Origin: Candidatus Limnocylindrales bacterium
GTDB lineage: Bacteria; Moduliflexota; Moduliflexia; Moduliflexales; JAUQPW01
Direction: 5' to 3'
Assembly: GCA_035559535.1 (NCBI GenBank)
Contig: DATMBG010000044.1
Coordinates: 1 to 64,000, forward strand
Length of the DNA stretch: 64,000 nucleotides
The position numbers were made by a program, and so were the translations under genes. Position 1 is the stretch's first letter. Every line of letters begins with the position of its first letter. Under the pieces are notes generated by a model, which was not told where the DNA came from, did no database searches, and saw only the letters and a list, made by a program, of their open reading frames with translations. Shown piece by piece: positions 1 to 64,000 of this stretch.

Positions 1-2
1 CT

Positions 3-44
3 ACCCCCCCACCTCCACACCCCCATACCCTCACATCCCCCTTC
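3..44 (+). repeat. Pyrimidine-rich short repeat inside the reading frame
   Basis: A run of CCTCCACACCCCCATACC-type units encodes a Pro/His/Thr segment of the acyl-CoA synthetase. The same units occur in the intergenic repeats at 14668-14880 and 41499-41606. Confidence 0.6.
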
Positions 45-1316
45 CAGCGGGCCGAGGAGATTATTCAAACCGCCCGCAAGGCCGGTCGAACCCTCCTCAC
101 CGAACCCGAATCCAAGCAACTCCTCGCCGCCTACGGCATCCCGACGGTGGAGACCCGGATCGCCACCCATGAAACCGAGGCGGTCAGACTTGCAGAAGAA
201 ATCGGCTACCCGGTGGTCCTCAAGCTCTTTTCTGAAACCATTACCCACAAAACCGATGTAGGAGGTGTTCAGTTAAACCTGACCAACGCCGAAGCCGTCA
301 TACAGGCTTATCGTACCATCGAATCTTCTGTGCGTGAACGGCAGGAAGCCAAACATTTCTTAGGAGTGACCGTCCAGCCCATGATCAAATGGGAAGGCTA
401 CGAAATCATCCTCGGCAGTAGTCTTGATCCTCAGTTCGGTCCGGTATTGCTTTTCGGCGCTGGAGGTCAATGGGTGGAAGTATTTAAAGACCGCGCCCTG
501 GCACTCCCACCCCTTAATACCGTCCTGGCACGACGAATGATGGAGCAGACCCGTATCTATACTGCCCTCAAAGGTATCCGCGGACGCAAATCGGTGGATC
601 TGGCCGCCCTTGAACAACTCCTGGTCCGATTTAGCCAGTTGGTTGTTGAACAACGCTGGATCAAGGAGATTGACGTTAACCCTTTACTGGTCTCCCCTGA
701 GCGATTAATTGCGCTGGATGCGCGGGTGATTTTGCACGAACCCGATACCCCGGAAGATAAACTACCCCGGCTGGCCATTCGCCCCTATCCCACTCAATAC
801 GTGTCATCCTGGACCCTGAAGGATGGTACCCCCATTGTTATCCGCCCAATCCGCCCCGAGGATGAACCCTTGATGATCAACTTCCATAAAACCCTCTCCG
901 AACGTAGCGTGTATTTCCGCTACTTCTATCCCATGCAACTGAGTCAGCGTATTGCCCATGAACGGTTGACACATATGTGCTTCATCGACTATGACCGCGA
1001 AATGGCCCTCGTCGCAGACTATACGGATCCTAACACCGGTACCCACGAGATTATAGCCGTTGGCCGTTTAAGAAAATTGCATGGTACCCCAGAAGCCGAG
1101 TTTGCCCTCCTCGTCAGCGATCGATACCAACGTCAGGGATTGGGTACCGAGTTGTTGCGCAGACTCCTGCAGATCGGTCGTGACGAAAAACTGCAGCGCA
1201 TCGTCGCCGATATTCTCCCCGAAAATCGAGATATGCAACGGGTCTGTGAGAAACTGGGTTTCCGCCTCCGCTGGGTAGCCACTGAAGGGATAGTAAAGGC
1301 AGAAATCGATCTCTGA
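3..1316 (+). CDS. Acyl-CoA synthetase (NDP-forming)/protein acetyltransferase Pat type, 3' part
   Basis: The frame is open to the left window edge, so the gene starts outside. An ATP-grasp subdomain of the ADP-forming acyl-CoA synthetase family comes first (LLTEPESKQLLAAYGIP, then GYPVVLKL, HKTDVGGV, FGPVLLFGAGG, DVNPLL). A C-terminal GNAT acetyltransferase domain follows, with an acetyl-CoA-binding loop in YQRQGLGTELLRRLL. Proteins of this architecture are about 880-900 residues and either make acyl-CoA or, as Pat, acetylate lysines such as that of acetyl-CoA synthetase. The missing N-terminal part should hold the CoA-binding and CoA-ligase domains. The first codons in view are a low-complexity Pro/His/Thr stretch written by a dispersed repeat, placed where the inter-domain linker should be. 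The first internal start codon (GTG at 147) is inside the ATP-grasp fold and is not the real start. Confidence 0.85.
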   Translation, partial: TPPPPHPHTLTSPFQRAEEIIQTARKAGRTLLTEPESKQLLAAYGIPTVETRIATHETEAVRLAEEIGYPVVLKLFSETITHKTDVGGVQLNLTNAEAVIQAYRTIESSVRERQEAKHFLGVTVQPMIKWEGYEIILGSSLDPQFGPVLLFGAGGQWVEVFKDRALALPPLNTVLARRMMEQTRIYTALKGIRGRKSVDLAALEQLLVRFSQLVVEQRWIKEIDVNPLLVSPERLIALDARVILHEPDTPEDKLPRLAIRPYPTQYVSSWTLKDGTPIVIRPIRPEDEPLMINFHKTLSERSVYFRYFYPMQLSQRIAHERLTHMCFIDYDREMALVADYTDPNTGTHEIIAVGRLRKLHGTPEAEFALLVSDRYQRQGLGTELLRRLLQIGRDEKLQRIVADILPENRDMQRVCEKLGFRLRWVATEGIVKAEIDL

Positions 1317-1334
1317 AACAGAAGGGGATGGGGG

Positions 1335-1465
1335 TATACTGTTTACTTAAGTTTGGCCTCATAGGGCTGCTTTCACTCCCTAACTTCTCTTTCCGCCCCA
1401 ACCCCTTCCCTCCCTGTGGACGGGGTGGGAGAAGAGGGAGAGGGGCCGGGGGTGAGGGCCACTGA
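1335..1465. repeat. Dispersed repeat element, copy 1 (with G/C-rich palindrome)
   Basis: Begins with a stretch containing GGCCTCATAGGGCTGCTTTC and continues into a palindrome around CCCTGTGGACGGGG. The same composite occurs at 13228-13335. It is non-coding and lies in the gap after the acyl-CoA synthetase gene. The palindrome could also act as a transcription terminator or mRNA-stabilising hairpin. Confidence 0.6.
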
Positions 1466-1664
1466 AAAGTCAAGCAAAACTAAAGTAACAAGGTAGTAGG
1501 AGTATAAGATAAAAAGATCTTGACTACCAACATCATAATCTGAGTATACTTTGACAAAGCTAAAAAAGAGAGTAAATTCTTTTGGAAGAACCTTTGTAAA
1601 TGAAATCGTCGAATTTAAAGGTTGCACGAAGTACTTCATTTAATCTTCAACCAGGAAATCAAAC

Positions 1665-1742
1665 ATGGCTATTTTAAGCTTTGCCTGGACCAAAGATGAA
1701 TTTCTCAGGGGCAAAAAAACCATTAGTCGAGTAACCGTTTAA
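1665..1742 (+). pseudogene. Possible 25-codon N-terminal remnant of an ASCH-like protein
   Basis: A short frame begins MAILSFAWTKDEFLRGKK and stops after 25 residues. From memory this resembles the first residues of a family of small ASCH/RNA-binding-like proteins that start MAILSF..TK.EFL.GKKT. The conserved body is absent, so this is at most a relic. There is no convincing ribosome binding site. Confidence 0.3.
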
Positions 1743-1747
1743 TTCCT

Positions 1748-2386
1748 ATGTACCTGTTGGAACTCATATTTTATTTCTGGATGTTATCATCTGCCAACAT
1801 CAGTTCTATCGAGCCAGATCTTTATAACCCCACCACTTTGGAACTGTGGGAATTTCAGACGCCTCAATCCTGGGTCCTGGAAAATGGAGTACTCGCATTG
1901 AAGCGCGCAGGGATTCCGAGTGGACCCATCCGAAAACCCGCCGAATGGGCAATTCTCAAAACAGAACCGTTTACCGACGTCCAGTTATGGCTTGAAGCTC
2001 GCTGCGATGCTCCCTTAGAACAAAAGGGCCGGGACATCATTCTTATTTTTGGTTATCAGTCCCCAACACGTTTCTATTATGCCCATTTATCCAATCAAAC
2101 CGACCGGGTTCATAACGGAATTTTCCTTGTCAATGATGCAGATCGGCAACGAATTGATGATGGTAAGGGGATCGCCCGGCTGATGGATAATAGCTGGTAC
2201 ACTATTCATCTCCTACGAAAGGTTCAGACAGGTGCTATTCAGGTTTATGTCTCCGATATGCAAACGCCCGCGCTTTCCGCCAACGACACAACCTTACGAT
2301 GGGGTCGTGTGGGTATTGGATCCTTTGACGATACAGGAGCATTTAAAAACCTTCGCATAGTCGGTGAGTTGATGTCTTCAGAATAA
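1748..2386 (+). CDS. Hypothetical protein, LamG/DUF1080-like fold
   Basis: 212 residues. The N-terminus is hydrophobic (LELIFYFWMLSSANIS) and could be a signal peptide, so the protein may be exported. The body reads like a concanavalin-type beta-sandwich of the DUF1080 (3-keto-disaccharide hydrolase) or LamG type: LWEFQTPQSWVLENGVLALK near the start, SWYTIHLLRK in the middle and GRVGIGSFDDTGAFKNLRIVG at the end, a typical closing strand of that fold. No catalytic motif can be recognised, and a sugar-binding role is inference. No clear Shine-Dalgarno precedes the ATG. The gene stands alone between two repeat-rich gaps. Confidence 0.6.
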   Translation: MYLLELIFYFWMLSSANISSIEPDLYNPTTLELWEFQTPQSWVLENGVLALKRAGIPSGPIRKPAEWAILKTEPFTDVQLWLEARCDAPLEQKGRDIILIFGYQSPTRFYYAHLSNQTDRVHNGIFLVNDADRQRIDDGKGIARLMDNSWYTIHLLRKVQTGAIQVYVSDMQTPALSANDTTLRWGRVGIGSFDDTGAFKNLRIVGELMSSE

Positions 2387-2402
2387 AGACAGGAGATGAG
2401 AG

Positions 2403-2614
2403 GAGCCCCCCTTCCCCCGGCGAGCGGGGGGGGGGGTAGGAGTAGGTTTTTTCTCACTTACTAACCTTCTTCCCGCATCGGGAAGGAGGAACTCGGGGAT
2501 TGCCTGGATTCCAACTCCCCCATGAAGGAAGGAGAGCTGGAAGGATTATAAGATCCAAAAAACTTACCCTTAAAAGCCCTCTTACTCTCCCTGTGGACGG
2601 GGAGGGTGGAGAGG
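2403..2614. repeat. G/C-rich palindromic repeats
   Basis: Two inverted repeats, one centred near 2421 (C-run, GGCGAG, G-run) and one at 2581-2614 around CTGTGGACGGGG. They belong to the same family as copies near 1420, 13310 and 21640. No gene is seen in 2387-2812 apart from these and a promoter. Confidence 0.55.
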
Positions 2615-2657
2615 TACATCTATCGAACCGATACAGACTCAAATTCCAATAATAGGG

Positions 2658-2684
2658 TTGACACTTTAGATTTCCGGATATAAA
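2658..2684 (+). promoter_or_regulatory. Probable sigma-70 promoter for the OsmC gene
   Basis: -35 TTGACA at 2658-2663 and -10 TATAAA at 2679-2684. The spacer is 15 bp, shorter than ideal. The OsmC start lies about 125 bases downstream. Confidence 0.45.
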
Positions 2685-2812
2685 GTCAGATCATATTTTA
2701 AAAATCCCAAAGTAGGATCTGTTTGGGAAAAATCGGAATTCTGAGCAGGTTTATACCGATAATTACGTTCAGGCAATTTAAATCCTCATAATCATAAGGA
2801 GGTGAAGAAATC

Positions 2813-3259
2813 ATGGGACAGAGCCAGATACGGGAGTACACAGTACAAGCTCGCTCCACCGATACGTTCGGGAGAGTGTTATGCAGTTGTCGTCAGCACC
2901 ATTTTATAGTTGATGGACCGATTCAAAATGGCTGCCCAGGTGAGGCCATAACCCCGGCTGAACTATTCTTGTCCGGAGTTGCTTCGTGCGGGGTTGAGCT
3001 GCTCCAGGTGGTTGCCAGGGAGCAGAATGTACCCCTGGAAGGGGTTAAGGTCAATATTTGGGGAATCATCGATCGGGACCATCCCGTTCGTTCCGATGTT
3101 ACTTTGTTCAATAAGGTCCGATTGAGTTTTCAACTTAAAGGGGTTAACGAAGGAGAAGGGGCCAAACTCATTGAGACCTTCAAAGGCAGATGACCGCTCT
3201 ATGGAACGGTCGCAGTTGCGACTCCCGAGGTCCAGGTAGAGTTTCGTATAGAGCACTAG
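2813..3259 (+). CDS. OsmC-family thiol peroxidase, candidate selenoprotein (TGA at codon 127)
   Basis: OsmC/Ohr-family proteins reduce organic hydroperoxides with two conserved cysteines. The first is present in LFLSGVASCGVELLQVV. The second normally sits in a Cys-Pro motif after the helix LIETFKGR. Here that codon is TGA (3191-3193) and the same frame continues PLYGTVAVATPEVQVEF to a TAG at 3257-3259, giving 148 residues, the usual family length. Stopping at TGA would leave 126 residues without the resolving residue or last strand. A perfect Shine-Dalgarno (AAGGAGGTGA, 2796-2805) lies 7 bases before the ATG. A hairpin with a G in its loop follows the TGA at SECIS distance. Seen: the TGA, the frame and the hairpin. 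Inferred: selenocysteine insertion. The alternative is a fresh nonsense mutation of TGC or TGT. Confidence 0.6.
3208..3223 (+). promoter_or_regulatory. Candidate bacterial SECIS hairpin
   Basis: The stem GGTCGC/GCGACT (3208-3213 with 3218-3223, one G-U pair at the base) closes a 4-base loop AGTT whose second base is G. The apical loop starts 20 bases after the TGA. As I recall it, the bacterial SECIS rule asks for 16-37 bases and a G in the first two loop positions. Confidence 0.45.
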
Positions 3260-3320
3260 CGGATAAATTTCTTGTTTCAGAGGTGGTTTTCAAAGATTTA
3301 TAACATACAATTTTAACGGC

Positions 3321-3472
3321 TCATTCAGCCAGCAAACCTATTTTCTTCAACAACGCTGTGTATCTGAGGTTTGTATTCAGATTATCTTGGTATCCTGGAG
3401 CAGGGAGGTAGATCAGGTAGCCAGAGAGCTCCTTATAAGCCTTTTGTAGCCTCGAAGAGGGCAAACCTGCTT
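3321..3472 (-). pseudogene. Possible C-terminal gene fragment
   Basis: On the minus strand, 49 codons are open between two stops and end with LRYTALLKKIGLLAE. This resembles the C-terminal tails of TPR or adenylate-cyclase-like regulators (D.R...LLKKIGL). There is no start or ribosome binding site. It is the only coding-like signal in the gap between the OsmC gene and the membrane protein. Confidence 0.25.
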
Positions 3473-3592
3473 AACGACATCGCTCAACTGCCTGGCCTGC
3501 ACTGAGGAGCTATGGACTCCAGGAAACGAGCATCGTGGGCCGGGTCAGCTGCAGAGGGTGGCCAGGCGGGATGAATAGTGTTGTTTGCTGAT

Positions 3593-4144
3593 CTAATCCT
3601 TATCCCCTGTTCTCTTGGGCCTTTGCCGTCGCTCAAGCGCGATGTATATAACCGCGTCCCACGCGTTATGGATTCCTACGAATAATAGGAAAACTGCGGT
3701 TGCACCGATCACAAACAGAGCCTGCACAGGATATCGCCAGAGTATGTTCGCAGCAGTCAGAAGTACCGCATAAGCAATGAACGGAAGCGCACAATGCCAG
3801 AGCCAGTCCTCGAGTACCGGTACGTAGTCAGTCTGCCGTCGCACACGCCTGGCAACTAACACCGTGTATGTTAGTCCCGCTAGCCCGCACGCATCGAGGC
3901 AGAGCCCAGCACTCGAGATAGTCGGCCATGGTGCACTGATAATCACCGAGATGAAGAGTACGGCGCAGAAGTGCACGATCGTCGGAGTACCGAATGCGCG
4001 GATCGTCGGGGTACTAAGCACGTCCACTTCGGCACCCAGGGTAATCACTACGAATTGCAGACCGGTCAAGGCACTGGCTGAAGAGCCGAGGATGACGTAA
4101 AAGTTTCCCCAGGAAATGAGCAATGACAGTATGGCTTGTTCCAT
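3593..4144 (-). CDS. Hypothetical integral membrane protein
   Basis: 183 residues from the ATG at 4144, chosen because GGAG lies 8 bases upstream. An in-frame ATG at 4177 has no such site. Four or five hydrophobic segments are visible (for example ILSLLISWGNFYVILG, IVHFCAVLFISVIISA, LPFIAYAVLLTAANIL and ALFVIGATAVFLLFVGI), separated by basic loops, with a charged tail ERRQRPKRTGDKD. This predicts an inner-membrane protein. I do not recognise the family or a function. It is divergent from the following AraC-like fragment, and its codons are more GC-rich than the surrounding AT-rich spacer, which fits a transferred patch. Confidence 0.6.
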   Translation of the reverse strand: MEQAILSLLISWGNFYVILGSSASALTGLQFVVITLGAEVDVLSTPTIRAFGTPTIVHFCAVLFISVIISAPWPTISSAGLCLDACGLAGLTYTVLVARRVRRQTDYVPVLEDWLWHCALPFIAYAVLLTAANILWRYPVQALFVIGATAVFLLFVGIHNAWDAVIYIALERRQRPKRTGDKD

Positions 4145-4327
4145 GATTGATCTCCAGCGCGAAGTTGTTAGGAACATGGTTACCTTTATTAAATATATAT
4201 TAAATATAAATATTAAATATAAAACTGTATTCTCTAAATTAAGACAAGTTTTTCATCCACAAAGGGTGGCTTCCCATCTATTAAGTTTATTAGATTCTTT
4301 TCAGGAGTTGTAGAAAATAACTGCACT

Positions 4328-4693
4328 ATGATGCATTTTAAGACCATAAGTGAGTTGCATCGGGTAGAGGGTCTTCCGCCTCCGAAAAATCCATTGTTCT
4401 GCCTGAAACAGCTTGAAGAAGTGCCCTATGCTTTAAAAAACAAGGAGATCACCTGCGATTTCTATTTGATTTGTTTCAAAAAACTGAAAACAGGTGGGAT
4501 ATGGTATGGCAAACCTAAGTATGACCATGATAGGGGTTTCATGTATTTTATGAAACCAAGACAAAGACTTACTGTTCATGATGTTCAATTGAAAGAAAAA
4601 GGATTCTCTATTCTATTTCACGAAGACTATCTGATGGGACATCCTTTTTACAATCAATCTCATCTTGGTACTCCGAAAACCTGGAGCAAATGA
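4328..4693 (+). pseudogene. Truncated AraC-family regulator (sensor domain only)
   Basis: 121 codons. The start MHFKTISELHRVEGLPPPK and the later GFMYFMKPRQRL and GFSILFHEDYLMGHP resemble the N-terminal cupin-like domain of AraC/XylS regulators common in Bacteroidetes. Those proteins continue for another 170-180 residues with two helix-turn-helix motifs. Here the frame leaves the family after HPFYNQSH and stops, so no DNA-binding domain is encoded. It lies 42 bases before a broken SDR gene, which suggests the remains of a regulator-target pair. An expressed fragment could still bind a ligand, but loss of function is more likely. Confidence 0.5.
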
Positions 4694-4735
4694 CTGTTCG
4701 CTGAGCGACTGTTAGGGCAAGCAAGAGTTAAGATT

Positions 4736-5041
4736 ATGAGCAACAACATTGAAGGAAAAGTCGTCGTTATTACGGGGGCCAGTAGTGGCTTGGGCGAGGT
4801 GGCGGTCCGGTTTCTCTCCACGCAAGGTACAATCCTCATGACGGTGATTTCACCCGGCGCAGTTGCTATGGAACTGCCCAAGGGCATGACTGAGCCCGAT
4901 GTAGCCAAGAAAGTCCGTAAAGCCTATGAGATCGCGATTCCTGCCGAGTCGTTCACGCGGGCAGTCGCCTTCGCGATCAGCCAGCCGGAGGACATGGGCG
5001 TGAACGAGATCCTGTTCTGGTCCACGCAGCAGGAGCTATAA
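4736..5041 (+). pseudogene. SDR oxidoreductase with internal deletion
   Basis: The first 30 residues are a normal short-chain dehydrogenase start with the NAD(P)-binding TGASSGLGE motif. After RFLSTQG the sequence jumps directly to the C-terminal part TVISPGAVAMELP and continues to the normal-looking end NEILFWSTQQEL. About 140-150 residues that should contain the NNAG strand, the catalytic Ser and the YxxxK motif are missing, yet the frame is kept across the junction. The product (101 residues) cannot be an active SDR. Confidence 0.65.
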
Positions 5042-5109
5042 GCTTCCCTGTTTGCTGTGGGAAGGCTCCGATTATTATTTACTGAATCGAAAGGATGAGA
5101 AGGAAAAGG

Positions 5110-5214
5110 ATGCAAATGAAACTGCTTGCCATGATGGTCATGTTGTTTTTTCTTCTGGAGAAGCGCTTCAGCGTAACCCGAATTCACACCCTTGTGAAAG
5201 GAGGCAGAAAATGA
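5110..5214 (+). CDS. Possible small ORF translationally coupled to the next gene
   Basis: 34 codons beginning MQMKLLAMMVMLFFLLEK, a basic residue followed by a hydrophobic stretch like a signal peptide, preceded by an AAGG-rich site. Its TGA overlaps the ATG of the lipoprotein gene (ATGA at 5211). It may be the leftover 5' end of a deleted exported protein or a coupling leader. I recognise no homologue. Confidence 0.25.
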   Translation: MQMKLLAMMVMLFFLLEKRFSVTRIHTLVKGGRK

Positions 5215-6008
5215 AAATTTTTACTGAGGCAGTTGTGTGGCTTTCCTTAGTGGTCTCCGCCTGCACCCAGGCGGACAAGACAGCAGCTACACCAAGATCG
5301 AATACTGTTCTACCAGGGCTGACACCTGAGGATATTCGGATGGTCTCACCGGCACTCGAGCGATACATGCAAGGCACTCTTCTGGGTGATCTATGGAAGC
5401 GTCCGGATCTATCCCCGCGAGACCGCAGCATTGTTACCATAGCGGTCCTGATTGCGCGTAATCAGGCGATCGAGATGCCATACCATTTCAACCTGGCGCT
5501 GGATAACGGCGTCAAACCAGGTGAGATTTCTGAGATTATCACGCATCTTGCGTTCTACTCTGGCTGGGTAAATGCTATGTCGGCGGTCGCAGTCGCGAAA
5601 GATGTTTTCAGTAAGCGTGGAATCGGATCGGATCAGCTTCCACCGGCCTCGGGTGAACTTCTTCCCCTCGACGAGACTGCCGAGGCGCAACGCGCGGCTC
5701 GTGTTGAGCAGGATGTCGGTCCAGTAGCACCGGGCCTTGTGCAGTATACCAGTGACGTGCTTTTCCGTGACCTCTGGCTACGTCCGGCCTTGGTACCTCG
5801 GGACCGGAGCCTGGTGACTGTCAGCGCCCTCATCGCCTCAGGTCAGGTCGCGCAAATCCCGTATCACCTCAATAGGGCAATGGATAATGGCCTAACGAAG
5901 GCCCAAGTCTCTGAGGTGCTCACACACCTGGCCTTTTATGCGGGGTGGCCTAACGTTTTTTCCGCAATACCGGTTGTCAAGGGCGTCTTTGAGAAACGTC
6001 CCAACTAG
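5211..6008 (+). CDS. Exported lipoprotein with two carboxymuconolactone decarboxylase domains
   Basis: The start at 5211 has AGGAGG about 7 bases upstream. It gives a lipoprotein signal (hydrophobic core then VVSAC, lipobox Cys at residue 18), where longer in-frame starts give none. Two CMD/AhpD-like repeats follow: RDRSIVTIAVLIARNQ with MPYHFNLALDNGVKPGEI in the first half, and RDRSLVTVSALIASGQ with IPYHLNRAMDNGLTKAQV in the second. The family includes 4-carboxymuconolactone decarboxylase and peroxidase-related proteins. The CxxC of AhpD is absent in both repeats, so a thiol peroxidase role is unlikely. Anchoring such a protein in the envelope is unusual. Function unknown. Confidence 0.75.
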   Translation: MKIFTEAVVWLSLVVSACTQADKTAATPRSNTVLPGLTPEDIRMVSPALERYMQGTLLGDLWKRPDLSPRDRSIVTIAVLIARNQAIEMPYHFNLALDNGVKPGEISEIITHLAFYSGWVNAMSAVAVAKDVFSKRGIGSDQLPPASGELLPLDETAEAQRAARVEQDVGPVAPGLVQYTSDVLFRDLWLRPALVPRDRSLVTVSALIASGQVAQIPYHLNRAMDNGLTKAQVSEVLTHLAFYAGWPNVFSAIPVVKGVFEKRPN

Positions 6009-6093
6009 TAGGATTGTCCAGATGGAATCATGTAGGGTTTTCAGTATGGGGTAGTAAACGTCCCTTTCTTCCACTCAGAGCCGAATAGTCTGT

Positions 6094-6116
6094 AAGCCAC
6101 CCCGGGTGGCTTTGCT
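6094..6116 (+). terminator. Hairpin terminator after the CMD lipoprotein gene
   Basis: An 8-bp stem, AAGCCACC with GGTGGCTT, around a 3-base loop, followed by a weak T stretch. It separates the lipoprotein gene from the MFS gene. Confidence 0.5.
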
Positions 6117-6149
6117 CTGATCGTGTGTTTCATCATCTAAGAGTTAACC

Positions 6150-7349
6150 ATGTCCGATAACGCTTCCCGACAACCTACGGCGACGGATATTCCCATCATG
6201 GCGGTACTGCTGGCGATCATGGCTGCGGTCTTTGTAATGTACCTTGTCATCGGTTTTGCGCTGCCGGTAATTCCGCTTTATGTGCATCAGGGCCTTGGTC
6301 TCGGTACCTTCGTGGTCGGTCTCGTCGCCGGCGCGCAGTACGCCGCGACCTTGGTCTCACGGCTGTGGTCAGGCCACTATGCCGACAACCGGGGCGCGAA
6401 GTACTCAGTCGTCGCCAGTTTGCTGGTTGCCGCGGCGGCGGGTCTCCTCTACCTTCTATCGCTCCGTTTCGTCGGCACTCCGGTAACATCAGTCTCAATC
6501 TTGCTGGTGGGTCGGGCCGTGCTCGGCGTGGCGGAGAGCCTTATCACGGTGGGGGCATTCGTCTGGGGACTGGCGCTCGTAGGACCACAGAACACGGGCA
6601 AGGTCATGGCCTGGGTGGGAGTGGCAATGTACGTTGCCTATGCGGTCGGCGCGCCGACCGGCACTGCTTTGTACGCTGGCTACGGCTTTGCAGCCATTGC
6701 ACTTGTGACGACACTGATCCCCCTCGTCACCCTGCTACTCGTCGCACCGCTCCGCCCCATTGCGCCAATGTCCCAGACCCGCCCTGGATTCACGAGAGTC
6801 GTCGGTGCCGTTTGGGTACCAGGTCTCGGCCTGGCGCTCGGCAGCATCGGCTTCGGCGCTACCACAACGTTTATCGTTCTACTCTTTGCCCAACAGGGGT
6901 GGGGCCTGGCCTGGCTTGCTCTTACCGCTTTCAGCATTGTCTTCGTCATCGGGCGCGTTGTATTTGGCCATCTACCGGATAGGATCGGCGGCGCCAGGGT
7001 TGCGCTGGTCTGCGTGCTGATCGAAGCGGCTGGCCAGGCGCTGATCTGGCTTGCACCTCGGCCCACGCTGGCGTTGTTCGGGGCGGTGCTCACCGGCCTC
7101 GGCTACTCGCTCGTTTACCCCGGCTTTGGCGTGGAAGCGGTACGCCGCGCGCCGCCGGAAAATCATGGCCTCGCCACAGGGGCTTACACGGCTTTTCTCG
7201 ACCTGGCGTTGGGACTCGCTAACCCTGCACTGGGGCTGGTTGCGAGCGGAGCCGGCTTAAGGGCGGTGTTCCTCGTCAGCACGCTGATCGTGATGTGTTC
7301 CGCGGTTATCGCCGTGCGGCTCATCAATGCACCGATGACCACCCCATGA
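6150..7349 (+). CDS. MFS transporter, YfcJ/YhhS-like
   Basis: 399 residues with about twelve hydrophobic segments. The MFS loop 2-3 signature is present as RLWSGHYADNRGAKYSV (a G..D.RG.R-type motif), and a second copy of the pattern appears as VFGHLPDRIGGARV in the C-terminal half, as expected of the duplicated fold. The start region (IMAVLLAIMAAVFVMYLVIGFA) and overall layout recall the YfcJ/YhhS arabinose-type exporters, so it is an inner-membrane proton-linked permease. The substrate cannot be read. The DNA is much more GC-rich than the rest of the window and the gene stands alone, both pointing to recent acquisition. Confidence 0.8.
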   Translation: MSDNASRQPTATDIPIMAVLLAIMAAVFVMYLVIGFALPVIPLYVHQGLGLGTFVVGLVAGAQYAATLVSRLWSGHYADNRGAKYSVVASLLVAAAAGLLYLLSLRFVGTPVTSVSILLVGRAVLGVAESLITVGAFVWGLALVGPQNTGKVMAWVGVAMYVAYAVGAPTGTALYAGYGFAAIALVTTLIPLVTLLLVAPLRPIAPMSQTRPGFTRVVGAVWVPGLGLALGSIGFGATTTFIVLLFAQQGWGLAWLALTAFSIVFVIGRVVFGHLPDRIGGARVALVCVLIEAAGQALIWLAPRPTLALFGAVLTGLGYSLVYPGFGVEAVRRAPPENHGLATGAYTAFLDLALGLANPALGLVASGAGLRAVFLVSTLIVMCSAVIAVRLINAPMTTP

Positions 7350-7984
7350 CATCATGGGTACACTCTTTGCCCGTGTCGGGCATGAGGTGGTACCCGGTTA
7401 TGCACACAGACGAAAGAAACTGGAGCGACCGGTACAGAATGTTAATGGGAACGCACGGGCGGACACACTGCAGAGGAAGTGGATGCCCTTCTGCTGACCA
7501 TGCAGTAATCATGCGTTGATGATGTGTTGAATCAGACAGGCGATTTGTCCAACAGGATTATCGTGAGCTGCTCCTTACCCATGAATGCTGACAATACTAA
7601 GCTCGTGATCGTTCACACCTCCTGGAGTGCACAGGAACCCACAAGGAACTTACCGTAAGGTAACCTTAGGTTAGAAAGACGATTGTTTTTCTAACTGATC
7701 GATCCCTTGATCGACCCCTTGTCAACACGCCTCAAAATTCCCTTGATTTTTAGTAAAGAAACCCATTTAATAAAACTAAATTTAAAAACTCGTTTTATAG
7801 TTGACTTCCTTTACCTTAAAAGTCAAGATCTTGTTACACGAAAAGATGTTAATTGGTTATGTATGAGTTTTTACTAAAACCTTTAACAGCCGGTTAGAGG
7901 AATGCATAAAATTCACTAAACATCTCGTAAGACAAGGTAGCAGGCAGTTCATATACACACCCAGAACTTGAAAGGAGCAGCGAT
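7350..7984. other. Gap without recognisable gene
   Basis: 635 bases with no supported gene. Small inverted repeats are visible: TTACC-GTAA-GGTAA near 7650 and TTGACTT/AAGTCAA near 7801-7826. The latter could be an operator for the downstream amidohydrolase gene. Composition shifts from GC-rich on the left to AT-rich on the right, marking the edge of the foreign patch. Confidence 0.4.
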
Positions 7985-8821
7985 ATGCAAAGAATCCTTC
8001 TGATCATTTTAATACTGGACCTGGCTTTATTTAAGGGGGTCATAGGTGTGCAGGCAGCCGAGCTACCCATCTTCGATGCGCATATTCATTATAGCCAGGA
8101 TGCCTGGGAGGTGGTATCACCAAAAGAGGCGATTGCGCTCTTACGAAAGGCCGGCGTGATACGGGCGCTTGTGTCAAGTTCTAACGATGAGGGGACCCAG
8201 AAGCTCTATGCAGAAGCCCCTGATTTGATTATCCCGGAGCTAAGGCCTTACCGTAAGCGTGGAGAAATCTCCAGTTGGATCCACGATGAGTCGGTCCTTG
8301 CCTATCTGGAGGAACGGTTGAAAAAATATTCGTACGTTGCCATTGGAGAGTTCCATGTAAGTGGGGCAGATGCAGATCTGCCGGTGGTACGTCGCACGGT
8401 TCAGCTTGCGAAGCAACACGGTCTCCTATTACACGCACATTCCGATGCAGATGCGGTGGAGCGAATGTTCCGTCAGGATCCGGAGGCACGGATCTTATGG
8501 GCACATGCCGGATTTGAGCGACCTTCTCGCGTAGGTGAGATGATGCGCCGCTACAAGAATTTGTGGGCCGATCTGGCAGTTCGCCGTGATGTGGCTCCAA
8601 ACGACCAGGTAACACCTGAGTGGCGGGAGATCTTTCTTGAATTTCCCGACCGTTTCATGATCGGTACGGATACCTACGTGCCCGATCGTTGGAATGTGGT
8701 TGTTTCAAATGCCAACTGGGCTCGCAGGTGGCTGGCCGGACTACCTTCGGAAGTTGCCGAGCGTATTGCTTACAAAAATGGTGAAACGTTGCTTACAGCC
8801 GCATTCTTGAAGCGGCGTTAA
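7985..8821 (+). CDS. Exported amidohydrolase family protein
   Basis: 278 residues. A signal peptide covers roughly residues 1-24 (ILLIILILDLALFKG, then VQAAE). The mature part begins with the metal-binding HxH motif of the amidohydrolase superfamily (IFDAHIHYS). Further ligands expected of the TIM barrel are seen in IGEFHVSG, LLLHAHSDAD and MIGTDTYV (the barrel-end Asp). This resembles Amidohydro_2/TatD-like enzymes that hydrolyse C-N bonds or decarboxylate, but the substrate is unknown. A good Shine-Dalgarno (AAAGGAG) precedes the ATG. It leads a run of plus-strand genes with a nucleoside/amide theme. Confidence 0.75.
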   Translation: MQRILLIILILDLALFKGVIGVQAAELPIFDAHIHYSQDAWEVVSPKEAIALLRKAGVIRALVSSSNDEGTQKLYAEAPDLIIPELRPYRKRGEISSWIHDESVLAYLEERLKKYSYVAIGEFHVSGADADLPVVRRTVQLAKQHGLLLHAHSDADAVERMFRQDPEARILWAHAGFERPSRVGEMMRRYKNLWADLAVRRDVAPNDQVTPEWREIFLEFPDRFMIGTDTYVPDRWNVVVSNANWARRWLAGLPSEVAERIAYKNGETLLTAAFLKRR

Positions 8822-8944
8822 GGTTTTGAGGATTCCAGGTATTGCACACCCTGTAATTACTGCAAGCAACCTGCGAAGAGAAAAACTCCTGTTTATCAGG
8901 GAGCCGGGAGTATAAAAAAATATACCAGGAAAAGTGATGACTTT

Positions 8945-9985
8945 ATGTACCCTGAAATTTCCCTTACTCAACGCTTAGAATTGCTTAAACCACCTCAACA
9001 TAGAGTCTCCATGGTCCTCGATACCGATCCCTACAATGAAATGGATGATCAATTTGCCATCGTCTACTCACTGCTGGCGCCAGAACGCCTGAATGTAAAG
9101 GCCATTTATGCAGCTCCATTTGCCAATGCCCGATCGGGAAACGATGAAAAACGTGGCATGGAGAAAAGTTACGAAGTGGCAAAAGAAATATTGGGTAAGC
9201 TGCAAGGACCCCAATTACCTCATATCCCTCCGGTATTTCGAGGATCTGACCGATGGGTTTCCGAGGATAATGCAGGATTTAAGGGCACAGCCATTAGGAG
9301 TGAAGCAGCAGAGCATCTGATCCATCTGGTCGAAACCCAACCAGAAGGCGAACTCCTCTATGTGGTCGGTATTGCGGCCATCACGAATATTGCCTCGGCC
9401 ATTCTGCTCAAGCCGGAAATTATCCGAAAAATGGTAGTAGTCTGGCTTGCCGGCCATCCCTATAACTATTACAACACCGACGAGTTCAATCTACGACAGG
9501 ATATTTATGCTTCGCGGGTAGTTCTGGATTGCGGGGTCCCACTTGTACGGATACCCTGTCGTAATGTGGCTGAACATTTGCTTCTAACCGTGGAGGAGGT
9601 GGAGAATCGCCTTAAAGGACGAGGTGAAATCGGGAACTATCTTTATAAAGCGTACCATGAATATCTCGAAGAGAAGAAGTTCATTTCCAGGCCTATCTGG
9701 GACATGGCTCCTATTGCCTGGCTTGTTAATCCTACGTGGGTCGAGACGATAATTATTCCCAGTCCGCTCCTCACGGTCAGCCCGCTGCAAACCGAAGGCT
9801 ACTTCACCCCCTTCCTGACCCAAAAACTAACGTTTGAGAAAAACAGAAAAGCTTATTGTACCTGGAACAACGATCCACGTCGTCATTTGATCCGAGAAGC
9901 TTACAGGTTGAATCGGGACGCTATCTTCCAGGACTTCTACCATCGATTGGATAAATACAGGGGGGTTGGAAAAGTTGAAAATTAA
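8945..9985 (+). CDS. Nucleoside hydrolase (IUNH family)
   Basis: 346 residues. The N-terminal Asp cluster that holds Ca2+ in inosine-uridine nucleoside hydrolases is present as LDTDPYNEMDDQFAIVYSL (residues 26-44), followed by the LNVKAIYAAPFAN and VVGIAAITNIASAIL segments of the family. These enzymes split N-ribosides into base and ribose. The protein is slightly longer than the usual 310-330 residues. Upstream spacing to the amidohydrolase is 123 bases. With the nucleoside deaminase at 11501 and the BMP transporter at 13675 it suggests uptake and breakdown of nucleosides or modified nucleosides (inference from neighbourhood). Confidence 0.85.
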   Translation: MYPEISLTQRLELLKPPQHRVSMVLDTDPYNEMDDQFAIVYSLLAPERLNVKAIYAAPFANARSGNDEKRGMEKSYEVAKEILGKLQGPQLPHIPPVFRGSDRWVSEDNAGFKGTAIRSEAAEHLIHLVETQPEGELLYVVGIAAITNIASAILLKPEIIRKMVVVWLAGHPYNYYNTDEFNLRQDIYASRVVLDCGVPLVRIPCRNVAEHLLLTVEEVENRLKGRGEIGNYLYKAYHEYLEEKKFISRPIWDMAPIAWLVNPTWVETIIIPSPLLTVSPLQTEGYFTPFLTQKLTFEKNRKAYCTWNNDPRRHLIREAYRLNRDAIFQDFYHRLDKYRGVGKVEN

Positions 9986-9999
9986 ACCAGCAAAATGAA

Positions 10000-10413
10000 A
10001 TGGTAAAACCTGTAATAGTTCTAGATACCAATGTCTTTGTCGCGGCAGGTTTTAACCCGGAAAGTTCATCGGCGCAGATCCTCGAACAGATAAGGGGTGG
10101 ACAGATCCGAATGGTTTGGAATGAACAGATCCGGCAGGAAATTCAGCATATTCTTCGGAAGATCCCCCATCTCTCCTGGGAACAGGTATCCACTTTATTC
10201 AAAGAAGAAGATTACTACACGGGCGAAACCCATTTTGATAAATTTAACTTTATCACCGATCCGGACGATCGAAAGTTTGTAGCCCTTTCGGAAGCTACCG
10301 GAGCGGTCCTGATTACCATGGATCACGATCTTTTGAGTATTCGTAATGAGGTATCGATACCCATTCTGACACCTGGTGAGTTCTTGAGTCATTCAACTCA
10401 ATTCATCAGGTAG
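10000..10413 (+). CDS. PIN-domain protein (putative toxin, COG1569 type)
   Basis: 137 residues. The PIN nuclease acids are visible: Asp in VIVLDTNVFVAA, Glu in QIRQEIQHIL, Asp in FITDPDDRKFVALS and Asp in VLITMDHDLL. This matches the COG1569 type of PIN domain, usually labelled toxin of a toxin-antitoxin pair, which cleaves RNA. No small antitoxin gene is next to it. The neighbours start 14 bases after the nucleoside hydrolase and 9 bases before the VOC gene, so it is cotranscribed with metabolic genes. It may be an orphan toxin or a housekeeping RNase. Confidence 0.75.
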   Translation: MVKPVIVLDTNVFVAAGFNPESSSAQILEQIRGGQIRMVWNEQIRQEIQHILRKIPHLSWEQVSTLFKEEDYYTGETHFDKFNFITDPDDRKFVALSEATGAVLITMDHDLLSIRNEVSIPILTPGEFLSHSTQFIR

Positions 10414-10421
10414 AAATAAGT

Positions 10422-10805
10422 ATGAACCCATTCAGTCATATCGATCTTCGTGTTAAAAGCCTTGAGAGAGCTTTACCGTTTTATTCGGTTGTTTTACCTG
10501 CCCTGGGATTCAAGCGAACATTTCACAGTGGAGAATGGAATGTGTTTGCCGGTGACGGGGACTTACCGAGTGCACCTTACTTCGCAATAACCGAAGATCC
10601 TGAGCATCATCCAAACAAGAATCGCATTGCGTTTTGGCTGCCCAGTCGTGAAGAAGTCGATCGACTCAGTATTCTAATCCGTGGGGCTGGTGGAAATATC
10701 ACCGGTGGACCCAAGCTGTTTCCGGAAATCAGTTCCAGTTACTATGCACTTTATTTCGAAGACCCCAGTGGTAACCGGCTCGAGTTAGTTCATAGAATCG
10801 ATTAG
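10422..10805 (+). CDS. VOC/glyoxalase family protein
   Basis: 127 residues. It starts NPFSHIDLRVKSLERALPFY and ends DPSGNRLELVHRI, the standard opening strand and closing metal-site strand of vicinal-oxygen-chelate proteins, with His in SHIDLRV and Glu in LELVH as likely metal ligands. The family covers glyoxalase I, dioxygenases and antibiotic-binding proteins. Function is not predictable here. It sits 9 bases after the PIN gene. Confidence 0.75.
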   Translation: MNPFSHIDLRVKSLERALPFYSVVLPALGFKRTFHSGEWNVFAGDGDLPSAPYFAITEDPEHHPNKNRIAFWLPSREEVDRLSILIRGAGGNITGGPKLFPEISSSYYALYFEDPSGNRLELVHRID

Positions 10806-10846
10806 GACTATCTTGTCAGAACCACCTGGGGAAAGGAGCGAATCCT

Positions 10847-11488
10847 ATGAAAATAGGTATTCTTGGAACAGGGGATGTAGGTCAGGTATTGGGATCTGGA
10901 TTTGTGAAACTAGGCCACTGGATTAAAATGGGATCTCGAAATCCTGACCAGGAAAAAGTTAAGGCCTGGCTTGCCAAGACGGGGGCTAATGCTTCGGCGG
11001 GGACCTTTGCAGAGGCTGCAGCCTTTGGGGATCTTGTGGTACTGGCTACACTATGGACCGGAACGGAAAATGCAATTCGTCTGGCGGATCCTAAAAACCT
11101 GGCCGGGAAAGTTGTGATCGATGCAACCAATCCTCTGGATTTCTCCTCCATGCCTCCTAAACTGGCAGTAGGCCACACAGATTCCGGTGGGGAGCAGGTA
11201 CAACGCTGGCTTCCAAACTCCCATGTAGTAAAAGCCTTCAACAGTGTGGGTAGCCCGCATATGGTTCATCCGGATTTTCCAGGAGGTCCACCTGATATGT
11301 TTATCTGTGGTAATGATAGCAAGGCCAAGGAAACCGTAACGGATTTGCTGAAGGCGTTTGGGTGGTCTGTGGTCGATATCGGTGGGATCGAAGGGTCCCG
11401 ATATCTCGAACCCCTGGCCATGATCTGGATTCTCCAGTTCTTCAGGACCCGAAGTGGAAACCATGCCTTTAAGCTTCTGCGGAAATAA
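10847..11488 (+). CDS. NADP-dependent reductase, F420H2:NADP oxidoreductase-like
   Basis: 213 residues. The N-terminal Rossmann motif is GILGTGDVGQVLGSGF, followed by KMGSRNPDQ, where Ser/Arg after the second strand fits NADP(H) binding. Later VVIDATNPLD, VVKAFNSVGSPHM and MFICGND are hallmarks of the NADPH-dependent F420 reductase family (Fno-like) and of related proteins in bacteria that lack F420. No F420 biosynthesis gene is in view, so the acceptor is open. Strong Shine-Dalgarno AAAGGAG. The tail ends FFRTRSGNHAFKLL, as in family members. Confidence 0.75.
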   Translation: MKIGILGTGDVGQVLGSGFVKLGHWIKMGSRNPDQEKVKAWLAKTGANASAGTFAEAAAFGDLVVLATLWTGTENAIRLADPKNLAGKVVIDATNPLDFSSMPPKLAVGHTDSGGEQVQRWLPNSHVVKAFNSVGSPHMVHPDFPGGPPDMFICGNDSKAKETVTDLLKAFGWSVVDIGGIEGSRYLEPLAMIWILQFFRTRSGNHAFKLLRK

Positions 11489-11500
11489 TCTAATGAATAG

Positions 11501-12121
11501 ATGAGGAATATGGTAATTCAGGAGGTAGGACAGCAATATTTGACCAGGATTCAACCAACAACGGAAGGTATTCGTACCTGGAGAACCTATCTCAAGGAGT
11601 ATCAATTTAATAAAAACTATCCGGACGATGCCTATGTGTGGCTTACCTGTATTCTGGCGTTGGAGGCCGTTGGGGTCGGCAACTTTGGGGTTGGGTGTAT
11701 TTTGGTTAACAATCAAGGTGACGTATTAGTTCAAGGACATAACAAAATATTCCATCCCTACTTTCGAAGTGATCGACATGCTGAAATGGTTGTCATGGAT
11801 GACTTTGAGGATGCCCATCCAGAACCCACCGGGTTAGATGCTTACACTTTATATACCTCTCTGGAGCCCTGCCCCATGTGCCTGGTACGATTAAGTACCT
11901 CGAGGATAAACAAAATCCTATTTGCTGCCCCAGATGTGCCAGGGGGTATGGTTCATCGCATGAATAACTTACCACCTTTCTGGTTTGAATTGGCCCAAGG
12001 GAAAATATTTAGCCAGGCCCAGTGCTCGCCGGATTTGGTTCATGCGGCTACGCAGATCCTACTTCTTAATTTAGATGAACTAACGACTGAAGTCAAAGTC
12101 AGACAGCGTAAGCTGAGGTAA
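11501..12121 (+). CDS. Nucleoside/nucleobase deaminase (CMP/dCMP deaminase fold)
   Basis: 206 residues. The zinc site of cytidine-deaminase-like enzymes is complete: HAE in RSDRHAEMVVMDDFE and PCxxC in SLEPCPMCLVRL. Spacing and surroundings match the guanine/tRNA-adenosine deaminase branch more than CDA. Members hydrolytically deaminate guanine, cytosine, adenosine in tRNA or related bases. The N-terminal 70 residues are longer than in TadA, and the phrase GVGCILVNNQGDVLVQGHNK leads into the active site. It starts 12 bases after the reductase stop. The neighbourhood favours small-molecule nucleoside catabolism. Confidence 0.8.
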   Translation: MRNMVIQEVGQQYLTRIQPTTEGIRTWRTYLKEYQFNKNYPDDAYVWLTCILALEAVGVGNFGVGCILVNNQGDVLVQGHNKIFHPYFRSDRHAEMVVMDDFEDAHPEPTGLDAYTLYTSLEPCPMCLVRLSTSRINKILFAAPDVPGGMVHRMNNLPPFWFELAQGKIFSQAQCSPDLVHAATQILLLNLDELTTEVKVRQRKLR

Positions 12122-12161
12122 AACGATTCTATTTGGTATCGAAAACGGAGGTCATATAACT

Positions 12162-12974
12162 ATGATAGAAAGAAAACCACGGCTGGCCGGGAAGGTTGCC
12201 ATTGTCACAGGAGCCGGCTCCAGAGGACCAGGCATTGGTAATGGCAAGGCCACGGCCATTCTCTTTGCCCGAGAAGGAGCCAAAGTTCTGCTGGTAGATA
12301 AATTTGCCGATCGCGCTGAAGAAACCCATCGGATCATCCAGGAGGAAGGGGGAGAAAGTACCGTGTTTGAGGCCGATGTGACCCAGGAAAACCGGGCGCG
12401 AGATATGGTTGAATATACCGTAGAGCAATATGGAAGATTGGACATCTTACATAATAACGTTGGAGTAGGAATGCCCGGATCTGTTCTGGATGTGACCGAG
12501 GGGGATTGGGACCGAACCATGGCCATTAATCTAAAAAGCATGCTGTTTTGTAGCAAATATGCCATCCCCAAAATGATCCAGGGGGGTGGTGGCGCTATTA
12601 TCAATATTTCTTCTGTGGCCGGAATGCGAGGCCACGGCCTTGTTGCTTACGCCGTCTCCAAAGGCGGTGTTATTGCCCTCACACGGACCATGGCAGTCCA
12701 ACATGCCAGGGACAACATTCGGGTAAATTGTATTGCTCCAGGCCCTGTTTATACCCCCATGGTTGCCGAGAGTCTGACCGAAGAAGAGCGTAACCTCCGT
12801 AAGAACGCGGTACCCTTGGGCATCGAAGGTACGGCATGGGATGTTGCCTGGGCAGCTGTCTATCTGGCCAGCGATGAGGCACGATGGGTGACCGGTGTGG
12901 TATTACCGGTTGATGGGGGTTTAACAGCCACAACCCATCCTATTGTTACACGGATGACCTTCTCCGAACGGTAA
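12162..12974 (+). CDS. Short-chain dehydrogenase/reductase
   Basis: 270 residues, intact classical SDR. Cofactor motif VTGAGSRGPGIGNGK (a TGxxxGxG variant with a four-residue extension), DILHNNVGVG for the NNAG strand, Ser in IINISSVAG, catalytic YAVSKGG and the C-terminal WVTGVVLPVDGGLT. It resembles FabG-like or glucose-1-dehydrogenase-like oxidoreductases. The substrate is not inferable. GGAGG lies upstream of the ATG. It is the last gene of this run before a relic- and repeat-filled gap. Confidence 0.85.
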   Translation: MIERKPRLAGKVAIVTGAGSRGPGIGNGKATAILFAREGAKVLLVDKFADRAEETHRIIQEEGGESTVFEADVTQENRARDMVEYTVEQYGRLDILHNNVGVGMPGSVLDVTEGDWDRTMAINLKSMLFCSKYAIPKMIQGGGGAIINISSVAGMRGHGLVAYAVSKGGVIALTRTMAVQHARDNIRVNCIAPGPVYTPMVAESLTEEERNLRKNAVPLGIEGTAWDVAWAAVYLASDEARWVTGVVLPVDGGLTATTHPIVTRMTFSER

Positions 12975-13020
12975 TCAAAACCTAAAGAAGGGCAAAAGCC
13001 TGCGGAGTGGATACTATCAA

Positions 13021-13187
13021 TCAGGACCTTATAAGTTTCAAAAAAACCGTTGCTCCTACATCCAACTCGCTTTGAATTTCCATAATTCCTCCGTGGGCTT
13101 CTATAATTTTTTTGCATAAACTGAGTCTCAGACCGTAACCTCCGGTATCTTTGGACTGCACTGAGGATAAGCCTGAGAGATAAATAA
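13021..13187 (-). pseudogene. Histidine kinase C-terminal remnant
   Basis: Minus strand, about 55 codons between two stops. SKDTGGYGLRLSLCKK and IIEAHGGIMEIQSELD are the G2 box and following helix/strand of a HATPase_c domain, ending GATVFLKLIRS and TGA. The rest of the kinase is missing, so this is a decayed fragment. It is the only gene-like signal in 12975-13200. Confidence 0.6.
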
Positions 13188-13227
13188 ATTATTTCCGAGT
13201 TGTATCAAATTGTAACGGAAACAGACG

Positions 13228-13335
13228 GAGTACTTTGTTTACTTGATTTTGGCCTCATAGGGCTGCTTTCACTTCCTAACTCCCCTCGTCCCCGCCTCTA
13301 TCCCTTCCCTCCCCGTGGACGGGGAGGGAGCCGGG
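13228..13335. repeat. Dispersed repeat element, copy 2
   Basis: Shares GGCCTCATAGGGCTGCTTTC and the following CCTAAC with 1335-1465, then the palindrome CCCTCCCCGTGGACGGGGAG. From 13340 to 13540 a further low-similarity stretch (AAGCCCTGTCAGGGGCGAA) continues without a credible gene. The reading frame spanning it is repeat sequence. Confidence 0.55.
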
Positions 13336-13674
13336 TTAAGCTGAAAAGCCCTGTCAGGGGCGAACGGTTGGTAGCCCCGACGAAAGTCTGGGGATTCAGA
13401 AATTCAGAATTTTTTCAAGCCCCCTGGCCGCATCCTGTTAAACAGGTTGCCCCGCTGGGGCTAACCTTCTTACCCCGGAGCCTGGATCCCTCGGCTCCTC
13501 TCCCATGCAGAATGGTTATTCAATTTAACTCTACAACATAGGGTTAAAATGTGAGGTAACAGTTTCATAAAACAGATGAAGAACTCCTCCTAAGGAATTA
13601 TTTTATAGAGGGAATACAAGGGCAGACTTTAACGTAGAATTTAAGGGGAATTTCCAGGCAAAAGGAGGGTAAAG

Positions 13675-14667
13675 ATGGTTCGATTCAAAAATCTTGTGGG
13701 GTTTATAGGTTTGATTTTAGCTGTTCAGTTTTTACTCCCTTATCAGGTTCAGAGTGGGGACAAGAAACTAAAAGTAGCCATGATTCTTCCCGGTCGAATC
13801 AACGATGTATCCTGGAATCAGGCAGCCTATGAGGGGCTTAAGCAGGCCGAGAAGGAGTTAGGGGTTGAAATAGCCTATACCGAGAATGTCAGTGTAGCCG
13901 ATGTAGAAAGGGTTTTGAGAGAATATGCTACGGCGGGATACGATCTCATTTTAGCCCACAGTTTCAACTATGGAGATGCAGTATTTAAAGTCGCTCAAGA
14001 TTTTCCGAAAATTAAATTTGGATGGGCTACCGGTTTTAAGTCGGCTCCCAATGTAGCCTTCTATGACTGGCCGGCCCATGAAGTAGGATACCTGGTAGGA
14101 ATGCTGGCAGCTTCTATGAGCAAAACAGGGAAAGTCGGTGCTTTGGGGGGATTCGACGTGCCGGACGTTGTCCGGGCCTTAGAGGGTTTTAAATTGGGAG
14201 CCAAAGCAGCAAATCCTGAGATTAAGGTTTTCACCACGTATATTGGAGATTGGGAGGATGCTGCAAAAGCTAAAGAAGCTGCTCTGGCCCATATCGAAAA
14301 CGGAGCAGATGTCGTTTATATTAATGGAGATGGAATCAGTTACGGAGTTATCGAAGCTGCCAGGGAAAAGGGAGTGTACGCCATCGGTGGCATTGCAGAT
14401 CAGTATTCTCTCGCTCCGGAAACCGTTCTCAGCAGTACCGTGCTGAATGTGGGATTCACAATCAAAAAAATAATTGAGGACGTTCAGACCGGTAAATTTA
14501 AAGAAAGTTATCTGTATAGCTTAAAGGAAGGTGGAGTGGATATTGCCCCTTACCATGAACTGGAGAAAGTAATCCCTCAGGAAGTAAAAGATAAAATTGC
14601 CAAAGCTAAGAAGGATATTCTGGAGGGAAAACTCCAAGTACCGGATATTGTTAAACCAACGGAATAA
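13675..14667 (+). CDS. BMP/PnrA-family ABC transporter substrate-binding protein
   Basis: 330 residues with a signal peptide of about 26 residues (NLVGFIGLILAVQFLLP). The mature protein opens KLKVAMILPGRINDVSWNQ and continues YDLILAHSFNYGDAV, VGYLVGMLAASMSK and YINGDGISYGVIEAAR, all typical of basic-membrane-protein/PnrA purine-nucleoside receptors of the periplasm. These deliver nucleosides (or related compounds) to the ATPase and two permeases that follow directly. Ligand residues cannot be assigned with certainty. No lipobox Cys is present, so it is probably a soluble periplasmic protein. AAAGGAGGG precedes the ATG. Confidence 0.88.
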   Translation: MVRFKNLVGFIGLILAVQFLLPYQVQSGDKKLKVAMILPGRINDVSWNQAAYEGLKQAEKELGVEIAYTENVSVADVERVLREYATAGYDLILAHSFNYGDAVFKVAQDFPKIKFGWATGFKSAPNVAFYDWPAHEVGYLVGMLAASMSKTGKVGALGGFDVPDVVRALEGFKLGAKAANPEIKVFTTYIGDWEDAAKAKEAALAHIENGADVVYINGDGISYGVIEAAREKGVYAIGGIADQYSLAPETVLSSTVLNVGFTIKKIIEDVQTGKFKESYLYSLKEGGVDIAPYHELEKVIPQEVKDKIAKAKKDILEGKLQVPDIVKPTE

Positions 14668-14880
14668 GTAAGGGAGTGTAGGAGTATGGGAGTGGGGGAG
14701 TGTAGGAGTATGGGAGTATAGGGGTGAGGGAGTGGGGGGGATGAACGAGTCTCTACCCCCCTCACTTCCATACTTCCACACTCTCAACTTCCACACCCCC
14801 ACACCTCCGCACCTCCATACCCCCATACCTCTCTATTTCCTTTCTCCTGTACTCCTACACTCTCATACTTTCATACTTTC
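14668..14880. repeat. Imperfect inverted array of GGGAGTGTAGGAGTAT-type units
   Basis: A purine-rich left half (GGGAGTGTAGGAGTATGGGA units) is followed by a pyrimidine-rich right half (CTTCCACACCCCCACACC units), able to fold on itself. It separates the binding-protein gene from the ATPase gene, and its right end abuts the first recognisable ATPase codons. Same family as 41499-41606 and 3-44. Confidence 0.75.
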
Positions 14881-14892
14881 ATTCTTTTAAGG

Positions 14893-16431
14893 ATAGATAA
14901 AATCACGAAGCGGTTCCCCGGGGTTCTTGCCAATGATCAAATTTCATTGGAAATCGAAGCTGGGGAGGTGCATGCGCTGTTAGGTCAGAATGGGGCCGGT
15001 AAGACTACGTTGATGAATATTCTCTACGGCCTTTATCAACCGGACTTCGGTCAAATCTATTTCAAAGATCAAAAGGTTAAAATAAGCTCTCCTCGAAAAG
15101 CTATTGAATTGGGAATTGGAATGGTTCATCAGCATTTCATGCTAATTCCCGACTTTACGGTTGTCGAAAATATCCTGATCGGCTTTAGGCAAAGGGGTCC
15201 CTTTTTAAATCTTAAAAAAGTAGAACAGGCTATCGCCGAACTTTCTCGCCGTTATAGACTTCAAGTGGATCCGACGGCCAGAGTTCAACACCTTTCGGTC
15301 GGAAGTCGACAACGGGTGGAGATTATCAAAGCCCTTTATCGCGGAGCCGAACTTTTGATTCTCGATGAACCTACCTCGGTTCTGACTCCCCAGGAAACCC
15401 AGGAACTTTTCCAGATCTTGCATACCCTCGCAACTCAAGGGAAGTCCGTTATTTTCATCACACACAAATTGAACGAGGTCATGCAGGTATGTGATCGGGC
15501 CACCGTATTAAGAAATGGAAGGAAAGTGGGGACGGTTAAAATTCAGCAGGGAGGGCCTGAAAAAGAAGTAACTAAAGAGAATCTGGCCCGGATGATGATC
15601 GGTAAAGAGGTTTCCCTGGGAACCGAAAGGATGGCACTTAAAAAGAAGCCTGTTCAGTTCGGTAAGGAGGTTTTAAAAGTCGAGGAACTGGAAACTATAA
15701 ACGATCAAAATCGGCCTGTTTTAAAAAAAATTTCTTTTTCTGTCCGGGCGGGTGAAATTTTTGGGATTGCAGGGGTAGCCGGCAATGGTCAAAGCGAGTT
15801 GGTAGAAGTCCTGGCCGGTTTGCGTAAAGCCGTGGGTGGAAGGGTCTTCCTGAATGGTCAAGAAGTTCTGAATGAACCTCCGGGTAAGCTTTTGGAAAGA
15901 GGGATTGCCCACATTCCGGAGGATAGACTAAGGATGGGTCTTGTACTGGATTTACCCTTACCGGAAAACGCCATCCTGGGTTCTTTTCATAAAGCTCCTT
16001 TTTCCTTCAAAATAGGGAACGCTCTTCCTGGGCCTCGTTGGTTAAATTATACCGAGATTCGAAAGTTTACAGAACGCCTTATCCTTTCCTATGATATTAA
16101 AACCCCCCATCCAGAAGCTACCATGCGAATGCTTTCGGGGGGAAATCAGCAAAAATTTATAGTAGGTCGCGAACTTACCCGGTCTCCGAAAGTACTGCTG
16201 ACCGTTCAGCCCACTATGGGTCTCGATATAGAAGCTACTGAGTTTGTTCATCAGAAACTCTTAGAACAACGAGAGAATCAGGTGGCCATTCTCTTAATTT
16301 CCACCGAACTGGATGAAATATTAGCCCTCAGTGATCGCGTGGCCGTCCTCTATGAAGGGCAAATTGTCGGACTCCTTCCTGCCGACCAGGCTGATAGAGA
16401 AATCCTGGGACGCTGGATGAGTGGATTATGA
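14893..16431 (+). CDS. BMP-type nucleoside ABC transporter, duplicated ATPase
   Basis: About 512 residues with two ABC cassettes. First: Walker A GQNGAGKTT, signature LSVGSRQRVEI, Walker B LLILDEPTSVLT. Second: Walker-A-like GVAGNGQSEL (degenerate), signature LSGGNQQKFIVGRE, and LLTVQPTMGLD in place of a standard Walker B. This degenerate second site is normal for sugar/nucleoside importers of the RbsA/BmpB type. The family sequence begins at ITKRFPGVLAND, yet the frame has no ATG, GTG or TTG there. The first usual start is TTG at 14947, which would remove the first strand. The coordinate given is the first recognisable codon (ATA). Overlaps the next gene by 4 bases. Confidence 0.85.
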   Translation: MDKITKRFPGVLANDQISLEIEAGEVHALLGQNGAGKTTLMNILYGLYQPDFGQIYFKDQKVKISSPRKAIELGIGMVHQHFMLIPDFTVVENILIGFRQRGPFLNLKKVEQAIAELSRRYRLQVDPTARVQHLSVGSRQRVEIIKALYRGAELLILDEPTSVLTPQETQELFQILHTLATQGKSVIFITHKLNEVMQVCDRATVLRNGRKVGTVKIQQGGPEKEVTKENLARMMIGKEVSLGTERMALKKKPVQFGKEVLKVEELETINDQNRPVLKKISFSVRAGEIFGIAGVAGNGQSELVEVLAGLRKAVGGRVFLNGQEVLNEPPGKLLERGIAHIPEDRLRMGLVLDLPLPENAILGSFHKAPFSFKIGNALPGPRWLNYTEIRKFTERLILSYDIKTPHPEATMRMLSGGNQQKFIVGRELTRSPKVLLTVQPTMGLDIEATEFVHQKLLEQRENQVAILLISTELDEILALSDRVAVLYEGQIVGLLPADQADREILGRWMSGL

Positions 16432-17573
16432 AAAAGCCGGTAGAGAAAAATGCAGGGAAAAACAGGAAAGTCCAGGAATGGAGAAGGGAGAGATCCCTCC
16501 TGTTCCTCTATTCCCCCCTTCTCTCATTTTTTCTTGGGATTCTACTGGCCTTCCTGCTGAGTAGTCTTCTCATAAGTTGGGTAGGTGCTAGCCCCCTGTT
16601 AGCCTTTAAAGCCCTTATTTTGGGGGCTTTTGGGAGTTTAAATGGCTTTACGGAAACCCTTGTTAAGGCGACTCCGTTGATGTTAACGGGACTTGGGTTA
16701 TGTGTGGCCTTTCGAAGTAAAGTTTGGAATATAGGAGCCGAAGGTCAGATTCACCTGGGCGCTTTAGCAACCACTTTAATGGGAATTTACCTGCCCTGGT
16801 TTCCTTCTTTCATTTCCTTACCTCTTACGGGATTGGCTGGTTTCTTTGCCGGAGGCCTCTGGGCAGCCATACCCGGATGGCTCAAGATACGATGGGGAGT
16901 TAACGAGATTATTACCACCTTAATGATGAACTATATTGCCATTCTCGGGATTAACTATGCTGTTCATGTTCCCTTAAAAGAACCCGGTGGATTTTTACCC
17001 CAGTCGGCCTTGATTCAACCGTCTGTGGAACTTCCAATTTTAGTTGAACGAACCCGACTCCATGCCGGTATTCTTCTGGGAATTGCCGGAGCCGGAGCCC
17101 TCCACATCCTCTTAGCACGGACTACGTTGGGGTATCAAATTCAGGTTGTCGGTTTAAATCCAGATGCCGGTCGATATAGTGGAATTCCCGTAGGAAAAAT
17201 TATCCTCATCGCCATGGTTCTCAGTGGAGGATTTGCCGGTTTAGCCGGTATGGGGGAAATTGCCGGAGTTCATCATCGCCTTCTGGAAAATTTCTCACCA
17301 GGATACGGATATACTGCCATTGTGGTTGCTTTACTTGCACATTTAAAACCTCTGGCTGTAATCTTAGTTAGTATGCTATTTGCGGCTCTCATTGTTGGAG
17401 CAGATACCATGCAACGGGTCGCAGGAGTTCCTAACTCTTTAGTATTGATTATTGAAAGCCTCATCGTTCTCTTTGTATTGGGAAGTCGTTCGTTGTTCCA
17501 TGTTCGTTATCCGTTGCTTTTCGTAAAGGATAACGAACATAAAACAACGGATGGAAAGCTACGGATATCTTAA
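16428..17573 (+). CDS. BMP-type nucleoside ABC transporter permease 1
   Basis: 381 residues, about eight to nine membrane segments. Its ATG overlaps the ATPase stop (ATGA), showing translational coupling. Family features: VWNIGAEGQIHLGALATTL, WGVNEIITTLMMNYIA and a late GGFAGLAGMGEIAGVHHRL, typical of BPD_transp_2 permeases of nucleoside/simple-sugar importers (BmpC/YufP-like). It forms the heterodimeric membrane channel with the next gene product. The N-terminal 25 residues are hydrophilic and basic (VEKNAGKNRKVQEWRRERS), matching a cytoplasmic start. Confidence 0.88.
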   Translation: MKKPVEKNAGKNRKVQEWRRERSLLFLYSPLLSFFLGILLAFLLSSLLISWVGASPLLAFKALILGAFGSLNGFTETLVKATPLMLTGLGLCVAFRSKVWNIGAEGQIHLGALATTLMGIYLPWFPSFISLPLTGLAGFFAGGLWAAIPGWLKIRWGVNEIITTLMMNYIAILGINYAVHVPLKEPGGFLPQSALIQPSVELPILVERTRLHAGILLGIAGAGALHILLARTTLGYQIQVVGLNPDAGRYSGIPVGKIILIAMVLSGGFAGLAGMGEIAGVHHRLLENFSPGYGYTAIVVALLAHLKPLAVILVSMLFAALIVGADTMQRVAGVPNSLVLIIESLIVLFVLGSRSLFHVRYPLLFVKDNEHKTTDGKLRIS

Positions 17574-18496
17574 CCCAAGCTTTTATTGTTGGAGTTCTAG
17601 CATCGGGAGTACGGCTGGCCGTTCCTATTCTACTGGCAGCTTTGGGAGAAATCTTTTCAGAAAGAGCCGGTATCCTTAATATCGGGATCGAAGGGGAGAT
17701 GCTGGTAGGAGCTCTGGCCGGATTTCTTGGAACTTTTTATACCCATCATGTGGGATTAGGGTTCCTGATCGGAATGGGGGCAAGTGGAGTTTTTAGCCTG
17801 ATTATGGGCTTTATAACTATTACCTTAAAAGAAGATCAGGTCATTACCGGAATTATCCTTAATATATTGGCCCTTGGATTAACGAGTTTTGTCTACAGGG
17901 CTTTATTCGGGACCTCCCGAACGCCTCCCAGCATAAAACCTTTAACTCCCCTTAAAATCCCGGCCTTAGGAGATATCCCTTACCTAGGAACCATCCTTTT
18001 TCATCAGAATCCCTTGGTTTACCTGGCTTTTTTATTGGTTCCTGTGAGTGCCTGGATTCTTTTTAAGACTCAATTTGGATTAAATTTAAGAGCCGTTGGT
18101 GAACATCCTCGGGCCGCAGATACGCTGGGAGTCCCGGTGGAGAGAATGAGATATATCGCAGTGATGCTGGGAGGGATCTTCTCCGGTCTGGGAGGTTGCT
18201 TTTTAACCCTGGCCCAGCTAAATCGATTTACCGACAATATAACTGCCGGACGTGGGTTTATTGCCATTGCAGCAGTTATTTTTGGAAAATGGAATCCTTA
18301 CGGTGTTGCCGTTGCAACACTTCTTTTCGGAATCGCCGATGGACTTCAATTAAGACTTCAAGCCCTGGGTACCAGGCTTCCTTATCAGTTTCTCTTGATG
18401 CTCCCATATCTCTTAACCATTGTGGCCTTGATTGGAATCGTGGGAAAATCAAAACCCCCGGCGGCTCTGGCGGTTCCCTATCAAAAGGATAATTAA
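17561..18496 (+). CDS. BMP-type nucleoside ABC transporter permease 2, apparent ACG start
   Basis: About 311 residues. The family N-terminus is readable as DILTQAFIVGVLASGVRLAV, followed by LGEIFSERAGILNIGIEG, the hallmark of BmpD/YufQ-like permeases. The codon before DILTQ is ACG (17561-17563), where ATG is expected. The frame upstream of it reaches a stop without another start, and the next usual start (TTG at 17642) would delete the first membrane helix. Either the weak codon ACG is used, or this is a point mutation or sequencing error. It overlaps the end of permease 1 by 13 bases. The pair with permease 1 completes the importer. Confidence 0.82.
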   Translation, partial: TDILTQAFIVGVLASGVRLAVPILLAALGEIFSERAGILNIGIEGEMLVGALAGFLGTFYTHHVGLGFLIGMGASGVFSLIMGFITITLKEDQVITGIILNILALGLTSFVYRALFGTSRTPPSIKPLTPLKIPALGDIPYLGTILFHQNPLVYLAFLLVPVSAWILFKTQFGLNLRAVGEHPRAADTLGVPVERMRYIAVMLGGIFSGLGGCFLTLAQLNRFTDNITAGRGFIAIAAVIFGKWNPYGVAVATLLFGIADGLQLRLQALGTRLPYQFLLMLPYLLTIVALIGIVGKSKPPAALAVPYQKDN

Positions 18497-18576
18497 CCAT
18501 CAGCCATCAACAATTAACAATCAGCAATTAACAAATTTTTGTTTATTGCTCTTTGTTCATTGTTCCCTGAGTAAAG

Positions 18577-20088
18577 ATGCGTCTTAATATCGTCATCTTT
18601 GTTTGTGGAGGCGTACTCATGGCTTTAGAGATCGTAGGAAGCCGGGTACTGTCGCCACATTTTGGAAGCTCTATCTATGTTTGGGGAAGCTTAATCTCCG
18701 TGTTTCTAGCAGCTTTGACGACCGGATACTTTTTAGGTGGAAAGGTAGCAGATCGGAGTCCACGCCTACAAAGTCTGGGACGGATCATCTTCCTGACCAG
18801 CTTTGTCATCTGGGCTATTCCCCTCTTTTCAGTTCAAATCATTACTTTTTTAATCAATATGGGATTGGGAGTTCGATTTGCCCCTTTGATGACCTGTCTT
18901 CTTCTCTTTTTTTTACCCAGTATGTTGTTGGGCATGGTTTCCCCTTATGGAATCCGGCTGGCAGCCGTAGAAGTTGCAACCATGGGAAATGTATCCGGAA
19001 CTCTCTACGCCATCTCTACGGCGGGAAGTATTGCAGGAACACTGCTGACCACCTTCGTTTTAATTCCTCTGATACAGGTCCGAACCATTTTTTATAGCTT
19101 AGGAGCCGCTCTGATCCTCATTTCACTCCTTACCTTGAAACGAACTACCCCCATCCAGGCTACGGTACGCACAGCTATTCTGATCATAACCTGGTTTTTC
19201 TTCCAGGAGCTACCAGAACCCAGTATTATTTCACCGGATTTTGGCGAGGTTATTTATCAACGGGATACAGCCTATCATCGGGTTTTTGTAACTCAAAACG
19301 ATCAATATCGCTTCCTGCGATTTGATCGCACCTGGCAAAGCAGTATGGATATCCGGGATCCTTACCGGTCAAAGTTTACCTACCCCGATTATTTTCAACT
19401 TGCCTGGATTTTTAAACCGGATATTCAAAAAGTTCTGATTATCGGTATGGGGGGTGGGGCTGCTTCCAAAAAATTTTATAAAGATTACCCTCACGTGAGG
19501 GTGGAAAATGTGGAAATCGATCCCGTGGTGGCAGAAGTTGGAAAGAAGTATTTTTATATCCCTGAAGACACCAGATCCCAAATCTTTATAGAAGATGGTC
19601 GGGTTTACGTGGTACGAAACCAGGGCCCCTACGATTTAATCATTCTGGACGCTTTCTTTGGTGAAACCATGCCTTTTCATCTGATGACCATCGAATTCTT
19701 TCAAATGGTCAAAGAGCGGTTGACCCCCCAGGGGGTTATCGCCGTTAACTTTCTGGGAGCATTAGGGGGTAAAAAAAGCCAGCTTTTTCGATCCTTTTTT
19801 AAAACCCTCAGTATGGTTTATCCCCAGGTTCTGGTCTTCCCGGAAGACTGGGAACCCGGAGACGATATGGAATTAGAGGGAAATTTGATTATTTTTGCTA
19901 CCTTAAGGCCCGACCATCTCTCCAAAGATCAGATCGTCCAGACGGCAAAGAAGTTAAAATCTGGATTCGTTAAGGTACCCCGGCTAGATGAATTTGCCGA
20001 GAAGCTCTATACAGCAAGGATTGAAACGAAGGATGTTCCCATCCTGACAGATCAATACGCCCCGGTAGAAGCCCTTCGACAATTATAA
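18577..20088 (+). CDS. Membrane-fused spermidine synthase-like protein
   Basis: 503 residues. The N-terminal ~215 residues form about seven membrane helices (MALEIVGSRVLSPHFGSS is a hallmark of this fused family). The C-terminal half is a class I methyltransferase-fold domain like polyamine synthases: VLIIGMGGGAASKKF binds the adenosyl moiety, VENVEIDPVVAEVGKKYF follows with the acidic residue, and YDLIILDAF is the catalytic strand. The usual gate-keeping Asp region reads DAFFGETMPFHL. True aminopropyl transfer is not assured, because such fusions often have unknown substrates. No polyamine genes are nearby. Confidence 0.8.
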   Translation: MRLNIVIFVCGGVLMALEIVGSRVLSPHFGSSIYVWGSLISVFLAALTTGYFLGGKVADRSPRLQSLGRIIFLTSFVIWAIPLFSVQIITFLINMGLGVRFAPLMTCLLLFFLPSMLLGMVSPYGIRLAAVEVATMGNVSGTLYAISTAGSIAGTLLTTFVLIPLIQVRTIFYSLGAALILISLLTLKRTTPIQATVRTAILIITWFFFQELPEPSIISPDFGEVIYQRDTAYHRVFVTQNDQYRFLRFDRTWQSSMDIRDPYRSKFTYPDYFQLAWIFKPDIQKVLIIGMGGGAASKKFYKDYPHVRVENVEIDPVVAEVGKKYFYIPEDTRSQIFIEDGRVYVVRNQGPYDLIILDAFFGETMPFHLMTIEFFQMVKERLTPQGVIAVNFLGALGGKKSQLFRSFFKTLSMVYPQVLVFPEDWEPGDDMELEGNLIIFATLRPDHLSKDQIVQTAKKLKSGFVKVPRLDEFAEKLYTARIETKDVPILTDQYAPVEALRQL

Positions 20089-20358
20089 GAAAAAAACTCT
20101 TAATAGATCTGAAAAAGATCCCCTCCGGGATAACTTAGTCTGGCATTCTTTTTGCTGTAATAAAAGAAGAAGATAGGACCCTAAGGAATCTAAAGAAATC
20201 CTGGTTAGGGATCATAGAGGTACTTAATACGCAAAGTTATTATCCTTTCTCATTCCTCAAGGCTTCTTATTCTTATATGTTTTCGTAAAAAATCTTTAGG
20301 AGGAGAAATCGTAGAGGGTGCCTTTATGATCAAAGGGTTACCAAGGGAGAGAAAAGGT

Positions 20359-20673
20359 ATGAGAAGCTATGGAATCCTCTTATTAGGAATTCTTTTCCTT
20401 TCTTCTTTAGGAAGTGTCCCCTTTGTTGAAGCACGCACTTCGCAAGTTACCGTAGTGAAAGTTAAAAAGGCGCCCCGTTATTCAAGGGCGACCATTGCAA
20501 AGGCGCAGGCGCTTCTCAAGGCCCAGGGGTATTATACAGGACCCATCAATGGGATTATGACCCCTGCAACCCGAGCGGCCTTAAAGTCTTATCAGAGGCG
20601 GCACTATCTTACGGTAACCGGATATCTCAACAAAGAGACGATTCGATCCATGAAACTCGATCTGCGATCCTAG
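20359..20673 (+). CDS. Exported peptidoglycan-binding domain protein
   Basis: 104 residues from the ATG at 20359, chosen for GGGAG 9 bases upstream. An in-frame ATG at 20326 would add 11 charged residues. A signal peptide (YGILLLGILFLSSLGS) is followed by one PG_binding_1 domain: IAKAQALLKAQGYYTGPING, TPATRAALKSYQRRH and TGYLNKETIRSM. Such domains anchor proteins to the cell wall. There is no enzyme domain. The next gene is a paralogue with the same domain, so the pair probably arose by duplication. Confidence 0.75.
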   Translation: MRSYGILLLGILFLSSLGSVPFVEARTSQVTVVKVKKAPRYSRATIAKAQALLKAQGYYTGPINGIMTPATRAALKSYQRRHYLTVTGYLNKETIRSMKLDLRS

Positions 20674-20805
20674 CCTTTGGCTTTCCAAAGGCGAAATACG
20701 GGAATGGGTAGGAAAAGATAGAGGATCTGATTTTCTACGGGAGATCCTATATTTTCTTCTGGACCATTTCCGGGAGATGAATAAAAAGTACAGGAGGTAT
20801 CAAGT

Positions 20806-21474
20806 ATGAAAAAAAGCGTTTTTATGTTGGCATTAACCCTCTTTCTTTCTTCCCTGGGGAGTAGTCTATGGGCTGCGGAACCATCTGGCCAAACGGTTCC
20901 CATGATGGGTGAAGAAAAGATGAATCTTTCCAGGGCAGATATCAGGAAGGTCCAAGAAATTTTGAAGTCTGAAGGATTCTACACCGGACCTGTGGATGGG
21001 ATTGTGGGACCTTCCACCCGATCGGCGCTCCAAGAATATCAACGTCAACACAATCTTCTTATTACCGGACGTATCGATGAACAGACTATTCAGAGCATGA
21101 ACCTCTCTATAACTCCCAAAGCCGGTACAGAGGCAAGGGAAGAGGGTCATAAAAAGGAAGGTGGGGCGGTTTCCACACTTAAAAACATTGGAACTACCAT
21201 TAAAGAAGGAGCGGTAACAGGTGGAAAAGCCGTAGGAAAAGCAGCCAAGGGAGTAGGAGAGGAAATTTCCGATGCAACCATCACTTCGGCCATCAAGACC
21301 AAGTTTGCCAGCGATGACCAGATAAAAGCTCTGGATATCGATGTGGATACCGAAAACGGTGTTGTAACCCTCACCCCCCATGTTCCGGGAGTAAATATGG
21401 ATAGAGCCGTAGAAATCGCAAGAAACACGCCAGGAGTTAAAGAAGTTCGAGTTAAACCCGTCGAAAGACGATAA
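20806..21474 (+). CDS. Exported protein with peptidoglycan-binding and BON domains
   Basis: 222 residues. Signal peptide (SVFMLALTLFLSSLGSSLWA), then a PG_binding_1 domain (IRKVQEILKSEGFYTGPVDG, STRSALQEYQRQH), a Gly/Lys-rich hinge (residues 115-150) and a C-terminal BON domain (SDATITSAIKTKFASDDQ, ENGVVTLTPHVP, NTPGVKEVRV). BON domains bind membranes or link periplasmic layers. The combination suggests a tether between peptidoglycan and the outer membrane. AGGAGG upstream of ATG. Probably cotranscribed with the shorter paralogue. Confidence 0.8.
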   Translation: MKKSVFMLALTLFLSSLGSSLWAAEPSGQTVPMMGEEKMNLSRADIRKVQEILKSEGFYTGPVDGIVGPSTRSALQEYQRQHNLLITGRIDEQTIQSMNLSITPKAGTEAREEGHKKEGGAVSTLKNIGTTIKEGAVTGGKAVGKAAKGVGEEISDATITSAIKTKFASDDQIKALDIDVDTENGVVTLTPHVPGVNMDRAVEIARNTPGVKEVRVKPVERR

Positions 21475-21539
21475 GAATAACTCTGGAAAGGAGGTAAATC
21501 TCTACCTCTTCTACCCTTTCTACGTTGAACCTCACAGGT

Positions 21540-21675
21540 CTCCCCTCTTCCCCCGTTCCTAAAGCTTCGGGAGAGGAGGTTCACCGGAAGCTGGCCCCCT
21601 AAACCTTCTCGCTCCCCTCTCCCCCATCCCTTCCCTCCCCGTGGACGGAGAGGGAAGGGATGGGGGAAAGGAGCC
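21540..21675. repeat. REP-like palindromes
   Basis: A long inverted repeat centred on CCGTGGACGG near 21643, with arms containing CCCCATCCCTTCCCTCCC and its complement. A second, weaker one near 21570 contains AAGCTTCGGGAGAGG. Same families as 13310 and 39752. Confidence 0.6.
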
Positions 21676-21721
21676 GGGCGTGAGGGTAGAAAGGTACAAA
21701 GTATGACACTGAAAAAAAATC

Positions 21722-21766
21722 TTTACTTCTTAGTCCACAAGAAGTAAATCCTTTATAAGTTATAAT
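21722..21766 (+). promoter_or_regulatory. 10-bp dyad plus TATAAT box
   Basis: TTTACTTCTT (21722-21731) is perfectly repeated in inverse as AAGAAGTAAA (21739-21748). A consensus -10 TATAAT lies at 21761-21766, placing the dyad over the -35 region like an operator. Only a terminator follows, so the unit makes at most a very short RNA or is a relic. Confidence 0.4.
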
Positions 21767-21777
21767 ACAGGTTAGAG

Positions 21778-21804
21778 GGCGGCCCTGAAGCCGCCTTTTT
21801 CTTT
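21778..21804 (+). terminator. Rho-independent terminator
   Basis: GGCGGC and GCCGCC pair around the loop CCTGAA, followed by TTTTTCTTT. It is a textbook terminator, about 300 bases after the BON-domain gene. Confidence 0.7.
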
Positions 21805-21828
21805 CCAGGGAGGATTTAGAAGCCTTTA

Positions 21829-22039
21829 GTAATTGTAACAATTTAGTAGATGGAAAAAGAAACACCCCCTGACCCCCCCCCCCTCTAATCCCCCCGTATA
21901 CGGGGGGCTGGGGGACTGACGTGGGGTTGCTGCTGAAGTCCCCCTGGAAGGGAACACCTCCCCCAGTCCCCCCTCGAGGGGGGATTGGGGGGGGTTTAGA
22001 CAGAAGAAAAAGTAACACCTACTAAATTGTTACAGGTAC
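21829..22039. mobile_element. 211-bp MITE-like element
   Basis: Perfect 16-bp terminal inverted repeats TGTAACAATTTAGTAG (21834-21849) and its complement (22019-22034) sit 5 bases inside a 9-bp direct repeat AAGCCTTTA (21820-21828 and 22040-22048), as left by transposition. The interior is a C/G-rich palindrome with no reading frame, so movement would need a transposase in trans. Confidence 0.6.
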
Positions 22040-22055
22040 AAGCCTTTATTGTAGA

Positions 22056-22083
22056 TTGTATTTGTAAATAGAGCTGCTATAAT
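22056..22083 (+). promoter_or_regulatory. Sigma-70 promoter for the GT39 gene
   Basis: -35 TTGTAT (22056-22061), a 16-bp spacer and a consensus -10 TATAAT (22078-22083). It lies just outside the right end of the MITE. Predicted transcription start is near 22090. Confidence 0.6.
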
Positions 22084-22089
22084 ATAGTC

Positions 22090-22236
22090 AAAAGGGAATA
22101 CTGTTTCCCTGTGGAACCACGGCATAAGCCGTGGAGATAGACCCTGCAGTTGCCTTGTTTAAGGGTAGTCCAGGAATTGCCCTCAGGGGTAACCCGGTAA
22201 CATTTTCATAGTGAATAGATAGACAGGTCTCTTTTT
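22090..22236 (+). ncRNA. Structured 5' leader of unknown class
   Basis: About 147 bases between a strong promoter and the GT39 start. Hairpins: AGGGAA/TTCCCT (22093-22110) and CCACGGC-ATAA-GCCGTGG (22117-22134), then GGGTA/TAACCC-type pairing near 22165-22197. It matches no riboswitch I know. It may be a regulatory leader. Confidence 0.35.
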
Positions 22237-24000
22237 ATGGGTAAAGCCGATTTTCATTCGATTTGGAAATACAAACTGGGACCGGTATTAGGCTTCGCCC
22301 TTCTCAGTTGCGGGTTCTTTTGGTTTAAGGCGGGAGAGAAAAGTATTTGGGCCAAAGATATCGAAGGTATGCGGGCGGAGGTCGTGCGGGAAATGGTGAC
22401 TTTGGGAGACTGGCTTATTCCCCATCTTAACGGAGAAATCCTGGTCACCAAACCCCCCTTTTATTTTTGGCTGGCCGGTTTTTGCTCTCTTCTCTCAGGA
22501 GAGGTCACCGAATATACCCTGAGTCTTCCTTCCGTCATCGGTGGATTTTTGGGTCTGGTATGGACTTTCCTCATTGGGCTCCAACTTTTTAATTATCGCA
22601 TTGCCTGGTTATCCGCTCTTATATTGGCTACCAGCCCTTTGTATATCCTTATGTCACGCTCCATCAACCTGGATATGACCCTGGCCTGGTTAACAACGGC
22701 TACCCTAGGATGTTTTCTACTGGGATTTCAAAGCCAGGGAAAATCCGGTAGCCGATATTATCTTTGGGCCTTCGTGTTTATGGGATTAGCCACCATGACC
22801 AAAGGACCTGTCGGAGTCATGATTCCAGGGATTCCCATTCTGGGTTATTTAGGATGGAGGTTGATTTGGAAACAGGAGGTGGCAGAGAGTAAATCAGAGG
22901 AGGATGGCAAAAAGCAAAGGGTCGAGGAGAGTTTGTTGCGGAAACGACCCTTTACCCTTTGCCCCTGGCGGACTATTTTAATAGGAATCGGGATTTTCCT
23001 GCTTATAACCTTACCCTGGGCCATCCTGGTCTATTTCCGAGTACCTAACCTTGGAGAAATCCTTTATCTGGAAACCCTCTTTCGCTATGCACGTCCCAAT
23101 TATCAGAATGCCAAACCTTTTTATTTTTATTTTATCGCCTTGCTGGAAGCCCTGGCTCCCTGGTCCTTATTTTTGCCGGCTGGGTTCCTGGCTATCGGGG
23201 AGAAATACAAAGCCAAATCCTACCCTTCTACCTCCTTACCTTCTGCCCTTGTTTTCCTTCTCCTTTGGATCTGGCCTAGTTTTTTTATATTTTCTATAAC
23301 CAGCACAAAGCGAGACTACTACCTTCTTCCTCTCTGTCCGGCCCTGGCTTTATTGGTTGCATGGATCTGGGATAACTATCTGACCGGTCAGGCTTCTGAG
23401 AGACAACAAAAACTTTTCTCTTTCGCAATCCTCAGCATTGCAGGTATTTTTCTCTTAGGACCTATGGGGATCCTCATCTTTGTTTATCTCTTTTTCCCAG
23501 ATCTGGTTAAGATAGCCCTTGTTCTATGCCTCATATATGCTGTTTTGAGTAGTTTCCTCCTTATTCTGTTCCTTAAATCAAAAAATTCAAAAACCCATTT
23601 TCTCCGATTTCGAGGGTCCCTTGTCTTCTCTGTAATTATACTGGCCCTTGCCGTTGGTTGGGGAACCTGGTTTACCGTAGGCCTTCCAAAAATGGATTCT
23701 TTGAGAACCCGTAAGGAGTTCTTTCGTGAGGTGGCCTCCCGGGTTGGTTCTCACCGTCTGGTCAATTACCGATACAATGGATACGATCTTCAGTTTTATG
23801 TCAAACGAATAGTTCCTATTATTCAAGAGCCTGCTCAACTTTATGAACTTCTAAAATCGTCCGATTCGGTTTACATTATTATGGAAGATACCCATTTTAA
23901 TTCTCTTAAACTAGAAGGATTCAAAACGATTCTGATCCGTGACCGAAGGGATCCGATTAATCCTCAAAAGGTCAGACGAATGGTTTTAATATCCAATTAG
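22237..24000 (+). CDS. ArnT-like glycosyltransferase, GT39/PMT family
   Basis: 587 residues with about 12 membrane helices. The first periplasmic loop has WAKDIEGMRAEVVREMVTLG with the Asp-Glu pair and GDWLIPHLNGEILVTKPPFYFW, diagnostic of ArnT/PMT-like enzymes that move a sugar from a polyprenyl-phosphate donor to lipid A, protein or glycan. A hydrophilic insert near residues 217-240 (SKSEEDGKKQRVEESLLRK) is encoded by an imperfect inverted repeat (GCAAAGGGTCG with CGACCCTTTA), probably a repeat insertion in a loop. The soluble C-terminal ~100 residues are short. The acceptor is unknown. The polysaccharide locus downstream could supply sugars. Confidence 0.82.
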   Translation: MGKADFHSIWKYKLGPVLGFALLSCGFFWFKAGEKSIWAKDIEGMRAEVVREMVTLGDWLIPHLNGEILVTKPPFYFWLAGFCSLLSGEVTEYTLSLPSVIGGFLGLVWTFLIGLQLFNYRIAWLSALILATSPLYILMSRSINLDMTLAWLTTATLGCFLLGFQSQGKSGSRYYLWAFVFMGLATMTKGPVGVMIPGIPILGYLGWRLIWKQEVAESKSEEDGKKQRVEESLLRKRPFTLCPWRTILIGIGIFLLITLPWAILVYFRVPNLGEILYLETLFRYARPNYQNAKPFYFYFIALLEALAPWSLFLPAGFLAIGEKYKAKSYPSTSLPSALVFLLLWIWPSFFIFSITSTKRDYYLLPLCPALALLVAWIWDNYLTGQASERQQKLFSFAILSIAGIFLLGPMGILIFVYLFFPDLVKIALVLCLIYAVLSSFLLILFLKSKNSKTHFLRFRGSLVFSVIILALAVGWGTWFTVGLPKMDSLRTRKEFFREVASRVGSHRLVNYRYNGYDLQFYVKRIVPIIQEPAQLYELLKSSDSVYIIMEDTHFNSLKLEGFKTILIRDRRDPINPQKVRRMVLISN

Positions 24001-24099
24001 CCCATGGTTTATTGTCCGTTGTTTGCTGTTTCAAAGTCGTAACCTTTGGACAGGCCTGATCTGGCTTTGATTGCTCCACGCAGGTTACGGCAGCCCCAT

Positions 24100-24127
24100 G
24101 TACGGGCGGAAGGCCTTCCGCCCCTAC
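24100..24127. repeat. GGAAGGCCTTCC palindrome, copy 1
   Basis: 28-bp near-perfect palindrome with core GGGCGGAAGGCCTTCCGCCC flanked by GTAC and CTAC. Intergenic, within a larger inverted motif TTGTCCGTTGT...GGACAATGGACAA (24012-24136). Confidence 0.85.
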
Positions 24128-24152
24128 GGACAATGGACAAAGGGAAATCCCT

Positions 24153-25103
24153 ATGTATAAAATTCCCTGCGATATCGTGACCGGTTTTTTAGGAAGTGGA
24201 AAGACGACGCTTCTGAAATATGTACTGCAACACGGCCTCAACAACCGCCGGGTAGCCATTGTCATGAACGAATTGGGTGATCTGGGGGTGGATGGAAAAG
24301 TAATCAAAGATCTGGAAGCGGTTGAAAAGTTGGTAGAACTGGATAACGGCTGTATTTGCTGTTCCATTGGATTTCGCTTTGCCCTGGCCATACAGGAAAT
24401 TGTTGAAACGACAAATCCAGAACTGATTATCATCGAAACCACCGGCGTCGCCGAACCCCAACCCCTCCTTCAAGAGTTGGGGGTTGCCGGTCTTACCCTG
24501 GATGCGGTGATCACGGTTGTAGATGCAGAAAATCTGTTGGGGATTCATTCTCAAAGCGTGGTTACGGAAAAACAGATTGAAGCAGCCGATTTTATCGTTC
24601 TGAACAAGATCGACCTGGTTGATGAAAAACACCTCCGTAAAGTTGAAAAGTATCTTCAAAAACTGAATGACCGGGCGCTTCTTCTACCTACTTCCTATGG
24701 TCAGGTTAAAACCGATCTTTTATTCGGTACGAGCGTACGGAATTATCGGGAAAAACTTCGTACCTCCCCATCGGGTCCCCATACAGAAGGCCACTCCCAT
24801 CTGGAACAGGACGAAATCTCCGCTTTCATCTATAAGGGTGAGAACCTTCTGGAACGTAAAAAGTTCGAGCGTTTTCTCTCCGAGTTACCTTCCCATGTCT
24901 ATCGGGCTAAGGGATTCATGAAATTCATCAACGAAAGCATGCCGTCCCTGTTTAACTACACCTGCGGACGGTTTGATTTTAATTGGTATACCTTGAAAGA
25001 CGGGGATCAGATCAAACCTCAAGCTGTATTCATCGGGAAGAATATCCATCTCGTTAAGGAAAAAATACTTAAAAACCTGGAAAAATGTGAGATCCGAGCC
25101 TGA
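24153..25103 (+). CDS. CobW/COG0523-family metal-chaperone GTPase
   Basis: 316 residues. Walker A GFLGSGKTT (residues 11-19), the metal-binding CxCC motif in LDNGCICCSIG, ETTGVAEPQPLLQEL for switch II, and the guanine-specificity motif LNKIDLV. The short His-containing stretch GPHTEGHSHLEQDE lies between GTPase and C-terminal domain, as in Zn or Co chaperones of this family. The C-terminal CobW_C domain follows (residues 225-310). It would deliver Zn, Co or another metal to a client enzyme. No metal transporter or B12 gene adjoins, so the client is unknown. Plausible metalloenzyme clients in the window are the deaminase and amidohydrolases (speculative). Confidence 0.85.
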   Translation: MYKIPCDIVTGFLGSGKTTLLKYVLQHGLNNRRVAIVMNELGDLGVDGKVIKDLEAVEKLVELDNGCICCSIGFRFALAIQEIVETTNPELIIIETTGVAEPQPLLQELGVAGLTLDAVITVVDAENLLGIHSQSVVTEKQIEAADFIVLNKIDLVDEKHLRKVEKYLQKLNDRALLLPTSYGQVKTDLLFGTSVRNYREKLRTSPSGPHTEGHSHLEQDEISAFIYKGENLLERKKFERFLSELPSHVYRAKGFMKFINESMPSLFNYTCGRFDFNWYTLKDGDQIKPQAVFIGKNIHLVKEKILKNLEKCEIRA

Positions 25104-25211
25104 ACTGCCTGGAAATTTTTTCTTCCCGGGGTTTAGATACTATCCTGAGCTTCATCTCTACAAAATATAACAGGGTCTTGTAGGGATTTGGTAACTGCGC
25201 CCCTACAACCC

Positions 25212-25238
25212 GTAGGGGCGGAAGGCCTTCCGCCCGTA
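25212..25238. repeat. GGAAGGCCTTCC palindrome, copy 2
   Basis: The core GGGCGGAAGGCCTTCCGCCC is perfect, with outer arms GTAG and GTAT. Confidence 0.85.
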
Positions 25239-25469
25239 TATTGAATGTCTACATTATCTTAAAAAAGGAGTAGGATGCTGCATGGTCTGGCATGCAAACC
25301 CCAGCCTCCCCTACCCATATAAGAGTATAAACCCATCGGGTTTTATGGTTGATGAGGGTTGAATTGGAAAAACGAGAGTCTAAAAATTAGACGTTTCTTC
25401 CTAAAAGGTATTCTCTTCTTTTAAAAAAGAAACTTCCCTAAAAAGGAAAGTAAAAAATTGTCAGATTAT

Positions 25470-25496
25470 AGGTCTGAAAGTTAGACCTTTTCTTTA
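25470..25496 (+). terminator. Terminator-like hairpin
   Basis: AGGTCT and AGACCT pair around a 7-base loop and are followed by TTTTCTTT. It lies 370 bases after the CobW gene. Confidence 0.5.
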
Positions 25497-25633
25497 TCAG
25501 GCCCTCCGTTACGAACTATATTCTGGTTCTTCGCCTACCCTCTGGATGGTTCAAACTTTTGGCTCCCATTTTATAAGGTGGTACTTGAATTGCAAAAGGA
25601 AGTAGTTACATAACTCACAAGAGTTTAATTAGA

Positions 25634-25663
25634 GTACGGGCGGAAGGCCTTCCCCGCCCGTAC
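25634..25663. repeat. GGAAGGCCTTCC palindrome, copy 3 (variant)
   Basis: As the others, but with two extra C bases in the right arm (CCTTCCCCGCCC), making 30 bp. Confidence 0.8.
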
Positions 25664-25892
25664 AAGGTATCTGTTTCGGTGAAAATCTCAAATATTTTCT
25701 GTGTGAAATCCACGGTGTTGATAACATCTGACCCTATGATTAAAGAACAACAAAATTATAAAGAAATGAAGGCTGACTACAAGGATGTGAAGAAACCGTC
25801 CTCTGCTGGTTAAAAGCCGAGATATTTTGGTGGGAATTTGATAAGGAATATGCAGAATCGACCCAATTTCTTAATCAAGAAAGGAATAATCC

Positions 25893-26921
25893 ATGAGAGT
25901 ATTAGTCACAGGGCATAAAGGTTATATTGGAATGGTGATGGTTCCTATGCTTCTAAAGGCGGGGCATAGGGTAGTAGGATTAGATACGAATTTTTACGAG
26001 ACATGCACGTTTGGAAGTGACGTTGACCTCGTTCCAGAAATAAGAAAGGATCTGCGGGATGTAGAAGCATCTGATCTGAAAGGTTTTGATGCAGTTATTC
26101 ATTTAGCTGCGTTATCCAACGATCCGCTGGGAGATTTAAACCCGGACTTAACTTACGATATCAATCATAAAGCAACGGTTCGTTTGGCTGAGATAGCCAA
26201 ACAAGTTGGGATTTCCCGCTTTCTTTTTTCCTCATCCTGTAGTAATTATGGGGCTGCTGGGGATGCTTTACTGAATGAAGAAGCCCCTTTTCATCCGGTT
26301 ACCGCCTATGGAATTTCAAAAGTACGTGCCGAACAAGACCTGGTAAAGCTGGCCGACGATAATTTCTCCCCCATCCTTCTCCGTAGTGCAACGGCTTACG
26401 GGGTATCCCCTCGTTTACGCCTTGATGTGGTTCTCAACAATCTGACAGCTTCCGCTTTCATAACCGGTAAAATCTTTTTGAAAAGTGATGGGACTCCCTG
26501 GCGACCTATTGTTCATATTGAGGATATTTCTCGTGCCTTCCTGGCTGTACTCCAGGCCCCCCGTGAACTTGTACATAATCAAGCATTTAATGTCGGCAGA
26601 CCAGAAGAAAATTATCGTATTCGTGAGATAGCAGAGATAGTTAAACAAACGATTCCCCATTGTTACATTGAATTTGCAAAGGATGCAGGCCCGGATAAAC
26701 GATGTTACCGGGTAGATTCCGGTAAACTGATCCGTACCCTACCTGAATATAAACCCCAGTGGAATGCCAGACAGGGAGCCGAACAACTTTATAAAGCTTA
26801 CCAACAAGTCGGACTGACGATCACAGACTTTGAAGGTCCAAAATACAAACGAATTGATCAGATTAAGAAACTGATCCATGAGGGCCGATTAGACGAGAAC
26901 CTGCGCTGGCGTGATAAATAG
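25893..26921 (+). CDS. NAD-dependent sugar epimerase/dehydratase
   Basis: 342 residues, extended SDR. NAD motif VTGHKGYIGM (GxxGxxG), DAVIHLAALSNDP, catalytic SSSCSNYG with YGISKVRAE (YxxxK), and WRPIVHIEDISRAFLAV in the substrate domain. The closest impression is the WcaG/NDP-hexose ketoreductase or epimerase group seen in deoxysugar pathways. It opens the polysaccharide locus, and its stop lies 13 bases before the C-methyltransferase ATG. AAAGGAAT is a fair ribosome site. It is likely the ketoreductase or epimerase finishing a C-methylated NDP-sugar (inference). Confidence 0.85.
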   Translation: MRVLVTGHKGYIGMVMVPMLLKAGHRVVGLDTNFYETCTFGSDVDLVPEIRKDLRDVEASDLKGFDAVIHLAALSNDPLGDLNPDLTYDINHKATVRLAEIAKQVGISRFLFSSSCSNYGAAGDALLNEEAPFHPVTAYGISKVRAEQDLVKLADDNFSPILLRSATAYGVSPRLRLDVVLNNLTASAFITGKIFLKSDGTPWRPIVHIEDISRAFLAVLQAPRELVHNQAFNVGRPEENYRIREIAEIVKQTIPHCYIEFAKDAGPDKRCYRVDSGKLIRTLPEYKPQWNARQGAEQLYKAYQQVGLTITDFEGPKYKRIDQIKKLIHEGRLDENLRWRDK

Positions 26922-26934
26922 GAGGAATTTTGTG

Positions 26935-28173
26935 ATGATAAATATTCCGAGTTGTAGATTTTGTGGTTTTGGTTTACGTCACATCTTTGTGGATTTAGGA
27001 ATGCTTCCTCTTTGTGAAAGTTATATAAGCGAGGATCAACTCAACCGGATGGAGCCGTTCTATCCCCTCCATCCCTACGTCTGCGAGCGTTGTTTTCTGG
27101 TTCAACTGGAGGTCTATGTAGCTCCTGAAGAAATATTTTCGGAATATGCCTATTTCTCATCCTATTCGGATAGCTGGGTCCAGCATGCCAAACAATATGT
27201 AGAAATGATTACGAAACGGCTTGGGCTGAATGACCGGAGTTTAGTCATAGAGCCGGCCAGTAACGATGGCTACCTGCTTCAACACTTTGTGGCTATGGGG
27301 ATACCGGTTCTGGGAATCGAACCTGCAGCTAATGTTGCCAAAGCCGCCATAGCTAAAGGAGTTCCAACGCTAGTTAAGTTCTTCGGGGAGGAATTAGCCC
27401 GTGAATTGCTCGCCGAAGGTAAACAGGCCGATCTCTTAGTGGGTAATAATGTATTAGCTCAGGTACCCGATTTGAATGATTTCGTGAAGGGCCTGAAAGT
27501 ACTCCTTAAACCCCAGGGCGTTATTACCCTGGAGTTCCCCCATCTCATGCGCCTGGTGGAGGAAAATCAATTCGATACGATTTACCACGAACATTTCTCC
27601 TATTTTTCCTGGTTTACCACCGAAAAGATATTTGCAAAACATGGATTGAAGCTTTTTGATGTGGAAGAACTCCCGACCCATGGTGGTTCGTTAAGAATCT
27701 ATGCCTGTCACGCAGGGAACTCTGCTCAATCTGTAAGTGAGAGGGCCAGGGAACTTAAATCTAGAGAAGAAGCCGCCGGAATTACCCATCTGACCTATTA
27801 TACTTCCTTTGCCGAAAAAGTGAAGGAAACCAAGCGTAAACTCTTAGAACTCCTGATCGGTATCAAACGATCGGGAAAATCTATTGTCGGATACGGCGCT
27901 CCGGGTAAAGGAAATATTTTATTGAACTACTGTGGTATCCGATCTGATTTTCTGGATTATACCGTGGATCGTAACCCTTATAAACAAGGTAAGTTTTTAC
28001 CGGGAACCCATATTTCTATCTTTCCGCCGGATAAAATCAAGGAGACTCAACCGGATTACGTGATGATCCTACCCTGGAATTTCAAAGACGAAATTATGGA
28101 ACAGATGGCGTACATACGGAATTGGGGAGGTCAATTCCTTGTACCTATCCCCGAGCCAAGGATTTATCCATGA
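26935..28173 (+). CDS. NDP-sugar C-methyltransferase
   Basis: 412 residues from ATG 26935, placed 9 bases after AGGAGG. GTG 26932 is an alternative. The N-terminal zinc-binding domain has CRFCG and CERC (Methyltransf_13 type). The SAM domain has VIEPASNDGYLLQHF and GIEPAANVAKAA. YHEHFSYFSW is the catalytic Tyr/His region, and the C-terminal Methyltransf_14 domain has IVGYGAPGKGNILLNY. This architecture is that of TylC3/NovU-type enzymes that add a methyl group to C-3 of a 4-keto-deoxysugar. The next gene overlaps it by 4 bases. It makes a branched-chain sugar the likely product of the locus. Confidence 0.88.
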   Translation: MINIPSCRFCGFGLRHIFVDLGMLPLCESYISEDQLNRMEPFYPLHPYVCERCFLVQLEVYVAPEEIFSEYAYFSSYSDSWVQHAKQYVEMITKRLGLNDRSLVIEPASNDGYLLQHFVAMGIPVLGIEPAANVAKAAIAKGVPTLVKFFGEELARELLAEGKQADLLVGNNVLAQVPDLNDFVKGLKVLLKPQGVITLEFPHLMRLVEENQFDTIYHEHFSYFSWFTTEKIFAKHGLKLFDVEELPTHGGSLRIYACHAGNSAQSVSERARELKSREEAAGITHLTYYTSFAEKVKETKRKLLELLIGIKRSGKSIVGYGAPGKGNILLNYCGIRSDFLDYTVDRNPYKQGKFLPGTHISIFPPDKIKETQPDYVMILPWNFKDEIMEQMAYIRNWGGQFLVPIPEPRIYP

Positions 28174-28709
28174 TTTTTAAGCCAACAAAACTCAAAGGTG
28201 CTTACCTTATCGAGCTGGAAAGACGAGAAGACGAGCGTGGCTTTTTTGCCCGTTCCTGGTGCCGGCGGGAGTTTGAAGCACATGGGCTCAATCCAAGATT
28301 GGTACAGTGTAACATCTCTTTTAACAAGAAAAAGGGTACCTTGCGGGGAATGCACTATCAAGCTCCCCCCTATCAGGAGGCTAAATTGATTCGATGTACT
28401 GCCGGAGCTATCTACGATGTGATTATCGATTTACGTCAGAACTCCGAAACCTATAAGGAATGGATTGCTGTGGAACTCACGGCAGAGAATCGCAAAATGT
28501 TATACGTACCGGAAGGTTTTGCCCATGGATTTCAGACTTTGATGGACAATACCGAAGTGTTTTATCAGATGTCCGAATTTTACATGCCCCTCTACAGCCG
28601 GGGGATACGTTGGAATGATCCCCAGTTTAAGATTATCTGGCCTGAAACCGAGGAACGCATCATCTCGTTAAAGGATCAAACTCATCCAGATTTTGAAGTG
28701 GGCAGATAA
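28170..28709 (+). CDS. rfbC: dTDP-4-dehydrorhamnose 3,5-epimerase family
   Basis: 179 residues starting at the ATG that overlaps the methyltransferase stop (ATGA). Cupin fold with LIELERREDERGFFARSW, GTLRGMHYQAPPYQEAKLIRC (the catalytic His), YDVIIDLRQNSETY and PEGFAHGFQTL. These are the diagnostic RfbC motifs. It epimerises the 4-keto-6-deoxyhexose at C-3 and/or C-5, a step that usually precedes or accompanies C-methylation. No rfbA or rfbB is in view, so the keto-sugar comes from another locus or from the cytidylyltransferase route downstream. Confidence 0.9.
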   Translation: MIFKPTKLKGAYLIELERREDERGFFARSWCRREFEAHGLNPRLVQCNISFNKKKGTLRGMHYQAPPYQEAKLIRCTAGAIYDVIIDLRQNSETYKEWIAVELTAENRKMLYVPEGFAHGFQTLMDNTEVFYQMSEFYMPLYSRGIRWNDPQFKIIWPETEERIISLKDQTHPDFEVGR

Positions 28710-28784
28710 AATAAACCTATGGGGCTACGGGTAGAACAAATCATGGATTCGTCTCAGGTAAAACCTGGTCCACCGTAGGGCGTA

Positions 28785-28812
28785 GTAAGGGCGGAAGGCC
28801 TTCCGCCCGTAC
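28785..28812. repeat. GGAAGGCCTTCC palindrome, copy 4
   Basis: Core intact, in the 136-base gap between rfbC and the DUF4910 gene. Confidence 0.85.
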
Positions 28813-28845
28813 ATGTAAGGCCTGGGAACCGAATCTGTTAGAAAA

Positions 28846-30162
28846 ATGGATATAGCTCAACTTACTGCGATTTTAAAACCTGACGAAATCGGTCAAGAGA
28901 TGTATCACCTCATCTCTGAGTTGTATCCTATCTGCCGGAGTATTACGGGAGATGGTTTCCGACAGACCCTGCAGATAATTAAAAATTACATTCCCTTAAA
29001 CAGGTATGAAGTTCCAACCGGGACTCAGGTGTTCGACTGGACGGTTCCCAAAGAATGGAACATCCGTGATGCCTATGTAAAAAATTCAAAGGGTAAGAAG
29101 ATTATAGATTTCAAGAAATCTAACCTGCACGTTGTAAATTATAGCATACCGATCAAGACCAAAGTATCCCTGGCCGAGTTACGGGAACATCTTTTCACAC
29201 TACCAGAGTATCCGGATTGGATCCCCTATCGAACCTCCTACTACAAGGAAAACTGGGGTTTCTGTCTAAGTCACAAGCAATTATTGGAGTTAGAGGAAGA
29301 TGAATATGAAGTGTGTATTGACGCTTCCCTGGAAAAAGGTCATTTAACCTATGGAGAATATTACCTTCCAGGAAAAAGTTCAGAGGAAATCCTCCTGACC
29401 TGTCATACCTGTCATCCCTCACTTTGCAATGATAATCTCTCGGGTATTTCCCTGGTAACCTTCCTGGCCAAACAACTAGGTTCCCTTTCACTCAGATACT
29501 CCTATCGATTTCTTTTCATTCCAGGAACCATCGGTTCTATTACCTGGCTCTGTTTAAATGAAACCCATGTGTCCAGGATCAGGCATGGACTGGTAGTAGC
29601 CAACGTAGGAGATTCGGGTAAGTCCACCTATAAGAAAAGTCGCCGGGGAGATGCAGAAATAGATAAAGCGGTCAGTCACATCTTAAAGCATTCCGGTCAA
29701 GATTATGAGATTTTAGACTTCTCCCCCTATGGTTATGACGAAAGGCAGTTTTGTTCGCCTGGATTTAATCTCCCTGTGGGATGTCTCATGAGAACCCCCC
29801 AGGGTCGTTTTCCGGAGTACCACACCTCAGCAGACAATCTGGATTTCGTTCGACCGGAGTATCTGGCAGATTCCTTTTCAAAATACCTGGCCGTTTTGAA
29901 TGTTCTGGAGAATAACAAGAAATATTTGAACAAAAATCCCAAGTGCGAACCCCAGTTAGGTAAAAGGGGATTATACCGGGCAATGGGAGGGCAAAAAGAT
30001 GTGGGAACTTTTGAGCTGGCCCTACTTTGGGTTCTGAATCTGTCCGACGGTAACCACACGCTGTTGGATATCGCAGACAGATCTGGTTTAAAGTTCGATT
30101 TAATTAAAAATGTGGCAGACGTTCTCATGGAGCATGATTTGCTGGAGGAACTTTCAGATTAA
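28846..30162 (+). CDS. DUF4910 aminopeptidase-like protein with DUF2172 and winged-helix parts
   Basis: 438 residues. YPICRSITGDGFRQTL at the start and TGTQVFDWTVPKEWNI are hallmarks of the DUF4910/DUF2172 family. LLTCHTCHPSLCNDNLSG resembles the zinc site of M28-type peptidases (His and Asp ligands), and EYHTSADNLDFV supplies a further His. A winged-helix tail ends at LLEELSD. Members sit in surface-polysaccharide loci next to C-methyltransferases and cytidylyltransferases, as here. The reaction is not established as far as I know, and hydrolysis of an amide on an amino-sugar is one possibility. Confidence 0.8.
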   Translation: MDIAQLTAILKPDEIGQEMYHLISELYPICRSITGDGFRQTLQIIKNYIPLNRYEVPTGTQVFDWTVPKEWNIRDAYVKNSKGKKIIDFKKSNLHVVNYSIPIKTKVSLAELREHLFTLPEYPDWIPYRTSYYKENWGFCLSHKQLLELEEDEYEVCIDASLEKGHLTYGEYYLPGKSSEEILLTCHTCHPSLCNDNLSGISLVTFLAKQLGSLSLRYSYRFLFIPGTIGSITWLCLNETHVSRIRHGLVVANVGDSGKSTYKKSRRGDAEIDKAVSHILKHSGQDYEILDFSPYGYDERQFCSPGFNLPVGCLMRTPQGRFPEYHTSADNLDFVRPEYLADSFSKYLAVLNVLENNKKYLNKNPKCEPQLGKRGLYRAMGGQKDVGTFELALLWVLNLSDGNHTLLDIADRSGLKFDLIKNVADVLMEHDLLEELSD

Positions 30163-30190
30163 GTAGGGGCGGAAGGCCTTCCGCCCCTAC
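30163..30190. repeat. GGAAGGCCTTCC palindrome, copy 5
   Basis: Perfect 28-bp palindrome beginning on the base directly after the TAA stop of the DUF4910 gene. It may act as a 3'-end hairpin. Confidence 0.85.
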
Positions 30191-30229
30191 AATTTATTGC
30201 AAATCATCAAGGCCAAAGGAGAGATTCAG

Positions 30230-31042
30230 ATGAAAGTCGTTTTATTTTGTGGTGGTCTGGGAATGCGGTTAAAAGAATATTCTGAAACCATTCCCAAGCC
30301 CCTGGTACATATCGGATACCGACCCATACTGTGGTATGTAATGAAGTATTATGCCCATTATGGATATAAAGATTTTATCCTCTGCCTGGGTTATAAGGCG
30401 GATACCATCAAGAACTATTTCCTGGATTACAAGGAGTATCTTTCCAATGACTTTATTTTATCCAATGGAGGCAGAGAGCTCCAGCTCTTCAATCGAGATA
30501 TTCAAGACTGGAAAATTACTTTTGTAGATACCGGTCTAAATTCAAACGTCGGTCAGAGGTTAAAAGCCGTTGAAAAATATTTAGAAGGAGAAGAAATATT
30601 CCTGGCCAATTACACCGATGGCCTCACCGATTTTTATCTTCCGAACTTGATAGATTATTTTCTTAAAAATGATAAGATAGCATGCTTTCTCTCTGTGAGA
30701 CCGAATCATAGCTTTCATATTGTTTCAGCCCAAGAGGATGGAACAGTAACCGGCATACAAAGTTTAGCTGAGTCGGATATCTGGATAAACGGGGGATTTT
30801 TCGTCTTTAAAAGGGAAATTTTCGATTACATAAAGCCGGAAGAAGACTTGGTTCAAGAACCCTTTTTGCGGCTTATTGAGAAGAAAGAACTCATCACCTG
30901 GAAGTATGAGGGATTCTGGATGTGTATGGATACCTTTAAAGATAAGCAAATTTTAGATGAGATGTATGCCCGGGGAGATACCCCCTGGGAAGTGTGGAAA
31001 CCTTCTAAGCTAAGAACAAAATCAATCCAAATCTCACTCTAA
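30230..31042 (+). CDS. Glucose-1-phosphate cytidylyltransferase-like nucleotidyltransferase
   Basis: 270 residues from the ATG at 30230, where AAAGGAG lies 9 bases upstream. An in-frame ATG at 30197 has no site. VVLFCGGLGMRLKEYSETIPKP is the nucleotidyltransferase signature (GGxGxRL...PKP), then PILWYVMKYYAHYG, ILCLGYKADTIKNYF, ANYTDGLTD for the metal Asp and WINGGFFVF. The spacing is that of RfbF (CDP-glucose synthesis) rather than RmlA. It supplies an NDP-sugar for the neighbouring epimerases. The usual partner RfbG is not obvious unless the next SDR does that step. Confidence 0.85.
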   Translation: MKVVLFCGGLGMRLKEYSETIPKPLVHIGYRPILWYVMKYYAHYGYKDFILCLGYKADTIKNYFLDYKEYLSNDFILSNGGRELQLFNRDIQDWKITFVDTGLNSNVGQRLKAVEKYLEGEEIFLANYTDGLTDFYLPNLIDYFLKNDKIACFLSVRPNHSFHIVSAQEDGTVTGIQSLAESDIWINGGFFVFKREIFDYIKPEEDLVQEPFLRLIEKKELITWKYEGFWMCMDTFKDKQILDEMYARGDTPWEVWKPSKLRTKSIQISL

Positions 31043-31057
31043 AGATTAAAAAAACGA

Positions 31058-31109
31058 AGGGCGGAGGGCCCTCCGCCCGTACAGGGGGCGGAAGGCCTTC
31101 CGCCCCTAC
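31058..31109. repeat. GGAAGGCCTTCC palindrome, tandem copies 6 and 7
   Basis: The first copy (31058-31082) has GGAGGGCCCTCC at its centre, a symmetric two-base change that keeps pairing. The second (31084-31109) has the standard core. Confidence 0.85.
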
Positions 31110-31144
31110 GGTTAAATTTCCATAATTATAAGAGATGATTATAA

Positions 31145-32113
31145 ATGGAAACTAAATCAGTCAGATCTCTTTATCAGCTTTCAGGCCAAAGGGTGTTCGT
31201 TACCGGTGCCAGTGGATTTATCGGATCCCATTTATGTTCCCGTCTGTGTAAGAGTGGTGCAGAAGTGCATGCTATTTCCAGAATAAAACGCTCCAGAGGG
31301 GAGAGCGGCCCTTTTTGGTGGCAAGGAGATTTAGCGGAAATAGAGCAGGTTCGGAATCTTCTAAGGAATATTAAGCCCGATTTAATCTTTCATCTGGCGA
31401 GCTATGTAGCCGGGTCTCGGGATGCGAGCTCTGTCATGACGACCTTTCGTAACAACCTGGTCAGTACTTTGAACCTTTTAATGGTAGTAAATGAAATCGG
31501 CTGTAAACGAATTATCCTGGCCGGTTCCCTGGAAGAACCAGAACAAGGGGATCTATCGGCCGTTCCCTGTTCACCCTATGCCGTGGCCAAGTGGGCGGGA
31601 AGTGCTTATGCCCGTATGTTTCACGCGCTTTATCAACTTCCTGTCGTTATTCTACGTATCTTCATGGTTTATGGACCCGCCCAACAGGATCTACAGAAGC
31701 TTATCCCGTATACGATACTTTCTTTACTCCGGGGAGAGGCTCCAAAGCTCACCAGTGGCCGAAGACCGGTTGACTGGATCTATGTTGAAGATGTGGTAGA
31801 GGGATTTCTTGCTGCAGCCCAGGCAGCCCATATAGAAGGCAGCACCGTGGATATAGGATCGGGAAATCTGGTTTCCATTCGTACCCTCGTAGAACACCTG
31901 GTTCGTTTGATCAATCCACAAATTCAACCTCTATTCGGGGCTTTAAGTGAAAGACCTCTTGAACAAATACGAGTCGCCGATACAGCAACATCATATGCCC
32001 TGATAGGATGGAAGGCTACAACTTCCTTAGAAGCAGGATTAAAACGAACGGTCGACTGGTATAGAAAGTACGGGCGGAAGGCCTTCCGCCCCTACTTTAG
32101 GGGGTCTCCATAA
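31145..32113 (+). CDS. NAD-dependent sugar epimerase/dehydratase with repeat-encoded tail
   Basis: 322 residues. Extended SDR: VTGASGFIGSHL, DLIFHLASYVAG, LAGSLEEPE followed by SPYAVAKWAGS (YxxxK), and RPVDWIYVEDVVEGFLAA. It could be the 4,6-dehydratase or a 4-reductase acting on the CDP-sugar made by the preceding gene. The sequence does not decide. The natural domain ends at about TVDWYRK. The following residues YGRKAFRPY are encoded by a copy of the 28-bp palindrome (32068-32095), which also carries the frame past the expected end to a new stop. Confidence 0.8.
   Translation: METKSVRSLYQLSGQRVFVTGASGFIGSHLCSRLCKSGAEVHAISRIKRSRGESGPFWWQGDLAEIEQVRNLLRNIKPDLIFHLASYVAGSRDASSVMTTFRNNLVSTLNLLMVVNEIGCKRIILAGSLEEPEQGDLSAVPCSPYAVAKWAGSAYARMFHALYQLPVVILRIFMVYGPAQQDLQKLIPYTILSLLRGEAPKLTSGRRPVDWIYVEDVVEGFLAAAQAAHIEGSTVDIGSGNLVSIRTLVEHLVRLINPQIQPLFGALSERPLEQIRVADTATSYALIGWKATTSLEAGLKRTVDWYRKYGRKAFRPYFRGSP
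32068..32095. repeat. GGAAGGCCTTCC palindrome, copy 8, inside a gene
   Basis: Perfect 28-bp copy in the last codons of the epimerase gene, read as YGRKAFRPY. Confidence 0.88.
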
Positions 32114-32130
32114 AGGAGAAATTATCTTAT

Positions 32131-33189
32131 ATGCAAATAAATGAATCTAAGAAAAAATATAGCTTGAATCTAAAGGCTGGAGAAATTGTGGAAGTACGAA
32201 GTCCAGACGAAATCCTTCGTACCCTCGATGAAAAGGGTAGATTAGAAGCTCTTCCCTTCATGCCGGAAATGCTCAAGTATTGTGGCAAAAGATTCAAAGT
32301 TTATAAAAGAGCCGATAAAACTTGTGATACCATCGAAAAAACTGGATGTAGACGAATGGTAAATACCGTACATCTGGAAGGATTAAGATGTGATGGAGAA
32401 GCTCATGGGGGCTGTGAAGCGGGATGTTTACTATTTTGGAAGGAGGCCTGGCTTAAAAGGGTAGAAGTACGGGCGGAAGGCCTTCCGCCCCTACGGGCTG
32501 AAGAACCCCTTTGTACCCTCGAGACGCTTTTTAAAGCAACCCGAAGTGAGGTCGTCCCCTGTACCTCAGATAGGGAGGGGGAAGTATTTTCTTGCCAGGC
32601 GACGGAATTACGAAGAGCCACATCGGACCTTTCCCGGTGGGATCTCCAGCATTACCTCAGGGACTTAAGATCCGGTAATCGGAGTATCCTGGAGGTTCTT
32701 CACACCCTATTTTTCGAGATTTTCAATGAAATTCTCCATGTAGGTATCGGTTATAGAGCCTTGTTATGGCTCTTTAATACCTTTCAAAAAATTCGAGGTA
32801 AGGATCCTTATCCCTATCTACAAGGAAAGCTTAAGAAAACCCCGTCGGCGGTATTAAATCTTAAACCCGGAGAACTTGTTCGGGTTAAAAGCCATAAAGA
32901 AATCTTAGAAACCCTGGATGTAAACAATAAAAATCGAGGTTTATCCTTTGATGTGGAGATGACCCTTTATTGCGGAGGGACCTATCGAGTCGCCAGGAGG
33001 GTCCAAAAGATCATCCATGAAAAAACAGGAAAAATGATAAAATTACCCAATGACTGCATTATCCTCGAAGACGTGATTTGTAAAGGGGTTTACCATCAGC
33101 TTTGTCCACGAAGTATCTTTCCATATTGGAGAGAAATATGGCTCGAGAAAGTCGAAGAACCTTCACAAAAGGAAACAAGAAATGCTTAA
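32131..33189 (+). CDS. Unknown protein with two copies of a Cys-containing domain
   Basis: 352 residues, family not recognised. The unit LNLKAGEIVEVRSPDEILRT (residues 12-31) recurs as LNLKPGELVRVKSHKEIL (from about 243). Both copies continue through YCGxxx(F/Y)xV and an RM/KLP strand to a Cys/His cluster and a closing FWKEAWLKRV or YWREIWLEKV. Copy 1 has Cys in KYCGKRF, KTCD, TGCRR, LRCDG and GGCEAGC, suggesting a metal site. Copy 2 keeps fewer (YCGG, NDC, VICKG, LCPRS). Residues 113-122 (VRAEGLPPLR) come from an inserted 28-bp palindrome. Ends 8 bases inside the PIG-L gene, so it belongs to the sugar operon. Confidence 0.75.
   Translation: MQINESKKKYSLNLKAGEIVEVRSPDEILRTLDEKGRLEALPFMPEMLKYCGKRFKVYKRADKTCDTIEKTGCRRMVNTVHLEGLRCDGEAHGGCEAGCLLFWKEAWLKRVEVRAEGLPPLRAEEPLCTLETLFKATRSEVVPCTSDREGEVFSCQATELRRATSDLSRWDLQHYLRDLRSGNRSILEVLHTLFFEIFNEILHVGIGYRALLWLFNTFQKIRGKDPYPYLQGKLKKTPSAVLNLKPGELVRVKSHKEILETLDVNNKNRGLSFDVEMTLYCGGTYRVARRVQKIIHEKTGKMIKLPNDCIILEDVICKGVYHQLCPRSIFPYWREIWLEKVEEPSQKETRNA
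32467..32494. repeat. GGAAGGCCTTCC palindrome, copy 9, inside a gene
   Basis: Perfect 28-bp copy within the unknown two-domain gene, read as VRAEGLPPLR, a different frame from copy 8. Confidence 0.88.
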
Positions 33190-33835
33190 ATTGAACTTTA
33201 CTAAAGGGAGTAACTCAGATTACAGGATTTTGTGCCTGGGCTCCCATTGCGACGATATTGAAATCGGTTGTGGGGGCACTCTCCTCAGGCTATTAGAAAG
33301 TCTGGAAAAGAGTATAGTTTACTGGATCGTTTTTAGTTCCACCCCGCAAAGAGCCTCAGAAGCTTTAAAAAGTGCTGATCTCTTTTTAAAGCAAACGACC
33401 GAAAAGAATATTATCATCAAGGATTTTAGAGACGGTTTTTTTCCCTTTGTTGGTAAGGAAATCAAAGAATATTTTGAACGGCTAAAACAAGAATTTTCTC
33501 CCGACCTCATTTTTACCCATTACCGAAATGATTTACATCAAGACCATCGGTTCATTTCTGAACTCACCTGGAATACTTTTAGAAATCATTTTATCCTCGA
33601 GTATGAAATAATTAAATATGATGGCGATCTAGGATCTCCTAATTTCTTCGTACATTTAGATGAATCAACCTGCCATAGAAAGATTGAATATCTTCTCAAC
33701 AGTTTTAAAACTCAGCAAGCCAAACATTGGTTTACAGCAGATACCTTTTTGTCCTTACTCCGGATCCGGGGCGTCGAATCCAACGCACCGTCTAAATATG
33801 CTGAGGCTTTTTATTGTAGAAAAGTAGTTCTTTAA
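33182..33835 (+). CDS. PIG-L family deacetylase
   Basis: 217 residues. CLGSHCDDIEIGCGGTLLRL matches the (P/S)HxDD metal motif near the N-terminus of PIG-L/LmbE enzymes, and HYRNDLHQDHRFISELTW supplies the second HxxDH motif. These zinc enzymes remove N-acetyl groups from amino-sugars such as GlcNAc. In this locus it probably deacetylates an NDP- or lipid-linked amino-sugar. It overlaps the preceding unknown gene by 8 bases. Confidence 0.88.
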   Translation: MLKLNFTKGSNSDYRILCLGSHCDDIEIGCGGTLLRLLESLEKSIVYWIVFSSTPQRASEALKSADLFLKQTTEKNIIIKDFRDGFFPFVGKEIKEYFERLKQEFSPDLIFTHYRNDLHQDHRFISELTWNTFRNHFILEYEIIKYDGDLGSPNFFVHLDESTCHRKIEYLLNSFKTQQAKHWFTADTFLSLLRIRGVESNAPSKYAEAFYCRKVVL

Positions 33836-33931
33836 GAATTTTAATCTCCATAACTTAACTATAGCTTGATTATAACTTATTTAAAGACTGGTACTTATAG
33901 ATAAGTTACAATTTGGGCTAGGAGTTATTCC

Positions 33932-34855
33932 ATGAATACTCGTAGACCCTCTATAAGTGTTGGGTTACCGGTATATAACGGTGAAAGGTTCCTAAGAGAA
34001 GCGCTGGATTCAATATTAGCTCAGACTTTTGAGGATTTTGAACTGATCATCTCAGATAACGCCTCAACAGATGGTACAGAACAAATTTGCAAAGACTATG
34101 CGGCTAAAGATCCGCGAATTCGGTATTTTCGGAACGATATAAATTTAGGTGCCTCCAAAAATTTTAATCGTGTTTTTGAGTTATCCTCAGGAGAATACTT
34201 CAAGTGGATGTCGGCAGATGATAAGTGTGCTCCTACCTTTCTGGAAAAGTGTAAAGAAGTTTTAGACAGGCACCCCGAGGTGGTTCTCTGTTATCCTAAA
34301 ACAAATATTATTGATGAATTCGGACAGGTTGTCCGTCAATATGACGACTGCCTTGATCTACGATTTCCCCGAGCCAGAGACCGTTTTTACCAGTTATTTC
34401 TTAGATTAAGCCTGTCTAATGCCATGTTTGGACTCATACGTTCAGATCTATTAAGTAAAACTTCACTTCTTGGAAATTATATCGCCTCGGATATTGTTTT
34501 ACTTGCAGAACTGACTTTATACGGTCAATTTTTTGAGCTACCCGAGTATTTATTTTTTCGACGAATTCATCCACAGGCTGCAAGTAGTGATCCTTCTGTA
34601 GAAAGGCAGCAGGCACATTATGATCCTAAGACCGTGGGAAATATTTCCTTAACCTCCTGGAGGCATCTGGTCGAGCATTTTCGCTCTATCAAGCGCGCTC
34701 CCCTTGATTTTGTTGAAAAGTTATACCTGATCCTTACCGTTTTAAAACTTACCCGGTGGGATGCAAAACAATTGATCCTGGAGTTAATACAGGCTCTCAA
34801 AATTCTCAGACAGAGGCTGTTCCACTCTTTAAAGAAGAACTTAATTTTAGGCTAA
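33932..34855 (+). CDS. Family 2 glycosyltransferase
   Basis: 307 residues, GT-A fold: SVGLPVYNGERFLREALDSI, FELIISDNASTDGTEQIC and FKWMSADDKCAPTFLEKC, where DD is the metal-binding DxD equivalent. It transfers a sugar from an NDP donor to the growing lipid-linked glycan at the cytoplasmic face. There is no membrane helix; the basic C-terminus (RLFHSLKKN) may touch the membrane. Acceptor and donor unknown; the locus suggests a branched deoxysugar. AGGAG before the ATG. Confidence 0.88.
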   Translation: MNTRRPSISVGLPVYNGERFLREALDSILAQTFEDFELIISDNASTDGTEQICKDYAAKDPRIRYFRNDINLGASKNFNRVFELSSGEYFKWMSADDKCAPTFLEKCKEVLDRHPEVVLCYPKTNIIDEFGQVVRQYDDCLDLRFPRARDRFYQLFLRLSLSNAMFGLIRSDLLSKTSLLGNYIASDIVLLAELTLYGQFFELPEYLFFRRIHPQAASSDPSVERQQAHYDPKTVGNISLTSWRHLVEHFRSIKRAPLDFVEKLYLILTVLKLTRWDAKQLILELIQALKILRQRLFHSLKKNLILG

Positions 34856-34919
34856 AGCCTTTTGAAGGCGTCAGCTATAAACCTGAGTTTGTTTCTTGAA
34901 CCCGGCTTAATTCTTTGAT

Positions 34920-36386
34920 ATGATTGCAGATCTTAAAAACATTGCAAAACATACTTCCATTTATACCCTGGGTAATATCCTGACTAAAGTGGTCGGTTTT
35001 TTTATGATTCCCATTTATACCCACTATCTCAGTACATCAGATTACGGTATTTTAGAACTACTCACCCTTACCTCAACTATTTTAGCCATGATTTTAGGAT
35101 TGAGACTCCCTTCTGCCTTGGTAAGATTCTATCCTGAATCCGAGAACATGAAGGATAAAAACAGACTGGTGAGTACCATCCTGATGACTGTTGTGGTTAT
35201 TTCGGTGGGTGCTCTGTGTTTTCTTCTTCCAAGCAGAGAATTTATCTCTCGCTGGGTATTTGGAAGTGAAGCGTATAGCCGGCATTTTACGTTCATATTT
35301 GTGAGTTTAGCGTTTGAACTCTGTAACGCAGTTTCTTACACCTATTTAAGGATTTTAGAAAAATCTGGTTACTTTACTGTAGTCTCTCTTTTACAACTTG
35401 TTTTGGGGCTTTCTTTAAATATTTATTTTATTGTTGGATTAGGGTGGGGGGTATTGGGAATTCTCATGAGTATGGTTATTTCTAATGGTCTTATCTGCCT
35501 GCTTCTGGTTGGATATATGCTTTTGAAAGTAAAATTCCATCCTGATATCTCTCAGATACCTATGTTACTCAAGTACACCGCGCCTCTTATACTTAGCGGT
35601 TTTTTTATATTTATCCTGAATATGGGGGACCGTTTTCTTCTGAATCGGCTTGCAGACCTCAATGCAGTAGGTATCTATTCCTTAGGATATAAGTTCGGAA
35701 TGATGCTAAATATCTTTGTGGGAGACCCTTTTCACTTAACCTGGGCTCCTAAAAGAGTTGAGATTTATAAGCGTTGGATAAACAGAAATGAAGTTTTCAG
35801 GCAAGTTACTACTTATTTAATTCTTATTCTGGCTTTTGTGGGGTTAATCATTTCTATACTTATCAAAGACGTACTCATTTTCATTGCTGCACCAGAATTT
35901 TTGCCTGCTTATCGCGTTGTACCCTGGGTCGTTTTAGGTTACGCATTTTACATCCTGTATTATGTTGTGGATATAGGAATTTTTATGAATAACAAAAATT
36001 TTTGGTATCTTACTATCAGCTTCCTGGCTGCAACCCTTAACCTAGGCTTAAACTTTTTACTCATTCCCCGGCTAGGTTTTATGGGTGCGGCCATCAGCAC
36101 AACCGTATCTTTCGCCTTCTGTCCTGTTATGGCATTTTTCATTTCACAAAAGTACTATCCTGTTCCCTATGACTTTGTCCGAATTCTTAAAATAATTCTA
36201 TCGGCCTTAGCCATTTATTGGATAAGTTCTCAGATATCGATTCCGTTGCCTCTTCTGGATATTTTAGTTAAACTGGTCATGATAATTTCTTATCCCATAA
36301 CCCTTTATTTAATAGGATTCTTCGAACCGGAAGAGATCTTTTTTATTAAAGGTCGATTATTTCAAAGGTTGGGTCTGGTATCTTAA
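34920..36386 (+). CDS. Wzx-like oligosaccharide flippase
   Basis: 488 residues with 12-14 membrane helices and the MATE/PST-superfamily start HTSIYTLGNILTKVVGFFMIPIYT (quoted in part), then DYGILELL. Mid-protein GDRFLLNRLADLNAVGIYSL is a conserved helix-loop of flippases. It moves undecaprenyl-linked repeat units across the inner membrane. It is the last gene of the plus-strand sugar operon. A polymerase (Wzy) is not visible, so the glycan may be unpolymerised or polymerised from elsewhere. Confidence 0.88.
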   Translation: MIADLKNIAKHTSIYTLGNILTKVVGFFMIPIYTHYLSTSDYGILELLTLTSTILAMILGLRLPSALVRFYPESENMKDKNRLVSTILMTVVVISVGALCFLLPSREFISRWVFGSEAYSRHFTFIFVSLAFELCNAVSYTYLRILEKSGYFTVVSLLQLVLGLSLNIYFIVGLGWGVLGILMSMVISNGLICLLLVGYMLLKVKFHPDISQIPMLLKYTAPLILSGFFIFILNMGDRFLLNRLADLNAVGIYSLGYKFGMMLNIFVGDPFHLTWAPKRVEIYKRWINRNEVFRQVTTYLILILAFVGLIISILIKDVLIFIAAPEFLPAYRVVPWVVLGYAFYILYYVVDIGIFMNNKNFWYLTISFLAATLNLGLNFLLIPRLGFMGAAISTTVSFAFCPVMAFFISQKYYPVPYDFVRILKIILSALAIYWISSQISIPLPLLDILVKLVMIISYPITLYLIGFFEPEEIFFIKGRLFQRLGLVS

Positions 36387-36427
36387 AAAGCAAATTCCCC
36401 TCCCAAAAGATTTTCTTCCCGTTCCAG

Positions 36428-39427
36428 CTACTCCTTATCAAAAAGGATATACCAGGTTCCATTACCTGGTCTCCAGACCGCTAATTCTGCCTTTCCATCT
36501 CCATTGTAGTCTGCAGGGATCGGTATATCATCAGGCAGGCCCCATAAGGTTACCCGGCTATCCCCACCTGAGAAATGGATATACCAGGTTCCCTCATCGG
36601 GTCGCCAAACGGCCAGATCTGCCCTCCCATCCCCATCATAATCGGCAGGTACCAGCTCATCACCGGGTAGGCCCCATTTTTCTATAAAGAAACCTCCTCC
36701 TGAGAAACTGATATACCAGGTTCCCTCATCGGGTCGCCAAACGGCCAGATCTGCCCTCCCATCCCCATCATAATCGGCAGGTACCGGAATATCGTTATTT
36801 TGCCCCCACCTTATCAGGATCAAAGACCCTCCATGGGAAGGTCTGATAATCCACGTACCTAGAGACGGTCGAAAGACCGCTATATCGGTTTTCCCATCCC
36901 CATCATAATCGGCAGGTACTGGAATATCTGAAGCTTTTCCAAACTTTTTTACAACAGGTCCTGTGAAAGAGTTCAGGATAAACCAGAGTCCGGTAGAGGG
37001 CTGAAAGACTGCTATATCTGCTTTATTGTCTCCATCAAAGTCACCCGGCACAACTTTATCTCCTACCTGTCCCCAGGGTTGGATAAGGCCGCTGGCGACA
37101 GTACTCAGCAAAATATACCAGCTTCCTTCCAGAGGCCGCCATACGGCTATGTCTGCCCAGCGATCTCCGTTATAATCCTGAGGTATGGGAGTATCTCCAG
37201 AAATCCCCCAACTTATAGGAAGGGAGAAGAAGTCCGGAATCAAATTGGAAGTAGGGGTTGGTGTAGCTGTAGAAATAGGTCTTGGGGTCTGGGTTGGAAT
37301 TGGGGTCGGCGTTCTTGTTGGAATTAAAGTCGGCGTTGGGGTCCGAGTCGGAGTCGGGGTTGGAGTTGGAACCGGGGTCGGGGTCCGAGTCGGAGTCGGG
37401 GTCTGTATCTGTATAGGAGTAGGGGTTGAAGTTGGCGTTGGAATTGATGTAGGATCTGGTCCTGGGGTTGATGCCGGCATTGGGCTTGGAGTCGGGGTTG
37501 GTATTCCTGTTGGGATCAAAGTCGGAGTCGGAGTCGGAGTCGGAACTGGTGTTGGAGTTCGGGTCGGAGTCGGAGTTGGAGTCGGAGTCGGAGTCGGAAC
37601 TGGCGTTGGAGTTCGGGTCGGAGTCGGAGTCGGGGTAGAAGCTGTATATAAACGAAGTACTACGTCGTAGCCCTGCCATGGTGCCGTAAAGTTACGTAAT
37701 CCACCACCGGTGACGGTTCCTCCACTTTGAGCCACACCGTCGTGGGGTCGATACCATTCTACCTGAAAAGTGCCCGGGGCAGAAGTTAAATCGATCGTCA
37801 TACTTGCCGTTATAGTTGGTTCTATCGTAGCAGATTGCCCTTCTGAACCGGCATTGGGATTGTAGACGATGAATTCAGAGGTACCCCTCTGCATCAATTT
37901 GGGACGCCAACTGTAGCCTGGTTTAATGGCAAAGGAGGTTACCAGATTGTCATTGGGTTGGAAAAGACTCAAATCAATGTTTCGATCCCTAAAATAGGAC
38001 CAGATATAGGGAACAGAATCAAGACCATGAAGTTGATAACCCGTATAATTTACCCCACCGGCTCCTATCCATCGAAGATTGGGACTCCCGGTCTGAGTAT
38101 AGGGATGAATGACACCCCATCGACCTCCATAGGTATACGATCCCCCGGACAGAATCCAGGACCAGAAGCTCCAGCGTATATAGAATCTTGGATCACTATA
38201 TCCACTGGGTGGCCCCCCGTAGTCTTGTTCATAGTAGTCTTCACAGAATTGGACATGAAGTGGAACGGTATCAAACCTATAAGTTTTGAGTTGAGACGCT
38301 CCAGGACCTCCGGAATCCTGGAAACTGATATAACCGACCCAGTTAAGATCACCTGGAGTGGTAAATGGAAATCCTTGAAAACGGTTGGGGAGAGTAGACA
38401 TTAAGTGTTTCCATGGCTCCATGGAAGCAAAGAAGTTACCTACCTCTCGATTAAAGGCTAATGTGGTACTGTTTGTGACATCTTGATCTTCACTGACCAA
38501 CCACAAGAGGTTAGGAAATGCAGACCAGCGTGCGATCATGTATCGCATCGTATTGTTTCGTACCGACTGGGGTAGGCTGAACCACTGGGATTGCCATTCC
38601 ATTCCAAAGAGTTGAGATTGGATGTACAACTCCGGATAATTATTAAATGTCCATATTAACCGATTCTCTGCATTTTGGAACTTGGTGAGATCATAACGGC
38701 TTGTATCTCCGGCTATCCACGGATCATTGCCGGTGTTATGACCGTTACCCCAGGAGTCTGGACCGGTAAAGGGGCTGCCTAAAGCACCCACCGGACCCAG
38801 GAGATTAATTCCCTTTGCCGCATCATCCTGGACATATTGTTGCCAGAGTGCTTCCTGATTGTGAAAAAGATACCATGCCGTATCTCCGATGGGGAAGAAG
38901 GGTCGCCCGTCATCGCTTCTCCAGGCCCGAGGATTTACAGGGTCTTTCCTGAGCAATCCGCGTAGATTCGAATTTACTGCAATGAAGGTCCCCGATTTAT
39001 TATTTAATCCAGAATCCGTTGGAGAATTCGAGAACCACTGCCATGTACCGGTTTCTGTTACATAAACGCGAGCCCGCCAGGTATTACCACCATCATAGAA
39101 GGCAGATACGGTTACAGCATTTGCTGTACCGGATGGGGGAATAAATGTAACCGTTGCCGGGGTATCAAAAGGATTCATTACAGATCCATTACCAGTCAAG
39201 ACAACCTCATAAGTTCCAAATTTTGCTGCAGTGGTGGAACCGCTGGTAAAGGGGGGAGGAGCGGTTTGGGCATATGCAATCCAGGAAGAAAGATTCAACC
39301 ACAAAAAGAGGGTTACGAGAACTGAAAAAATAAAATCGATTCTATGGTTAAAGAAGAATTTAATAAAAAATATCTTATGTTTAACTGCTGTTTTAACTAC
39401 CGACCCATACCTTTGTAAGGATTTCAT
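36428..39427 (-). CDS. Large exported DUF5060/DUF4038 glycoside-hydrolase-like protein with FG-GAP propeller
   Basis: 999 residues. A signal region near residues 33-54 ([20 protein letters not shown]). A DUF5060-like beta domain (about 66-150), a DUF4038 (apiosidase-like) TIM barrel (about 165-500, with [17 protein letters not shown] and [11 protein letters not shown]), a small beta domain to about 590, a Thr/Pro linker of about 130 residues, and six FG-GAP repeats of about 45-50 residues ([17 protein letters not shown]), each with a DxDGDG Ca2+ loop. It probably cleaves or binds a surface or plant-type glycan. Two neighbouring propeller repeats share 76 identical bases (36578-36653, 36710-36785), a recent duplication. 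Convergent with the flippase gene. Confidence 0.85.
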
Positions 39428-39434
39428 CTATGAG

Positions 39435-39451
39435 TTTAACCAATGGTTAAA
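39435..39451 (-). promoter_or_regulatory. Operator-like dyad before the DUF4038 gene
   Basis: TTTAACC-AAT-GGTTAAA, 7-bp perfect arms, 8 bases upstream of the ATG, where it would also mask the ribosome site. Confidence 0.35.
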
Positions 39452-39751
39452 GGTTATCTATTATTTTTTTAAACACAAGATCTCATCACCTCCTTTTCAG
39501 GAGGGAATCTCATGCAGGTTTTTTATGATTAAAAATTTACACTCCTGTTTCTTTTTTGACTTCTTGTTTTTTCTTAAGGTTTATTATTTCTCATTAAAAA
39601 CAGTTTTTCAATTTAATGATCCTTACCCCTGTTAAATATCTAAAGGGACCTGCTCCATTCCATTCCAGGCTTATCCTTTCACCTACCCGGATTGAAGACG
39701 GGGTATTAACCTACCTGCACGGTGAGTAATACCCATCCTTCAGAGGACCTT

Positions 39752-39779
39752 CCCCTCTCCCGAAGCTTCGGGAGAGGGG
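39752..39779. repeat. REP-like palindrome with AAGCTT centre
   Basis: CCCCTCTCCCGAAGCTTCGG continues as a perfect 28-bp palindrome and is followed by a GGGAATGAGGGC tail. Related copies lie at 42991-43050 and near 21570. Possible terminator for the acyl-CoA synthetase gene. Confidence 0.7.
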
Positions 39780-39826
39780 CTGGGAATGAGGGCAGAGAAC
39801 GAAGCAAATTTAACTTTACTCCGTAT

Positions 39827-41476
39827 TTAACCTTGCAGCCTCTTCGAGCTTTGAGCTCTCTTCCTCAATTCTCCACGTTTGATTTTACCCGTTACCGTCA
39901 TAGGCAACTCCGTGACAAATTCTATCTCTCGGGGATATTCGTGGGCAGCCAATCGGGTTTTGACAAAATTTTGAATCTCCATTGCCAGGGTTGGAGAAGC
40001 GGTATATCCTTCCTTCAGGATAATGAATGCCTTTACCACGCTTCCTCGGATTTCATCCGGGACGCCGATGACGGCCGAGAGGGCTACGGCGGGATGTTTC
40101 AACAGACAATCTTCCACTTCAGCCGGACCGATCCGATAACCGGCACTGGTAATAACGTCGTCTTTGCGACCCCGGAACCAGAAATAACCGTCTTCATCGA
40201 AATGACCTATATCCCCTGTCAATAACCAGTCACCGATAAATTTCTCCCGGGTCGCCGATTCGTTTTGCCAATATCCCAGGAACATGACCGGATCGCCTTT
40301 CCTAACCGCGATTTCCCCAACTTCACCGGGTTGGAGGGGATTTCCCTTCTCGTCGACGACGGTCACCTTATGACCGGGAGTTGGTCGACCCATGGAACCG
40401 GGTTTGATGGGCATGATGACGGCACAGTTACCTACCAGCAAATTGGCTTCGGTTTGTCCATAAAATTCATTGATATCCAGACCCAGTTCAGCACGCCCCC
40501 ATTCCAGCACTTCTTCTCCTAAAGGTTCTCCACCGCTAAGAACCGAGCGAAGACGTAAAGGATATTTGTTTTTGATCCCTGTGAGGGTACGTAGCATTTT
40601 TAAGGCCGTAGGTGGTAGAAAGGTATTTCGGACCTCATGTCGAACCATCAGGTCGAGGGCTTTCTCGGGATCGAATTTTTTTGCACGAAAGGCCACAACC
40701 GGAATACCGTAATGCAAACTGGGGAATAAAACATCGATCAAACCCCCAATCCAGGCCCAGTCTGCAGGAGTCCAGGAAAGATCACCCGGCTGCGGAAGGA
40801 AGTTGTTGGCCAGGTTAACACCGGGTAAATGTCCCAGTAAAACCCGATGGGCGTGTAGAGCTCCTTTAGGTGGACCTGTAGTCCCAGAAGTATAAATGAT
40901 TAAAGCAGGATCCTCTGCGGTAGTTGCAAGGGGGGTAAAGCGATCCGAGGCTTTGGATAGCACCTGGGTGTAGTTGATAATTCCTTGGGGGGCCGGCTTA
41001 TCCGGCCAGCCTACACAGATAATATACTCTAAATTTTCTAACCTGGGTTTTATCTCCAAAATCTTATCCAGATTCTCCACGTCAACGATAACTATTCGGG
41101 TCCGGCTATTTTGTAAACGATACTCCAGAGCATCTGGACCAAATAAGGTAAACAGGGGGATATTAATTAAACCCAGTTTGAAACCGGCCAGGTGTGCAAT
41201 GACCGTCTCCGGCTGTTGGGATAACACGATCCCGAACCGATCCCCCCTGCTGATTCCCAAATGCGCCAACAGATTGGCCAGCCTGTTAGAGTAGCTTCTT
41301 AAATCTCCAAAGGTATATTTTTCTATCCGACCGGAGTTATCTTCATAAATTAAAGCCAGTTTTTTTTCATCAGAAGCCGCATGCCGGTCACAAATGTCTA
41401 CGGCAATATTATAGTGCTCGGGAATGGACCATTGAAATTCACGATAAATTTTTTCATAACGGTCCTCCACGTCCAT
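39827..41476 (-). CDS. AMP-forming acyl-CoA synthetase (acetyl/medium-chain type)
   Basis: 549 residues from ATG 41476. GTG 41470 sits at a better distance from the GGGAGG and is the alternative. ANL-superfamily motifs: IIYTSGTTGPPKGALH (P-loop), NEFYGQTEANLLVG, LLTGDIGHFDEDGY, RKDDVITSAGYRIGPAEVE and the C-terminal lysine in TVTGKIKRGELR. The overall look, with WTPADWAWIGGL in the middle, is of acetyl-CoA synthetase-like or medium-chain acyl-CoA ligases (ACSM-like). It activates a short- or medium-chain acid to its CoA ester in the cytoplasm. Monocistronic, flanked by repeats on both sides. Confidence 0.87.
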   Translation of the reverse strand: MDVEDRYEKIYREFQWSIPEHYNIAVDICDRHAASDEKKLALIYEDNSGRIEKYTFGDLRSYSNRLANLLAHLGISRGDRFGIVLSQQPETVIAHLAGFKLGLINIPLFTLFGPDALEYRLQNSRTRIVIVDVENLDKILEIKPRLENLEYIICVGWPDKPAPQGIINYTQVLSKASDRFTPLATTAEDPALIIYTSGTTGPPKGALHAHRVLLGHLPGVNLANNFLPQPGDLSWTPADWAWIGGLIDVLFPSLHYGIPVVAFRAKKFDPEKALDLMVRHEVRNTFLPPTALKMLRTLTGIKNKYPLRLRSVLSGGEPLGEEVLEWGRAELGLDINEFYGQTEANLLVGNCAVIMPIKPGSMGRPTPGHKVTVVDEKGNPLQPGEVGEIAVRKGDPVMFLGYWQNESATREKFIGDWLLTGDIGHFDEDGYFWFRGRKDDVITSAGYRIGPAEVEDCLLKHPAVALSAVIGVPDEIRGSVVKAFIILKEGYTASPTLAMEIQNFVKTRLAAHEYPREIEFVTELPMTVTGKIKRGELRKRAQSSKRLQG

Positions 41477-41498
41477 CACCTCCCTTCGAAGCATGGAG

Positions 41499-41606
41499 GT
41501 AGGGGAGTGTGGGAGTGTGGAGGTGAAAGTATGGAGGTATAGAAGTACAGGGGTAAATTCTCCTATACCCCCATACTTTCACCTCCACACTCCCACACTC
41601 CCCTAC
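41499..41606. repeat. 43-bp near-perfect inverted repeat of CTCCACACTCCCAT-type units
   Basis: Arms 41499-41541 and 41564-41606 differ at a single position, with a 22-base loop. Built from GGAGTGTGGGAGTGTGGAGG units as at 14668-14880. Starts 22 bases upstream of the acyl-CoA synthetase ATG. Confidence 0.85.
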
Positions 41607-41608
41607 TT

Positions 41609-42367
41609 CTACAATCCCTCTAAAAGGGTCTCAGCGGCCCGGGCCTCTATAGTTCCCGGGTATCCTGTTACAAGCCGTTCCAAAGCTTCCTTGGAAAGTC
41701 GTCGATATTCTTTCACCTTTTCCGGGTCTTGAACATTCTTTAACAGGCGGTAGTAATCCACAGCCAGAAAGAACAGAACTTCTTTGATTTTTTCATATTG
41801 GGGGTATTCCCTCAGAAACCGTTCCTTTTCAGCCACGGCTTTCATAAGCCCTGCAACATCGGTTTTCACAATCTTCGAAGGATCGGTTCCCAGGGTTTCG
41901 TAGAAAGTTCGGGCGATCACCTGAAATCTGGCTTCAGCGGCTCGTTTCCCAGAAGGGGCCTGATTTAGATATTCCCGAAAAGCGGCCAGATCGTAAACAT
42001 AACGCTGCTCCTGCTCAGAAAAGGTAATTTTGATTTCATAGGTTTCCAGTCTTTTGATAAGGAATTGAGCCAGAAGATCACTTCGACCGTGGGCCAAGAG
42101 ATCCTGATTGAGAAGATCGGCAATACTCTGGCTTCTCTCACCCAGGCGATAAAGGGCCTCTGCTTTCGCTTCACTGGTCATCCCTTCTTTAGACTCCCGA
42201 TAATCCTTGTCGATTTCGGCAAGGATTCCCTGAATAGCCTCGGGATCGATAATCACGTGGGCAGTAACCGGGAAGGGAGAGAGGTAGAAAACTATTACGA
42301 AAAGACAGAGCAAGAGAACGGGAGAGGGAGAGAGGAGTGGGAAAGCTGGAAATCTCACGGCCTTCAA
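41609..42367 (-). CDS. Exported TPR-like hypothetical protein
   Basis: 252 residues. A hydrophobic signal segment (PSPVLLLCLFVIVFYLSP) ends near residue 36 (PVTAH). The mature part is strongly helical, with repeats reminiscent of TPR/outer-membrane lipoprotein scaffolds (EALYRLGERSQSIADLL, FLREYPQYEKIKEVLFFLAVDYYRLL, ALERLVTGYPGTIEARAAE). No enzyme motif. It overlaps the upstream TAXI-like gene by 4 bases, so the two are coexpressed and possibly interact in the periplasm. The stop lies 2 bases from the inverted repeat. Confidence 0.65.
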   Translation of the reverse strand: MKAVRFPAFPLLSPSPVLLLCLFVIVFYLSPFPVTAHVIIDPEAIQGILAEIDKDYRESKEGMTSEAKAEALYRLGERSQSIADLLNQDLLAHGRSDLLAQFLIKRLETYEIKITFSEQEQRYVYDLAAFREYLNQAPSGKRAAEARFQVIARTFYETLGTDPSKIVKTDVAGLMKAVAEKERFLREYPQYEKIKEVLFFLAVDYYRLLKNVQDPEKVKEYRRLSKEALERLVTGYPGTIEARAAETLLEGL

Positions 42368-42972
42368 TGCATTTCCTCCTGTTCGGTTGGGAAGGGACGT
42401 CCTTCATAGAAGTCAAGAGTTCCAGGGTGAAAAGGAGGAATAAAGTTCATGGTCTGGAGGCTTGAATTATTTTTAGTGAAAAAGTTGGCAGACTCCGCCG
42501 AATCCAATCCTGGGGATTTCCATTTCTCCTCGTGTTCAGCCAAAGTTTTTACGATCTGATAGGCTTTTTGTTTTGAAAAATCCTCTCGACAGACGAGAAG
42601 GTAAGATCCAAAAACAAACAAGGTTCTTAAAGTTGGAAGAGGTCCTTCCTCCTGGAACTTTCCCTTTCCCTGGAAGGCGTCTTGAGCTTCATCAGCTTGA
42701 AGAAGGGCCACATCAAGTTGTTGACTTCCGATAAGTTTTACAATTTCCAGAGAATCTCTTGCCCTGGCTGCCATGGCCTGACTCTCGGGGAAGTAGATAG
42801 CCAGCACCTGGGCAACGGTTTGACCGAAGGGGAAAGCAGTTTCTTCTGCAGCGCTGGTCAAAATAAAGAGACGCTTTCTCCTGTAAACCACCCACTGTCG
42901 ATACGGACTGTGACCCATCAGAAATCCGGCCATTCCTATTAGAGTAAGCCGAAAGAAGGTTCTTCGATCCAT
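42364..42972 (-). CDS. TAXI/NMT1-like periplasmic receptor, short form
   Basis: 202 residues. The start DRRTFFRLTLIGMAGFLMG has twin arginines and a hydrophobic core, a possible Tat signal. The body resembles the TAXI family of TRAP-transporter solute receptors but is shorter than the usual 310-330 residues: QLDVALLQADEAQDAF, TLRTLFVFGSYLLVCR and the C-terminal HPGTLDFYEGR. No TRAP permease gene is in view. It may act as an orphan sensor or partner of the downstream TPR-like protein, whose gene overlaps it. Confidence 0.6.
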   Translation of the reverse strand: MDRRTFFRLTLIGMAGFLMGHSPYRQWVVYRRKRLFILTSAAEETAFPFGQTVAQVLAIYFPESQAMAARARDSLEIVKLIGSQQLDVALLQADEAQDAFQGKGKFQEEGPLPTLRTLFVFGSYLLVCREDFSKQKAYQIVKTLAEHEEKWKSPGLDSAESANFFTKNNSSLQTMNFIPPFHPGTLDFYEGRPFPTEQEEMH

Positions 42973-42990
42973 AATCAGAGGCTGGGGTTT

Positions 42991-43050
42991 GCCCTCACCT
43001 CCATCTCCTCTCCCCCGAAGCTTTGGGAGAGGGGAGATGGAGGTGAGGGC
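42991..43050. repeat. 60-bp imperfect palindrome
   Basis: Two 30-base arms meeting at CGAAGCTTTG, outer part GCCCTCACCTCCATCTCC and its exact complement. Same family as 39752-39779 with longer arms. Lies between the TAXI-like and formamidase genes. Confidence 0.75.
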
Positions 43051-43105
43051 TTAACTTTAAACCCGGGATTCCTTCCTGTTCCTTGCCTCTTGATTTTAAC
43101 TTTTT

Positions 43106-44341
43106 CTACTTAAACACCTCCAAGGGTAGGATAGCGGAGACGGCAAAGTTAGGAACGTCCACCAGATTTCCAATCCTGAGATCTACGGCTACACTACAAA
43201 GGGTGTAAGCTTGTTCCCGGGTCATATTTTTGTTTTTGACCAACCAATCAATCATCTGCAGGAGGGCGTCCCGTGCGGCTAAGGTAACATCTTCAGAAAG
43301 ATTCATTAAGGGGCCAATCCGGGTACCATCCAGGTATTGATTGTAGGGGACTACTTTACCTTCAGGTTTAATAGGAAATCCCACCGTTGCATAAAATTGG
43401 TCTGGGGCCAATTGTTTCAATTGATCGCCTCCTTCAAAGTGGGGTTGACGGACGAAGGCACCCAGTCCCTTACGGACTTCTACCTTAACTGTTACCGTTG
43501 CATCCATTTCAATGGCCGTTCCGGAAACCTCGCCGTCCCCTTGGGCAAAATGAACATCTCCTATGGAGAGGAGACAGCCTTTTACAAAGCAGGGTAGGAG
43601 GAGGGTTGTACCTTTCTGCATCTGCTTAATATCCATGTTACCCCCATTTTCCCTGGGCGGAATTGTCCGTAGACAGCGATCCTTATGGGTTCCCGTCGGA
43701 CCACAAACCTCCTTGGGTAGAGCATCTTTAGGCTCCGGTGGAAGCACGAAACCCCCCGCAGCCCTCAAAGCCTCTTCCCTTTTGTACATGATTTCGACTT
43801 CCTCAGGTCCAGGAGCAACTCCGATGGTTCCCATAAACCCATCGAAAGGAATTCTAACCCCCGGCATGTCAGGAGAAGTCGCTTCAAGTCGGTTCAGATC
43901 CCATCGTACGATATGGGGGTTAGGGAAAATATCCCTTAAGAATCCAAAACCCGGAACAATAACCGTGTAACCAAAAACGTCGGGCTCAATATCTATCAGA
44001 GTAACCGCGAGAACATCTCCTCGTTCGGCCCCGTTAATAAAAACAGGACCTGTCAGGGGATGAACGAGGTTCAGGTTTGCTGCTACGACATCGGCAGCTG
44101 TAGAGTTTCGAGTAAAAGCATGGTCAAAGGCATCTCGGGTTTCGTAGATGAGAATGTCGCCGGGTTCCGCCGTCTCTACAGGTTTAATAGCGGGATGCCA
44201 ACGATTATGGCATTTTGGATCGTCTGCACAGCGGGCTCCAGTCTTCGCGATCTTAAGGGTCTTGGCCAAAGCCAGGTCGGTTACTCTAAAAGCCAAACAA
44301 ACAGCCAAAATACATACTACCCAGAACCTCAACCTTAACAT
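43106..44341 (-). CDS. Exported acetamidase/formamidase family protein
   Basis: 411 residues from ATG 44341, placed after GGAGGATAA. An upstream in-frame ATG (44383) would bury the signal peptide. Signal: RFWVVCILAVCLAFRVTDLALA. FmdA_AmdA features: RWHPAIKPVETAEPGD, ETRDAFDHAF, HPLTGPVFINGAERGDVLAV and SIGDVHFAQGDGEVSGTAIE, with Asp/His/Glu metal-site candidates. The family hydrolyses formamide or acetamide to ammonia and acid. Cytoplasmic forms are usual, so export is notable and fits the exported amidohydrolase at 7985. Pairs of Cys (CADDPKCHN, CGPTGTHKDRC) may form periplasmic disulfides. Confidence 0.82.
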   Translation of the reverse strand: MLRLRFWVVCILAVCLAFRVTDLALAKTLKIAKTGARCADDPKCHNRWHPAIKPVETAEPGDILIYETRDAFDHAFTRNSTAADVVAANLNLVHPLTGPVFINGAERGDVLAVTLIDIEPDVFGYTVIVPGFGFLRDIFPNPHIVRWDLNRLEATSPDMPGVRIPFDGFMGTIGVAPGPEEVEIMYKREEALRAAGGFVLPPEPKDALPKEVCGPTGTHKDRCLRTIPPRENGGNMDIKQMQKGTTLLLPCFVKGCLLSIGDVHFAQGDGEVSGTAIEMDATVTVKVEVRKGLGAFVRQPHFEGGDQLKQLAPDQFYATVGFPIKPEGKVVPYNQYLDGTRIGPLMNLSEDVTLAARDALLQMIDWLVKNKNMTREQAYTLCSVAVDLRIGNLVDVPNFAVSAILPLEVFK

Positions 44342-44735
44342 TTTATCCTCCTTCCTCAGGAGTGGCCGCTGCACCCATGCCACTCATTTTTTTGTAGAGG
44401 CAATTCCCTGGGACTCCTCTGCTTGCAGGATAACTGCTCACCAGGCAACCCCTTCGAATCGTCCCCACAAATTAACGGCAAAACAGGGTGCCCCCGATGG
44501 GTATATAAACCATCCATACTAAACCCCTGCGGTTCCATTAAAAACAGTGAAGGCTATTCAGGAGATTAATATGGATAGGGTAGAGGTCGGTTCTACCACC
44601 TTATTCCTATTGAATCTTTTCAGGGTTCTGGCGTCAAGGAAAAAAATAATAAACAAAAAATCAAATTGTCTCCCCTCGAGTTTTAAACTTTCAAATCCGG
44701 ACTTTTGGCAGCCTGAGGGGACCGTATTTGTCCTG
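44342..44735. other. Leader of the formamidase gene and gap
   Basis: No gene. On the minus strand the 5' leader holds a GAGTGGC/GCCACTC stem (44360-44385, 12-base loop) just before the Shine-Dalgarno, and a larger GGGAC/GTCCC pairing further upstream. It could be a regulatory leader; no known riboswitch recognised. Confidence 0.35.
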
Positions 44736-47393
44736 CTATTCACAGGTTGGCCCGGGTTTTTCTTGGGATCTATCCAGTACCTCCCGTACCTTGTTCAACA
44801 AGACATCCGGTGTGAAAGGTTTCTGGAGAAAGGCCGTACCTGCCGCTAATACCCCATGATAAACCACGGTATTGTCTGTGTAACCGGACATGTATAGGAT
44901 CTTCATCTCCGGATGCGAGGGAGTTAGCCGTTCTGCAAGTTCACGACCACTCATTCCAGGCATCACTACGTCGGTCATCATGAGATGAATGGGGCCTGTA
45001 CGCTGCTCGCATACTAAAAGGGCTTCACTCCCATGTTGGGCTTCTAAAACCGTGTAGCCGTTTCTTCTCAGAATCCGACAAATTAAATCCCTTACCATCT
45101 TTTCATCCTCCACCACCAGGATGGTTTCAAAGACCCGGGAAGGTTCTAAAGGGGTAACGTCTGGTTTGAGAGTTTTAACAACTTCTTCAACACGAGGGAG
45201 GTAAACCTTAAAGGTAGTTCCTTGTCCGGGCTCGCTATATACCCAGATATTCCCTCCACTTTGCTTCACGATCCCATATACGGTGGATAAGCCTAAACCT
45301 GTTCCTTTACCCTGTTCTTTGGTAGTAAAGAACGGCTCGAAGAGACGAGACTGGGTTTCCTTGTCTATCCCAGAACCGGTATCACTCACGGCCAGCATCA
45401 CATAAGGACCGGCCTGGACCCCCATGTGCCCATGGGCATAAGTTTCATCCAATTCAACATTTGCTGTTTCGATGATAAGTCTACCACCCTGAGGCATGGC
45501 ATCCCGAGCATTGACTGCAAGGTTCATGATAACCTGTTCGATTTGTCCGGGATCTGCTTTCACGGATCCCAGGGTTGGGTCGGGAATGATAATCAGGTCA
45601 ATATCCTCCCCGATCAGACGTCGAAGCATTTTATTCATATCGGTCAGAATTACATTCAGATTTAGCACCTGAGGTTGAAGTATTTGCTTGCGACTGAAGG
45701 CCAGAAGTTGACGCGTCAGCGAGATAGCCCGCTCCCCAGCCTTTTTGATCTCTTCAAGGTCCTTACGAATTGGGTCTAGATGGCTGATCTGCCTCAGTAA
45801 GAGATCATTATAACCCATAATAATGGTTAACAGGTTATTGAAATCATGGGCCACGCCTCCTGCCAGTCTTCCAATGGCTTCCATCTTTTGGGACTGCCGG
45901 AACTGCTCTTCAAGCTTTTTTCGTTCGGTGATATCGGTGGAGATGCCACAAATCCCGTAGGGAACCCCCAGGGCATCGAAGAGGGGAAACTTGATGGAAA
46001 TATAGGTATGGGGGCCATCATCCTGCAGACAAATTTCTTCAAACTCCAGGGAGGTTCTGGCCGTAAGTACTTTTTCATCATTGACCCGAAAGGCATCGGC
46101 TATCTCCTTGGGAAATAGTTCGTAGTCGGTCTTCCCTGCAATGTGTTCCCTCGAGAGGTGAGTAAGGGTTTCATACCTGCGGTTAACCAGAAGGTATCGG
46201 TATCGGGTATCTTTAACGTAGATGACAGCCGGGGAGTTATCCAAAATGGCCTGGAGCCGTTCTTCACTTTTCCGTAAAGCTTCCTCAGCCCGTTTGCGTT
46301 CGGCCAGTTCTTGTTGGACTGCCGTATACAACCGGGCATTATCCAGGGCAATCGAGGCTAATTCGGCAAACTGGCCCAGTAATGCGATCTCATCATCTCC
46401 GAAGGTCCGACCCTCTTCCAGATAGGCCAGCCCGATGACTCCTACAACTTCCGAACCGGATTTAAGGGGTATTCCAATCTGGGCACGGACGCTATCCAAT
46501 TGGGGATCCGGCAATCGCTCTGGCCAGGTACTATAGTTATCCACCACCAAGGGCTGACCCGTTTGCCAGATCTTTCCGACCAACCCCTTACCGGGTCTTA
46601 CCCCATAATCAATGCGCTGACTATAGATCCCTATCCCTACTATCATCTCCGTACCTTTAGATCCCAGCAGATGGACATAACCATGTTGGGTACCCAGGAG
46701 TTCCCCGGCCCGTGTGATAATAACTTCCAGTAAATCGTGTAACTCCAACCGGTTCATTAAAGCCAGAGTTGTTTCATGTAAAGCGGCCAGGTAGTCATTT
46801 TGCCGGCGTAGTTTCTCCGCTGCCTGCTTACGTAGGGAAAGTTCTTTTTCCCGTTGATGGTGGCGGGCACTTTTAACGGCAATTCCAATATGATGGGCTA
46901 GGATCGACAAAAATTCCACGTCGCGTCGGGTAAAATATCCTTTCTCCCGGCTTCCTATACTGATCACACCCCATACTTTATCCAGACTTAAGATGGGAAC
47001 ACCCAGGTAAGAAGAAATTTGAAGGGATTCAAAGATGTTTTTTACTTTATACCCCTCTACTTCCTTTGTAAGGTCCTCAACAATTACAGATTGTTTAGAC
47101 CGGATGACCTGTTCCTCTAATCCTCTATAGAGAATGAGTCGATGCTCCTGGATCTCCCTGACCCTCTCAGAGGGAACGCCTTTTAGAACTTTCGGAATCA
47201 GCTTCTGATCTCCCGAGACCAGTAGAACGCCTGCAAAATCGGCCCCGGTGATTTCTATCGTCTTATCCAGGGAATAATTCAGTATTTTTTCCAGATCAAG
47301 GGACTGATTGATTTCGGCAGCAAGGGTATTAATTACCATCATCTGCCGATTTAGCTGATTTAAGGCCTCTTCTAGGGGGAGTTCATCTCTCAT
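44736..47393 (-). CDS. Hybrid sensor histidine kinase: GAF-GAF-PAS-HisKA-HATPase-REC
   Basis: 885 residues from ATG 47393 (AGGATATACC upstream). An in-frame ATG at 47507 would add 38 residues unlike the family. Two GAF domains ([20 protein letters not shown] onwards, and [19 protein letters not shown] onwards) come first. Then a PAS domain ([16 protein letters not shown]), the H-box [18 protein letters not shown]-box [15 protein letters not shown] boxes SDTGSGI and GKGTGLGLS, and a C-terminal receiver with Asp in [12 protein letters not shown] and Lys in FLQKPF. No transmembrane segment, so a soluble sensor. No DNA-binding response regulator is adjacent; output may pass through a phosphorelay elsewhere. 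Confidence 0.88.
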
Positions 47394-47628
47394 GGTATAT
47401 CCTGGGGGTAAGCCGGCGTGTCTGTTGAGATGGGACAAACCTATCACCTCATCCCTATAGCCTATAGAAGATTTCTGAATAAGGCTGCAGACCTCTATAT
47501 CTCTCAAGATTGCTGTACTATCTTACCCTCGCTTTCTCATGGGTTCGAGGGTTTTTCTGGTGAGCAAAAAGAGGTTTCCAACCTGCCTTCCCGGAACCCC
47601 TCTCTAATTAGTCGTTTCTAAAATACTA

Positions 47629-47672
47629 CCTTAAAGTAATATTTCAATAAAAAAATAAAGGTTACTTTAAGG
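47629..47672. promoter_or_regulatory. 11-bp inverted repeat, operator-like
   Basis: CCTTAAAGTAA (47629-47639) and its exact complement TTACTTTAAGG (47662-47672), 22 bases apart, in the divergent region. Possible regulator site, perhaps for the kinase gene. Confidence 0.35.
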
Positions 47673-47743
47673 CTCCAGGGGAGAAAGGATGGACCTTAAA
47701 AAGATGACCGGTTCCCAATTTTTCAAATACTTCTAAAATTTGG

Positions 47744-47771
47744 TTGACACAAAAATAAGATATCCTACGAT
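47744..47771 (+). promoter_or_regulatory. Sigma-70 promoter for ridA
   Basis: -35 TTGACA (47744-47749), a 16-bp spacer, -10 TACGAT (47766-47771). Confidence 0.6.
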
Positions 47772-47821
47772 GAGTTCATAAATTTACCTACCTTCAACCT
47801 GGATTACAAAACCTGAAACGT

Positions 47822-47889
47822 AAAACCTAAAAAACATAAAAGGTAAATCGTCCTATGTTTACGCTTTACCTTTTAGGTTTTATTTTTTT
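47822..47889 (+). terminator. Hairpin and T-run directly before ridA
   Basis: AAAACCTAAAA (47822-47832) pairs with TTTTAGGTTTT (47871-47881), with inner AAAAGGTAAA/TTTACCTTTT pairing. It is followed by a T-run that reaches the ridA ATG, leaving no Shine-Dalgarno. It could be an attenuator or simply a repeat. Confidence 0.4.
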
Positions 47890-47891
47890 TT

Positions 47892-48287
47892 ATGAATAAG
47901 ACTGTTATTAATCCTGAAACCGTTGCTAAGCCGATTAAACCTTATTATGCCAATGCCGTGAAAGTCGGTCCAGGAAATCTCTTATTCATTTCCGGGCAGG
48001 TCGCTTTGGATTCCAAAGGAAATCTGGTAGGAAAGGGAGATATCAAGGCCCAAACCCGGCAGGTTTTAGAGAATATTAAAGCCATTCTGGCTTCTGTAGG
48101 GGCCGGTATGGATAATATTGTAAAGGTAACGGTATTTCTCACAGATCTTCGAAATTTTGAAGCGGTTGCAGAGGTTCGTGCTGAATATTTCAGGGATAAT
48201 CCTCCCGCCAGCACTTTAGTAGGGGTCACGGCATTGGTCTCACCTGATTTTCTTATCGAGATTGAAGCCATTGCCATGGTAGATTAG
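47892..48287 (+). CDS. ridA: RidA family enamine/imine deaminase
   Basis: 131 residues. Family signatures: LLFISGQVALDSKGNLVGKG, QVLENIKAILASVGAGMDNI, KVTVFLTDLRNF and PPASTLVGVTALVSPDFLIEIEAIA, including the catalytic Arg equivalent region before EYF. RidA hydrolyses reactive 2-aminoacrylate-type imines released by PLP enzymes. The convergent D-aminoacylase gene suggests a local theme of amino-acid salvage. A T-run instead of a ribosome site precedes the ATG. Confidence 0.88.
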   Translation: MNKTVINPETVAKPIKPYYANAVKVGPGNLLFISGQVALDSKGNLVGKGDIKAQTRQVLENIKAILASVGAGMDNIVKVTVFLTDLRNFEAVAEVRAEYFRDNPPASTLVGVTALVSPDFLIEIEAIAMVD

Positions 48288-48333
48288 CCTGGTTAACTTC
48301 CTCTCAGATTAGGAGCAGATCTGGCTTTGATTT

Positions 48334-49911
48334 TTAGGTACGATGCCGGAGTAGCTGCCCCGGGCGCTCACCTGTGAATTGACCCCTGGCAATAACCGGA
48401 CGACCGTTGACAAAAACATAAGGAATCCCTTCAGGGAATTGGCGTGGATTTTCATAAGTAGCCCGGTCGCGAATGGTTTGAGGGTTAAAAATGACAACAT
48501 CCGCAGCCTTACCGGGTTTCAAGACCCCTCGATCCTTCAGTTGAAGGATTTCTGCAGGCAGGCCGGTCATCTTATAAATAGCTTCTTCCAAGGTAAGGAT
48601 ACCCAAGTCACGGGAGTAATGCCCCAGAATACGGGGGCAACTTCCGTAGACCCGGGGGTGGGGTTTACCACCCAGTAAACCATCGGTCCCCATAACCCGC
48701 CAGGGTGCACGGAGGATGGTTTGGATATCTTCTTCGCCGATGAGGAAGGTAATCATACCGACGGCAAAATTCTCTTCCAGTAAAAGCCGGACCACCGCAT
48801 CAAAGGGCTCGACCTTCCAGGATTGGGCAATATCTGCCAGGGTACGCCCTTCCAGATCCTTGTTACGGTCAGAAGCCGTATAAGAGATCAGAATACGATC
48901 ATACCCCGCTTCCAACACCATACTACGCTTGCCTGGAACTCCCTGCTCCATCTCGATTTTCATGCGCATCAGGGCTTCCGGGTCTTGTAGGCGACGACGG
49001 AGTTGTTCAACACCTCCCGTATAGGCCCAGGTTGGTAACAAGGCTCCGAGCATGGTACTACCTGCTTCATAAGGATATTGATCGGCCGTAATCTTTAACC
49101 CACTGGCCCGACCTTCTTCAATACGCTGGATCAAACGAGGGGCTTTGCCCCAGTTGTTGCGACCCGAGACTTTTAAATGAGAAATATGGAGATGAACGCC
49201 AGAAGCCCGGGAAACCTCGAAGACCTCATCCAGGGCCGACCAGATATAATCCCCCTCATTTCGCATATGGGTCACGAAAATTCCGCCATATCTGGCTACA
49301 ATCCGATTGAGATATACCAATTCCCGCCTATCAGCATAAGCACAGGGAACATAGATCAGCCCGGTGGACATACCAAAAGCCCCTTCCTTCAGAGATTGCT
49401 CTACTAACTGACCCATCTGACGTAATTCTTCATCGGTTGCGATCCGATCATCCATACCCATGACACAGAGTCGAACGTTGCCATGACCGACCAGTGTTGC
49501 AATATTGAGAGCAGGACGGGGAAGCCGGTTGAGATATTGATCTGCATTCCTCCAATTCCAGGGGATGGGTGGATTACCGTCCAGTCCTGACAGGTGAGTC
49601 CGCCACAGGTCCGTAGCTTCAGGTATCATGGGAAAAGTACCCAGGCCGTCTTGACCGAAAAGCTCTGTAGTTATACCCTGCGCAACTTTCGCAGGAAGAT
49701 CCGGCTCCGTGAAAAGCATCAATTGGGAGTGGGTATGCATATCGATAAAACCAGGACAAACGATCATCCCGGTAGCTTCAATAACCTCACCAACCGGGGG
49801 AAGATGGGGGGCAACTGCCTCAATTCTCCCATCACGTATCAATATATCGGCCGGAAAGCGCGGGGCTCCGGTACCGTCGATGATGGTGCCATGTTGAATG
49901 GTGTAGTCCAT
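48334..49911 (-). CDS. N-acyl-D-amino-acid deacylase (D-aminoacylase)
   Basis: 525 residues from ATG 49911 with AAGGAAGGA upstream. The frame continues further 5' but that part has no family similarity. Motifs of the D-aminoacylase amidohydrolases: TIIDGTGAPRFPADILIRDG, GFIDMHTHSQLMLF (HxH metal site), VGHGNVRLCVMGMDD, THMRNEGDYIW, HISHLKVSGRNNWG and the C-terminal VFVNGRPVIARGQFTGERPG. It releases D-amino acids from N-acyl forms in the cytoplasm. Convergent with ridA. Confidence 0.9.
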   Translation of the reverse strand: MDYTIQHGTIIDGTGAPRFPADILIRDGRIEAVAPHLPPVGEVIEATGMIVCPGFIDMHTHSQLMLFTEPDLPAKVAQGITTELFGQDGLGTFPMIPEATDLWRTHLSGLDGNPPIPWNWRNADQYLNRLPRPALNIATLVGHGNVRLCVMGMDDRIATDEELRQMGQLVEQSLKEGAFGMSTGLIYVPCAYADRRELVYLNRIVARYGGIFVTHMRNEGDYIWSALDEVFEVSRASGVHLHISHLKVSGRNNWGKAPRLIQRIEEGRASGLKITADQYPYEAGSTMLGALLPTWAYTGGVEQLRRRLQDPEALMRMKIEMEQGVPGKRSMVLEAGYDRILISYTASDRNKDLEGRTLADIAQSWKVEPFDAVVRLLLEENFAVGMITFLIGEEDIQTILRAPWRVMGTDGLLGGKPHPRVYGSCPRILGHYSRDLGILTLEEAIYKMTGLPAEILQLKDRGVLKPGKAADVVIFNPQTIRDRATYENPRQFPEGIPYVFVNGRPVIARGQFTGERPGQLLRHRT

Positions 49912-50119
49912 AAATATTCCTTCCTTAAGCGTCAGGCCATGGAATGACTTTCCATGAGTAGTTCCTTTTCTCTTTTTATCATAATCTGAGATGAGGGAGA
50001 GCCTTGAAGGAGGTGTTCCCAGACAAAGCCTCCAGGGTACTGAGCAAGATCCTTGAGTCAACAGCCTGAAAGCGGAGCCTGGAAAGAAGAAGACAGGGTC
50101 AGGGATCCACAGGCTCTGC

Positions 50120-51151
50120 TTACCCTTCGCCTGCTCCATTCATCCCACGTCGGTAAATTTCCTTGATCACACTTTCCAGTCTCGGCTCTTGTACATTTAA
50201 ATCTGCAATATCCAGACTATTCAGAAGTCCCCCGATAAGTTCTGGAACATCCTGTTCCAGGGTATTAACTTCCAGAGATACAAACTTTTGCCTTTGCTCC
50301 AGAACCCGAGTTTTTTTGAGAATTTCCCTTAGGAGAGCCGGATTTTTAATCCCATGATATTCGAACTCAATCCGCTTCCATTGAACGTATTTTCTTTTGA
50401 TTTCCGTCAGAGGTCCATCGTAGATAATCCTCCCTTCATCAATGATCAGAATCCGCTCACATAGGGCTTCAATATCATTCATATCATGGGTGGTGAGCAT
50501 GATGGTTGTTTTATCCTCCTGATTGATCCGGGTCAGAAAATTCCGGATCTCCTCTTTTGCCAGCACATCCAATCCGATGGTCGGCTCGTCCAGGAAGACA
50601 ACTTCAGGCTTATGGAGTAAAGATGCCGCTATCTCACATCGCATGCGCTCTCCCAAGGAGAGTTTACGGACTGGGATATGGAGAAACTGGTCGATTTTAA
50701 GAATTTCTGAGAAGAGGTCCAGCCGTTCTTGAAAGGTTTTAGGATTCAACTCATAGATGTCTCGATAAAGCCGAAAGGAATCGATGACCGGGATATCAAA
50801 CTCCAGCAGGCTACGGTTTCCAAATACCACCCCGATGTGATAAGTATATTCATATCTTTGTTTGTAAGGAACAAATCCGGCTACCTGGACCTCCCCCTCG
50901 GTAGGAGTTAAGACACCCGTCAAAATCTTAATGGTGGTGCTTTTCCCGGCCCCATTAGGCCCCACATAACCGATAAACTCTCCCTTTTTAACCTCAAAGG
51001 AGATATGTTTTAAAACCCTTTTCGTTTCCCACTCCCGATAAAAGATACTCCAGATTTTTTTAGCCAGGCTCGGATTAACATCCTTTTTAGGAACTTTAAA
51101 GTCTTTAACAAGTTGATGTACTTTGATGATCGTATCCACTTTAACCCCCAT
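50120..51151 (-). CDS. ABC-2 exporter ATPase (COG4586 type)
   Basis: 343 residues. Walker A YVGPNGAGKSTTIKIL, signature RKLSLGERMRCEIAA, Walker B VVFLDEPTIGLD and H-loop LTTHDMNDIEAL. The N-terminal extension with REWETKRVLKHISFEVKKGE and the C-terminal ~100 residues match the ABC-2 subfamily of uncharacterised exporters (COG4586), found with two DUF990-like permeases as here. It overlaps the downstream end of permease 1's gene by 11 bases. Substrate unknown; possibly a lipid, glycan or drug. Confidence 0.88.
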   Translation of the reverse strand: MGVKVDTIIKVHQLVKDFKVPKKDVNPSLAKKIWSIFYREWETKRVLKHISFEVKKGEFIGYVGPNGAGKSTTIKILTGVLTPTEGEVQVAGFVPYKQRYEYTYHIGVVFGNRSLLEFDIPVIDSFRLYRDIYELNPKTFQERLDLFSEILKIDQFLHIPVRKLSLGERMRCEIAASLLHKPEVVFLDEPTIGLDVLAKEEIRNFLTRINQEDKTTIMLTTHDMNDIEALCERILIIDEGRIIYDGPLTEIKRKYVQWKRIEFEYHGIKNPALLREILKKTRVLEQRQKFVSLEVNTLEQDVPELIGGLLNSLDIADLNVQEPRLESVIKEIYRRGMNGAGEG

Positions 51152-51950
51152 AACTATTATACCATGCCAGTCCTTTCTGATAGAGAATCTTAGAGAAAAT
51201 CATGAAGCATACTGTCCAGATGAGTTGAAGTCCGAGTTGATGGAGGGCTTCTGGGACCGGATATTTCTTTAAATACAGATAGACCGGATTAAACAACATG
51301 TATTTAAAGGGCAAAAGCGAAGCCACGGTAAGAAGGGTACCTGGAAACATCGTTAAGGGGATCAACTCTCCACTGAAAAACATGCGTATGCTGCGAACAG
51401 CTTGAGTAATCCCAAAGATTTCATCGGCCCAAAAGGACAAGAGCCCGATGCTGAAGTAGAAAAAGTAGTTGAGGCAAATAGCCAGAACAAAAGACGCGCC
51501 AAAAAGAAGCCAATAGACCAGGTCATCGAGTATATACCAGCCCATCACAAAACTCACTATAAGAAATAGCCCTATACTCAGCAGGCCATCGACCAGGGTA
51601 TTAAAATTTAATTTAAAAAAGACATATTTCTGAAATGTGACTGGCCGGGTGATAATAGCCGTTAACTGCCCACTTTTGATAATTTCTTCAATTTCTTCAG
51701 AAGTCTCCGTAAAGGGGAAGCTAATAAATATAAACCGGGCCAGAACCATATAAACGAAAAATCGAGAAAACTCCATCCCCCCCAGTTCAGTCTTGCCTGA
51801 AAACCTGAAGATGAGTTTCCAAAGAAAGTAAACAATGATCAGGTACATGGGTATTTCCAAATACCGCATGAGGAAGTCGAATTTAAACTCGTTTACCCGT
51901 TTAAAGCTGATTCTAATAAGGGAGAGATACTTGGCTTCTATGATTCTCAT
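51141..51950 (-). CDS. ABC-2 type permease, COG3694-like
   Basis: 269 residues, six hydrophobic segments, with LEIPMYLIIVYFLWKLIFRF, EEIIKSGQLTAIITRPV and GELIPLTMFPGTLLTVASLLPF. The last is the hallmark (GELIPL..FP..L....LPF) of the two paired permease families that work with COG4586 ATPases. Forms the channel with the gene at 51996. The start is backed by no strong ribosome site, but the gene order and overlap with the ATPase support one operon. Confidence 0.85.
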   Translation of the reverse strand: MRIIEAKYLSLIRISFKRVNEFKFDFLMRYLEIPMYLIIVYFLWKLIFRFSGKTELGGMEFSRFFVYMVLARFIFISFPFTETSEEIEEIIKSGQLTAIITRPVTFQKYVFFKLNFNTLVDGLLSIGLFLIVSFVMGWYILDDLVYWLLFGASFVLAICLNYFFYFSIGLLSFWADEIFGITQAVRSIRMFFSGELIPLTMFPGTLLTVASLLPFKYMLFNPVYLYLKKYPVPEALHQLGLQLIWTVCFMIFSKILYQKGLAWYNSYGG

Positions 51951-51995
51951 AATTCTAACTTTTAACCTTTTAAACCCTGAAAAGGGAGTAACTCT

Positions 51996-52949
51996 CTAAC
52001 CCCCGACGTTTTCATACCGTCGAATTCCTCGTCTCCAGACCTGATAAACCAGATAAGTCCAAAGACTTGCAATAAGTAACTCACCACTGAGAACCCCGAG
52101 ACCTTGGATCACCGGAAACTCAACCAAAACAAGGGTTGGATAGGTAGCGATAAAAATAACCGGCAGGAAAACCGTAAAAAATGCGATGACGAGTTTTGGA
52201 AAGATCGTGATTGGGTACCGGTTGATCAGAAACCCGGCTTGAAGTAATTCGGTAAAAGCATTAGTACGTCCCAACCAGAAGGAAAGGGACTGCAAGAAGA
52301 TGGTAACCATCATAATCAAATAGGTCCCTATAAATACTATTAACAGGGCCAGAACCATCTTGAATAAGGTCACACTGATATGGTATCGGATCAAAACGAC
52401 CCCAATCATTACAAGACCTAGGGACGCTTCAAACAATCGATAGATCAAAAGGTTTTGACCGATGATGGCAAAAAGGACGCTGACAGGGCGGACCAGGAAG
52501 ACATCCAGATCTCCTTTGACAATGCGTCGGTTAATCGTCCACATGGCCCAGAAAACGACCATTAAGGATTGATTAAAAAACACAAACCCGGTAAGAATGG
52601 TCAGGGTAGGAAATTCCCATTCCTGGAGCTGAGGAATGTGATTTAAGATAATACGCCAAAAATAGATATAAATAAAAAGAGTTACAATCTGTTGGGTATT
52701 ATTTAAGAAAAAGTTAAACTTATATTCCGTGCTCCGCTTCCAGCTAATAACGGCAAACCGATAGAAGAGCCTCAGGTGTTTCAGGATATAGGCCAGCTTG
52801 CTGGTTCGGTCCCAGGGACTTTTTTCTGAAGTCTGCCTGACAGGCCTGGATATTCCTTCTACCCGCTGGTCGGATCCATTGAGATCAGACGTTAAGGTAT
52901 TTTCCGCCACTTGATCTGTAAGAGGGGATTTTTCTGGATTAATTCCCAT
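51996..52949 (-). CDS. ABC-2 type permease, COG4587-like
   Basis: 317 residues from ATG 52949, which overlaps the preceding DUF3105 gene by 11 bases. An in-frame ATG at 53006 would overlap it by 68. A hydrophilic N-terminal stretch of about 55 residues precedes six hydrophobic segments: LFYRFAVISWKRSTEYKFNF, NQSLMVVFWAMWTINRRIVKG, then DVFLVRPVSVLFAI, the GDLD.FL.RPV motif typical of these permeases. The N-terminal extension is unlike the family and may be a recent addition or a wrongly chosen start. Confidence 0.8.
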   Translation of the reverse strand: MGINPEKSPLTDQVAENTLTSDLNGSDQRVEGISRPVRQTSEKSPWDRTSKLAYILKHLRLFYRFAVISWKRSTEYKFNFFLNNTQQIVTLFIYIYFWRIILNHIPQLQEWEFPTLTILTGFVFFNQSLMVVFWAMWTINRRIVKGDLDVFLVRPVSVLFAIIGQNLLIYRLFEASLGLVMIGVVLIRYHISVTLFKMVLALLIVFIGTYLIMMVTIFLQSLSFWLGRTNAFTELLQAGFLINRYPITIFPKLVIAFFTVFLPVIFIATYPTLVLVEFPVIQGLGVLSGELLIASLWTYLVYQVWRRGIRRYENVGG

Positions 52950-53523
52950 GATTTTTTCCGGCATTAGCCTTGATAAATTCGGTGATGATTTCTTCATCAT
53001 AATCATTGAGCTTAGCCAGTTTTCCCCAGGCAGTCAGGGCAATTTTAGCGTCCATATCCGGATAGGGGGCCATAATCACATGCTCAGAGGATCTGGTATG
53101 CTTTTCCAACTTTGCAATCAGATCATCACAATTTTTACAGTTATACTGAATCAGGACCCCACCATGTTCCAGTTCGTGAACCTGAATTTCCTTTGGAATC
53201 GGTTGATTAGAGATCTTTTGTTCTACATGCCCCTCAAAATGAGGCCCGGAGGTAGGTGGATTTGTATTATAGGGCTCATGGGGCTGGGTCAGACTACTCA
53301 AATGCGGGGAATCCATAATAGGAACTGCATATTTGGTGATTTCGGTCATATAATCATATCCCAGATACCCTGAGACACCTAAGGCCATAACCAAAACGGC
53401 ATAAGTAAGATACTTTTTACGTTTTTTTGCCGCTAAGATTCTCTCCCTTTCCAGCCTTTTTTGCTCTTTAAATTGTTTTTTACGATCTTTTTTAGTAAAA
53501 TTTTGTTCATTAGGTTGTGGCAT
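52939..53523 (-). CDS. DUF3105 membrane-anchored protein
   Basis: 194 residues. A very basic cytoplasmic head (KKDRKKQFKEQKRLERERIL), one membrane helix (YLTYAVLVMALGVSGYLGY) and an outside domain with the DUF3105 hallmarks YNTNPPTSGPHFEGH and VHELEHGGVLIQYNC, with CKNC nearby. His, Glu and Cys residues suggest a metal or redox site, but the function is unknown. It heads the operon with the ABC-2 exporter, overlapping its first permease gene, and so may assist export. Confidence 0.82.
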   Translation of the reverse strand: MPQPNEQNFTKKDRKKQFKEQKRLERERILAAKKRKKYLTYAVLVMALGVSGYLGYDYMTEITKYAVPIMDSPHLSSLTQPHEPYNTNPPTSGPHFEGHVEQKISNQPIPKEIQVHELEHGGVLIQYNCKNCDDLIAKLEKHTRSSEHVIMAPYPDMDAKIALTAWGKLAKLNDYDEEIITEFIKANAGKNHGN

Positions 53524-53669
53524 AAGTTTCCCTCACTTCCAATCCCCCTAAAAATCATTTCTTATTGACTTTTTCACTATTCGATTTTAGTCTCATGTTA
53601 TAAATTTAATATAGGTATTGGCTCAAGGGCCATCCCAATTTTTATGATTTAATCTAAGAAGCATAGGAC

Positions 53670-54746
53670 ATGGCAAGGCAGACACTTCTCTATGAGATCC
53701 ATAAATCGTTAGGAGCTACCTTTCGGGAATATGGGGAATGGGAGCTTCCGGAAACATTTACAGGGATATTCTCCGAATATCAAGCGGTTCGGAACCAGGT
53801 GGGTTTGATGGATCTATCTTTTCGAGGTAAAATTCGGCTGGCAGGACCTGAGCGAACCCCGTTTCTCCATGGAATGGTTACCCAGGATATCAAAGGGATT
53901 CAGGAAGGTTTCGGAGCCTATGCCCTCATGACCGATCCGAAAGCGCATATTCTGGCCGATATGAAAGTTTATAACCTGGGAGATTGGTTTCTCTTAGATG
54001 TGGAACCGGAACTTAAGAACAAAATTATTACTACGTTAGATAAATATCTCCTGGTGGAGGCTACCCTTACCGATATAAGTGATCAATATGGTCTGCTATC
54101 CCTGCAGGGACCCAAATCAGAAACCCTTCTCCGTACTCTCCTATCAGAGCCCATAATACCGACAGAAGAATATCAACACCTGCGAAGTAAGCTGGTGGGG
54201 GTGGAAATCCTTGTAATTCGAACCGGGTATACGGGAGAAATAGGGTTTGAGTTGTTAGTTCCTCAAGAGCAAATAAAAGAAGTTTGGGATGTGTTAACGC
54301 TTCAGGATTCTGTGACTCCTGTAGGAATGGCGGTGCTGGATATTCTGCGCCTGGAAGCAGGCATTCCCCGTTATGGGATCGATATGGATGAAAACAATCT
54401 TCCTCTGGAAGTAGGGGTTGAGAAACAAGCCATCAGCTATACCAAAGGGTGTTATATTGGACAGGAAGTTATTGCCAGAATGAAATACCGGGGTCATGCG
54501 AACCGGTTTTTGATGGGTCTTAAATTTCAAGGAGAAAAGGTCCCTCAAAAAAAGGACAAAATTCGAAAGGAAGATAAAGAAATCGGATGGGTGACCAGTG
54601 CTGTTTTCTCTCCCGGCTTTAAAAGCGTTCTTGGGATGGGATATATTCATCGGGAATATGCGCAACCCGGAATCTTTGTTAGTGTAGAAACTGCCCTAGG
54701 ATCCCTGGAAGGAGAGATCGTTGCTTTACCTTTTTACAAAAAATAA
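53670..54746 (+). CDS. ygfZ: YgfZ/GcvT-like folate-binding protein
   Basis: 358 residues. The aminomethyltransferase fold is clear (QVGLMDLSFRGKIRLAGPER, RTGYTGEIGFELLVP), and KGCYIGQEVIARM is the K-G-C-Y-x-G-Q-E motif that marks the YgfZ/IBA57 branch and carries its key Cys. These proteins use tetrahydrofolate to support Fe-S cluster enzymes. The length is between YgfZ (about 325) and GcvT (about 365), with an N-terminus like GcvT. No gcvH or gcvP is nearby, favouring YgfZ. It precedes a CbiX-like gene by 17 bases. Confidence 0.82.
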   Translation: MARQTLLYEIHKSLGATFREYGEWELPETFTGIFSEYQAVRNQVGLMDLSFRGKIRLAGPERTPFLHGMVTQDIKGIQEGFGAYALMTDPKAHILADMKVYNLGDWFLLDVEPELKNKIITTLDKYLLVEATLTDISDQYGLLSLQGPKSETLLRTLLSEPIIPTEEYQHLRSKLVGVEILVIRTGYTGEIGFELLVPQEQIKEVWDVLTLQDSVTPVGMAVLDILRLEAGIPRYGIDMDENNLPLEVGVEKQAISYTKGCYIGQEVIARMKYRGHANRFLMGLKFQGEKVPQKKDKIRKEDKEIGWVTSAVFSPGFKSVLGMGYIHREYAQPGIFVSVETALGSLEGEIVALPFYKK

Positions 54747-54763
54747 CCCCTAGAAGAGAAATT

Positions 54764-55288
54764 ATGTATATTACCGAGGCCATTATTTTAATCGGTCATG
54801 GGGCTGTGGCATCTGATACACCTAAGGCCCTGGTTTCCGAGTTAAAGGCCTTAGAAGCCCAAAGACGGGCGCGGGGATTATCAGAAATGAGTGCCCGGGA
54901 AGCCGAGTTGGACAAGTTGATTCGAGAGTGGCCCAGAACCCCCCAGACAGATCCCTACAAATGGGGGCTCGAAACTCTCGCCGAGAAATTAAAGGCCCGG
55001 CTGAACGGTTGCCATCTCGTTACGGCCTATAATGAGTTTTGTGCTCCCAGTTTACAGGAAGCCATTAAGGGATTGGTAGAAGAAGGAATTCAACGGATTA
55101 CCCTACTGACCACCATGTTTACTCCGGGTGGCGTGCACTCTGAGATAGAAATCCCACAAACTCTCCAGACCATCCGTCAGCGCTATCCTGATTTAATACT
55201 GGAATATGCCTGGCCCTTTGACTTAGAATATGTGGCAGATTTTTTGATAGGGCATCTGGAGAGAGTCACGCACGCTGTAAACAGGTAA
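54764..55288 (+). CDS. CbiX/SirB-like chelatase domain protein
   Basis: 174 residues. The N-terminal IILIGHGA (chelatase His) and the second conserved block LLTTMFTPGGVHSEIEIPQ, with His and Glu, match class II chelatases of the CbiX/SirB type, which insert Co2+ or Fe2+ into tetrapyrroles. A charged insert (residues 25-65, EAQRRARGLSEMSAREAELD) is unusual. AYNEFCAPSLQEAI stands for the inter-motif EFxxPxLxEA segment. No tetrapyrrole genes adjoin, so the role is open, possibly metal handling with ygfZ. Confidence 0.75.
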   Translation: MYITEAIILIGHGAVASDTPKALVSELKALEAQRRARGLSEMSAREAELDKLIREWPRTPQTDPYKWGLETLAEKLKARLNGCHLVTAYNEFCAPSLQEAIKGLVEEGIQRITLLTTMFTPGGVHSEIEIPQTLQTIRQRYPDLILEYAWPFDLEYVADFLIGHLERVTHAVNR

Positions 55289-55456
55289 GATAAGAGTCCG
55301 CGCGCCGTTAACTTAATGGATCATTCCGTAAATTGCTAATTGACGTTACAGGTAGGAAGAATCATTGATTCATCCTGGGTAAAATGGCATTTCGCCCTAC
55401 AACCTTAAACCAGCCTCACTGAAGATGGGAGTGGGGGATAGGGCACGAGATTGACC

Positions 55457-55762
55457 ATGCTGGCATTTTTATTAGATCTACTGATTGCCCTTCTAATAGT
55501 ACTGATCATTACCCGTATTTTAAGTTACCTCTTTGAGGAGATTATCCGACAACGGGGGCAATTCAAGCGTGCGGTTGTTAAACTGGCGGCACAACCCGGA
55601 GGAATAACTCCGACCAAACTGGCCTTAGAACAAAATATATCCGTTAAACAGGCAACTAAAATCTTAAACAAATTGGTTAAGGAAGGTTATCTGGACACAA
55701 CAGTCGATGAAAAAGGGATTCTGACTTATAAGCTGCTCGATACCACCATACGGCTGGAATAA
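55457..55762 (+). CDS. Small membrane-anchored winged-helix protein
   Basis: 101 residues from ATG 55457 (a TTG two codons upstream is less likely). One membrane helix (FLLDLLIALLIVLIITRIL), then a basic linker and a winged helix-turn-helix (PTKLALEQNISVKQATKILN, KLVKEGYLDTTVDEKGI). Probably a membrane-tethered DNA-binding or protein-interaction module. No family name recalled. Confidence 0.6.
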   Translation: MLAFLLDLLIALLIVLIITRILSYLFEEIIRQRGQFKRAVVKLAAQPGGITPTKLALEQNISVKQATKILNKLVKEGYLDTTVDEKGILTYKLLDTTIRLE

Positions 55763-55854
55763 CAGATGCGCTTACCTGCCTGTCATAGGTTTAGAAACCC
55801 GGAGATGGAAAGATAAAAACCCATCTTCTACCCCTCCGGGTTAGACCTTCCCTT

Positions 55855-56073
55855 TTATTTCCATTCCGAAGTGTAACCGGCCTTAGGTTCTCCATCTTCT
55901 CCTATCGGGATAGCCTCATCAATGAGCATAATCGGTATATCGTCTTTAATAGGATAGATAACTTTACAGGTCGGGCAAATCAAGCCACTTCCTTTTGGGC
56001 GCTCTTTTAAAATGACCCCGGTTTTACATTTGGGGCAGGCTAAAATATCCAGTAATTCTTGACTAATGGGCAT
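55855..56073 (-). CDS. Trm112 family zinc-ribbon protein
   Basis: 72 residues. ILACPKCKTGV and LICPTCKVIYPIKDDIPIML are the four-Cys zinc ribbon and closing motif of Trm112/UPF0434 proteins, which activate methyltransferases or accompany lipid and cell-envelope genes in bacteria. The stop region extends into GYTSEWK. It stands just before the epimerase gene on the same strand (67 bases), so the two may share a transcript. Confidence 0.87.
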   Translation of the reverse strand: MPISQELLDILACPKCKTGVILKERPKGSGLICPTCKVIYPIKDDIPIMLIDEAIPIGEDGEPKAGYTSEWK

Positions 56074-56140
56074 AGGGTCTGTTTTCCGTTGTTCATTGCC
56101 CCTTGCTTTTTATCCAGATCCAAGAACAACAAACAACGGA

Positions 56141-57103
56141 TTAGAGTTTCAGCATCTCTTTCATCCATTGAATTTCCTCCCGTAGTCCTTCTTCTATACC
56201 GACTTTAGGAGAAAACCCTAACTCTCTCTTTGCCCGGGAGGTATCGGCGTAGGTATGGCCTACATCGCCTTTCTGAGTTGCCTGATAATGGACTTTTACA
56301 GATTTACCCAACAGGGTTTGGATTAGTTCGATAAGTTTATTCAGGAGGATACGGGAGCCACCGCCAATATTAAACACCTCTCCAGAACGAGGGTATTTCA
56401 TAGCCAGGATATTGGCTTCTACGGCATCTGCAACAAAGGTGAAGTCCCGGGTTTGTTCTCCATTTCCATACACTTCGATGGGCTCTCCTAAAAGGACCGA
56501 TTTAATAAATTTGTGAATGGCCATATCCGGACGTTGGCGGGGTCCATAGACCGTAAAGTATCTCAAGGAAATAGTAGGTATGCTAAAATTTTTCCAATAC
56601 AAGTAACAAAGATGTTCGGCAGCCAGCTTGGTAACTCCATAGGGAGATACCGGATGTAGGGGAGAGTCTTCTTGCATGGGAAGAACCGACGTATCTCCAT
56701 ACACTGAAGAGGAAGAAGCATAGATAAATTTCTCAATCTGAGGTGCTGTTTTACAGGCTTCTAACAATTTTTGGGTTGCATCGATATTATTCTCTGTGTA
56801 GACGATAAAATTGGATCCCCAACTGGCTCTCACGCCGGCCTGGGCAGCTTGATGGAAAATATATTTAACCCGGGACAGGTAAGGTTGTAAGTCCAGATGC
56901 AATAAATTCCCCTCAATAAAAGAAAAGCGTGGGTGTTTTTTCAGCTTAGTAAGATTCTTTTCTTTTACAGCCCGGGGGTAATAATCCATGAAAGCGTCGA
57001 TTCCGATAACCTCATAACCCAAATCGAGCAGTCGCTCTGAGAGGTGGGAACCTATAAATCCGGCAGCACCCGTCACCAGGCATGAAATCGAGGTTTCTTT
57101 CAT
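56141..57103 (-). CDS. NAD-dependent nucleotide-sugar epimerase
   Basis: 320 residues from ATG 57103, 5 bases after the upstream gene's stop and with GGAGTAG upstream. ATG 57124 would overlap it. VTGAAGFIGSHLSERLL, YIFHQAAQAGVR, SSSSVYG with SPYGVTKLAAEHL (YxxxK), RYFTVYGPRQRPDMAI and TRDFTFVADAVEANI are motifs of the GalE/UDP-glucuronate 4-epimerase branch. It makes a UDP-sugar for surface glycans. Reading with Trm112 and DUF3108 neighbours gives no further hint. Confidence 0.88.
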   Translation of the reverse strand: MKETSISCLVTGAAGFIGSHLSERLLDLGYEVIGIDAFMDYYPRAVKEKNLTKLKKHPRFSFIEGNLLHLDLQPYLSRVKYIFHQAAQAGVRASWGSNFIVYTENNIDATQKLLEACKTAPQIEKFIYASSSSVYGDTSVLPMQEDSPLHPVSPYGVTKLAAEHLCYLYWKNFSIPTISLRYFTVYGPRQRPDMAIHKFIKSVLLGEPIEVYGNGEQTRDFTFVADAVEANILAMKYPRSGEVFNIGGGSRILLNKLIELIQTLLGKSVKVHYQATQKGDVGHTYADTSRAKRELGFSPKVGIEEGLREEIQWMKEMLKL

Positions 57104-57107
57104 TTCT

Positions 57108-57995
57108 CTACTCCTCTTCTCCATCCCCTTTGTCAGATACCGTCTCCGGGGTACCTGCGAGTTGGAATTTTTCTAATTTAGCTTCGATAGACCCTATTTT
57201 GATATTGCTTTTCATTTTAACGGGGATCTTTCGTTCATCATCGGTAAACCAGATGGTCATATTACCGGATTCCAGGATACCATGAAATTTTATTTCGGGC
57301 TCAACCACCACCGTATTGTAAGTCCCTGCAGGCACTGTAACCTGTTCCTTTCTCAAAACCTGGGCCTTAACACGCCAGTTTTTCTTAGAGGAGAAAACAT
57401 CAATATAGATGAAATTACCAACCTGTAAATCCAGGGTCCTTGCATAATAAATCAAGGACAGCTCATCCTGAACCCCGGGTAAGGTATAATAAGCCTGCCC
57501 TTTATAAAATACTCGATTTTGCTCCTGATCAAAAATAAATTCTCGATTACTTTCAGAATTCCCTTCCCGTTCTATTTTTTGGTACCGTCGGGAAAATAAA
57601 CCCTTGGTATCAAAAAAACTTTCTAATGTATCATGCATTTTATAGAAAACAGAAAAGAATTTATTGGTTTTGGCCACCGAAACAATTCGGAAAACCTCAT
57701 GGCCTTCATAGGAAAGAAGTTCTTTAACTTCCAGAGAGGCGGTTCCCGCATCGATACCCGACCAGGAAACCGAAAAAATCATTTTTTCCCCAACCCCAAA
57801 GGGAAGCGTCCGAGGTATTTTGGGTCTAGACCCATTGGTTTCTTCTGGATTTGCGGGTACAACAACCCGGGCTTCAAGAACAGATTTTCTTTCTGAAATA
57901 GGCGGATCAAACAAGCTTTGGGTAAATCCGGGCGAAACAGGACCTGAAATAATTCCACAACAAAGGACGGTAAGGATGGTACGAATTCTTAACAT
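57108..57995 (-). CDS. DUF3108 exported protein
   Basis: 295 residues. A signal peptide near residues 1-26 (ILTVLCCGIISGPVSPGFTQ). The DUF3108 domain (from about 65) has LPFGVGEKMIFSVSWSGIDAGTASLEV, here given in part as FSVSWSGIDAGTASLEV, then DTLESFFDTKGLFSRRYQK and VPAGTYNTVVVEP, and WFTDDERKIPVKMKSN near the end. These proteins form a lipocalin-like barrel in the envelope and are often linked to outer-membrane or cyclic glycan functions, but the exact role is unknown. Stop is 4 bases before the epimerase ATG. Confidence 0.85.
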   Translation of the reverse strand: MLRIRTILTVLCCGIISGPVSPGFTQSLFDPPISERKSVLEARVVVPANPEETNGSRPKIPRTLPFGVGEKMIFSVSWSGIDAGTASLEVKELLSYEGHEVFRIVSVAKTNKFFSVFYKMHDTLESFFDTKGLFSRRYQKIEREGNSESNREFIFDQEQNRVFYKGQAYYTLPGVQDELSLIYYARTLDLQVGNFIYIDVFSSKKNWRVKAQVLRKEQVTVPAGTYNTVVVEPEIKFHGILESGNMTIWFTDDERKIPVKMKSNIKIGSIEAKLEKFQLAGTPETVSDKGDGEEE

Positions 57996-58056
57996 AGAAC
58001 GTGATCCTCCTCTGCCTTAAAATTTTCAGTAGGTTCCGTTTGAGCTAAGGTTTTAA

Positions 58057-58083
58057 CTTATATTACTCTACAAAATCTGTCAA
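58057..58083 (-). promoter_or_regulatory. Promoter for the DUF3108-epimerase operon
   Basis: On the minus strand, -35 TTGACA (58083-58078), a 15-bp spacer, -10 TATAAG (58062-58057). Confidence 0.45.
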
Positions 58084-58246
58084 GTAAGGAATTTCAATAG
58101 GTATCTGTATCAATCTAGCAGGTGGCCAAAAAGGCCAATTTCCTGAGAAATCCTCAATTCGTGTATCAATAAAGAATGTATTACTAAATCATGACAGACT
58201 CATTTCAACGACTCGAAGAAGTCTGATAATCTCTCCGACTTTTATA

Positions 58247-58275
58247 TTGACAAAAACCTGGAAATGCCCTATTAT
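58247..58275 (+). promoter_or_regulatory. Sigma-70 promoter
   Basis: -35 TTGACA, a 17-bp spacer, -10 TATTAT. Near-consensus, about 75 bases before the TPR gene. Confidence 0.7.
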
Positions 58276-58347
58276 CGGATTACCTTTTTAATTGCGCACT
58301 TTGTTACCTTACTGAATAATTTATAACCTTTTAGATTAAAAGGAGAG

Positions 58348-59088
58348 ATGACTACCATGATTAAGAAGCCTTATTTTCTTGCTGGTTTTGTTCTACTGGC
58401 TCTTGTTTCCAACGTAGGCCTGGTTTTGGCTCAAACCCCTCCTGAAACTCCTTCCTGGAACGTAAATTATGAAACTTCCTACTATGGAGATACCCTACGG
58501 CTTCCTTATCCGCCTCCGGTACCTTATTCCCACATAGACCCTTCTGCCAAAGTATATCCGGAACCTTATCCTTGGCCATCTCGAGGTTGTTATCCTTCGC
58601 CGTGTTATCCACCAGGACCTTATGAGGGTCGGGGATATTTTAGTGAAAGAGGACTTTATAGCTATGGACTCAATCTTGTCTACAGCCACAGATGCGGGGA
58701 AGCCCTTCGGGTTTTTAGAGATTTTCTTTACTACTATCCTTACTCCAGTCTGGCAGATAACGCCGTTTATTGGACCGGCGAGTGTTATTATTATATGAAA
58801 AATTACCATCGCGCTATTCGCGAATTTGATAAGGTTATTCGGCGTATAGGAGGAAACAAAGTACCCGATGCCATGCTAAAAAAAGGCTATTCGTATCTCT
58901 CCTTGGGAAGGTATGACGCTGCCTTTAGAACTCTGGAAGATCTTATTTACCGCTATCCCCGGTCTCGACCGGCCTATCTGGCCAGAATGACTTTAAACCG
59001 CTATTATGGGGGATATTATCCTTATTACGGCAGATACTCCTATTACTTTCCACCTTCTTATTGTCGTCCTTGTTATGGTTACTATTAA
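58348..59088 (+). CDS. Exported Tyr-rich TPR protein, CpoB/YbgF-like
   Basis: 246 residues. ATG 58348 follows GGAGAG by only 2-3 bases; ATG 58357 is the likelier real start, with a 11-base gap. The signal peptide ends near VLAQT. An extended Pro/Tyr region (PYPPPVPYSHIDP, YPEPYPWPSRGCYPSPCYPP) leads into three TPR-like units: CGEALRVFRDFLYYYPYSSL, ADNAVYWTGECYYYMKNYHR and KGYSYLSLGRYDAAFRTLEDL. The tail is nearly pure Tyr/Gly/Pro (YYGGYYPYYGRYSYYF). The TPR part resembles the CpoB C-terminus, so it is a periplasmic scaffold. The Tyr-rich tails are not in CpoB and may mediate cross-linking or adhesion. Confidence 0.75.
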   Translation: MTTMIKKPYFLAGFVLLALVSNVGLVLAQTPPETPSWNVNYETSYYGDTLRLPYPPPVPYSHIDPSAKVYPEPYPWPSRGCYPSPCYPPGPYEGRGYFSERGLYSYGLNLVYSHRCGEALRVFRDFLYYYPYSSLADNAVYWTGECYYYMKNYHRAIREFDKVIRRIGGNKVPDAMLKKGYSYLSLGRYDAAFRTLEDLIYRYPRSRPAYLARMTLNRYYGGYYPYYGRYSYYFPPSYCRPCYGYY

Positions 59089-59400
59089 CTTTTGTAATAA
59101 CAAGAAGTTAGCTAAAGGAGCGACGGGAACCTATTAAAGACAGGCAAGACACCTGTGTTCCCTGGTAAGGTGAAGGGGACGAAGCCATCTCTTCCCTCTT
59201 ACTCCTCATCGAATTCCTATCGATTTTCCAGTACTTTCCTTGGGAGAGGGGGATAGGAATGGGGACCACAAACTATGCCGCTCTGTCTTTCCCATATATG
59301 AGGGCCAGGAAATTCCCTACCACTGGAGATGGGTTCTTTTAGTGGAGATAGATTAGTAAGTCCGCGAAATAGGGGGTACGGTAACGAGGATCCCGAATAC
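59089..59400. other. Gap without gene
   Basis: 312 bases between convergent TPR genes. No coding signal. A short TAACTT/AAGTTA imperfect hairpin is right after the first stop. Confidence 0.4.
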
Positions 59401-62400
59401 TTACCCCTTATCCTTTAAATGGGAGATACGTTCTTTGGCCTTTTGAATTAGTTCTTCATCCTCGGAAGAAGTAATAATCTTTTCGTAGAGCTTGAGGGCA
59501 TCGGTTTCTTTACCCAATTCTTCATTGATCCTTGCAACCTGGAATTGGGCCTGGATCACCCAATTTTTATAAGAGGAGTACATATACATCACTTTAGAGA
59601 ATTCCCCCAGGGCTTTTTCAAGGTTACCCAAAGTTACATAACACTCTCCAGCTCTAAACAGAGCCTCCACTACCAGATCACTATCCCATCGGCTCTCTTC
59701 AACTTTTTCAAAAGCATTGACGGCCTCTGAGCATTTACCCAGCCGGGTGAGGGCATATCCCAATCTCAAATTGGTTTCGACATAAGTGGGATCTTGGGGA
59801 TATTCCTCCGCGGCTCTCCGAAGGATCTCGGCAGCTTCCTGATATCGTTCGGTTTTGATTAACGACGTACCCCAACTTAATAAGACCTGGGGAGCTAACT
59901 TATATTTTGGAGCTTCCGATAAGACCTTCTGATACAGCTCAGCAGCTTTTGTGTAATCGGATAACTTAAAGTAAGAAGTTGCAGCGCCATACAAAGCATC
60001 GGCCCGGTACTCACTTTGGGGATACTGCTGAATCAATTTCTGAAATTCTTGAACTGCATTTTGATAATCATTCAGTTTAAAATAACACCAACCTATCCGG
60101 TATTGAGCATCATCCGCCCATTGGCTTTGACCGTATTTTTCGACAACCTGGCGATAAGCCTGCAAGGCCGAGGAATAATCTTCTTTCTGTAAATACTGTT
60201 CTCCCAATTGATATTGAACTGAAGCACTGAGAGGTTGATCGGGATATTTTTGCAGGAACTTTTGGGATGCCTCTATATAAGCATTCAGATCGCCCATTTT
60301 ATAGTAGGTCAGTCCCAATCCATATTGGGCATCTATAGCTTCTGGGCTATCTGGAGCCGTTTCTATGATCCTTTGGTAATATTTCACGGCCTCTGCATAC
60401 TCCTCCAGGTTATAATACGCATCGGCTATCTTTAAGAGAGAATTAGGTACCAACTCGCTCTGGGGATACTGATCCACCAGAGTTTGAAAAGAAGAAATAG
60501 CCTGACGAAAATTCCCCTTTCTAAAGTGAACCCATCCTAAAAGATTATAAGCATCGTCGACAAGATCGTCTTTGGAATGTTCCTGGATAAGCTGAGTGAG
60601 GGGGATAATGGCCCGATCATACTCTTCGTTTTTATAAAAGGCATAGCCCATTCGGTAAAGAGCACTTCCTGCCAGGGGATTTTGAGGGTATAAGTCCAAT
60701 GCTTTTTGATAACTCTGGATAGCCTGGGAATACTGATTCCGGTTAAAGTAGGCATCTCCCATACGGAACAAGGATTCTGCTGCAAACTCACTATCTTTAT
60801 ATTGGGTAAAAACCTTTTCAAATTCTATTAGAGCCTGGTCCCACTTCTCTTGTTTATAGTAAGACCAGGCAATACCATACTGAGCCGCCGCTGCCAGTGA
60901 GCTTTGGGGAAATTTGGTCAACAGGGTTTGATAAGCTTTTAAAGCTTCCGGGTATTTTTTCTGATTAAAGTAAGTCTCTCCAAGCCAATAATAAATTCGA
61001 TCAGCATAACCGGGTTCAAGCGTATCCGGAGAAGCCGCTAATTGAGATAATTCCTGGGCAGCTTTATCATAGTCTTTAAGATAAAAGTAAACCAGGCCTA
61101 TTCGGAACAGCGTGTCCTGCTTCATTTTCTTATCCGGTTTAAGATCCAGGACTTTTTGATAGTAGGTTAATGCTTTTTGATACTCGTTTAAATTAAAAAG
61201 GCTTTCTCCGCTCATAAAATAAACAGAAGGAAGGTAAGAACTATTGGGGTAGAGGCTGGCCAGCTTCTGATAACCTTCCAGAGCTCGGGAGTAGTCCTTC
61301 TCCTGGAAATAAATCTGGCTTAATTGAAACTGAGCTTCTTCAGCATAGGAAGAGTTCGGGTATTGGGCAAGTAACTGATTTAAGGTTTTAATTGCCTCAG
61401 GAGTTTTCCCCATTTCGGCCTGTAAACTCCCTATTTGATAGAGGGTTGAGGGAATCAGCTCACTTTGAGGGAATTGACTCAGCAGTTCTTCAAAGGTAGA
61501 AAGGGCAGGCTCCAGTTTCTTCAAATTTAAATAACTCCACCCAATTCCATAGAGGGCGTTATCCTGGAAGTCTGACGACGCGGTGGGGGTTGATAGAAAC
61601 CGTTTATAGGACTCGATGGCACGGTTGAAATCATTGAGATGGTAATAACTTTCTGCCAGCCAGAATGAGGCTTCACCTACATATTTATCTGAAGGGTAAT
61701 TTTGAAGGTACTTTTCGTACGCTTCCGCAGCTTCCCGATACTGACCTGAATAAAATAGACTTTTGGCGATATTATAACTGGATGAAGGAACTAATTTGCT
61801 ATGGGGAAATTTAGACAGAACCGTTCGAAAGTAGGTCAATGCCCCAGGGTAATCTTTAAGTTCCAGGCGACACCAGGCCAAGGAGTAATAAGCATAATCC
61901 CCTAATTCATGGTCGGGGAAGCTATCTACAAATTTTTTAAAAACATCCGATGCCTCCTGAAATTTGCCTTGCTTAAAGAGAGATTCCCCAAGCCAATAAG
62001 AAGCGTCTTTCTTTTTTTCACTTTGAGGGTAGGCCTCTAGGAGGCGTTGAAAGGTCGAAGCAGCCCCGGCATAATCTTCCAAAAGAAATTGAGACCGACC
62101 CAGTTTGTATAACGCCTGATCGGGGATATGGATGGCAGGATCCATTTTTTGCTTACTACTTTCAGCTTTCTGAAAACCTGCAAGGGCGGCTTGATAGGCT
62201 TTGATGGCTTCTGAATATCGTTTTTGAGCAAAATCACATTCCCCCATAAGAAATTGAACATAAGGGGCCCGAGGACTTTTAGGAAATTTATTTAAAAATT
62301 TTTGAGCCTGATCTTTTGCAGAATCGAAAAGACCGTCTTTATAAAGACCGCCCAGAATGGTATAAACTTCATCTTCGGTTTCAGCGGCCCATACGCTAAC

Positions 62401-62451
62401 ACTCAAAAAAAGGAAAAAGAGAATACCTCCTAGGACTTTACCGGATGTCAT
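59401..62451 (-). CDS. Exported TPR solenoid protein of 1016 residues
   Basis: Signal peptide (VLGGILFFLFLSVSVWAAE, cleaved near residue 21), then essentially only TPR units to the end, about 25 by eye, with 34-38-residue spacing. Each has the tyrosine-rich form AxYxLGxSYFxxxxYxxAIxxF and often a PxSxL link (FPQSELIPSTLY, YPNSSYLPSVYF). No catalytic domain. Proteins of this type (BamD/CpoB-like arrays) scaffold outer-membrane or secretion machines. It begins 1 base after the TPR lipoprotein's stop, so the two are coexpressed. Confidence 0.85.
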   Translation of the reverse strand: MTSGKVLGGILFFLFLSVSVWAAETEDEVYTILGGLYKDGLFDSAKDQAQKFLNKFPKSPRAPYVQFLMGECDFAQKRYSEAIKAYQAALAGFQKAESSKQKMDPAIHIPDQALYKLGRSQFLLEDYAGAASTFQRLLEAYPQSEKKKDASYWLGESLFKQGKFQEASDVFKKFVDSFPDHELGDYAYYSLAWCRLELKDYPGALTYFRTVLSKFPHSKLVPSSSYNIAKSLFYSGQYREAAEAYEKYLQNYPSDKYVGEASFWLAESYYHLNDFNRAIESYKRFLSTPTASSDFQDNALYGIGWSYLNLKKLEPALSTFEELLSQFPQSELIPSTLYQIGSLQAEMGKTPEAIKTLNQLLAQYPNSSYAEEAQFQLSQIYFQEKDYSRALEGYQKLASLYPNSSYLPSVYFMSGESLFNLNEYQKALTYYQKVLDLKPDKKMKQDTLFRIGLVYFYLKDYDKAAQELSQLAASPDTLEPGYADRIYYWLGETYFNQKKYPEALKAYQTLLTKFPQSSLAAAAQYGIAWSYYKQEKWDQALIEFEKVFTQYKDSEFAAESLFRMGDAYFNRNQYSQAIQSYQKALDLYPQNPLAGSALYRMGYAFYKNEEYDRAIIPLTQLIQEHSKDDLVDDAYNLLGWVHFRKGNFRQAISSFQTLVDQYPQSELVPNSLLKIADAYYNLEEYAEAVKYYQRIIETAPDSPEAIDAQYGLGLTYYKMGDLNAYIEASQKFLQKYPDQPLSASVQYQLGEQYLQKEDYSSALQAYRQVVEKYGQSQWADDAQYRIGWCYFKLNDYQNAVQEFQKLIQQYPQSEYRADALYGAATSYFKLSDYTKAAELYQKVLSEAPKYKLAPQVLLSWGTSLIKTERYQEAAEILRRAAEEYPQDPTYVETNLRLGYALTRLGKCSEAVNAFEKVEESRWDSDLVVEALFRAGECYVTLGNLEKALGEFSKVMYMYSSYKNWVIQAQFQVARINEELGKETDALKLYEKIITSSEDEELIQKAKERISHLKDKG

Positions 62452-62452
62452 A

Positions 62453-63217
62453 TTATTCTAGAATATCCAGATACCGCCGCGCATTGTTAGCCAGCTCACT
62501 TCCCTCGGGAGCCAATTTTAAAACCTCTTTAAATTGTTTAATAGCTTCTTCTCTTTCACCCAATTTCATATAAGCAAGTCCCAGATTGGAGTAGGGTTCC
62601 ACGTAATTGGGATTGATCTCAACGGCCCGTTTAAATTTCTTGATGGCTTCATGGACCCGATTAAGACGAAAAAGAGCCACCCCATATTTATTCACGGCCC
62701 AATCAAAATCCGGGTAAAGATTGGTCGCGATCCGAAATTCTTCCAAAGCTTCCACCAAATCTCCTTTTTCCAATAAGGCATATCCGATATTGTAATGAGC
62801 CAGGGCCGGGGTTCGATATAGTGGATCACTTAGAGCAATGCGATACTCTTTAATAGCCCGGTCCCACATTCCCATTCGGGAATAGGCGGCACCTAAATTA
62901 TTATGGGCTTCTACAAAATCCCCATTCAACTGGATCGCTTTCTGAAAATTCTGCGCTGCGGTATCAAATTTCTCTTCTCCAAAATAAACAAGACCTATAG
63001 CATTATAGATCTTGGGGTCGTGGGGATAAAGCGTTTTAGCTTTTTCTAAAGCGGCCAGGGCGTCTATCAGTTTTCCCCGATTCAGCAAAGATACCCCTAA
63101 ATCGTAGTGCGCCTCGGCCTGTGCTCGTTGTTCTTCGACTTTTATTTGAGAGGCACAGCCTGTTATGATCAACGTTACAAAAATAGCCGGATAAACTACT
63201 AAAACTTTAACGATCAT
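62453..63217 (-). CDS. TPR lipoprotein, PilF/PilW-like
   Basis: 254 residues. Lipoprotein signal VYPAIFVTLIITGC (lipobox ITGC, Cys 21), then six to seven TPRs: EAHYDLGVSLLNRGKLIDAL, IYNAIGLVYFGEEKFDTAA, EAHNNLGAAYSRMGMWDRAI, AHYNIGYALLEKGDLVEAL, AVNKYGVALFRLNRVHEAI and PYSNLGLAYMKLGEREEAI. The layout resembles PilF/PilW pilotins of type IV pili, but no pilus genes are in view. A partner of the large TPR protein next to it is more likely. Confidence 0.82.
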   Translation of the reverse strand: MIVKVLVVYPAIFVTLIITGCASQIKVEEQRAQAEAHYDLGVSLLNRGKLIDALAALEKAKTLYPHDPKIYNAIGLVYFGEEKFDTAAQNFQKAIQLNGDFVEAHNNLGAAYSRMGMWDRAIKEYRIALSDPLYRTPALAHYNIGYALLEKGDLVEALEEFRIATNLYPDFDWAVNKYGVALFRLNRVHEAIKKFKRAVEINPNYVEPYSNLGLAYMKLGEREEAIKQFKEVLKLAPEGSELANNARRYLDILE

Positions 63218-63288
63218 CCTAACCCTCCTCTCACAGTACTATACCGTCTAAACGCGCTACATTAATACTCTTACAGCCCTTACCTTAA

Positions 63289-63317
63289 TTTTTACAGAAC
63301 TCAACCGAATTTGTCAA
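63289..63317 (-). promoter_or_regulatory. Promoter of the TPR operon
   Basis: On the minus strand, -35 TTGACA (63317-63312), a 17-bp spacer, -10 TAAAAA (63294-63289). About 70 bases upstream of the lipoprotein ATG. Confidence 0.6.
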
Positions 63318-63493
63318 TAAAGTTTGTTGATAAATTTATCCCTTTTGGTTTAAAGCTTGCATATCTGATCTGGTCTAGATTTACTCGCCTTTGTGATCTT
63401 GACAAATCTTGACAAGGGTGAATCTCTTGAAGTAAGAATATTAAGAACCAGGCAAATACGTCAACGGCTTTTTGGACAGGATTGGACTTCTTT

Positions 63494-63645
63494 ATGGAGT
63501 TAACAAAGCTTTTGAAGGAACTGAAAGAGGCCTTGTACCAAATCTACCGGAAAACTTTTGTGGTGTTTACCTCCATGGCTCTTATGCCAGGCAAGGGGAG
63601 GACCTGGAATCGGATATAAAGTTGCCATTGTCTAACCAGAGATGA
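63494..63645 (+). pseudogene. Frameshifted MNT-type nucleotidyltransferase relic
   Basis: The frame starts ELTKLLKELKEALYQIYRK. Then a frameshift near 63553-63560 is needed to read VYLHGSYARQGEDLESDIK, the GSxARGxxxxxSDxD motif of minimal nucleotidyltransferases (MNT antitoxin family), before a stop at 63645. Asp in the last motif position is replaced and the rest of the domain is missing. No HEPN gene is adjacent. Confidence 0.6.
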
Positions 63646-63666
63646 GAAAAACCAGACGCATTTTCC

Positions 63667-63695
63667 TTGACGTTTTGACCTGCTGCCTGTATGTT
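63667..63695 (+). promoter_or_regulatory. Promoter for purH
   Basis: -35 TTGACG, a 17-bp spacer, -10 TATGTT. It leaves a leader of about 25 bases, too short for a purine riboswitch. Confidence 0.6.
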
Positions 63696-63725
63696 AAGTA
63701 AGCGTTTAGTTGTGGGGGAGCCCTT

Positions 63726-64000
63726 ATGAATACTCCAAAGAGAGCCCTTATTAGTGTTTCCAATAAACAAGGAATTGTAGAGTTTGCTCAAGCCCTTGAT
63801 CAAATGGGATTTGACTTGATTTCTACAGGCGGAACGGCCACGCTGTTGTCAGAGTTCGGGCTTTCCGTGAAGCGGGTCTCGGATTTAACCCATTTTCCGG
63901 AAATCTTGAATGGCAGAGTTAAAACACTTCATCCTATGATCCACGGGGGGATTCTGGCGAACCTGGAAGACCCTCAGCATGTTAAGGAAATCTCGGAGCA
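63726..64000 (+). CDS. purH: PurH N-terminal part (AICAR formyltransferase/IMP cyclohydrolase), cut by the window end
   Basis: 92 codons in view. [55 protein letters not shown] and [15 protein letters not shown] match the IMP-cyclohydrolase (MGS-like) domain that opens PurH. The full protein is about 520 residues and performs the last two steps of purine synthesis. GGGGGAG lies just before the ATG. The gene continues beyond the window. Confidence 0.93.

Follow-up and report, generated by a model that had tools for sequence, protein, structure and literature searches.

A Candidate OsmC-like Selenoprotein with Selenocysteine at the Second Conserved Cysteine Position

Results and Discussion

Gene Structure and Upstream Signals

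The window (the whole stretch of DNA that was analyzed, 64,000 nucleotides in length) contains a gene that is predicted to encode an OsmC-like protein with a single selenocysteine. The reading frame begins with the ATG at position 2813 and reaches an in-frame TGA at codon 127, after which 21 open codons lead to a TAG at positions 3257–3259. When the TGA is translated as a residue, the 148-residue product matches the Pfam model for OsmC (PF02566) with a score of 38.8 bits, relative to a gathering cutoff of 27.5 bits, and this places the protein in the OsmC superfamily. The match covers residues 43–141 and thus spans the TGA, in agreement with an earlier note on this DNA, made from the sequence alone, in which the frame was said to continue for 21 codons to a natural stop. 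The sequence Pro-Leu-Tyr directly after Sec127 is invariant. The features of the locus are collected in Table 1.

Table 1. Coordinates of the Predicted Selenoprotein Gene and Its Associated Features in the Window
Feature	Position	Strand	Remarks
OsmC-like selenoprotein gene (predicted)	2813..3259	+	148 residues, Sec at 127; homologues and PF02566 match
Codon of Glu50	2960..2962	+	invariant; nine residues N-terminal of Cys59
Codon of Cys59, first conserved OsmC cysteine	2987..2989	+	invariant; aligned to first Cys of Ohr
UGA predicted to be read as Sec127	3191..3193	+	second conserved OsmC cysteine place
Putative bacterial SECIS hairpin, GGUCGC-AGUU-GCGACU	3208..3223	+	stem 3208-3213 with 3218-3223; loop AGUU 3214-3217; conserved G 3215
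Shine-Dalgarno sequence, AAGGAGGTG	2796..2804	+	strong; read from sequence
Promoter-like sequence, TTGACA-17-TAAAGT	2658..2686	+	weak evidence; 10/12 consensus matches

The Shine-Dalgarno sequence that had been claimed for this gene is present, and the corresponding sequence in the sister species is AAAGGAGTG. The promoter that was claimed together with it is less secure. Both hexamers of the promoter-like sequence are unchanged in the sister species, but two such sites were found in the region where 1.1 would be expected by chance, as determined from shuffles of the region. Among the 21 gene neighborhoods that were compared, no conservation was found beyond close relatives except for antisense frames (with crude gene calling), and the neighboring genes provide no clue to the substrate. 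A segment of approximately 4 kb that separates the OsmC gene from the next gene in common with the sister species (3300–7980 of the window) has no counterpart in that species (L118, 9050–9830), where the genes that flank the OsmC locus are otherwise found in the same order.

Conservation of the In-Frame TGA

The gene from the sister species (L050 in JAUQPW010000001.1; L010 denotes this same locus) shares 97% identity with that of the window, and the TGA is retained. The two genes differ by 21 synonymous and 3 nonsynonymous changes before the TGA, and by 3 synonymous changes and 1 nonsynonymous change in the 21 codons that follow it. The region beyond the TGA is thus not decayed. A scan of contigs across the genomes for close relatives found nothing beyond the sister species.

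More distant members of this subfamily were found with profile searches. In one phylum (that of G088), the search of 95 genomes returned 40 genes from 39 genomes, all 40 with an in-frame TGA, and tRNA-Sec was detected in 79 of the 95 genomes. In a second phylum (that of G315), the TGA was found in 13 of 13 subfamily genes, and a third phylum contributed a single gene with a TGA (L086). Together with the genes from the window and the sister species, there are 56 subfamily genes with an in-frame TGA, from the genus of the window and three other sampled groups. The TGA was read directly in 46 of these genes, where it always occupies the same codon within the motif R-U-P-L-Y; for the remaining 10 genes, the TGA is known from the stop count of the search alone. 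One of the 40 genes from the phylum of G088 (G159:C333:25368-25730) contains a TAA in addition to a TGA in frame and may be decayed or misassembled.

The only cysteine form of the subfamily that was found comes from a relative in G051 (L011/L081), where the codon equivalent to that of Sec127 is TGT. Cysteine is also found at the equivalent place in the structures of Ohr. The proposal that the TGA occupies the position of the second family cysteine is therefore borne out by the sister species and the distant relatives, which have TGA in all 46 genes that were read, and by the cysteine in the relative from G051. The subfamily appears to be nearly obligate for selenocysteine, and the near absence of cysteine forms is unusual.

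Selenocysteine Machinery of the Genome

The genome from which the window originates (G000) is 5.6 Mb in 58 contigs. A search of this genome for the four components that the earlier note had named found all of them. The tRNA-Sec scores 74.5 bits relative to a cutoff of 47 bits, and SelA (622.1 bits), SelB (408.6 bits), and SelD (388.6 bits) are each above the curated cutoff. The full selenocysteine pathway is therefore encoded in this genome. The gene for SelD (L046, G000:C29:76668-77594) has an in-frame TGA within the motif ECGGUAAKL and, after it, a GC-rich hairpin; SelD is thus likely to be a selenoprotein itself.

The frames for SelA and SelB contain no internal TGA, and that for SelD contains only the one at the selenocysteine motif. 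These frames, together with the selenocysteine machinery, agree with the previous statement that the genetic code is unaltered, and they oppose a reassignment of TGA in this genome to an amino acid such as tryptophan. Reassignment would likewise keep the frame open past the TGA, and nothing else in its favor was seen. The residue at this position is, moreover, cysteine and not tryptophan in the relative that lacks the TGA and in the Ohr structures, and we assign to reassignment a negligible probability.

SECIS Hairpin

A hairpin with a G in its loop had been noted 20 bases after the TGA, and this element is found within the coding sequence of the window. There are 14 nt between the UGA and the start of the hairpin, which is counted as 20 nt after the UGA. 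The published criteria for bacterial SECIS elements specify a loop of 3–9 nt, a stem of 4–16 pairs, a G in the first two loop bases, a distance of 16–37 nt from the UGA, and an energy of at most −7.5 kcal/mol (PMC13188914). The hairpin from the window has a loop of 4 nt, 6 pairs, a G as the second loop base, a distance of 20 nt, and an energy of −8.5 kcal/mol, and it lies within all of these limits. A search of Rfam returned nothing relevant, with one match to a microRNA below threshold. The folding of the hairpin from the window alone is not significant (z = −0.49), and the evidence for the hairpin is for this reason comparative. Synonymous shuffles conducted gene by gene also gave a weak signal, since GC-rich codons for the sequence TVAxAT by themselves favor folding.

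All six pairs of the stem can form in 45 of the 46 genes. In the single exception (L086), the outermost pair is lost and an inner U-A pair is changed to C-G on both sides, which is a compensatory substitution. In none of the 46 genes does the second base of the loop depart from G, although the codon that begins with this G encodes Val, Gly, Ala, or Asp, depending on the gene. In 30 genes from the phylum of G088, the stem codons ACG, GTC, GCG, and ACC are invariant, and the fifth is either GCG or GCA; the mean codon entropy in these genes is 0.11 bits at the five stem codons versus 1.05 bits at 32 other conserved positions. The hairpin is absent from the cysteine relative in G051, and among 24 OsmC frames with cysteine that were examined, none has at least five of the six pairs. 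As judged from these comparisons, the joint pattern of UGA and hairpin within the family is far beyond chance.

The conserved hairpin bears directly on whether the TGA is genuine and on whether it is read. The window comes from an assembly of 58 contigs, the sister sequence is a metagenome-assembled genome, and TGT is found at this codon in one relative, all of which would be compatible with a misread or misassembled TGC or TGT. However, the same TGA is present in 46 genes from many different assemblies together with a hairpin that is missing from the cysteine gene, and it is not credible that an error would recur at the identical codon across dozens of assemblies. The UGA could alternatively be a true stop, as it is in most bacterial genes and as translation table 11 would have it, such that the product is a shortened OsmC protein of 126 residues and the downstream sequence is a remnant. 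This possibility is considered very improbable. The family sequence after the UGA and the hairpin are conserved in 46 genes, few amino acid changes separate the window from the sister species in this region, a product that ends at the UGA would lack both the second catalytic residue and the final strand, and the selenocysteine machinery is present in the genome. From these sequence comparisons, it is nearly certain in our judgment that positions 2813–3259 constitute the gene for an OsmC-like selenoprotein.

Proposed Roles of Cys59 and Sec127

In Ohr, the first cysteine (Cys61 in the enzyme from Xylella) attacks the peroxide with the assistance of Arg19 and Glu51, and the second cysteine (Cys125) resolves the intermediate to a disulfide that is reduced by lipoylated proteins (PMC5962072). 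Cys59 and Sec127 of the window protein align to the first and second cysteines, respectively, of the Ohr/OsmC thiol peroxidases (PF02566, TIGR03561). The window protein differs from Ohr in that the second cysteine is replaced by selenocysteine, the invariant Glu50 is one residue off the Ohr register, and no arginine could be assigned. It scores 24.5 bits against the Ohr model TIGR03561, for which the cutoff is 88.85 bits. Within the Arg-Glu-Cys triad of Ohr, Cys59 matches, Glu50 is displaced by one residue, and the arginine is unplaced; a structure model was too weak to bear on this point. This model, which was made from two sequences, is of low confidence (pLDDT of 56.5), and its best matches in the PDB are mostly OsmC and Ohr proteins, none of which has an E value below 0.001. 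The alignment speaks against the identification of Glu50 with the catalytic glutamate of Ohr, from which it is offset by one residue.

The OsmC-like proteins of the YhfA/COG1765 type share with the window protein a glutamate at −9 from the first cysteine and Cys-Pro (Sec-Pro in the window protein) at the second place, and many of the homologues with cysteine found here have these features as well. Proteins of the YhfA/COG1765 type differ in that both places are cysteine. Peroxidase activity has not been established for YhfA (PMC4069020). For this reason, and because the glutamate is off register and the arginine is unplaced, we refrain from labeling the window protein as an Ohr peroxidase, and the reduction of hydroperoxides would be a presumed function.

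In the mechanism that we propose, SelB with the charged Sec-tRNA would insert selenocysteine at the UGA of codon 127 under the direction of the SECIS hairpin that lies within the coding sequence 20 nt downstream. Sec127, at the place of the resolving cysteine of Ohr/OsmC, would be paired with Cys59, since both residues align to the cysteines that form the disulfide in Ohr (PMC5962072). The pair would probably cycle between the thiol/selenol and the selenenylsulfide, with the reduction of a peroxide or another oxidized substrate.

It is conceivable that the two roles are exchanged, with Sec127 as the attacking residue and Cys59 as the resolving residue. Selenocysteine is the attacking nucleophile in most known selenoenzymes, and the resolving position would thus be unusual. 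The Glu register of Ohr near Cys59 is not kept, so Cys59 may lack an activation like that in Ohr, and the Pro-Leu-Tyr sequence after Sec127 is invariant. On the other hand, residue 127 aligns to the resolving place of Ohr, and both Cys59 and Glu50 are invariant. We regard the exchanged roles as a serious but less probable alternative; attack by Cys59 with resolution by Sec127 would be the likelier assignment. For the explanation as a whole, in which Sec127 is inserted through SelB and the SECIS hairpin, Cys59 and Sec127 form a redox pair, and Cys59 is the likelier attacking residue, we estimate a probability of about 0.9. The conservation of the UGA, the machinery, the hairpin, and the separate clade described below come from sequence and comparison, and the insertion of selenocysteine itself, the redox cycle, the roles assigned to the two residues, and the substrate are what we infer.

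Relationship to Known OsmC Selenoproteins

The earlier note had mentioned that OsmC-like selenoproteins were suggested from surveys. Such proteins are indeed known, with the motif UxxT (PMC1088965, PMC2398784; reviewed in PMC9312934 and PMC13188914), but selenocysteine is located at the first cysteine, and they represent a different variant. The NCBIfam model NF041052 (“OsmC-related (seleno)protein”, OsmC_like_Se) has a cutoff of 95 bits. In six members above this cutoff that were read, the first cysteine codon is replaced by the TGA, within F-U-L-L-T or F-U-I-L-T, which is the UxxT motif, and the second place remains cysteine. This shared motif suggests that NF041052 corresponds to the OsmC-like selenoprotein family from the Sargasso Sea. 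The UxxT proteins (Sargasso and GOS surveys, NF041052) have in common with the window protein the OsmC superfamily, one UGA-encoded selenocysteine at a conserved cysteine place, and a downstream hairpin. The order of the two residues, however, is reversed: selenocysteine is first and cysteine second in NF041052, whereas Cys59 precedes Sec127 in the window protein, which scores 30 bits against this model.

A tree built from 56 OsmC proteins groups the genes with selenocysteine at the second place in one clade (support of 100/97) and those with selenocysteine at the first place in a separate clade (support of 100/100). The cysteine gene L011 adjoins the former clade with weaker support (95/53). 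The two clades, with selenocysteine at opposite cysteine places, suggest two or more gains of selenocysteine in the OsmC superfamily that affected different members of the cysteine pair. It is likely that the subfamily described here is a second, independent, and nearly obligate lineage of OsmC selenoproteins in which the cysteine exchanged for selenocysteine is the resolving one and not the peroxidatic one.

This selenoprotein family is apparently missing from current catalogues, because a 2026 review of selenoproteins gives UxxT as the sole OsmC form and the window protein stays below the cutoff of every NCBIfam model of June 2026. We think it probable that the variant with selenocysteine at the second OsmC cysteine is absent from the open-access catalogues, and other papers could contain it. 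Annotation that takes the UGA as a stop would cut the protein at approximately 126 residues in dozens of genomes. If our interpretation is correct, the two clades would show that either member of this thiol pair has received selenium in the course of evolution, and they would constitute a natural pair with which to consider the use of selenium for faster attack, faster resolution, or protection against overoxidation.

Three additional observations concern OsmC selenoproteins in other genomes. Another OsmC homologue, from G064 (L021, 1501–1842), reads ALGS-U-MSMT, which puts the TGA at the place of the first cysteine, and a possible hairpin accompanies it. This homologue lies outside of the NF041052 type, is the only one of its kind that was seen, and may be a third form of selenocysteine-containing OsmC or an error. 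The genome G051 carries both the cysteine form of the subfamily (L081) and a first-cysteine OsmC selenoprotein of the NF041052 type (L092). Finally, G234 and G370 (L089 and L090) each contain three separate genes above the NF041052 cutoff with one TGA per gene, and the OsmC selenoproteins with selenocysteine at the first place are therefore multicopy in these two genomes.
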